From a virus: a stretch of 22,697 nt of DNA. The stretch covers positions 1-22,697 of the IMG/VR virus record IMGVR_UViG_3300025138_000400. One strand, given 5' to 3'. The notes beneath the pieces are model-generated. The model was not told the DNA's origin, searched no databases, and saw nothing but the letters and a program-made list of their open reading frames with translations. This document shows, in pieces, positions 1-22,697 of the stretch. A program made the position numbers and the translations under genes. Each line of letters opens with the position of its first letter. The stretch's first letter is position 1.

Positions 1-511
1 CGATAATATTGCCAGTCCAATCACCAGCATCAAGTAGTTCAAGTACATGGCTTTGTTTGTGTTGAGCTGGGTCATCTGCTACCTCACTGTCTGTATAGTC
101 TACCGTGAATAGATATTTCGCAGGATAAAACTCTCCGCCAACCTTAGCAAGCCAAGGGCATGGTGTGGCTCTGTTCAGGGTGTAAACAGCGTGAGTGTGT
201 GACATGCAATCCCAAGGCTGCGCCTCATGCACCTGCATAACTTCAGGCCATTTGTCAAAAGCCGTATCCCCAACTAAGGCTGTTATCGGCATTCTGGCCC
301 ACATCGCACCCCCGTGGACATTAGGCTCATCCCCGTCATCTGATTCACAACCTGTGAATATTACCTGAAAACTTAAGCACCTATTGGGCATGGTTGTCAC
401 AGCAATACACATAGCGTGTAAAAACTCACCGTGGTAGTTCACATGATTGCATGTATATTCACGCCTTACCCAACACTTGAAGTGGGGTATGTTACTCTGC
501 AAATAGGGCAT
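1..511 (-). CDS. conserved phage protein of unknown function (partial)
   Basis: The minus strand is open from an ATG at 511 to the left edge, giving at least 170 residues with no stop; the C-terminus lies outside the window. The protein starts MPYLQSNIPHFKCWVRREYT and is rich in Trp, His and Cys. I see no catalytic motif, signal peptide or membrane segment. I remember proteins with this start (MPYL-x-SNIPHF-x-C) as recurrent in marine phage contigs, but know no function. A GGGAG ribosome binding site lies 7-8 bases upstream on the minus strand, which supports the start. It is the only leftward gene in the window and is divergent from the virion module, so it probably belongs to a different transcription unit. 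Confidence 0.8.
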   Translation of the reverse strand, partial: MPYLQSNIPHFKCWVRREYTCNHVNYHGEFLHAMCIAVTTMPNRCLSFQVIFTGCESDDGDEPNVHGGAMWARMPITALVGDTAFDKWPEVMQVHEAQPWDCMSHTHAVYTLNRATPCPWLAKVGGEFYPAKYLFTVDYTDSEVADDPAQHKQSHVLELLDAGDWTGNII

Positions 512-528
512 TTTTGTCTCCCGAAAAA

Positions 529-592
529 CCCTTAATTAGTATATTATAATATATTAGTATATATATATATAATATATATTATAATTAAGGGG
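529..592. promoter_or_regulatory. AT-rich palindromic divergent promoter region
   Basis: Perfect 10-base arms, CCCTTAATTA at 529-538 and TAATTAAGGG at 582-591, enclose a core of A and T broken only by G at 539 and 557. TATAAT boxes occur at 545-550 and 580-585 on the plus strand, and the complement ATTATA occurs at 543-548 and 578-583, so both strands offer -10 elements. The element lies between the minus-strand gene starting at 511 and the plus-strand gene starting at 600. Its right end (AAGGGG) also serves as the ribosome binding site of the latter. A bidirectional promoter is the simplest reading; an easily melted replication or packaging site is possible. Confidence 0.55.
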
Positions 593-599
593 ATTTCAA

Positions 600-851
600 A
601 TGTATTGTTGGCACTGTAAAACACAGGAATTAATCTGGGGTGGGGATGACGATCTGGAGGATGATGTTTTCTGCATGGTAACAAATCTTTCATGCTCTAG
701 ATGTGGTTCTCAGGTGGATGTCTATCTTCCCAAAGAGGGAAAGAAAAGAGAGAAGTCGGTAAAAGAGATGGAGGCAATCATCCAGAAGCTGAAAAACAGG
801 ATACAGAAAATCAACATACTGATAGACAGGGATGGCGCAAAAGAGGTATAG
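600..851 (+). CDS. small zinc-ribbon / coiled-coil protein
   Basis: An 83-residue protein with two Cys pairs, CWHC at residues 3-6 and CSRC at 32-35, separated by an acidic stretch (GGDDDLEDD). This spacing fits a zinc ribbon that would hold one zinc ion. Residues 46-72 are rich in Lys, Glu and Ile/Leu at heptad-like spacing and probably form a coiled coil. The start is supported by AAGGGG seven bases upstream at the end of the AT palindrome. It is the first rightward gene after the divergent promoter and lies three genes before the terminase, where a small terminase subunit or transcription factor might be expected. The sequence identifies neither, so function is unknown. Confidence 0.75.
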   Translation: MYCWHCKTQELIWGGDDDLEDDVFCMVTNLSCSRCGSQVDVYLPKEGKKREKSVKEMEAIIQKLKNRIQKINILIDRDGAKEV

Positions 852-867
852 CAGATATACTGCCTGT

Positions 868-948
868 GGGGTACAAGTCTCCCAGTACCCCCGGCGGGTT
901 GAGCGAGTTCCTCTCCGCTCCCCGCCGTTATTATTTGGGAGAGGGAGA
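868..948 (+). ncRNA. structured GC-rich intergenic RNA: tandem hairpins, possible terminator or SD-masking leader
   Basis: Hairpin 1: GGGGTAC (868-874) pairs with GTACCCC (885-891), with a 10-base loop. Hairpin 2 abuts it: CGGCGGG (892-898) pairs with CCCGCCG (921-927), then GAGCG (901-905) with CGCTC (916-920), with a 10-base loop. TTATTATTT follows (928-936), so hairpin 2 looks like an intrinsic terminator. Both loops are also complementary to the ribosome binding site of the gene at 953: TCTCCC (878-883) to either GGGAGA (937-942 or 943-948), and CCTCTC (910-915) to GAGAGG (939-944). The pairings are read directly from the sequence; the regulatory roles are inference. Confidence 0.55.
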
Positions 949-952
949 TTAT

Positions 953-1201
953 ATGTCAGATAACATAATAGAATTTCCTAATAGCAGGATGATTACTGAT
1001 GAGGACGCTCTAGATCCAAACGAAATGCTCCAAAACATCTGCGAGGATGTGGAGATGATCGAGGCTCTGGTTGTTGGTTGGACAAAAGAGGGTAAGCTAT
1101 TTATGGGAACATCTCACGGAAAAGCTCCTGACATGGTGTTTCTTTTAGAACTTGCGAAGTCAGTATTGTTAAACAAATGCGTAGGAGATGATGATGTTTA
1201 A
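953..1201 (+). CDS. small conserved phage protein, unknown function
   Basis: An 82-residue acidic protein. I chose the ATG at 953 because GGGAG lies five bases upstream and because the open frame extending further left crosses the structured RNA and the preceding gene. The C-terminal half (residues 35-76) reads like a small alpha/beta domain: a hydrophobic strand (EALVVGW), a turn (TKEGKLF), then SHG and a helix (VFLLELAKSVLL). I remember short phage proteins with this pattern, an N-terminal IxxFP followed by a VVxGWxxxG strand, next to terminase genes, without known function. Its expression may depend on the RNA fold at 868-948. Confidence 0.65.
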   Translation: MSDNIIEFPNSRMITDEDALDPNEMLQNICEDVEMIEALVVGWTKEGKLFMGTSHGKAPDMVFLLELAKSVLLNKCVGDDDV

Positions 1202-1400
1202 AGCATTTATAATGATTTGCCTTGCATCACTGCCGGATTTTTGTTCAGAAGTAGAAGATAGCAGAGGCCCATATTCAGATAGAGAGGCTTGTATAGAAAG
1301 AGTTGCTGAGATGATAGAGGCAACAAAAGAGTTTGGCCCTGAGTATTACACAGCAAACTATAAATACAGATGTCAAAAGCTAGACATGATTGGCACATGA
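1194..1400 (+). CDS. small Cys-containing protein with hydrophobic N-terminus
   Basis: A 68-residue protein. Three in-frame ATGs occur at 1188, 1191 and 1194; AGGAG at 1183-1187 gives a proper six-base spacing only to 1194, so I use that start. It overlaps the preceding gene end by eight bases. The N-terminus (MFKAFIMICLASLP) is hydrophobic and could act as an export signal or membrane anchor. Three later Cys residues, in DFC, REACIER and YRCQK, could form disulfides outside the cytoplasm. The layout resembles the gene at 14230: hydrophobic start, then YxxxxxCxxx and a YxC near the end. Function unknown. Confidence 0.6.
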   Translation: MFKAFIMICLASLPDFCSEVEDSRGPYSDREACIERVAEMIEATKEFGPEYYTANYKYRCQKLDMIGT

Positions 1401-2905
1401 AAGAACTTGCTGCTGTAAAATCAAAAATTGGTCAACTTCCAATAGAAGATCAAAAGGAAATGCTTGACCTTCTTCTTGAGCTTGAGAACGCCAAGGAGAA
1501 AGAGGCATCTAGGACAGACTTTCTGACCTTTGTGAACAAAATGTGGCCTGCGTTTATCGCTGGCAAACATCACGAAGTAATGGCAGATGCCTTTGAAAGA
1601 GTGGCTAAAGGCGAGTTAAAACGCTTGATAATCAATATGCCGCCAAGACACACCAAGTCTGAGTTTGCATCCTTTTTGTTTCCGGCTTGGTTCCTAGGGC
1701 GTTACCCAGAGAAAAAAATAATACAAACAGCACACACGGCAGAACTTGCTGTGGGATTTGGGCGTAAGGTCAGGAACCTTATCGGTCAGGATGACTTCCA
1801 AGAAGTTTTTCCGGGTATAGAACTTTCATCTGACTCCAAGGCTGCTGGGCGTTGGAATACAAACAAGCGGGGTGATTACTTTGCTATTGGTGTTGGTGGT
1901 GCAGTTACTGGTAAAGGTGCTGACGTTCTCATTATTGACGACCCCCACTCGGAGCAGGAGGCGGCACTGGGGGCTTACAACCCAGAAGTCTACGACAAGG
2001 TGTACGAATGGTATACATCGGGGCCAAGACAGAGGCTGCAACCCGGCGGGTCGATAATAATTGTTATGACCAGATGGTCTACGAGAGACCTTACTGGTAA
2101 AATAATTAAATCAGTGACCCAAAAAGAGGGTGTGGATGACTGGGAAGTTATAGAACTGCCAGCAATTATGCCGTCTGGTGATCCTTTGTGGCCTGAGTTC
2201 TGGCCTTTGGAACAGTTGGAGGCACTAAAAGCCGAATTGCCTGTGTCTAAGTGGTCTGCACAGTATCAGCAAGACCCGACTTCTGAGGAAGGTGCGTTAA
2301 TTAAGCGCGAATGGTGGCAAGAATGGGAAAAAGAAGGCCCGCCACCGTGCGAAGCTATAATTCAAAGCTGGGATACAGCGTTTTTGAAAACGCAACGCGC
2401 AGATTACAGCGCTTGTACCACTTGGGGGGTGTTTCAGCACCCTAATGAAAGTGGAGAAATGATGCCAAACCTTATATTGCTGGACGCATATAAGGAAAAA
2501 CTGGAGTTTCCAGAGCTAAAAAGGGCAGCATACGATAAATATTGGGAATTTGAGCCTGATCAGATGATTGTTGAAGCAAAAGCTGCTGGTTCCCCGCTTA
2601 TTTTTGAACTTAGGGCAATGGGTATACCTGTTACAGAGTTTACTCCGTCCAGAGGGCAGGACAAGATAGCCCGTGTTAACGCTGTTAGTGATTTGTTCGC
2701 TAGTGGTGTAATATGGTGTCCACCAACTAGGTGGGCTGATGAGGTAATGGAAGAGTGTGCTGCTTTTCCAGCGGGAGATCACGATGATCTTGTTGACTCC
2801 ACAACGCAGGCGCTTCTTAGGTTTCGTCAAGGTGGGTGGATTAGAAGTACAATGGATGAATGGGATGACGAACCTAAATACAGAAGAGCAGTTGAATACT
2901 ATTGA
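1370..2905 (+). CDS. terL: terminase large subunit (packaging ATPase/nuclease)
   Basis: A 511-residue protein with both expected domains. The N-terminal ATPase has a Walker A-like PPRHTKSE (about residues 91-98), Walker B LIIDDP (187-192) and a coupling motif VMTRWSTRDLTG (232-243). The C-terminal RNase H-like nuclease has metal-binding acids at D335 (SWDTA), E402 (VEAKAAG) and the GDHDD cluster (469-473). Length is normal for the family. It pumps DNA into the prohead through the portal and cuts concatemers. The start is uncertain: ATG 1370 overlaps the previous gene by 31 bases and has no clear ribosome binding site, and ATG 1397 is an alternative. Translational coupling is likely. No small terminase subunit is recognisable; the genes at 600-1400 are the candidates. 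Confidence 0.96.
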   Translation: MSKARHDWHMKELAAVKSKIGQLPIEDQKEMLDLLLELENAKEKEASRTDFLTFVNKMWPAFIAGKHHEVMADAFERVAKGELKRLIINMPPRHTKSEFASFLFPAWFLGRYPEKKIIQTAHTAELAVGFGRKVRNLIGQDDFQEVFPGIELSSDSKAAGRWNTNKRGDYFAIGVGGAVTGKGADVLIIDDPHSEQEAALGAYNPEVYDKVYEWYTSGPRQRLQPGGSIIIVMTRWSTRDLTGKIIKSVTQKEGVDDWEVIELPAIMPSGDPLWPEFWPLEQLEALKAELPVSKWSAQYQQDPTSEEGALIKREWWQEWEKEGPPPCEAIIQSWDTAFLKTQRADYSACTTWGVFQHPNESGEMMPNLILLDAYKEKLEFPELKRAAYDKYWEFEPDQMIVEAKAAGSPLIFELRAMGIPVTEFTPSRGQDKIARVNAVSDLFASGVIWCPPTRWADEVMEECAAFPAGDHDDLVDSTTQALLRFRQGGWIRSTMDEWDDEPKYRRAVEYY

Positions 2906-3062
2906 AAATAATTCTAGCGTTTATAGATTTGTGCCTCACGGAGAAGTAAAAAATTTTAAAAAATTAGGGTGGGAAGTTGCAAGCCATATGGAAGGTTCAC
3001 ATCATGCCCGTCATGCTGTTATAATGAAAAAACTCGACACCGAGAAAAAGGAAGTATTTTAA
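2865..3062 (+). CDS. small overlapping protein between terminase and portal
   Basis: A 65-residue frame starting 41 bases inside the end of the terminase gene and ending just before the portal gene. The part outside the overlap reads YRFVPHGEVKNFKKLGW followed by a His-rich stretch (EGSHHARHAVIM). It looks like a compact domain with aromatic strands and a histidine cluster. I remember similar YRFVPHGxV proteins at this location in marine phages, so I regard it as real. The start is uncertain: ATG 2865 lacks a good ribosome binding site; ATG 2856 and a TTG further in are alternatives. Function unknown. Confidence 0.65.
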   Translation: MTNLNTEEQLNTIENNSSVYRFVPHGEVKNFKKLGWEVASHMEGSHHARHAVIMKKLDTEKKEVF

Positions 3063-3063
3063 A

Positions 3064-5508
3064 ATGGCTATTGAAAAACCAATGACGCCCTCATCTCTTG
3101 ATGTCGAAGGCTCTGAGGATGTGAAAATTGAGATCGTGAATCCTGATGCTATTAGCATAGGAGATGAAGAAAGCGGCATGGTAATTGATTTTACTGGGGA
3201 AATGGCAGAGGAACTCGTTGGCCCTGAACATGACGCTAATTTAGCTGAGTTCATTGATGAATCAGATTTGCAGGGATTAGCCTCTGAATTGATAGAGGAC
3301 TTTGTCTCTGACCGTCAGTCAAGAAAAGACTGGGCTAGGTCGTATGTCAAAGGTTTGGATCTTCTTGGCATGAGGATCGAAGAAAGAACGCAGCCTTGGC
3401 AGGGAGCGTCAGGCGTGTTTCACCCAGTTCTTACAGAGGCAACAGTTAGGTTTCAAGCTCAGGCTATGGGTGAGATATTTCCAGCTTCAGGCCCAGTGAG
3501 AACAAAGCTCATTGGTAAGAAAGATTATGAAAAAGTAAAGCAAGCGCAACGGATCGAAAACGAAATGAATTATCTCTTAACAGAAGAGATGACAGAATAT
3601 CGTGACGAAACTGAGCAGATGTTGTTCAGACTGCCTCTGGCTGGTTCATCTTTCAAGAAAGTTTACTATGATCCAATCTTGGAGCGCCCATGCGCCATGT
3701 TTGTTCCGGCAGAGGATTTTGTAGTTTCCTACGGCGCTTCAGACTTAATGACATCTCCTCGTTATACCCATGTTATGAAAAAGACTCCGAATGAAATAGT
3801 CGAGCTTCAGGTTAATGGGTTTTACATTGATGTTGATTTACCTGACCCAGAGCCAGATTATTCAGACATCCAAGAAAAATACGATGAGATTGAGGGAGAG
3901 ACCGCTGTCCTTGAAGAGGACGACAGGCACACTCTTTTGGAAATGCATGTTGATCTTCTTATGCCAGAGCCATTTGAAGATCCTGACGGTATTGCAAGGC
4001 CGTATATTGTCACCATAGACAAATCGTCTGAAACCGTCTTGTCAGTCAGGAGAAATTGGTATGAAGACGATCTTAAAAAGCGTAAGAGACAACACTTTGT
4101 TCACTATAGATACCTACCGGGGCTTGGGTTTTATGGAACGGGTCTTATTCATCTTATTGGTGGTCTTGCTAAAAGTGCCACAAGCATTCTTCGCCAGCTT
4201 ATTGATGCGGGTACGCTATCCAACCTCCCCGCTGGTCTTAAGGCTCGCGGACTTCGCATTAAGGGTGACGATTCGCCTCTCATGCCGGGTGAGTTCCGCG
4301 ATGTGGACGTACCGGGTGGTGCAATTCGGGATTCGATTGCATTCCTTCCTTACAAGGAGCCATCATCGGTATTATACCAGTTGCTTGGAAACATCGTGGA
4401 AGAGGGGCGAAGGATTGGCTCCGTTGCTGATGTACAAGTTGGAAACCTCAACCCGCAAGCTCCAGTCGGAACTACGCTCGCGTTGATGGAGCGAAGCATG
4501 AAGGTTATGTCTGGTGTTCAGGCTCGCCTTCATCATGCTTTGAAAAACGAGTTAAGGCTTCTTGCCAAGATTATTAAGGATTACATGCCACCAGAATACT
4601 CTTATGAGCAAGATGGTGACTTCAATAGGCAAAAAGATTTTGATGGTCGTATTGACGTAATACCCGTGTCTGACCCTAACGCAGCAACAATGGCGCAAAG
4701 GGTTGTGCAGTATCAGGCGGCTTTGCAGCTTGCTCAACAGGCACCTCAGCTTTATGACCTTGGAAAGCTACATCGTCAGATGCTTGAGGTTCTGGGTATT
4801 AAAGATGCTGAAGAAATCATCAAACTGCCAGACGATATAAAAGCAGCAGATCCTGTAAGTGAAAATATGTCCATGCTTAAACAAGAGCCAGTCAAGGCAT
4901 TTAAGTATCAGGATCACGAGGCTCACATTGCTGTACACTTAGCCGCAGCAGAAGATCCAAAGCTAAAAGAAATTGTAGCTCAGTCTCCATTTGCTGGCGC
5001 AATACAAGCCGCTCTTTCTGCTCACGTTACAGAACATGTTGCGTTCCAGTACAGGAAAGAAATAGAAAAAACCCTTGGCGTTGGTATGCCTGATGAAGAG
5101 ACAGAACTGCCAGAGGATATTGAGATTGAGATTAGTAGGATGTCATCCGAAGCGGCTCAGAAACTTCTTCGTAAGGATCAGGCCGAAATGCAACAGAAAG
5201 AAGCAATGAAACAACAACAAGATCCTTTGACCGTGATACAGCAAAAAGAAATAGCTTTGAAAGAGGCTGAGTTTGCTCACAGAAAAGAAATGGATGTTGC
5301 AAAACTGCAATCTGACGCTCAGTCAAAGATGGCTAATCTTGAGTTGCAAAAGGATCGCCTTGAATCTGAGGAGCAAAGAGAAGGTGCCAAACTTGGTGTT
5401 AAGTTAGCTACAGAGCTTGACCAATCAAGAAAAGATGATATTAGAGAAGGCACCAATATTGGTCTTGAAATAGCAAGGGAGCTAGGTAACAGAGATGGCG
5501 AACAATGA
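3064..5508 (+). CDS. portal protein
   Basis: An 814-residue protein directly after the terminase, in the position and size range of large P22-type portals. Portals form the dodecameric ring at one capsid vertex through which DNA enters and leaves. The N-terminal ~60 residues are acidic and probably disordered. The core includes DRQSRKDWARSYVKGLDLLG near 80-100, a WQGASGVFHPVLTEA segment, and a long region with PVGTTLALMERS typical of the clip/stem side of this family. The last ~130 residues are rich in Gln, Glu and Lys and predict a long coiled coil, comparable to the barrel extension of P22-like portals. An AAGGAAG ribosome binding site lies upstream. Assignment rests on position, length and remembered family features. 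Confidence 0.88.
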   Translation: MAIEKPMTPSSLDVEGSEDVKIEIVNPDAISIGDEESGMVIDFTGEMAEELVGPEHDANLAEFIDESDLQGLASELIEDFVSDRQSRKDWARSYVKGLDLLGMRIEERTQPWQGASGVFHPVLTEATVRFQAQAMGEIFPASGPVRTKLIGKKDYEKVKQAQRIENEMNYLLTEEMTEYRDETEQMLFRLPLAGSSFKKVYYDPILERPCAMFVPAEDFVVSYGASDLMTSPRYTHVMKKTPNEIVELQVNGFYIDVDLPDPEPDYSDIQEKYDEIEGETAVLEEDDRHTLLEMHVDLLMPEPFEDPDGIARPYIVTIDKSSETVLSVRRNWYEDDLKKRKRQHFVHYRYLPGLGFYGTGLIHLIGGLAKSATSILRQLIDAGTLSNLPAGLKARGLRIKGDDSPLMPGEFRDVDVPGGAIRDSIAFLPYKEPSSVLYQLLGNIVEEGRRIGSVADVQVGNLNPQAPVGTTLALMERSMKVMSGVQARLHHALKNELRLLAKIIKDYMPPEYSYEQDGDFNRQKDFDGRIDVIPVSDPNAATMAQRVVQYQAALQLAQQAPQLYDLGKLHRQMLEVLGIKDAEEIIKLPDDIKAADPVSENMSMLKQEPVKAFKYQDHEAHIAVHLAAAEDPKLKEIVAQSPFAGAIQAALSAHVTEHVAFQYRKEIEKTLGVGMPDEETELPEDIEIEISRMSSEAAQKLLRKDQAEMQQKEAMKQQQDPLTVIQQKEIALKEAEFAHRKEMDVAKLQSDAQSKMANLELQKDRLESEEQREGAKLGVKLATELDQSRKDDIREGTNIGLEIARELGNRDGEQ

Positions 5509-5689
5509 TACGGTTTATTCACCAATCAGAGAGAAAATTAGAGAGTATCTAAATGTTCTCGCTGACCATATGGCCTGTGGTGGGTGTAAGTCCTTTGAAG
5601 AATACAGAGAGGCCGTGGGTAAAGTCGAAGCCCTCGCCGCTGTTGAAAGAGACATCATCGACCTTGAAGAAAGGTTCATTAACGACTAG
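5495..5689 (+). CDS. small conserved protein following the portal gene
   Basis: A 64-residue protein whose start overlaps the portal end by 14 bases, suggesting translational coupling. It has a central ADHMACGGC segment and otherwise predicted helices (EYREAVGKVEALAAVERDIIDLEERF). I recall similar proteins of 60-70 residues next to portal genes in other marine phages, with a G-x-C-x-x-F/Y-E-E-Y-R signature. A role in prohead assembly or as a portal-associated helical peptide is possible, but nothing in the sequence proves it. The two Cys residues are too few and too close for a classical zinc finger. Confidence 0.65.
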   Translation: MANNDTVYSPIREKIREYLNVLADHMACGGCKSFEEYREAVGKVEALAAVERDIIDLEERFIND

Positions 5690-5792
5690 GGCTTCCGGAT
5701 TGCGGGGCTGTATAGTATATTGTAAATATTACTACTCACAGGGTTGTCCCTGCAAGGTACTGTGAACCTCGATCACTGCACAAGGAAAACAG
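5690..5792 (+). promoter_or_regulatory. intergenic leader with weak promoter candidate and hairpin
   Basis: This 103-base gap precedes the co-chaperonin gene and is the first real gap after the terminase/portal block. TATAGT at 5711-5716 is one mismatch from a -10 box. TTGCGG at 5700-5705 followed 17 bases later by TAAATA (5723-5728) is a weaker pairing. Downstream, CAGGG (5739-5743) and CCCTG (5748-5752) form a short hairpin with a four-base loop. The alternative pairing TCACAG (5736-5741) with CTGTGA (5760-5765) excludes it. AAGGA at 5782-5786 is the ribosome binding site for the gene at 5793. The promoter is a low-confidence call. Confidence 0.3.
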
Positions 5793-6161
5793 ATGTATTC
5801 TGCAAATAAAGAAGTCAACGAAAGCGTTGCAAATAAAATACCAGTACCCGCTGGGTACAAACTTTTAATTAAACCACTTGAGGTCAAAGAAAAAACAGAC
5901 GCAGGCATTTATATGCCAGATGCACTGAAGAATGCGGAGCAAACCGCTTCAGTCATTGGGTTTGTTGTAAAAGCTGGGCCGGATGCTTACCAAGACGAGT
6001 CTAAGTTTCCAAATGGCCCATATTGTAAAGAAGGTGACTTTGTTATCTTTCGATCTTACTCCGGCACAAGGTTTAAGATTGATAAACAAGAGTTCCGTCT
6101 TATCAATGATGACACAGTAGAGGCTGTTGTCGATGACCCAAGAGGATATGCAAGAGTATGA
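5793..6161 (+). CDS. GroES-like co-chaperonin (cpn10)
   Basis: A 122-residue protein of the GroES/cpn10 fold. After a 16-residue lead, residues 17-32 (PVPAGYKLLIKPLEVK) match the first strand of cpn10. EKTDAGIYMPDALKN matches the flexible mobile loop, with IYM as the hydrophobic tripeptide that would dock on GroEL. The rest (VIGFVVKAGPDAY, GDFVIFRSYSGTRFKI, FRLINDDTVEAVV) follows the cpn10 strand order. It is longer than GroES (97) and nearer the size of T4 gp31 (111), which helps fold the T4 capsid protein. No GroEL is encoded here, so a host GroEL partner is expected. Its place between portal and scaffold fits a role in capsid assembly. The stop overlaps the scaffold start (ATGA). Confidence 0.85.
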   Translation: MYSANKEVNESVANKIPVPAGYKLLIKPLEVKEKTDAGIYMPDALKNAEQTASVIGFVVKAGPDAYQDESKFPNGPYCKEGDFVIFRSYSGTRFKIDKQEFRLINDDTVEAVVDDPRGYARV

Positions 6162-7090
6162 ACCAGTCACAAGCCTTGGCTCAGGAAGAAGAGCAAGAAA
6201 AAGTTACCGGGAACTTTCAAGAAGCGGAAGATAGCGGTTTTGAGTTAGAGATTATTGAGGACACTCCTCAAGAGGAGAAGCCTCGCCGCGCTGAGGGGGT
6301 TGAGCCAAACGTCCCCGATGATACGGAAATAGAACAGTATAGTGATGGCGTTCAAAAGCGCATCAAGCAATTAAAGTTTGAATATCACGAAGAGCGTAGA
6401 CGCAAAGAAGAAGCCTCAAAAATGCAAGATGAGGCTGTTAGCTATGCTAAAAAAGTTTATGAGGAGAACCAAAAACTTCGCAAAGCCTTAGAAGATGGCG
6501 AAGGTGTTTTGGTAGAGCAGGCTAAGGGTCGAGTAGACGCAGAACTTGATAAGGCAAAAACAGCCTATAAAGCTGCATACGAGACCGGAGACCCAGATGC
6601 TTTAATTGAAGCTCAAGAAAAGCTATCTAGCCTGCAAAATGAGAAATATCGTGTGGAGTCTTATAAGCCTCAAAAGCGTGAGGCTCCCAAGCCAGACCCT
6701 GTAGTGTCTAAGCCGTCAATCCCAACGCCAGATCAAAAGGCGCAGGAATGGAGTGCAAACAACACTTGGTTTGGTGAAGATAGTGAAATGACGGGATACG
6801 CCTTTGGTGTCCATGAAAAACTTGTCAAACAAGGTATCGATACCAAAAGTGACAAGTATTATGCCTCCATCGATGAATCGATGCGTAAAACGTTCCCAGA
6901 CAAGTTTGATGAGCAAATTGAGGAAGCACCTGTTCGTCAAACTGGTTCCGTGGTTGCCCCCCAAAGTCGGAGTGCAAAAAAACCACGCAGAGTGCAATTA
7001 ACCTCAACACAAGTCTCACTCGCCAAAAGACTTGGCCTTACGGCAGAACAATATGCGGCGCAACTCTTGAAGGAGTCTTCAAATGTCTGA
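6158..7090 (+). CDS. scaffolding protein
   Basis: A 310-residue, strongly charged protein with the composition of a phage scaffold: an acidic, disordered N-terminus (residues 1-60), a long Glu/Lys/Ala-rich coiled coil (about 62-170), a Pro-rich linker (172-190), then a small globular part and a basic C-terminus (SAKKPRRVQLTSTQ). Scaffolds guide capsid protein into a closed prohead, usually binding it through a basic C-terminal helix-turn-helix, and are then expelled or degraded. It sits between the portal/co-chaperonin and the capsid genes, the normal scaffold position. ATGA overlap with the preceding gene suggests coupled translation. No protease domain is visible, so exit rather than self-cleavage is more likely. 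Confidence 0.85.
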   Translation: MNQSQALAQEEEQEKVTGNFQEAEDSGFELEIIEDTPQEEKPRRAEGVEPNVPDDTEIEQYSDGVQKRIKQLKFEYHEERRRKEEASKMQDEAVSYAKKVYEENQKLRKALEDGEGVLVEQAKGRVDAELDKAKTAYKAAYETGDPDALIEAQEKLSSLQNEKYRVESYKPQKREAPKPDPVVSKPSIPTPDQKAQEWSANNTWFGEDSEMTGYAFGVHEKLVKQGIDTKSDKYYASIDESMRKTFPDKFDEQIEEAPVRQTGSVVAPQSRSAKKPRRVQLTSTQVSLAKRLGLTAEQYAAQLLKESSNV

Positions 7091-7526
7091 TAGAAACCCA
7101 CGCACTAATGACACTCGCGCTACTGCGGAGCGTCCTAAAACTTGGAAACGTGCTGGTACGCTACCAACCCCCGAATCCCGCGATGGAATAAAATATCGTT
7201 GGATACGCACATCTACTTTGGGTAATAGCGATAACACTAATGTTTCTTCTAAGTTTCGTGAAGGTTGGACACCAGTCAAAGCTGAAGATCATCCTGAACT
7301 GCAAGTGTTGCCTGATATCGACTCTCGATTTCAAGGTAATGTTGAGGTTGGAGGATTGCTCTTATGCGAAAATTCAGCCGAATATATAGAATCTCGTAGT
7401 CAAGCCCACAGGGAAATGAACAAGAATCAAATCGACTCTGTGGACAATAACTTTATGCGAAATTCTGATTCTCGTATGCCCGTTCTACCACCAGAACGAA
7501 GCACAAAAACAACCTTTGGCAAGTAA
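7083..7526 (+). CDS. conserved protein between scaffold and capsid genes
   Basis: A 147-residue protein overlapping the scaffold end by eight bases. It begins with a disordered, Arg/Thr-rich region, then has motifs DGIKYRWIR, SSKFREGWTPVK, DSRFQGNVEVGGLLLC and a C-terminal DSRMPVLPPERSTKTTFGK. I recognise this pattern (REGW-x-PV then GGLLLC then a C-terminal RMP...TFG) from the same gene position in many marine phages. It is probably a structural or assembly protein, but I know no experimental function. No signal peptide or membrane segment is visible. Confidence 0.75.
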   Translation: MSDRNPRTNDTRATAERPKTWKRAGTLPTPESRDGIKYRWIRTSTLGNSDNTNVSSKFREGWTPVKAEDHPELQVLPDIDSRFQGNVEVGGLLLCENSAEYIESRSQAHREMNKNQIDSVDNNFMRNSDSRMPVLPPERSTKTTFGK

Positions 7527-7553
7527 CCTGAGCGGGAGCTTGTCGTAGATAAT

Positions 7554-7560
7554 AAGGAGG
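7554..7560 (+). promoter_or_regulatory. strong ribosome binding site for the decoration gene
   Basis: AAGGAGG, a full match to the Shine-Dalgarno consensus, seven bases before the ATG at 7568. It is the strongest ribosome binding site I noticed in the window and suits a protein needed in hundreds of copies per virion. Confidence 0.8.
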
Positions 7561-7567
7561 GACAATC

Positions 7568-8170
7568 ATGTCCGCTACTGCCGCTCCCTTTGGACTGCGC
7601 CCAGTAGGAAACCTCGGAGGTAACTATAACGGTTCCTTCCGTCAGTATCCTATTCTGAGTTCAGAATCCACAGCGATTGTTTTTGGTGATGTCGTCAAGC
7701 TAACTGATGCTGGCGCAACCACCACAATCCAAAAAGATACTGGCACAACTTCTGCCACACCTATTGGTATCTTTATGGGCTGTCGCTACACAGACATCAG
7801 CACTGGTCAAACCCAGTTCAGCCAAGTTTGGTCTGGCGCTGCCCATACAAATGGTATGGTTTATGTTGCTGATGATCCGAATATCCTTTTTGCAATCCAA
7901 GCTGACTCAACCGTCAATGATGACGATCTCGCAGCTAACTGCGCTCTTGTACAAGGCACCGCAAACACCACTCTAGGTATTTCGCGCGTTTCTTTGGACA
8001 TCAGCACAGCCGCAACAACTGCCGCTCTCCCGATTCGTGTCGTGGATTGGCTAGGTGGTTATGACGGTGATGAAAAAGGAACAGCATTCCCAATTATGGT
8101 ATGCAAGTTTAATACTGGTCATCAACTCGGAATCGGTGTCGTTTCTGGCAACGCTCCATCAGCAGCTTAA
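7568..8170 (+). CDS. putative capsid decoration (head) protein
   Basis: A 200-residue protein directly upstream of the major capsid gene, rich in Thr, Ala, Gly and Ser, beta-rich by pattern, with almost no Lys. It begins SATAAPFGLRPVGNLGG. The N-terminal APFGLRPV and the later PIGIFMGCRYTD / FSQVW segments match proteins I remember lying before HK97-fold capsid genes in marine phages, presumed to be head decoration or cement proteins. The strong ribosome binding site agrees with a high copy number. The assignment to decoration rather than another head role is inferred from position and composition. Confidence 0.72.
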   Translation: MSATAAPFGLRPVGNLGGNYNGSFRQYPILSSESTAIVFGDVVKLTDAGATTTIQKDTGTTSATPIGIFMGCRYTDISTGQTQFSQVWSGAAHTNGMVYVADDPNILFAIQADSTVNDDDLAANCALVQGTANTTLGISRVSLDISTAATTAALPIRVVDWLGGYDGDEKGTAFPIMVCKFNTGHQLGIGVVSGNAPSAA

Positions 8171-8188
8171 GAAAGGAGTTGTAATATT

Positions 8189-9094
8189 ATGGCTATTTCT
8201 CGCGCCCAGCTCCTTAAGGAGCTTCTACCCGGTCTAAACGCATTGTTCGGTCTTGAGTACGGCAAGTACGAAAACGAACATTCGGAGATCTATGAAACCG
8301 AAACTTCAGAGCGTAGCTTTGAGGAAGAGGTCAAACTTTCAGGCTTTGGTGCTGCACCAGTTAAGCAAGAAGGTTCACAGGTCTCATTTGACACGGCTCA
8401 AGAGTCTTTCACAGCTCGCTATAACCATGAGACCATTGCTATGGGCTTTTCGGTTACAGAAGAAGCTATGGAAGATAACCTGTATGACTCTTTGTCTGCT
8501 CGTTACACTAAAGCCCTTGCACGGGCAATGGCGTACACAAAGCAGGTCAAGGCAGCTTCATTGTTGAACACTGGTTTTGATACCTTCACATCTGGCGATG
8601 GCGAGTTTCTTTTTGATACTGACCACCCGACAGTTGCTGGCGGTAACAACGCTAACCGTCCATCAGTAGCCGCTGACTTGAATGAGACATCATTGGAAGA
8701 TGCTGTTATCAACATTGCAGCTTTCGTTGACGAGCGTGGTCTTTTGATCGCAGCCCGCCCACGCAAGTTGATTGTACCGCCTGCATTGATGTTTGTTGCA
8801 ACTCGTTTGCTCCAGACTGAAGGCCGCGTAGGTACTGCTGATAACGATCTGAACGCTATTCGTTCAAACGGTTCGATTCCAGAAGGTTACACTATCAATC
8901 ACTACCTGACTGATACAGACGCCTTCTTTATCACAACCGATGTTCCAAACGGCATGAAGCACTTTGTTCGTACTCCAATGTCAACATCTATGGATGGTGA
9001 CTTTGATACAGGCAATGTTCGCTACAAAGCCCGTGAGCGTTACAGCTTCGGTGTATCAGATCCATTGGGCATTTATGGCTCACCGGGTGCTTAA
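8189..9094 (+). CDS. major capsid protein (HK97-fold, Mu gpT-like)
   Basis: A 301-residue protein in the canonical capsid position after scaffold and decoration genes. It opens with helical AISRAQLLKELLPGLNALFGLEYGKY, then a stretch rich in E and F that looks like an E-loop (SERSFEEEVKLSGFG). The central region contains TEEAMEDNLYD, LARAMAYTKQVKAA and LFDTDHPTVAGG; the last resembles the Mu gpT-type head protein family. ARPRKLIVPPALMFVATRLL and the C-terminal FVRTPMSTSMDGDFDTGNV fit the A-domain end. It forms the icosahedral shell. AGGAG lies about ten bases before the ATG. An intrinsic terminator follows the stop, as expected for the most abundant virion transcript. Confidence 0.88.
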   Translation: MAISRAQLLKELLPGLNALFGLEYGKYENEHSEIYETETSERSFEEEVKLSGFGAAPVKQEGSQVSFDTAQESFTARYNHETIAMGFSVTEEAMEDNLYDSLSARYTKALARAMAYTKQVKAASLLNTGFDTFTSGDGEFLFDTDHPTVAGGNNANRPSVAADLNETSLEDAVINIAAFVDERGLLIAARPRKLIVPPALMFVATRLLQTEGRVGTADNDLNAIRSNGSIPEGYTINHYLTDTDAFFITTDVPNGMKHFVRTPMSTSMDGDFDTGNVRYKARERYSFGVSDPLGIYGSPGA

Positions 9095-9120
9095 TTAAAT
9101 TAAGCTAATACTATTTGATT

Positions 9121-9148
9121 GGGCGGCTTCTTGGCCGCCCTTTCTTTT
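9121..9148 (+). terminator. intrinsic terminator after the major capsid gene
   Basis: GGGCGGC (9121-9127) pairs perfectly with GCCGCCC (9134-9140) across a six-base loop and is followed by TTTCTTTT (9141-9148). It lies 27 bases after the capsid stop codon with no gene inside. This is a canonical Rho-independent terminator for rightward transcription. Confidence 0.92.
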
Positions 9149-9156
9149 GCTATAAT
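9148..9156 (+). promoter_or_regulatory. extended -10 promoter immediately after the capsid terminator
   Basis: TGCTATAAT is a perfect extended -10 element (TGn plus TATAAT), starting on the last T of the terminator tract. The hexamer 17 bases upstream, TTCTTG (9128-9133), is a poor -35, which extended -10 promoters can tolerate. It would start transcription near 9163, about 55 bases before the ATG at 9217, restarting transcription after the terminator. Confidence 0.6.
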
Positions 9157-9170
9157 AGACGAAACCCTGA

Positions 9171-9200
9171 CAGCCGCATCCTGTGGCTGACACTAGCCAC
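9171..9200 (+). promoter_or_regulatory. mutually exclusive hairpins in the 5' leader of the 9217 gene
   Basis: CAGCC (9171-9175) can pair with GGCTG (9185-9189). Alternatively GTGGCT (9183-9188) pairs with AGCCAC (9195-9200) across a six-base loop. The two hairpins share the middle segment and exclude each other. The second ends four bases before the AGGAG ribosome binding site (9204-9208). It may be an RNA stability or translation-tuning element; the stems are short, so this is tentative. Confidence 0.3.
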
Positions 9201-9216
9201 GACAGGAGTGACTCAA

Positions 9217-9843
9217 ATGGCTACTACTACTTTTACTGGAGCGGTACGCTCCAAAGGCGGATTTACCTCTGTAAGCCAAAACGCTACAACAGGTGCATTC
9301 TCCACTCTTTCAAGCATCAGCTCAACTGGTGTATCTTCCTTTGATGCGAACACAATGGCTGTAGAGGCTGGCACTGGTATTACTACTGGTACTGGAACGA
9401 TTTATCGTACTTCTGTGCAGCGTGTGGGCGGCATCATTACAACTCGTATTCTTATTGACCTAACTGGTCTGCGTTCAACAGGATCTGGTGACATCATTGG
9501 TGTCAACGGTACAGCACTTGTTTGTCACATTGGTCAGATTACTGCTGTTAAAAACGGCACCATCTTGACTGGAAGCATGGAGTGTTTTGAAGCACCTACT
9601 GGCGGTGATCCAGACATTAACATCCACTCTGCAACAGAAGGCACAGGTGTTGAGGACGGAGCAATCGGTAGCTTGACTGAAACGCTTCTTGTCAATGCTG
9701 GTGACGCTACACTAGGAAGTAAAGTTTACTTTACTGCCGTCCCCGCTGCCGATCAGTTTTTGTATCTAACAACAGGCGCAGCTACAGACGCTGATTACTC
9801 TGCTGGCAAACTCTTTATTGAATTGATGGGCTACGAAGCCTAA
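9217..9843 (+). CDS. virion structural protein (head-associated or fibre candidate)
   Basis: A 208-residue protein, rich in Thr, Gly, Ser and Ala. I chose ATG 9217 over the upstream in-frame start at 9115 because AGGAG lies eight bases before it and the upstream extension would read through the terminator stem. The sequence begins ATTTFTGAVRSKGGFTSVSQ, which resembles the start of head-fibre or decoration proteins (FTGxVRSxxGF). A beta-rich domain follows with TIYRTSVQRVGGIITT, ILIDLTGLRS, HIGQITAVKNGTIL and IHSATEGTGVEDG. I remember this block from marine phage virion proteins after the capsid gene. Its own promoter and terminator suggest expression separate from the capsid gene. Confidence 0.75.
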   Translation: MATTTFTGAVRSKGGFTSVSQNATTGAFSTLSSISSTGVSSFDANTMAVEAGTGITTGTGTIYRTSVQRVGGIITTRILIDLTGLRSTGSGDIIGVNGTALVCHIGQITAVKNGTILTGSMECFEAPTGGDPDINIHSATEGTGVEDGAIGSLTETLLVNAGDATLGSKVYFTAVPAADQFLYLTTGAATDADYSAGKLFIELMGYEA

Positions 9844-9847
9844 TAAT

Positions 9848-9875
9848 GAGAGGGGTTAATCCCCCTCTCCTTTTT
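9848..9875 (+). terminator. intrinsic terminator after the 9217 gene
   Basis: GAGAGGGG (9848-9855) pairs perfectly with CCCCTCTC (9862-9869) across the six-base loop TTAATC and is followed by CTTTTT (9870-9875). It begins five bases after the stop codon. The next gene starts at 9890 with AAGGAG at 9878-9883, so read-through is needed, or a promoter I cannot see, for expression of the downstream genes. Confidence 0.85.
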
Positions 9876-9889
9876 ATAAGGAGATTGAA

Positions 9890-10489
9890 ATGGCAAGATC
9901 AGACGTAAAGGTTCAACTCATTAGCGATGAGGTGGCGGCAGACGATGATTTCATTGTTACGGCAGCTAGACCAAACACGGCAGCAACCCTAGCAAATTCG
10001 TCTTTTGCATCTGGAGGCGCAAGGCTTCTTGGTGTTACCACAACAGGCACTGGTGACAATGCTAAAACTAATACTATTGTTGGCACAGACGTTTTTGATA
10101 ATGCGCTCACTGAAGTAATAGTTTCAACGGGTTCAGCCGCACAGGTTGATGGAACGAAGTTTTTTAAAACAGTAACCTCTATTACAAGCTCTGCACAATT
10201 CGCGGCAAACATAAAAGTAGGCTCTCTCGCCTCTGCCGCGCAGGCTGTTTTTGGCGGTCGAGTTAGGTTAAAAGGATATTCAATCGTTTCAGGTGGCACT
10301 GCTGGTGTAATTGAGTTTATTAACGGCACTCCTGAAGATGGAACTGTTTTATTTAAAGCCAGAACCATTGGAACTGACAACACAACGCTAGATAACACAA
10401 TCCCAGAAGATGGCATTGTTTTTGAGAATGGGCTTTCTATCAAGTACACAGTGGGTACTATTGATATGATGAATATTTTCTATGCCTAG
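9890..10489 (+). CDS. putative virion structural protein
   Basis: A 199-residue protein with Thr/Ala/Ser/Val-rich, beta-type composition and repeated short strands (LLGVTTTGTGDN, EVIVSTGSAAQVDG, RVRLKGYSIVSGG, SIKYTVGTIDMMNIFYA). There is no enzyme motif. It starts MARSDVKVQLISDE and resembles in style the short beta-rich proteins after capsid genes in marine phages. It probably sits on the capsid or at a vertex. It ends in an eight-base overlap with the next gene, so it is translationally coupled to the basic protein chain. A 178-codon open frame on the opposite strand is a shadow. Confidence 0.65.
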   Translation: MARSDVKVQLISDEVAADDDFIVTAARPNTAATLANSSFASGGARLLGVTTTGTGDNAKTNTIVGTDVFDNALTEVIVSTGSAAQVDGTKFFKTVTSITSSAQFAANIKVGSLASAAQAVFGGRVRLKGYSIVSGGTAGVIEFINGTPEDGTVLFKARTIGTDNTTLDNTIPEDGIVFENGLSIKYTVGTIDMMNIFYA

Positions 10490-10772
10490 GAAAAAAGAAA
10501 CACCGATCAGAACATCGGTTAAGTCCGGTAATTTTCGCGCCACTAAAAAGGGCGCGGGGATGACCTCTAAGGGCGTCAAGGCGTACAGGGCTGCAAACCC
10601 CGGAAGTAAGTTAAAGACTGCCGTCACAGGCAAGGTAAAGCCGGGTAGCGCGTCCGCTAAGAGGCGTAAGTCATTCTGTGCAAGATCAGCAGGACAAATG
10701 AAAAAGTTTCCTAGCGCTGCTAAAAATCCAAATAGCAGACTAAGGCAAGCAAGAAAACGGTGGAAGTGCTAA
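10482..10772 (+). CDS. small Lys/Arg-rich protein (DUF6321-like)
   Basis: A 96-residue, very basic protein starting MPRKKETPIRTSVKSGNFR. It has KKGAGMTSKGVKAYRAANPG, then SKLKTAV, SASAKRRKSFCARSAGQMK and a C-terminal ARKRWKC. I recognise this pattern (AGMTxKGVxAYRxxNPGSKL, KRRKSFCARS, ARxRWxC) as a widespread phage family that I recall as DUF6321; the accession is from memory. The basic pattern and conserved Cys fit nucleic-acid binding or an internal virion protein, but no role is established. It overlaps both neighbours and begins the run of basic proteins at 10482-13145. Confidence 0.75.
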   Translation: MPRKKETPIRTSVKSGNFRATKKGAGMTSKGVKAYRAANPGSKLKTAVTGKVKPGSASAKRRKSFCARSAGQMKKFPSAAKNPNSRLRQARKRWKC

Positions 10773-10981
10773 TGAAACTTGAGCAACAACAAGTTCAGGA
10801 ACTCACTGTAGAGCAAGTTATGGCTGAATTAGTAAAGCATGAGGCTGAGTGTAATCTGCGTTATCAGCGCATTGAAGAGCGTCTTGAGGATCAAAGGGGC
10901 CATATGTGTAAGTTAGATCAACGTCTTTGGTGGATTGTTGGTTTGGTTATAATTGCGCCTTTCTTACAAAGGCTACTCTAA
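10772..10981 (+). CDS. coiled-coil protein with C-terminal membrane anchor (XhlA-like)
   Basis: A 69-residue protein. ATG 10772 overlaps the previous stop as TAATG; a GTG twelve bases upstream is less likely. Residues 1-48 are a charged helix (VEQVMAELVKHEAECNLRYQRIEERLEDQRGHM). Residues 52-66 (WWIVGLVIIAPFLQR) form one membrane segment. This layout, a short coiled coil with a single C-terminal transmembrane helix, is that of XhlA/haemolysin-type phage lysis accessory proteins. A holin-like or membrane-tether role is possible. No endolysin lies nearby, so lysis is an inference only. Confidence 0.65.
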   Translation: MKLEQQQVQELTVEQVMAELVKHEAECNLRYQRIEERLEDQRGHMCKLDQRLWWIVGLVIIAPFLQRLL

Positions 10982-11370
10982 TGACAATCTCAAGAGCTTC
11001 TATGGGGAAGCAGTTAAAGGGAAATAAGATGAAAAAGAAAAAAGTCAAAAAGATGATTGGTGGCGGCAAGCTGCTTGGATCTATAAGCCCTTTAGCTGGA
11101 GCGATTTCTGGCAAGGGAATGTTTGGTCGAGCTTTTGGTAAGGGCTTAAAGAATGTAAGCCCCCTTGGGGCGCTTATTAGTAAAATGAATTCCAAGGGGA
11201 AGGCAAGTCCTATTGCCCCTGTTGGAAAAGAGGATAAAAAGAAAAATCCTATGGGTAATCCGGGTGCGTTTGCTCCAGCAACATTAGCTGTTAAATCTGG
11301 CGGTTCTCTTAATAAAAAACGCCGTATTGATGGGATTGCTCAAAGAGGCAAAACTAAAGCAGGAAGATAA
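10981..11370 (+). CDS. basic Gly/Lys-rich protein with C-terminal DGIA motif (copy 1)
   Basis: A 129-residue protein. I take ATG 10981, overlapping the previous stop (TAATG), over the upstream start at 10927, which would lie inside the previous gene. The N-terminus is Lys-rich (NKMKKKKVKKMIGGGK), the middle is Gly/Ser-rich with GKGMFGRAFGKG, and the C-terminus is KSGGSLNKKRRIDGIAQRGK plus TKAGR. The last ~25 residues match the ends of the next two proteins. No known domain is visible; the middle has an amphipathic, Gly-rich character. Probably an internal virion or DNA-associated protein, by inference from composition and location. Confidence 0.65.
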   Translation: MTISRASMGKQLKGNKMKKKKVKKMIGGGKLLGSISPLAGAISGKGMFGRAFGKGLKNVSPLGALISKMNSKGKASPIAPVGKEDKKKNPMGNPGAFAPATLAVKSGGSLNKKRRIDGIAQRGKTKAGR

Positions 11371-11374
11371 GCCA

Positions 11375-11677
11375 ATGACACGGAAAAACAAAAAACCAGT
11401 CATTAAGGCGTTTAAGGGTCTTGGCCTTGGCGCAAAAATGATTCCTAAAATGGTAGAGCTTGTAAATTCATCAAATCCGGGAAATTTTAAGGCTTTTAAA
11501 CAAGACGCTTTTAAAAAATTTGGAAACAATCCTAATTTTGCAAAAGCAATGCAATCTTTTGGCATGGGTGAAATGGCAAGAATGCCTGAAGCGAAAAAAA
11601 TGAGTAAGGGTGGTGTAATTAAGCGTAAGCGTCCGATTGACGGCATTGCACAGCGCGGAAGAACTAGGGCTAAGTAA
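11375..11677 (+). CDS. basic protein with C-terminal DGIA motif (copy 2)
   Basis: A 100-residue protein from ATG 11375, preceded five bases earlier by the previous stop. The N-terminus TRKNKKPVIKAFKGLGLGAK is basic, and the middle (VELVNSSNPGNFKAFKQDAF, NPNFAKAMQSFGMGEMAR) is helical and amphipathic. It ends SKGGVIKRKRPIDGIAQRGR plus TRAK, the same terminal peptide as both neighbours. Except for that tail the three proteins are not obviously alike, so the tail behaves like a shared tag. Function unknown. The stop overlaps the next start (TAATG). Confidence 0.68.
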   Translation: MTRKNKKPVIKAFKGLGLGAKMIPKMVELVNSSNPGNFKAFKQDAFKKFGNNPNFAKAMQSFGMGEMARMPEAKKMSKGGVIKRKRPIDGIAQRGRTRAK

Positions 11678-11970
11678 TGTCTAAGAAAACATTTATGAGT
11701 GAATTTGCAAGCCCGCTTATTAATGAAGCGGAAAGCAGGTTTGGTGTTAGCCTAAACCCTAGATTGAGGTCAAAGCTAGGCATCAAAGGCAAAACAACAT
11801 CTTCTATTGCGCCTACGGGAGTAAGCGCGGGTGTCGGCAAGGGCGTTAAAAAAGCAGTAGAAATGGCAAAAATGGCTGGCGCAGCAAAAATGATGAAAGC
11901 TGGAGGCGCGGTAAAAAGAAAGCGCTCTATAGATGGAATTGCCAAGCGAGGCAAGACAAGGGCTAAGTAA
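11677..11970 (+). CDS. basic protein with C-terminal DGIA motif (copy 3)
   Basis: A 97-residue protein with TAATG overlaps at both ends. The N-terminal half (ASPLINEAESRFGVSLNPRL, RSKLGIKGKTTSS) is less basic than its neighbours and may fold. An Ala/Lys/Met-rich helix (KKAVEMAKMAGAAKMMKAGG) leads into the terminal AVKRKRSIDGIAKRGKTRAK. It is the third consecutive carrier of this peptide. A role in virion assembly or as a packaged DNA-binding peptide is possible; nothing shows it directly. Confidence 0.68.
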   Translation: MSKKTFMSEFASPLINEAESRFGVSLNPRLRSKLGIKGKTTSSIAPTGVSAGVGKGVKKAVEMAKMAGAAKMMKAGGAVKRKRSIDGIAKRGKTRAK

Positions 11971-12230
11971 TGCGCCGTAGAAATTATTCTTCTGAGTACA
12001 AGAACTATCAAGGAACCCTTGTGCAAAAAAAACGAAGAGCAAGCAGGAATACAGCTAGAAAAAAAATGGTTGCCGCTGGTAAGGTCAGGAAGGGCGATGG
12101 AAAAGATGTCGCTCACAAGAATGGAAACCCAAGAGACAACAGCCTTTCAAACTTAAAAGCAGTGCCAGCCTCAAGGAACAGATCTTATGCAAGAACAAAA
12201 ACCTCAAGAAAAGTTAACAGAAGAGCGTAA
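11970..12230 (+). CDS. HNH/HNN-type endonuclease-like protein
   Basis: An 86-residue, very basic protein. Residues 46-71 carry DVAHKNGNPRDNSLSNLKAV followed by PASRNR. This matches the beta-beta-alpha metal signature of the HNH superfamily, with H49 as the first His, N61 in the NL pair, and N70 where the last His would be, making it an HNN variant. Small proteins with this signature occur in marine phages. The usual Cys pairs for a structural zinc are absent. It may nick DNA, or it may be a degenerate copy kept for DNA binding. It overlaps the preceding gene (TAATG), and its end overlaps the zinc-ribbon gene by 44 bases. Confidence 0.7.
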   Translation: MRRRNYSSEYKNYQGTLVQKKRRASRNTARKKMVAAGKVRKGDGKDVAHKNGNPRDNSLSNLKAVPASRNRSYARTKTSRKVNRRA

Positions 12231-12399
12231 AGAGGGGGTTGTAAAGGTTCATTGTGGGCCTAGATGCCCAAGATGTCAGGATGGATTAAGAACCGTGTAT
12301 GTACACGGGCATGAGCAGTGTATTGCTTGTGGATGCGTTATTGAAGATTGTTGCCAAGGAGAAGTCTCATGCGGAAGTGTGGAGCAAAAAAACCAGTAG
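12187..12399 (+). CDS. small Cys-rich zinc-ribbon protein
   Basis: A 70-residue protein with an AGGA ribosome binding site before ATG 12187. It is acidic at the N-terminus, then has CPRC (27-30), HGHEQCIACGC (40-50) and DCCQGEVSC (54-62). The two CxxC knuckles fit a zinc ribbon, and the extra Cys residues allow a second metal site. I remember HGHxQC-x2-C followed by EDCCQGE as a phrase in marine phage proteins of unknown function. It overlaps the nuclease-like gene by 44 bases and the next gene by 31, both in other frames, which is unusually compact even here. Confidence 0.72.
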   Translation: MQEQKPQEKLTEERKEGVVKVHCGPRCPRCQDGLRTVYVHGHEQCIACGCVIEDCCQGEVSCGSVEQKNQ

Positions 12400-13145
12400 C
12401 TATGAAGCGCGGCGGTAAGGCCACTGTAAAAAATCCAGTGGCTAAAGCTGTAGGGGGCATAAAGCCTAGCGTTGTAAAGCCAAAGAAGGGAAAGGGGTCT
12501 TACACGAGGAAGATCTCTTCCTTTAGTTCTGGGGGTGCTGCAAAGGTTCGGTCTGCTGGCAAAGAATACATGGCTAGTATCAGGGCTAAAGCTCCAGCAA
12601 CTGGAGTAAAGGCCAAGGCAAGGCAAAAGGCCGCAAAAGAAAAGATTGAGAAAGATTTAAATAAGGCCCGCAAGGGCTTTGCCACCCCAGCCAGACAAGC
12701 AGAAATGAAGTCAGGTGGGAGCGTAAAGAAAAAGATTAATAAGGTTGTTAAGGGTCTGAAGAAGGCATCTAAATTACACGCTGGTCAGGCAAAGACATTA
12801 TCTTCTCTTAAGCTAAGAGAGGGCGGATCTACAACAAAAAGAAAGCCAAAGATAAAAACCCCAAAAGGCACAAAGGGATTTAAGGGAATACAGCCCCTGA
12901 GACGCACTACCTTGAGGGCAAGTAGATATGAGTCTGGTGGTGATGTTGAGCCAATGAAAAAGGGCGGCAAAACAAAGTCTACCGTTAATAAGGCTGGTAA
13001 TTATACAAAGCCATCAATGCGTAAACAAATATTTAATAGAATTAAAGCTGGCGGTAAAGGCGGCGCTCCGGGTCAGTGGAGTGCGCGTAAGGCTCAAATG
13101 GTAGCCTCTGCCTACAAGAAAGCTGGTGGAGGATATAGAGACTAA
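12369..13145 (+). CDS. large Lys/Gly-rich basic protein with C-terminal GQWSARK domain
   Basis: A 258-residue protein. AAGGAG lies seven bases before ATG 12369, so I prefer it to the upstream TTG. It is extremely Lys-rich and punctuated by GG motifs followed by basic residues: KRGGKA, KSGGSVKKK, REGGSTTKRK, ESGGDVEP, KKGGKTK. The C-terminal ~45 residues (KPSMRKQIFNRIKAGGKGGA, PGQWSARKAQMVASAYKKAG) form a recognisable unit that I recall from phage and giant-virus proteins, possibly DUF5872; this is from memory. A DNA-binding or internal capsid role is inferred from charge. The stop overlaps the oxygenase start (TAATG), so the two are translated in series. Confidence 0.68.
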   Translation: MRKCGAKKPVAMKRGGKATVKNPVAKAVGGIKPSVVKPKKGKGSYTRKISSFSSGGAAKVRSAGKEYMASIRAKAPATGVKAKARQKAAKEKIEKDLNKARKGFATPARQAEMKSGGSVKKKINKVVKGLKKASKLHAGQAKTLSSLKLREGGSTTKRKPKIKTPKGTKGFKGIQPLRRTTLRASRYESGGDVEPMKKGGKTKSTVNKAGNYTKPSMRKQIFNRIKAGGKGGAPGQWSARKAQMVASAYKKAGGGYRD

Positions 13146-14230
13146 TGCCGCCTAGGAACCACAAAAGCTGGGTGCAAGAGCCTAGTGTAGAGTACATAAA
13201 CTCACTTATATATTCTGATCATGGTTTGTATGAGCAAGAGATAGAAAACATATTTTCCAAGGTTTGGGTTCCAATGTGTCACTCTAGTGAGCTGCCAAAC
13301 TTGGGTGACTTTAGAAAAACACAGATAGCGTTACAGAATGTTTTAGCTGTACGTTTTGAAAGTGGTGTAGTCAGAGCATTTCTTACAGACAAGGTAATCC
13401 ACCCTTCAGGCAACGATCTATCCTTAACCTACCATTCAGGTAACTGGAAAGAGCTGTATTGTGAAGTCAAACACGGCGGGATGGTTTGGGTTACGCTTGA
13501 TCCTAATCCTGCACAGAGTGTTGAAGAATGGACGGGAGGGGCTTTTGATTGCATATCAGATGCTATCGATACTGAGGAAATGGAAGTGTTTCACTACCAT
13601 AAAGCGGTAATTAATACGAACTACAAGCTATGGCACGACACTAATAGCGAGTTCTACCACGATTTTATGCACTACTTTAATCGTGTGTCAGGATTTAACG
13701 ATGAATATTTTGCTAGAAAAAATATACCATTTGATAACGGACACGTTAACGTCAGTAGCTTTACAGTTAACTACGAGGAATACGATGGCTTTGAGGATAG
13801 AGGAGAGCTTAGTTTCCCTAACCTCCCACCCAATCAATGGTACATGGTTGATCTGTTCCCCGGATTTAATTTTAATCTGCGTGGCAGTGCTTATAGAAGC
13901 GATAGCGTTACACCTCTTGGGCCAAACAAGGTACTTATTGAGTTTCGCGGATATGGTCTCAAGAAAGATACGACCGAAGAACGCAATACCAGAATTAAGC
14001 ACCATAACTCTATCTGGGGGCCATTCGGGAGAAACCTTCACGAAGACTTAATTGGAGTCGCTGGTCAAGGCACAACAATGCGTGAGGGAACTGAGCCACG
14101 CAACATATTGCATGGAAGGCATGAGAACGGAACCATCCATGATGAGGTTGGTATGCGTCATTATTATGCAGAATGGAGCAAGTGGATGGGGGTTGAAGCA
14201 AGTAACCCCAATCTATCCATAGCCGCCTAA
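13145..14230 (+). CDS. Rieske-type oxygenase alpha-subunit homologue lacking Rieske cluster ligands
   Basis: A 361-residue protein of the ring-hydroxylating oxygenase alpha-subunit family. The catalytic domain keeps NYKLWHDTNSEFYHDFMHYF (159-178), with E169, H172 and H176, and D301 in HEDLIG; H172, H176 and D301 are the likely mononuclear iron facial triad. The N-terminal domain keeps the family frame (FSKVWVPMCHSSELP, VRAFL, EVKHGGMVWVTLDP at 107-120). The CxH and CxxH that bind the 2Fe-2S cluster are absent: TDKVIHP stands at the first site and LTYHSGNW at the second, and the domain is shortened. The HxxxH spacing is one residue shorter than the usual HxxxxH. I recall a methanesulfonate monooxygenase homologue in SAR116 phage HMO-2011; this may be related. 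Substrate and electron donor are unknown. Confidence 0.82.
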   Translation: MPPRNHKSWVQEPSVEYINSLIYSDHGLYEQEIENIFSKVWVPMCHSSELPNLGDFRKTQIALQNVLAVRFESGVVRAFLTDKVIHPSGNDLSLTYHSGNWKELYCEVKHGGMVWVTLDPNPAQSVEEWTGGAFDCISDAIDTEEMEVFHYHKAVINTNYKLWHDTNSEFYHDFMHYFNRVSGFNDEYFARKNIPFDNGHVNVSSFTVNYEEYDGFEDRGELSFPNLPPNQWYMVDLFPGFNFNLRGSAYRSDSVTPLGPNKVLIEFRGYGLKKDTTEERNTRIKHHNSIWGPFGRNLHEDLIGVAGQGTTMREGTEPRNILHGRHENGTIHDEVGMRHYYAEWSKWMGVEASNPNLSIAA

Positions 14231-14445
14231 TGATACATGCATTTTTATTAATTGTTGTTCTCGGCGGTAAAACAGTCAGCCAAGATATGTACTTTCGGTC
14301 AATAGATGACTGCAACTATTTTGCCTCTAAAGTCTCAAAAAGATACGGTAATTATCAAAGCTATAGTGGCGTACCTTCAAAGCATAAGGTTACGTCTTAT
14401 TGCAAGCCAGTTAAAATCAACCCAAACGCAACAGAAGTTTACTAG
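14230..14445 (+). CDS. small protein with hydrophobic N-terminus and two Cys
   Basis: A 71-residue protein overlapping the oxygenase stop (TAATG). The first ten residues (IHAFLLIVVLGG) are hydrophobic and could be a short export signal or anchor. The rest holds YFRSIDDCNYFASKVS and VTSYCKPVKI, with two Cys that could form one disulfide. It resembles the gene at 1194 in size and plan. I recall similar small proteins in marine phages, usually with unknown role. Direct linkage to the oxygenase may be coincidental, since all genes here overlap. Confidence 0.6.
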   Translation: MIHAFLLIVVLGGKTVSQDMYFRSIDDCNYFASKVSKRYGNYQSYSGVPSKHKVTSYCKPVKINPNATEVY

Positions 14446-14937
14446 ATGATTGCTGAAACCCTAGCGGGGATATCTTTATTTAAGGCTGCTGTAGATGGCA
14501 TTAAAGGCGCTATTGGCACAGCCAACGATGTATCCGATATAGCAAGCTATATAGATGGCTTGTTTGAGGGTGAGAAACAGGTACAGCAACTTAGAAGTAA
14601 AAAGTCTGGTGTTGGTGGCGTTGGAGATCAATTTGGTGTAAAATCAGTAGCAACAGAGGTTATTAACGCAAGAATAGCCAAGGAGCAAATGCAAGAAATC
14701 GCAACTATGGTCGATATGCGTTTTGGTCATGGAACTTGGAGAAGTATAACAGAAGAGAGAGCGAAAAGAATAAGAGAAGCTAAAGAGGCCGCTGCTGAAG
14801 CTAGAAGACAAAAAATTCAAAAGGCGCAAGAGTTAGAGGAAACCATAAAGATGTGCCTTGGGGTTTTTGCTCTTGTAGTAACGATACTTGGTCTTGTTGT
14901 ATTTTTAATGGTTTCTGTTGCTAAGGCTCTTGTTTAA
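14446..14937 (+). CDS. coiled-coil protein with C-terminal transmembrane helix
   Basis: A 163-residue protein starting directly after the previous stop. Residues 1-45 (AETLAGISLFKAAVDGIKGA, ASYIDGLFEGEKQVQQ) are helical and amphipathic. A middle motif DMRFGHGTWRSI (90-101) follows, then a charged coiled coil rich in Lys, Glu and Ala (102-134), and a hydrophobic helix (137-158, MCLGVFALVVTILGLVVFLM) that spans a membrane. I remember homologues starting MIAETLAGI in marine cyanophages and pelagiphages among virion genes. An internal virion or ejection protein that inserts into the host membrane, or a holin-like protein, are both possible; the sequence does not decide. Confidence 0.72.
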   Translation: MIAETLAGISLFKAAVDGIKGAIGTANDVSDIASYIDGLFEGEKQVQQLRSKKSGVGGVGDQFGVKSVATEVINARIAKEQMQEIATMVDMRFGHGTWRSITEERAKRIREAKEAAAEARRQKIQKAQELEETIKMCLGVFALVVTILGLVVFLMVSVAKALV

Positions 14938-14954
14938 AAGTTATAGGGAACTTT

Positions 14955-15215
14955 ATGCCGTTAAAAAAATCGCAAAGAAGTCTTAAATCTTGGACTAAGC
15001 AAAAGTGGACAACGAAAAGTGGAAAGCCCTCTACACAAGGATCAAAGGCCACTGGGGAACGTTACCTACCAGCCTCTGCTATCAAGTCGCTTTCGTCTAA
15101 GGAATACGCATCCACCACGGCTGCTAAAAGAAAAGCAACTAAGGCTGGTAAGCAATTTGCCAAACAGCCTAAAAAAATACGAGCTAAAGTAAAGCCCCAT
15201 AGGAAGGTCAGATAA
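14955..15215 (+). CDS. small Lys/Ser-rich conserved protein
   Basis: An 86-residue basic protein with AGGGAA upstream of ATG 14955. It contains SLKSWTKQKWTTKSGKPSTQ, GSKATGERYLPASAIKSLS, KEYASTTAAKRKATKAGKQF and a basic end. The WTKQKW-x-TKSGKPS and GERYLP segments are highly conserved in proteins I remember from many phages, which fits a small nucleic-acid-binding or virion protein. It is placed between the membrane-anchored protein and the adaptor gene, with a TAATG overlap to the latter. No enzymatic function is known to me. Confidence 0.75.
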   Translation: MPLKKSQRSLKSWTKQKWTTKSGKPSTQGSKATGERYLPASAIKSLSSKEYASTTAAKRKATKAGKQFAKQPKKIRAKVKPHRKVR

Positions 15216-15895
15216 TGGCTGTTGTAACACCTGATTTGCCAGAGATATTTGAAGAGGCGTTTGAAAGAGCGGGGCTGTCACTTCAAACTGGATATGATTT
15301 AAAGACCGCTAGGCGAAGTTTTAACCTTTTAACATTGGAGTGGCAAAACCGTGGACTTAATTTGTGGACTATCAATGCTGGTACACAAGCTCTCACAGCG
15401 GGTACAGCAACTTATACGTTACCTACGGGAACGATTGACATTATTGAGCAACAAATTCGTACAGGCACTGGCACGAATCAAGTCGATACTGATGTTCAGA
15501 GGATTTCGGTATCAACGTATGCTAAAACAAGTACAAAAAATACGCAGGGTAAGCCTTCGCAGGTATTTGTACAAAGGTTGGCAACGTCTACAACAGTTAC
15601 TCTGTGGCCTGTACCAGACAGTGCAGCAACGTATACGCTCGCTTATTACTACCTTTTGGGGATAGATGGTTTAGCTTCAGGGGTTGCTGGCACGGCAGGA
15701 GTCCCGCCAAGGTTCATACCTTGTCTAGTTACAGGATTAGCGTATTATATAGCTATGAAGAAGCCGGAAGTGGCAAATAGGGTTGCCCCCCTAAAGCAGG
15801 AATATGAGTTCCAGTTTGAACTGGCAGCAAACGAGGATACTGAATCCTCCGCGTTAAAATTTGTACCATATGATACATTTTACCTAGGAGGGTAA
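15215..15895 (+). CDS. head-tail adaptor protein (P22 gp4-like)
   Basis: A 226-residue protein. The N-terminal helical part (LPEIFEEAFERAGLSLQTGY, TARRSFNLLTLEWQNRGLNL) is followed by the beta motif TATYTLPTGTIDIIE typical of P22 gp4-like tail accessory/adaptor proteins, then SQVFVQRLATSTTVTLWPVP, and helices near the C-terminus (IPCLVTGLAYYIAMKKPEVA, RVAPLKQEYEFQFELAANED). Adaptors dock under the portal ring and extend the DNA channel in short-tailed phages. The N-terminal, TLP and C-terminal helix features together are characteristic of the family as I know it. It is the first of two adaptor-type genes (see 17566). Confidence 0.85.
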   Translation: MAVVTPDLPEIFEEAFERAGLSLQTGYDLKTARRSFNLLTLEWQNRGLNLWTINAGTQALTAGTATYTLPTGTIDIIEQQIRTGTGTNQVDTDVQRISVSTYAKTSTKNTQGKPSQVFVQRLATSTTVTLWPVPDSAATYTLAYYYLLGIDGLASGVAGTAGVPPRFIPCLVTGLAYYIAMKKPEVANRVAPLKQEYEFQFELAANEDTESSALKFVPYDTFYLGG

Positions 15896-15896
15896 T

Positions 15897-17036
15897 ATGC
15901 CTATTAGAATTAAAAAACTCGGTCAAAAGGGTGGCCCAAAGGGTCAGGACAAAACAATACCTCTTCCAAAAAAGAAGCCTCGTTTAGCCAACCCTAGGCA
16001 TCCAATGAATGCAGAGAAGACCAAACGTATGGCTAGTGGCGGCATGAGCAGGTCTCAAAAAAGCGCTAGAATTGAAAAATTGTTATCACAGATGCAATCA
16101 ATACCTAATGATAAATACACCCCTAAAAGCGATTCAATAAAACTTTTAAAGATAGAATCAGAAATAGATAAACTTGTAGGTAAAAAAACGGGCGGAGTTA
16201 TGAAAAAGGCTGCTGGTGGCAAACTTAAAATGGTAGAGAAGGGTGGAAAGAAAGTCCCATTCTTTGCCGCAGACGGAAAAGGAAAAATGGCTATGGGCGG
16301 TATGATGAAGAAAAAAGGTATGGCTAAAGGTGGCATGATGAAGAAGGGCTACGCCAAAGGTGGGCCTGTAACGGTAAGATCAGGAGATACCTTGTCTCAG
16401 ATCGCCAAGTCAAAGGGGCTTACCCTTGCCTCCTTAATGGCTGCTAATCCCGGTATTAAAAACGCTAATCAAATTCGTGTTGGACAAAGCATTAAGATGC
16501 CAACAGGTGGCGCTAAATCAAGAGCGCAGGGTATAGCAAAAAAGAAGGGTGTGTACGGCGATACTAGCAAGCCAGTAATGAGTGCGTTGGCTCGTGACAC
16601 TGCGGCAAGAAAAGCAGCCAAAGCTGGAAAGCCAGTCTCTAAAGCAAAAACCGTTAAAGACCCAAAGATTGCAAGAAAAATAGCTACGACAGCAACCAAA
16701 TTAAGCAATCTTGGGCAAGTGAATAAAAACCGAAGGGCGGATGATGCTGCTGCTAAGCCAAAAGCCTCTACTAAAAAAACATTAGCAAACACACCTAAGT
16801 CAGGTGCTGCTAAGGTTGCTGAAACTCGTATGGCTAGGTTGGCTAACAAAAACAAATTAGCCCGTAGAGCGGGCGGCGGTATGATGAAGAAAAAAGGTAT
16901 GGCTAAGGGCGGTATGATGAAGAAAAAAGGCTATGCTATGGGTGGAATGATGAAGAAAAAGGGTATGGCTAAAGGTGGTGTAATGCGTGGTACTGGCGCA
17001 GCCACAAAAGGTAAACGCTTTGGACGCGCAGGCTAG
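15897..17036 (+). CDS. basic LysM-domain protein with GGMMKKKG repeats
   Basis: A 379-residue, very basic protein with GGAGG upstream. A LysM module covers about residues 157-202 (GPVTVRSGDTLSQIAKSKGL, then TLASLMAANPG and RVGQSIKMP); LysM binds N-acetylglucosamine-containing cell wall. On both sides lie Gly-Met-Lys repeats, MGGMMKKKGMAKGGMMKKGY (133-152) and a longer run at the C-terminus (GGGMMKKKGMAKGG, MMKKKGYAMGG, MMKKKGMAKGGV). The rest is Lys/Ala-rich and disordered. The gene lies between two adaptor-type genes. LysM plus cationic repeats suggests a virion protein that binds peptidoglycan during entry; there is no visible hydrolase. Function is inference. Confidence 0.75.
   Translation: MPIRIKKLGQKGGPKGQDKTIPLPKKKPRLANPRHPMNAEKTKRMASGGMSRSQKSARIEKLLSQMQSIPNDKYTPKSDSIKLLKIESEIDKLVGKKTGGVMKKAAGGKLKMVEKGGKKVPFFAADGKGKMAMGGMMKKKGMAKGGMMKKGYAKGGPVTVRSGDTLSQIAKSKGLTLASLMAANPGIKNANQIRVGQSIKMPTGGAKSRAQGIAKKKGVYGDTSKPVMSALARDTAARKAAKAGKPVSKAKTVKDPKIARKIATTATKLSNLGQVNKNRRADDAAAKPKASTKKTLANTPKSGAAKVAETRMARLANKNKLARRAGGGMMKKKGMAKGGMMKKKGYAMGGMMKKKGMAKGGVMRGTGAATKGKRFGRAG
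16296..16327 (+). repeat. 32-base direct repeat, copy 1
   Basis: Exact 32-base copy of 16875-16906, inside the LysM-protein gene. It encodes GGMMKKKGMA. The identity at the DNA level, including all third positions, points to recent duplication or gene conversion within the gene. Confidence 0.85.
16875..16906 (+). repeat. 32-base direct repeat, copy 2
   Basis: Second exact copy of the 32 bases at 16296-16327. It is followed by imperfect further copies (to about 16980) that encode MMKKKGYA and MMKKKGMA, so the 3' end of the gene is a short tandem array. Confidence 0.85.
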
Positions 17037-17039
17037 TAA

Positions 17040-17561
17040 ATGCCAAATGCAGTAGGGAAACACGCTTACGGCATATGTGATAAAACAGGGTTTAGGTATA
17101 AGTTATCTGACCTTGTTTTTGAAACAAAGAATGGTGCCAGAACTGGTATGCGTGTGGGTAATGACGTAGTTGATCAAGATCACCCTCAAAACTTTCTTGG
17201 CAGAGTTAGAGTGAACGATTCTGAATCCTTACTTAATGCAAGGCCAAATAGAACAGAGCCTGACTCAATAAATATTCTTCAGGACAATCCATTTAAGACT
17301 GGGGCTTCTGGCGGTTCTAATACCACTATAACAATAACTGAAGTTAATCATGGTAGAAGCACTGGGGACACAGTTAGATTTAGAACAGTGGAGCCATTTG
17401 ATGGTATAACTACATCAGTTATGGAGTTGGCTGTTGGATATTCAATAACAAAAGTATCAGATGATACTTATACCGTGTCGGTTTCTGGCGGTGCAACAAC
17501 AGGATCTGTATCTGGGGGAGGCTTCTTTGCAAGCGCTGGCCCAGTTACCGCTTTGGGGTAG
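17040..17561 (+). CDS. putative virion structural protein in connector region
   Basis: A 173-residue protein, three bases after the LysM gene. The N-terminal part (GKHAYGICDKTGFRYKLSDL, FETKNGARTGMRVGNDVVDQ, DHPQNFLGRVRV) resembles a short domain I remember in marine phage proteins beside adaptor genes. A Gly/Ser linker follows and then a beta domain (TTITITEVNHGRSTGDTVRF, ITKVSDDTYTVSVSGGATTG), of the type repeated in tail and fibre proteins. It is probably part of the connector or tail. No enzymatic motif is visible. Confidence 0.7.
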   Translation: MPNAVGKHAYGICDKTGFRYKLSDLVFETKNGARTGMRVGNDVVDQDHPQNFLGRVRVNDSESLLNARPNRTEPDSINILQDNPFKTGASGGSNTTITITEVNHGRSTGDTVRFRTVEPFDGITTSVMELAVGYSITKVSDDTYTVSVSGGATTGSVSGGGFFASAGPVTALG

Positions 17562-17565
17562 TTAG

Positions 17566-18243
17566 ATGTCTTTTACATTTGCTGAATTAAAAACAGCCAT
17601 TCAAAGTTTTACTGATAATTCTGAAGCAACATTTGTTGCCAATCTTTCAAACTTCATCAAGGCGGCAGAGCAAAGAATATTTGCCGCTGTTGATCTGGAA
17701 AACTTCAGAAAAAATGCTACAGGGGTAATGACATCAGGGAACCAGTACCTGAGAACCCCGACAGATTTTTTAGCCCCATTTTCTATTTTTATAACTACCT
17801 CTGGGAGCGAAGGCTTTCTTTTAGAAAAAGATGTAAATTTTATTAGGGAAGCGTTTCCTGATGTAACATCAACAGAAAAACCATTATATTATGGGTTTTT
17901 TGATTCATCTGTAACAGCCTCGAATGGTCTTGTTAACGCAAATTTAATATTAGGGCCAACTCCAAATGCAGATTATGCAGTGGAAATTCATTATTATTAC
18001 AAGCCAACAAGCCTAACATCACTAGCAGACGCAGAATATACTTGGCTAAGTCAAAACGCTCCTAACGCTTTGCTATATGGGTCTCTCATAGAGGCTTACA
18101 TATTTATGAAGGGTGAGCCTGATATAATATCTCTTTATGAAGGTAGATTTGGCGAAAGCATGTCTAGATTAAAAGATCTTGCTGAGGCAAGGGAGAACTC
18201 AGACGCGTATAGAGAGGGGCTTCCAACTAGAGAAAGGACTTAG
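17566..18243 (+). CDS. head-tail adaptor-like protein
   Basis: A 225-residue protein with TFAELKTAIQSFTDNSEATF and FIKAAEQRIFAAVDLENFRK at the N-terminus, then GNQYLRTPTDFLAPFSIFIT, LEKDVNFIREAFPDV, ADYAVEIHYYYKPTSL, and a C-terminal helical region (LLYGSLIEAYIFMKGEPDII, YEGRFGESMSRLKDLAEAR). These features mark the phage adaptor family related to SU10-type and gp4-like adaptors: an N-terminal helical arch, a central beta barrel ending in EIHYYYKP, and a C-terminal helix bundle. It forms the ring next to the portal or first adaptor. Two adaptor-type genes on either side of the LysM gene suggest a short-tail connector built of two rings. Confidence 0.82.
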   Translation: MSFTFAELKTAIQSFTDNSEATFVANLSNFIKAAEQRIFAAVDLENFRKNATGVMTSGNQYLRTPTDFLAPFSIFITTSGSEGFLLEKDVNFIREAFPDVTSTEKPLYYGFFDSSVTASNGLVNANLILGPTPNADYAVEIHYYYKPTSLTSLADAEYTWLSQNAPNALLYGSLIEAYIFMKGEPDIISLYEGRFGESMSRLKDLAEARENSDAYREGLPTRERT

Positions 18244-18250
18244 GGAGACA

Positions 18251-18928
18251 ATGAAAATAGCTATAGTTGGGCTTGGGGGAAGCTACGCTGATTATATTTC
18301 AGCTAGAGTAGCGTCACAAAGTTTTGATGAGGTTTGGGGCATAAATTGTATAGGCGCAATCATACATGTTGATAAAACATTTATGATGGATCCTGTTTCT
18401 AGGTTCTTAGATACAGAAAACGCAGGAACACAAACAGGTGTCGCCAGAGAGTTTTTGTTAAAAAATACAAAGCCCATAATAACCTGTCAGTTAGATGACA
18501 GAATAAGTTACCTAGAACTTTTTCCGTTAAAAGAAGTGGCTACAAGCTTAGGGTTTTGTTATTTTAACAACACCGTTGCTTACGCAGTGGCATATGCAAT
18601 ATGGAGCAAGGCAAAAACCATATGCCTTTATGGCATGGATTATACATATAGAAATGTAAGTATGGCTGAGTCTGGAAGGGCTTGTGTAGAGTTTTGGTGT
18701 GCTATAGCTGTATCAAAGGGAATTAAGATAGAGGTGGCTCATAGGTCTAGTCTTTTGGACACAAATGTTCCTGACAACGAAAAATTGTATGGGTATCACA
18801 GGCTAGAAGACCCTTATGTTCAAACTGTTGAGGATGGCTCTTTATTGATAACAAAGCAGTCAGAGTTTAAACCGCCTGAGCCTGTGGATGATCAGCCTAC
18901 TATATTTGGGAGACACGATAATGTTTGA
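18251..18928 (+). CDS. Rossmann-like protein, possible DUF115/sialyltransferase-like enzyme
   Basis: A 225-residue protein with GGGAG just before ATG 18251. It opens with MKIAIVGLGGSYADYI, a beta strand and Gly-rich loop of Rossmann type. FDEVWGINCIGAIIHVDKTF and MMDPVSRF follow, then ITCQLDDR, NNTVAYAVAYAIWSKAKTIC, LYGMDYTY, RACVEFWCAIAVSKGIKIEV and SSLLDTN. The sequence of strands, and the LYGMDYTY phrase before a helix, recall DUF115 (motility-associated) proteins and CST-type sialyltransferases, but this is a pattern-level resemblance. It could modify a glycan or a virion component. It is a non-structural-looking gene among tail genes. Function not proved. Confidence 0.55.
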   Translation: MKIAIVGLGGSYADYISARVASQSFDEVWGINCIGAIIHVDKTFMMDPVSRFLDTENAGTQTGVAREFLLKNTKPIITCQLDDRISYLELFPLKEVATSLGFCYFNNTVAYAVAYAIWSKAKTICLYGMDYTYRNVSMAESGRACVEFWCAIAVSKGIKIEVAHRSSLLDTNVPDNEKLYGYHRLEDPYVQTVEDGSLLITKQSEFKPPEPVDDQPTIFGRHDNV

Positions 18929-19208
18929 AGCTGGATCAATGAAGCTAGGCCCGATTAGTGTAGTAACATCACAAAACGGAGGCCTTTCTAATGATCAGAT
19001 AGCCGATATGGCTACTAATAAGATTGTATACGTCTCCGAAGACTCTCCACAGGAAATAAGGCTTCAGGCTGAAGCGTTTAAGGATAAAGTCAGAAACCTT
19101 CTTCAATTTTATGTGGAGTTGGCGAGAAGGGAGGAACGTGCTACAATTTGTGCAAAGATTCGTGAAGCGGGTCAATTTGAATTGGCTGATGCTATAAGGA
19201 GATTATAA
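18921..19208 (+). CDS. small conserved helical protein
   Basis: A 95-residue protein from ATG 18921, overlapping the previous gene by eight bases; the earlier ATG at 18888 would add residues inside that gene. The first half (MKLGPISVVTSQNGGLSNDQ, IADMATNKIVYVSED) is a short alpha/beta part. The second half is a long charged helix (IRLQAEAFKDKVRNLLQFYV, ELARREERATICAKIREAGQ, FELADAIRRL). I remember similar proteins (LGxxxVxTxxNxGxSxEQIA, then helices with AxFRxxVxxxLxxYM) in marine phages at this location. Possibly virion or assembly-associated. The stop overlaps the next start (TAATG). Confidence 0.7.
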   Translation: MFEAGSMKLGPISVVTSQNGGLSNDQIADMATNKIVYVSEDSPQEIRLQAEAFKDKVRNLLQFYVELARREERATICAKIREAGQFELADAIRRL

Positions 19209-19660
19209 TGGCAATCGCGCAGGCAATGTGTACATCATTTAAGCAAGAGCTAATGTTGGGTACGCACAATTTCGCAACTAATGGAAATGCGTTCAAGCTG
19301 GCATTGTATGCAGAAGGCGGCGGCGGTAAATCTAGCACCACAGCCACCCTTGGTGCGGCAACAACAGCCTACACTACAACAGGTGAGGTTGCTAACAGTG
19401 GGTCTTATGCGGCTGGTGGAGGCACCTTAACAAAGGTTGCCCCAAGTGTGTCTGGAACCACAGCCTTGACTGATTTTGCTGACATTAGTTTTACCACAGC
19501 TACGATTACTGCAATGGGCGCGTTAATATACAATGACACAAACAGTGATAAGGCTGTAGCAGTTTTAGATTTTAGTTCTAACAAGTCATCTACTTCGGGT
19601 ACTTTTACTGTTCAGTTCCCTACAGCAGATGCAAGTAATGCCATTATACGAATAGCGTAA
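19208..19660 (+). CDS. beta-rich virion structural protein
   Basis: A 150-residue protein with the pattern FKLALYAEGGGG, ATLGAATTAYTTTGEVANSG, SYAAGGGTLTKV, DFADISFTTATIT, MGALIYNDT and AVLDFSS. I recognise this pattern (FKxALY, AYTxxxEVxxSGYxAGGxTL, DDxxxxxxTITAxGAxIY) as a small phage protein very common among tail and fibre genes. It probably forms a trimeric or ring component at the tail tip. Nothing suggests enzymatic activity. Confidence 0.78.
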   Translation: MAIAQAMCTSFKQELMLGTHNFATNGNAFKLALYAEGGGGKSSTTATLGAATTAYTTTGEVANSGSYAAGGGTLTKVAPSVSGTTALTDFADISFTTATITAMGALIYNDTNSDKAVAVLDFSSNKSSTSGTFTVQFPTADASNAIIRIA

Positions 19661-19672
19661 CGAGGTAGATTT

Positions 19673-20482
19673 ATGTCTCTTATAGCTGGTTGGGGACGAG
19701 GAACATGGGGAGAGGGTGCGTGGAGTACCCCTCTTACTGTTTCTGTTACTGGCGTTGCTGCAACAGCATCATTGGGGACAGCCGTACCTGATACGGGAAT
19801 AACAGTTCCTGTAACTGGCGTTTTGGGTACAGGATTTTTGAGTGGTCACAGCGCGACCACCATATCTCTGGCTGTTACGGTTGTTAATGTTGGTGGTGCA
19901 AATAAATACTTTATAGATGGAGTTCAACAACCCACTTTAGAGTTATTTGAAGGAAATACATATAGGTTTGATCAATCTGATAGCAGTAACAGCGGTCACC
20001 CTCTAAGGTTAAGCGAAACGTCAAATGGCACACATGGAGGTGGGTCTGCATATACAACAGGAGTAACTACAAACGGGACTCCGGGAAGTAGCGGAGCTTA
20101 TACACAGATAACTGTAGCCGTGCCTACTCCCACTTTATACTACTATTGCAGTGTTCACAGTGCGATGGGTGGTCAGGCAAATACTCCGGCGATTACCAGC
20201 TTTGGTCTAACTGTTGGGGGTGTTTCTGCTACTGGCTCTATAGGCAACGTGGTTATAGGTATAAACACTGCCTTCTCTGTTTCTGGGGTGTCTGCTACAA
20301 CTACTCTTGGAACTGGAACATTTGCCCCGCAAGCGTCTATAGGGGTTTTCCCTACAGGTGTTTTAGCGACAGGGTCAGTAGGAGAAGAAATTCTATGGGA
20401 AGTAATTTCTCCTTCTCAAACGCCTTTGTGGTCTACAATCACGGCCTCACAAACACCAAATTGGACAGATATAGCGGCATAA
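19673..20482 (+). CDS. virion protein with cupredoxin-like domain and VTGV repeats
   Basis: A 269-residue protein with GAGGT upstream. The ends carry repeated strands of the form VTGV-x-AT-x-SLG at about residues 25-35, 46-55, 181-190, 202-212 and 227-236. Between them residues 75-170 form a cupredoxin-like domain: FIDGVQQPTLELFEGNTYRF, SGHPLRLS with H109, a Gly-rich region, TQITVAVPTPTLYYYCSVH with C159 and H162, and M165 in SAMGGQ. H109, C159, H162 and M165 match the ligand order of type 1 copper sites, although the Met spacing is short. The C-terminus has repeated PSQTPLW / ASQTPNW. Likely tail or fibre; copper binding is not shown. Confidence 0.72.
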   Translation: MSLIAGWGRGTWGEGAWSTPLTVSVTGVAATASLGTAVPDTGITVPVTGVLGTGFLSGHSATTISLAVTVVNVGGANKYFIDGVQQPTLELFEGNTYRFDQSDSSNSGHPLRLSETSNGTHGGGSAYTTGVTTNGTPGSSGAYTQITVAVPTPTLYYYCSVHSAMGGQANTPAITSFGLTVGGVSATGSIGNVVIGINTAFSVSGVSATTTLGTGTFAPQASIGVFPTGVLATGSVGEEILWEVISPSQTPLWSTITASQTPNWTDIAA

Positions 20483-20492
20483 GGACAGAAAA

Positions 20493-21731
20493 ATGGCAAG
20501 CACCTATGTAAATGATCTAAGACTTAATGAGCTAGGTACTGGCGATGGTTCTGGTACTTGGGGAACAACCACCAATACAAACCTTGAGCTTATAGCCGAA
20601 GGTCTTAGTTATGGCACAGAAGGCATAACAACTAACGCTGACACTCATACTTCAACAGTCGCCGATGGATCAACAGATCCTGCTCGGTCTATGTATATTG
20701 AGTATACAGGAACATTAGACTCTGCTTGTACGATTACTATCGCCCCAAACACATTGAGTCGAGTTCACTTTATTGAAAACGGTACTTCTGGATCACAAAA
20801 CATAATAATAAAGCAAGGCTCTGGTGCAACAGTAACAATTCCTCCCGGAGACACTAAAGCTGTTTACCTAGATGGCGCAGGATCTACCGCAAAAGTTGTT
20901 GATGCTTTTGCTTCTTTAAATGTAATAGATTTAAAGGTTCAAGACGATTTAGTTTTAAGTTCAGACAGTTCCGTAATTACTATGGGTGCTGACGCAGATG
21001 TATCAATAACTCACGATGGCACAACCGGAGTGACTATTGCGGCAACTCCTATATCTATAGATTCAACTGGAGAGTTACATTTAAACTCCACAACCGGAGA
21101 CATTAAACTTCAAGATGGTGGTGTTGATCAAATTACTTTTGATTTAGACGGAACTTCTGGCGAAGTTATAATGAAGCCAGCCGTTAACTCTGATGATTTG
21201 GTCATATCCCAATTTGATGGCACCGAAGTTGTTCGTATTGAGGATGACGCAAGTTTAGGTCTTGTTGGAAACAAGTTAAACATTGCTAACTCTTCCAGTG
21301 ATGTAGTTATAAAGCCTTTAACGGATGCCAAAGATATAATATTCCAGCAGTTTGATGGCACTGCGGTTATGACGGTTCAAGATAACATATCACTGTCTAT
21401 AGATAACGACATTACAGTAGCTGGTAGGGCGTCTGGTCATGTGACAACAGACAATGATGGCAGCTTTGATTTGGCTGTGGGCAACGATTTTAAGTGTACT
21501 ACCGCAGGAGGTCTAACGCTGACCTTTACTAACCCAGCGGCAGGGCAGTCGGGCAATATTATGTTCATCAACGGCAGCAATCACACTATTGCGGCCCATG
21601 CAAGCGTAGCCATAAACGCTGATGTGCTTACAGCAATCTCAGCCACTGGAACATATCACTTGGCTTACTATTGTTCAGCGGCATCTGGCAACAACACTAT
21701 TCTAGTCAGCGGTTCAGCCATTTTAACGTAG
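20493..21731 (+). CDS. tail fibre / spike-like structural protein with internal repeats
   Basis: A 412-residue protein. The N-terminus (LRLNELGTGDGSGTWGTTTN, TNLELIAEGLSYGTE) is a virion-attachment type segment I know from many phage fibres. A beta-rich shaft follows: RSMYIEYTGTLDSACTITI, then runs of short strands (DDLVLSSDSSVITMGADADV, GTTGVTIAATPISIDSTGEL). Residues 228-256 and 274-302 are repeats of the type KPxxxxxDxxxxQFDGTxVxxxxDxxSL. The C-terminal domain ends with AATGTYHLAYYCSAASGN-like strands. It presumably trimerises as a fibre or spike, ahead of the LamG-like gene at 21741. Confidence 0.8.
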   Translation: MASTYVNDLRLNELGTGDGSGTWGTTTNTNLELIAEGLSYGTEGITTNADTHTSTVADGSTDPARSMYIEYTGTLDSACTITIAPNTLSRVHFIENGTSGSQNIIIKQGSGATVTIPPGDTKAVYLDGAGSTAKVVDAFASLNVIDLKVQDDLVLSSDSSVITMGADADVSITHDGTTGVTIAATPISIDSTGELHLNSTTGDIKLQDGGVDQITFDLDGTSGEVIMKPAVNSDDLVISQFDGTEVVRIEDDASLGLVGNKLNIANSSSDVVIKPLTDAKDIIFQQFDGTAVMTVQDNISLSIDNDITVAGRASGHVTTDNDGSFDLAVGNDFKCTTAGGLTLTFTNPAAGQSGNIMFINGSNHTIAAHASVAINADVLTAISATGTYHLAYYCSAASGNNTILVSGSAILT

Positions 21732-21740
21732 GATTTTAGT

Positions 21741-22697
21741 ATGTCTTTAATCAAATCAGTTGGTGCTGGGGAACAGTCAACAGGCTTTTACAGTCTACTG
21801 CTTGACCAGTCGTTGAAGTTTAATGATGCGGATAGTCCTTACTTACATCGAACCCCTGCAAGTCAGGGAAGCCTCACAACTTTTACCTTTAGCTTCTGGT
21901 ATAAGCGTTCAAAACTAGGTACATACCAAGAAGTTTTGCATGTATACCCGGGGTCTGGTGAGCGTTCACAAATTCTTTTTATGAATAATGATACTCTTAA
22001 AGTAGAGCTTGAAGCAGGGAACACTAATCAATTTTTAACCAACATGCTGTTTAGAGATACGTCAGCTTGGTATCATGTGGTCGTAACTTTTGACAGCACA
22101 AATGGAACTCAAGCAAACAGAGTTAAAATCTATGTAAATGGGGTTGACCAATCTGGTACTGGTGGCGGGGGTTTTTCTACGGCAAACTACCCTAGTCAAA
22201 ATGCAACAAGTGGTTTTAACACAACAAGCCAGCATGAGATTTCAACCTATGATGGGTCAGACTATCACCTAGATGGCTATCTAGCCGAAGTAAACTTTAT
22301 TGACGGAACAGCCCTGACTGCCGCCAGTTTTGGCGAGACTAGAAACAACATCTGGACGCCCAAGGACACATCGGGCCTGACATTTGGGACCAATGGTTTT
22401 CACCTGACATTCAAGGATGATGTTGTTTCTGAGGGGTTCAATACTGTTACCTACACTGGCACAGGTGCGGATAATTCTATATCGGGGATAGGTTTCAGTC
22501 CTGATTTCGTATGGATTAAAAGCAGGACAACGACTGCTGACCACATGCTTTTTGATACACCTCGTGGTGCGTTAAAAATCTTAAAATCAAACAGCACTGC
22601 CGCAGAAATAACAAGCAACTCAGAAAATTTAAAAAGTTTTGATGGGGATGGCTTTACCTATGGAAGTGAAGGGTCAGGTGGAGCATCAGGTGTTCCT
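21741..22697 (+). CDS. LamG-like receptor-binding/fibre protein (partial, runs off right edge)
   Basis: An open frame from ATG 21741 to the end of the window: 319 residues with no stop. The N-terminus (SLIKSVGAGEQSTGFYSLLL) leads to a LamG/concanavalin-like jelly roll at about residues 22-200: SLKFNDADSPYLHRTP, TFTFSFWYKRSKLGTYQEVL, SAWYHVVVTFDSTNGTQANR, VKIYVNGVDQSG and DGYLAEVNFIDGTALTAASF. A second unit follows (NTVTYTGTGADNSISGIGFS, PDFVWIKSRTTTADHMLFDT, PRGALK), of a kind I recall downstream of LamG in marine phage fibres. LamG-type domains bind glycans, so host-surface recognition is the likely role. The rest lies outside the window. Confidence 0.82.
   Translation, partial: MSLIKSVGAGEQSTGFYSLLLDQSLKFNDADSPYLHRTPASQGSLTTFTFSFWYKRSKLGTYQEVLHVYPGSGERSQILFMNNDTLKVELEAGNTNQFLTNMLFRDTSAWYHVVVTFDSTNGTQANRVKIYVNGVDQSGTGGGGFSTANYPSQNATSGFNTTSQHEISTYDGSDYHLDGYLAEVNFIDGTALTAASFGETRNNIWTPKDTSGLTFGTNGFHLTFKDDVVSEGFNTVTYTGTGADNSISGIGFSPDFVWIKSRTTTADHMLFDTPRGALKILKSNSTAAEITSNSENLKSFDGDGFTYGSEGSGGASGVP

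Follow-up and report, generated by a model that had tools for sequence, protein, structure and literature searches.

The put antitermination RNA of phage HK022 comprises two adjacent hairpins near the transcript start. Stem-loops at the 5' end can also act as message stabilisers, as for ompA and papA, and we know of no requirement for a fixed loop sequence in stabilisers of this type. A pseudoknot has been described in the gene 32 mRNA of phages T4, T2 and RB69, where it is located 67 nt 5' of the start codon and nucleates gp32 binding on an unstructured stretch; passages of the same source describe the T4 pseudoknot, as of 2010, as possibly the only viral case in translational autoregulation (PMC3014915). 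Fixed loops on changing stems are found in the alpha-r14 (NfeR1) and cuckoo/CcsR sRNAs, which, in the sections of PMC10746234 consulted, present C-rich anti-Shine-Dalgarno loops on stems of varying sequence. In addition, excerpts from PMC2864571 describe manA, wcaG and PhotoRC-II as structured RNAs that come mostly from marine metagenomes and phages.

The locus described here lies in a 22.7 kb virus record (the window, meaning the whole stretch of DNA that was analysed) at positions 868–948, upstream of the ATG at 953 (Table 1). Our preferred reading, to which we assign a probability of roughly 0.45, is that it would be a new pseudoknot-capable 5' leader of the terminase (late) operon in uncultivated podovirus-like phages, controlling translation and/or message stability. 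If this is true, the element would define a new family of structured RNAs in a group of marine phages and would stand among the few phage leader pseudoknots that have been proposed. Its location at the head of the packaging operon would also offer a direct handle on the timing or stabilisation of late messages in these phages.

Table 1. Parts of the element and neighbouring features in the window
Feature	Position	Strand	Basis or remark
-10-like hexamer TATACT	856..861	+	6 nt before hairpin 1; TAnnnT in 29/29 distinct upstream sequences
Predicted transcription start, first G of hairpin 1	868..868	+	Predicted from the -10-like hexamer
Hairpin 1, GGGGTAC / AAGTCTCCCA / GTACCCC; perfect 7-bp stem, 10-nt loop	868..891	+	Sequence and relatives
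Loop heptamer GTCTCCC, invariant	877..883	+	34/34 alignment rows
Hairpin 2, CGGCGGG-TT-GAGCG / AGTTCCTCTC / CGCTC-CCCGCCG; 7+5 bp, 2-nt TT bulge, variable loop	892..927	+	Sequence and alignment
Linker TTATTATTT (mostly TCATTATNTT in relatives)	928..936	+	Base counts in 38 copies
Purine tract GGGAGAGGGAGA, GGGAGA twice	937..948	+	Direct reading of the sequence
First GGGAGA, proposed partner of loop 1	937..942	+	GGGAG ≤20 nt after hairpin 2 in 33/38 copies
Second GGGAGA, likely Shine-Dalgarno sequence of the gene at 953	943..948	+	GGAG ends 5 nt 5' of ATG 953
First downstream gene, 82 aa, phrog_11040, product without assigned function	953..1201	+	ORF and phrog assignment

Two abutting hairpins and their relatives

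The initial annotation described two abutting perfect hairpins. They do abut, with no spacer between them in the sequence, and hairpin 1 is perfect, whereas the stem of hairpin 2 is broken by a 2-nt bulge. The region 852–960 folds with a z score of -3.3 (0/200 shuffles equally stable), and the hairpin pair is the best-scoring abutting pair in the window, by a narrow margin on a simple score (40 vs 37 for the next). No family in Rfam 15 matches the element at the gathering score. With E values of up to 10 admitted over 700–1200, there are three matches, all at chance level, and RsmY is the sole one that overlaps the element (9.7 bits vs a gathering score of 57). A coding role for the element was rejected: read in the frame of the downstream start, the element is free of stop codons in only 10 of 37 copies, a count made with the start corrected for L098 and with L024 left out. 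The product of the gene at 953 yielded a poor AlphaFold2 model (pLDDT 65.5), and this model matched no PDB fold at E ≤ 0.001.

How widely is the element shared? With the protein encoded at 953 as the query, 37 viral loci were retrieved, and 36 of them carry a homologous element; the lone exception (L036) is on a contig with ~200 bases upstream of the gene. These loci, together with those from pattern scans, make up a set of at least 38 distinct elements in which hairpin 1 is complete, from which L069 (truncated by a contig end) is excluded. The pattern scans include the loop and are therefore no test of its invariance; the protein-fetched set does test it. The copies are related, so that copy counts exceed the number of independent events, and the switch counts on the gene tree are minimum values.

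Hairpin 1 is paired at 7/7 positions in all 38 distinct copies. In a 34-row alignment, six of its seven pairs are altered on both sides and yet pairing is 100%, with at least 17 switches needed on the tree of the neighbouring gene. The outer stem of hairpin 2 is likewise 100% paired, with double changes at two of eight pairs in the same alignment and at least three switches, in two outer pairs, on that tree. In six of the 34 rows (the window included), the inner stem of hairpin 2 is misaligned and was scored as unpaired. For the structure as a whole, 97.2% of cells are paired across the 34 distinct aligned sequences vs 89.1% in shuffles, and eight pairs have changes on both sides. The covariation score is 0.304, compared with 0.141 for shuffles (0/500 as high) and at most 0.092 for slid structures. 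A scan for the loop, linker and GGGAG that left the stem unspecified returned 78 stretches, including 31 loci not already in the set. The 27 unrelated loci among these form 3–6 of the seven hairpin-1 pairs, and the four true loci (L221, on the same contig as L010; L225; L233; and L240) form all seven. The comparative evidence is decisive: because 36 of 37 loci carry the element and the stems covary strongly, the two hairpins are, on sequence comparison, a real and conserved RNA structure.

A covariance model finds a single strong copy in 17/17 records of one set and 49/50 of another (66/67 in total); weak extra matches (E > 0.1) in three records are antisense or due to chance. A multi-copy or mobile repeat was rejected, given one strong match per record in 66/67 records. 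A stricter pattern, run over bacterial and archaeal genome contigs, gave six matches, of which four are chance and two are the element (L162 and L166, the latter copy cut at a contig end). The contigs of L162 and L166 are binned to Akkermansiaceae and Gammaproteobacteria metagenome-assembled genomes, and they are probably mis-binned phage contigs. The contigs that carry homologues come from related, uncultivated phages, and in them the element sits upstream of the terminase genes. Comparison of terminase, portal and capsid gives HTVC023P, HTVC027P, 023Pt_psg01, DSL-LC04 and MinM2/Pag-Yong1 as the nearest named phages; judged by protein, the carrier phages are akin to HTVC023P-type podoviruses. 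No copy is indicated in the closest cultured relatives: across the terminase region plus 2.5 kb flanks of HTVC027P, 023Pt_psg01, DSL-LC04, HTVC023P and MinM2, the covariance model gave only matches with E > 1, and a blastn search with the element gave zero matches in 50,697 phage records. Within the terms tried, no report of the element was found in the open-access literature, and the words noncoding, promoter, hairpin, terminator, leader and regulatory RNA are all absent from the main text of a pelagiphage paper (PMC9599517). The element is a real RNA leader family that lacks an Rfam entry.

Promoter-like sequence and operon position

A TAnnnT hexamer ends 5–7 nt before hairpin 1 in 29/29 distinct upstream sequences, against a background in which non-overlapping three-base windows reach at most 11/29. 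A second motif, CTRGYK, starts 35–37 nt upstream of hairpin 1 in 22/29; the seven upstream sequences without this -35-like motif include the window and its clade. In L016, L021, L032 and others, the -35-like box is CTAGTT or a close variant rather than TTGACA. The combined pattern CTAGT[TG]-N16-19-TAT[AT]NT occurs at the element in 6/9 records and only once elsewhere in all nine, and the -35-like box plus -10, being nearly unique per record, may be a late promoter specific to the phage. Hairpin 1 opens with a G in 38/38 copies. Because the -10-like hexamer lies 5–7 nt upstream in every case, transcription probably begins with the opening base of hairpin 1, a start predicted from the -10-like hexamers by themselves (29/29). 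A start at this position would make the element a 5' leader, not the terminator of an upstream gene.

What surrounds the element differs between lineages. In the window clade, which has no -35-like motif, there is a small co-directional ORF upstream of the element. In the examples read from other lineages, the nearest sizeable upstream ORFs (called mechanically) are ~100–140 nt away and on the opposite strand. Downstream, the leader is kept at the operon head also where another gene (~74 aa) comes first. In the window, the terminase (phrog_38), the portal (phrog_1216) and further ORFs are all on one strand, and the element looks like the head of the message for a phage packaging (terminase) operon.

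The AT-rich region at 541–590 in the window, like the region 100–200 nt upstream of the element in relatives, contains repeated palindromes (L016 and others have AGTACATATGTACT, for example), and a CTAGGAATCCTA-like motif recurs in several lineages. These could be operators of a divergent promoter. In 12/66 records (4.3 expected), a contig end falls within the 500 nt upstream of the element, an excess that may perhaps stem from the AT-rich repeats or from population variation. A genome end or packaging site was considered as well and rejected: the upstream sequence is AT-rich and repetitive, many loci were selected for their downstream side, and the element is internal in records of 57–60 kb.

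Other features of the window are recorded here in their own right. A strong terminator-like hairpin lies at 9121–9140, just after the capsid gene, and downstream of it there is an Rfam match to Mu-gpT-DE RNA (9165–9219, E 1.1e-12). The ORF at 13145–14230 matches a ring-hydroxylating dioxygenase catalytic domain (PF00848, E 5e-08) and is a possible auxiliary metabolic gene. The ORF at 15897–17036 is rich in GGMMKKKGMAKGG-like repeats and adjoins a stretch that, by eye, resembles LysM.

Loop 1 and the doubled GGGAG

Complementarity between the loops and the purine tract, as claimed in the initial annotation, can be read directly in the window: TCTCCC (878–883) is complementary to GGGAGA at 937–942 or 943–948, and CCTCTC in loop 2 (910–915) is complementary to GAGAGG (939–944). 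The further claim, that a structured RNA could pair near the ribosome binding site, is supported for one loop and not for the other. The GTCTCCC of loop 1 is unvaried in 34/34 rows, also in copies that were fetched by protein without any loop pattern, and its partner is kept in 33/38 copies in a geometry that fits an H-type pseudoknot. The complementarity of loop 2, in contrast, is not conserved, with TTTTTC or TACTAG in some relatives.

A GGGAG is found ≤20 nt after hairpin 2 in the same 33 copies, at a spacing of 8–11 nt in 31, 14 nt in one and 4 nt in one. This first block reads GGGAGA in 26 copies, GGGAGT in five, GGGAGC in one and GGGAGG in one, and each of the 33 copies contains an additional GGGAG, GGGGG or GGGGAG. 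The distance from the end of the first GGGAG to the start codon is mostly 11–13 nt, and 17–19 nt in four copies in which the second block is better placed (distances from an automatic start finder, which misplaced the start in L098 and probably in L024). The first GGGAG is thus more distant from the start codon than binding sites usually are, and GGGAG 10–20 nt before a start is rare: it occurs at 12/627 ORFs from a crude ORF caller in nine records, and eight of the 12 are the leader. Given this distance and this rarity, the first GGGAG looks tied to the RNA element rather than to the start codon, and the second GGGAG-like block is likely the binding site.

Pairing between loop 1 and the first block could involve 6 bp in 27 copies and 5 bp in six, with no pairing available in five of the 38. 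Loop 1 is 10–11 nt long, and the spacing is that of an H-type fold (3–4 nt, 1 nt, and a hairpin plus linker), so that loop 1 can, from its sequence, pair with the first GGGAG as an H-type pseudoknot. The hairpins probably fold back onto sequence that adjoins the ribosome binding site. This differs from the masking of that site proposed initially. The pairing would mostly take up the first GGGAG and leave the second GGGAG-like block free. Indeed, simple masking is not the obvious reading, because the first block is far from the start codon and the second is left as the likely binding site. The loop-to-tract idea survives in modified form, with the first GGGAG as the target and not the likely binding site itself, and we regard the mechanism as a little short of an even bet.

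Several observations count against the pairing. Five copies (L007, L009, L172, L181 and L024), four of them in the sister clade of the window, lack the first GGGAG but retain the loop. Since the loop is kept there although the stem has changed within the clade, either loop 1 has a further role or the loss is recent. Compensating changes in relatives, anticipated by the initial annotation, are absent from stem 2 of the pseudoknot; with the loop invariant (34 rows) and the partner lost in 5/38 copies, such a test has nothing to work on. In many copies, including the window, the best nested fold opens hairpin 1 and pairs loop 1 with the tract. GGGAGA is also an ordinary binding site in the carrier genomes.

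Possible functions and comparison with known systems

What might the leader do? In the preferred reading, transcription would begin at, or within about one base of, the first G of hairpin 1, and hairpins 1 and 2 would form as the RNA emerges. The linker and the first GGGAG(A) would then appear, and this block would be captured by the exposed TCTCCC of loop 1. The resulting H-type pseudoknot would have a stem 1 of 7 bp, 3–4 nt, a stem 2 of 5–6 bp and one purine between the stems, with hairpin 2 plus the linker as its third loop. Its end would abut the second GGGAG-like block, which would stay free and is likely the ribosome binding site. At the first late gene, a pseudoknot in this position would govern the ease of ribosome loading, and it would also sequester the 5' end of a long message. 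A more specific version, which we offer as a tentative and rather doubtful extension, accounts for the doubling of GGGAG: the first copy would be captured by the loop while the adjacent second copy loads ribosomes, so that 5'-end protection and the translation start would act as a single unit for the operon as a whole, regardless of which gene comes first, and the loop would be kept for another function (bound by protein or in trans) where the first copy has been lost.

The element could instead be an attenuator or terminator, with hairpin 2 and the U-rich linker stopping a share of transcripts at ~930–936, setting operon output and freeing a short RNA. The stem of hairpin 2 is GC-rich, and five or six of the first 8 nt after it are T in 24/38 copies (six in the window); the silence of a terminator scanner at hairpin 2 says little, because the scanner requires an uninterrupted stem. 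However, the third base after hairpin 2 is A in 38/38 copies and the second is C in 35/38, in the middle of the zone where a U tract should peak, and hairpin 1, the invariant loop and the linked GGGAG would be left unexplained. The plain terminator that the initial annotation set against its own proposal is weakened in addition by the -10-like sequence before hairpin 1 in 29/29 and, in the examples read outside the window clade, by upstream ORFs that face the other way, leaving no co-directional upstream gene to terminate. We consider attenuation unlikely. The position of hairpin 1 also suits a simpler role, in which a stem at base +1 blocks 5'-end-dependent decay of the long late mRNA and no pseudoknot forms. 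A transcription start predicted at the opening base of hairpin 1, the retention of the leader whatever the first gene, and the dispensability of GGGAG in 5/38 copies are all consistent with protection by a stem, but a plain protective stem needs no invariant 7-nt loop, no invariant linker A and no GGGAG linked to hairpin 2, which makes stabilisation by itself distinctly unlikely.

Two abutting hairpins that head a long one-strand operon recall cis-acting antitermination of the put type, in which both hairpins would bind RNA polymerase and allow terminators in the long late operon to be passed. Strong terminator-like sites do lie inside the operon on the same strand, at 9121–9140 and 9848–9869. 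We nevertheless hold this to be improbable: there is no Rfam match, and the GGGAG design, which to our knowledge HK022 put RNA does not have, is unexplained. An alpha-r14/cuckoo-like antisense RNA, acting in trans through pairing of the C-rich loop 1 with GGGAGA(C) sites of other phage or host genes, would account for an invariant C-rich loop upon covarying stems and for its retention where the cis partner is lost (5/38). GGGAGAC occurs in the window at 522 (-), 18243 (+) and 18908 (+), each time just before a possible start, and an ORF-based script accepts two of these. In the larger relatives G003, G004, G005 and G010, however, GGGAGAC is at binding sites in 0/3, 0/2, 0/2 and 0/3 cases, and orthologous genes exchange GGGAGA for AGGAGA or TGGAGA, which implies that there is no conserved set of targets. 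A conserved trans regulon on GGGAGA or GGGAGAC was rejected on these grounds; loop 2 is variable as well, and we rate a trans antisense role as highly improbable. A pseudoknot-capable leader is the reading we prefer, and with covarying stems but a fixed loop and a fixed doubled GGGAG, the pairing could be tested with few mutants.

How does the leader compare with the systems described at the outset? Its likeness to HK022 put is a matter of layout, with no similarity found and no Rfam match. Unlike manA, wcaG and PhotoRC-II, as these appear in the excerpts from PMC2864571, the element matches no Rfam family, and its context is the terminase operon. It resembles alpha-r14 and cuckoo, in the sections consulted (PMC10746234), in having several hairpins with a fixed C-rich loop motif and varying stems. 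Those RNAs act in trans and are described there as carrying CCUCCUCCC in every loop, whereas CCUCCUCCC is not the motif of each loop here: every row has GUCUCCC in loop 1, loop 2 is variable and a possible partner lies in cis. Like the 5'-terminal stem-loop stabilisers of ompA and papA, which appear in the references of PMC3997798, the element is predicted to have a stem at or close to the 5' terminus of the message; unlike them, it has an invariant loop that is followed by a GGGAG partner. The gene 32 operator has a protein partner, gp32, and the present leader is known from sequence. As in the gene 32 mRNAs of T4, T2 and RB69 (passages of PMC3014915), a pseudoknot would lie upstream of the ribosome binding site in a phage mRNA leader. 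In contrast to the gene 32 mRNA, the pseudoknot predicted here would lie directly against the binding site, take in a second hairpin and start with the very first base of the RNA.

Follow-up and report, generated by a model that had tools for sequence, protein, structure and literature searches.

A cluster-less MsmA-type alpha subunit in a phage genome: catalytic half of a putative split Rieske oxygenase

In Rieske oxygenases, the Rieske cluster and the mononuclear iron of the same chain are >40 Å apart, and electrons cross ~12 Å from the cluster to the iron of the neighbouring chain (PMC7948474, PMC12445004). This inter-subunit transfer needs a bridging Glu in CntA, where all bridging-Glu mutants are inactive (PMC7948474). 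A catalytic subunit without its own cluster has been described in the caffeine N7-demethylase NdmCDE, in which NdmC has no Rieske cluster and the reductase NdmD carries the Rieske domain as a fusion (PMC4408171). In 2015, the 'MsmA' proteins of phage HMO-2011, of GOS and of viromes, as well as one of the two MsmA proteins of the SAR116 host IMCC1322, were reported to lack the CXH-Xn-CXXH motif, and the portions of that paper considered here offer no explanation for the loss (PMC4433239). Several viromes have viral msmA among their auxiliary genes (PMC10134843, PMC10653327, PMC9636769).

Here we analysed such a gene in a viral DNA stretch of 22,697 nucleotides (the window; IMG/VR record IMGVR_UViG_3300025138_000400). 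The gene (13145..14230, plus strand, as are all window features below) starts with ATG and encodes 361 aa of a cluster-less MsmA-type alpha subunit, which we read as the catalytic half of a putative split Rieske oxygenase. The closest relative with an annotation is gp61 of HMO-2011, by its label a methanesulfonate monooxygenase hydroxylase alpha subunit, which is 75% identical and has likewise lost the cluster motif. Among 50,697 phage records, close matches were found in the two HMO-2011 records only, and two Acinetobacter phage records matched at 24%. The window protein thus belongs to the same family as gp61 and the viral 'msmA' products and shares their cluster loss, whereas its phage differs, being of the HTVC023P type.

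The gene lies between the capsid and tail genes, and the TAATG stop/start overlaps noticed at the outset are present at both of its ends, with the upstream gene at 13143..13147 and with the downstream gene at 14228..14232. The upstream cassette gene (12348..13145; 265 aa, phrog_17747) has a C-terminus common to HMO-2011, and the downstream one (14230..14445; 71 aa) is a homologue of HMO-2011 gp62. Also next to the oxygenase is a 163-aa gene without a PHROG (14446..14937), homologues of which occur in 78 of the 154 listed viral loci carrying the oxygenase. A further cassette gene is an 86-aa homologue of HMO-2011 gp59 (14955..15215; phrog_14910).

Iron site and Rieske region of the window protein

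Pfam matched the window protein to Ring_hydroxyl_A (PF00848) at 33.5 bits, above the gathering score of 24.9, and reported no Rieske domain in it. By alignment, the helix EFYHDFMH (residues 169-176; 13649..13672) carries the bridging Glu169 and the iron ligands His172 and His176, and the third iron ligand is Asp301 of the HEDLIG motif (codon at 14045..14047), which is invariant. Glu169 stands three residues ahead of the first iron His, which is the place of the bridging acid in the Rieske oxygenase family. The viral scans returned at least 599 matching stretches, and almost all of these are relatives. E169, H164, H172, H176 and D301 are 100% conserved in the 116 distinct phage proteins among the matches listed, in 16 cellular cluster-less proteins and in 63 full MsmA proteins; E169 is therefore invariant although the cluster-less proteins have no cluster of their own.

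The Rieske side of the protein is the opposite. No CxH...CxxH pair occurs in any of the 116 distinct phage homologues among the matches listed or in the 16 cellular cluster-less homologues. In the same phage set, the alignment columns of the Rieske ligands hold gaps or, for the most part, other residues, and residues 1-128 contain no conserved Cys. The CXH-X26-CXXH motif is found in 62 of the 63 full MsmA proteins, and the last His is read as X in the remaining one. Alternative cluster ligands elsewhere in the window protein were also considered and rejected, as none appear in the alignment. The original prediction of an oxygenase homologue that has kept E169, H172, H176 and D301 and lost its cluster is therefore confirmed by Pfam and alignment, with neither displaced cluster ligands nor varying iron ligands. 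One detail has to be read differently. The prediction had pointed to HxxxH in place of HxxxxH as an oddity; the spacing is correct, but H-x3-H occurs in all 63 cellular MsmA proteins examined and is thus an inherited trait of the MsmA family, and we rejected it as a mark of altered or new chemistry.

Compared with MsmA, the window protein has a ~71% identical catalytic domain with the same EFYHDxxH helix, HED loop and HxxxH spacing, and its host cluster-less counterparts lie in the msm operon; it differs in lacking both Rieske ligand pairs and ~50 residues of the cluster-binding loops. Over the full protein, identity is 77-80% to the SAR116 operon copies and 50-59% to full MsmA. The structure model of the window protein (pLDDT 85) aligns with NagGH (7c8z) over 324 residues (Z 32.5, rmsd 3.2), and the top 41 entries of the structure search are all Rieske oxygenases with Z of at least 28. 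The model thus has the full-length fold of a Rieske oxygenase alpha subunit, with the iron-site region modelled at moderate confidence (block-mean pLDDT 56-77 around residues 161-180 and 291-310).

The two domains also differ in constraint. Residues 63-107, the emptied cluster region (13331..13465), are hypervariable with 39% identity among phages, while catalytic residues 129-350 are 92% identical; the corresponding values among full MsmA proteins are 76% and 75%. Almost all comparisons show saturation at synonymous sites (pS about 0.71-0.99), and the contrast indicates that constraint was lost in the cluster region and kept in the catalytic domain. The catalytic domain of the window protein has a mean identity of 91.5% to the host cluster-less copies, and the phage proteins retain 95 of the 99 catalytic columns that are invariant in MsmA. 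Near-fixed differences between cluster-less and full MsmA proteins are found at M113, F178, D218 and Y270, where the host cluster-less copies share the phage states. These four residues of the window protein are candidates for an altered interface.

Rieske-only copies and the msm operon of SAR116 genomes

The genome scan recovered two groups of proteins. Those of about 362 aa are cluster-less and come mainly from SAR116; those of 409-433 aa are MsmA proteins with CxH-X26-CxxH, and most belong to other Alpha- and Gammaproteobacteria. The operon order shared by most SAR116 loci is divergent transporter genes, a protein of 796-857 aa, MsmB, the Rieske ferredoxin MsmC, an unknown protein of ~280 aa and the cluster-less gene. 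The 796-857-aa protein is a fusion. It consists of an MsmA-like N-terminal half with intact CPHR...CMFH ligands and, as C-terminal half, an FAD ferredoxin reductase (PF07992, Pyr_redox_2, and PF14759). Pfam scored its Rieske domain (PF00355) at 62.6 bits and PF00848 at 17.8 bits, which is under the cut-off of 24.9. The iron-ligand helix is deleted in most copies; in the fusion of genome G092 it is still recognisable as KFHQDFMK, with the Glu and both His substituted and the Asp loop lost. The MsmA-like half of the fusion was modelled with a pLDDT of 68.6 and gave a Z of 26.8 over 295 residues. Since both halves model as whole alpha subunits, a mixed alpha-subunit oligomer of the cluster-less subunit and the fusion is plausible.

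G092 is a single contig of 2,753,527 bp and is probably IMCC1322, the host of HMO-2011; the pair of halves is thus present in the likely host of a phage that carries the catalytic one. Its operon additionally encodes molybdopterin, 4Fe-4S and DmsC-like proteins of the Soe/Dms-like kind, which fit a sulfite dehydrogenase. No GST-like protein was found by Pfam among the nine G092 operon proteins scanned.

Several loci depart from the common arrangement. In G005 and G010, about 10 kb lies between the two halves, and G005 (C45, C16), together with locus L256, represents one SAR116 genome with two copies of each half at this distance. In G010 (locus L255, 13189-15575), the fusion is split into ORFs of 330 and 465 aa with a 4-base overlap, which may be a sequencing error or a natural parting of the Rieske half from the reductase. 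A protein of 276-293 aa without a Pfam match (for example L254, 13555-14382, and the c11 cluster loci) occurs in most SAR116 msm operons, with MsmC or Soe-like genes on one side and the cluster-less gene on the other, and also near some full msm loci.

The fusion and the cluster-less protein are mirror images in their conservation. All 11 fusions keep the Rieske C/H/C/H ligands and have lost the iron-site residues, apart from one isolated His in the L088 copy, while the 116 phage proteins (among the matches listed) and the 16 cellular cluster-less proteins have the opposite ligand pattern. In the Rieske domain, the fusions are 67% and the cluster-less proteins 37-38% identical to full MsmA; in the catalytic domain, the values are 33% and 70-71%, respectively. 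The fusions retain 42 of the 48 MsmA-invariant Rieske columns and 22 of the 99 catalytic columns. Between fusions, the Rieske domain is 90% identical, the cluster loops 97% and the catalytic domain 44%; the cluster loops are 79% identical to those of MsmA.

The two genes also occur together. Among 136 Puniceispirillales genomes, 12 carry the cluster-less gene and the same 12 carry the fusion, the one in G009 being a fragment at a contig end, while neither is found in the other 124 (Fisher p 2e-17, or 2e-15 without G009, both uncorrected for phylogeny). G018, the only one of the 136 with a full MsmA, has neither half. Three more MAGs outside the order list (G007, G008 and G014) have both halves. 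The cluster-less gene stands by itself in G003, on a 6.7-kb contig that starts inside MsmB, and the fusion may therefore lie past the contig end. At the sequence level, the ligands, the operon linkage and the co-occurrence support a reading of the fusion and the cluster-less gene as two complementary, individually incomplete MsmA copies in SAR116-type hosts. The Rieske-only fusion in the host operon, the exact co-occurrence and the mirror-image conservation are new here, while the viral gene family and its missing motif are not. Earlier reports label the viral protein a methanesulfonate monooxygenase or just record the lost motif, and a complementary Rieske half or a split-enzyme logic is not named in the portions considered of PMC4433239, PMC4928673, PMC10134843 and PMC10653327.

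Carriage in phages and origin of the gene

By appearance, the 154 listed viral loci comprise 82 of HMO-2011 type, 17 of HTVC023P type, 30 untyped and 25 T4-like, where T4 gp23 was found on a 221-kb contig only and the other T4-like contigs, which may be fragments, were assigned because they resemble nrdA/nrdB and one further gene of locus L097. In the T4-like contigs, the oxygenase gene lies near nrdA/nrdB. The cluster-less gene was also found on two contigs binned in bacterial MAGs (L097 and L098; Rickettsiales and Hellea) that consist of phage-like DNA, a placement that reflects either binning contamination or infection.

The window itself was considered as an HMO-2011-type phage and this was rejected, since its terminase, portal and capsid match HTVC023P, HTVC027P and 023Pt_psg01. 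The terminase large subunit (1370..2905) is nearest to those of 023Pt_psg01 and HTVC027P, and the major capsid protein (8189..9094) is 65-66% identical to those of HTVC023P, HTVC027P and 023Pt_psg01; both type the phage. Over the 16-kb stretch compared, HMO-2011 shares only the oxygenase cassette with the window. HTVC023P, which has a SAR11 host, carries PurM to M15-peptidase genes in place of the cassette.

An electron partner encoded by the phage was rejected as well, within the viral collection and the records searched. Neither the Rieske-half query nor a DNA pattern of the MsmA Rieske region matched the Rieske half in IMG/VR; in the control, this pattern recovered all 10 fusion loci and 32 of the 63 MsmA loci, and it would thus miss about half of full MsmA. 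The 23 viral records searched, partial or complete, contain no Fer2 and no Rieske domain above cut-off. In most cases, the weak Rieske scores in them cover positions 2-42 of the profile and come from frames about as long as the cluster-less protein (~360 aa). That the catalytic half recurs alone in three phage types is what would be expected if the host supplies the other half.

In the tree, MsmA and the cluster-less proteins are separated with full support. All cellular cluster-less copies fall into one clade, which is nested within phage sequences when the tree is rooted on MsmA. The AU test does not reject one clade for all phage sequences (p 0.098), and either the cell or the phage copy may have come first.

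A putative split oxygenase and its alternatives

Because electrons in Rieske oxygenases go from the cluster of one subunit to the iron of its neighbour, the two halves could form one working enzyme. We favour, with a probability of roughly 0.6, a natural complementary split in which cluster-only and iron-only alpha copies rebuild the active centre across their interface, and of which three unrelated marine phage types took the catalytic copy only. In such an enzyme, electrons would pass from NAD(P)H to the FAD of the fusion, then to the MsmC Rieske ferredoxin and the Rieske cluster of the fusion, and would cross the subunit interface via Glu169 to the mononuclear iron (His172/His176/Asp301) of the cluster-less subunit. 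The iron would activate O2 and convert methanesulfonate to formaldehyde and sulfite, the latter being oxidised next by the Soe/Dms-type molybdoenzyme of the operon. A phage making only the catalytic subunit would, by its assembly with the host Rieske half, keep up or boost the flux during infection. We infer the physical mixed oligomer, the electron path, the substrate, the benefit to the phage and the presence of the operon in the host of the window phage. That the window gene is an auxiliary metabolic gene for the catalytic half of a split methanesulfonate monooxygenase, with the host Rieske half as partner, is likely, and we hold this with greater confidence than the wider account.

The retention of the bridging Glu in the cluster-less protein and the presence of MsmC in the same operon are also compatible with an iron oxygenase that takes its electrons straight from MsmC or a different host ferredoxin, in which case the fusion would be a mere reductase with a Rieske relic. 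We consider this unlikely, because a relic would not keep near-identical cluster loops next to a divergent catalytic domain. Another chemistry, or a decoy or dominant-negative binder that ousts the host catalytic subunit and stops methanesulfonate oxidation, could be suspected from the near-fixed M113, F178, D218 and Y270, though the host cluster-less copies share them. This seems still less probable given that the phages retain all iron ligands and nearly all MsmA-invariant catalytic columns and that the window protein is so close to the host copies; one would expect a poison subunit to have lost its iron ligands. Among the three options that the original prediction had left for a protein without its cluster, electrons supplied in another way is thereby favoured, and different chemistry and a binding protein less so.

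The same prediction had suggested that the protein is likely made late and might be packaged in the virion, in view of the gene's TAATG overlaps within the virion gene chain; the gene does lie between capsid and tail genes. This suggestion is unsupported and a virion role is very improbable: the gene sits in a variable cassette that is replaced in HTVC023P, its T4-like counterparts are found near nrdA and nrdB, and its catalytic domain is near-identical to that of a host operon protein.

The proposed complementary split has partial parallels in known systems. The bridging Glu across neighbouring subunits in CntA and other Rieske oxygenase trimers (PMC7948474) has its equivalent in E169, but CntA carries cluster and iron on one chain and here they are on two. 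The arrangement of NdmCDE (PMC4408171), a cluster-less oxygenase with its Rieske domain fused to a reductase, is the same in SAR116. The SAR116 Rieske half is, however, a degenerate MsmA alpha copy that keeps a dead catalytic domain, whereas that of NdmD is an added Rieske domain; in addition, the operon proteins scanned include no counterpart of the GST-like NdmE, and the phages carry one half only.

With psbA-type auxiliary genes, cyanophages likewise supply a single subunit of a host redox enzyme composed of several, although the enzyme is a different one. If true, the split would explain the function of a widespread marine viral 'msmA' without the family-defining cluster, and it suggests that the viral label 'methanesulfonate monooxygenase' covers half an enzyme that depends on the host. 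It would also provide a natural test system for inter-subunit electron transfer in Rieske oxygenases, with cluster and iron on separate chains. Finally, abundant ocean phages would be tied to methanesulfonate turnover and the sulfur cycle, with a sharp prediction of the hosts they infect.
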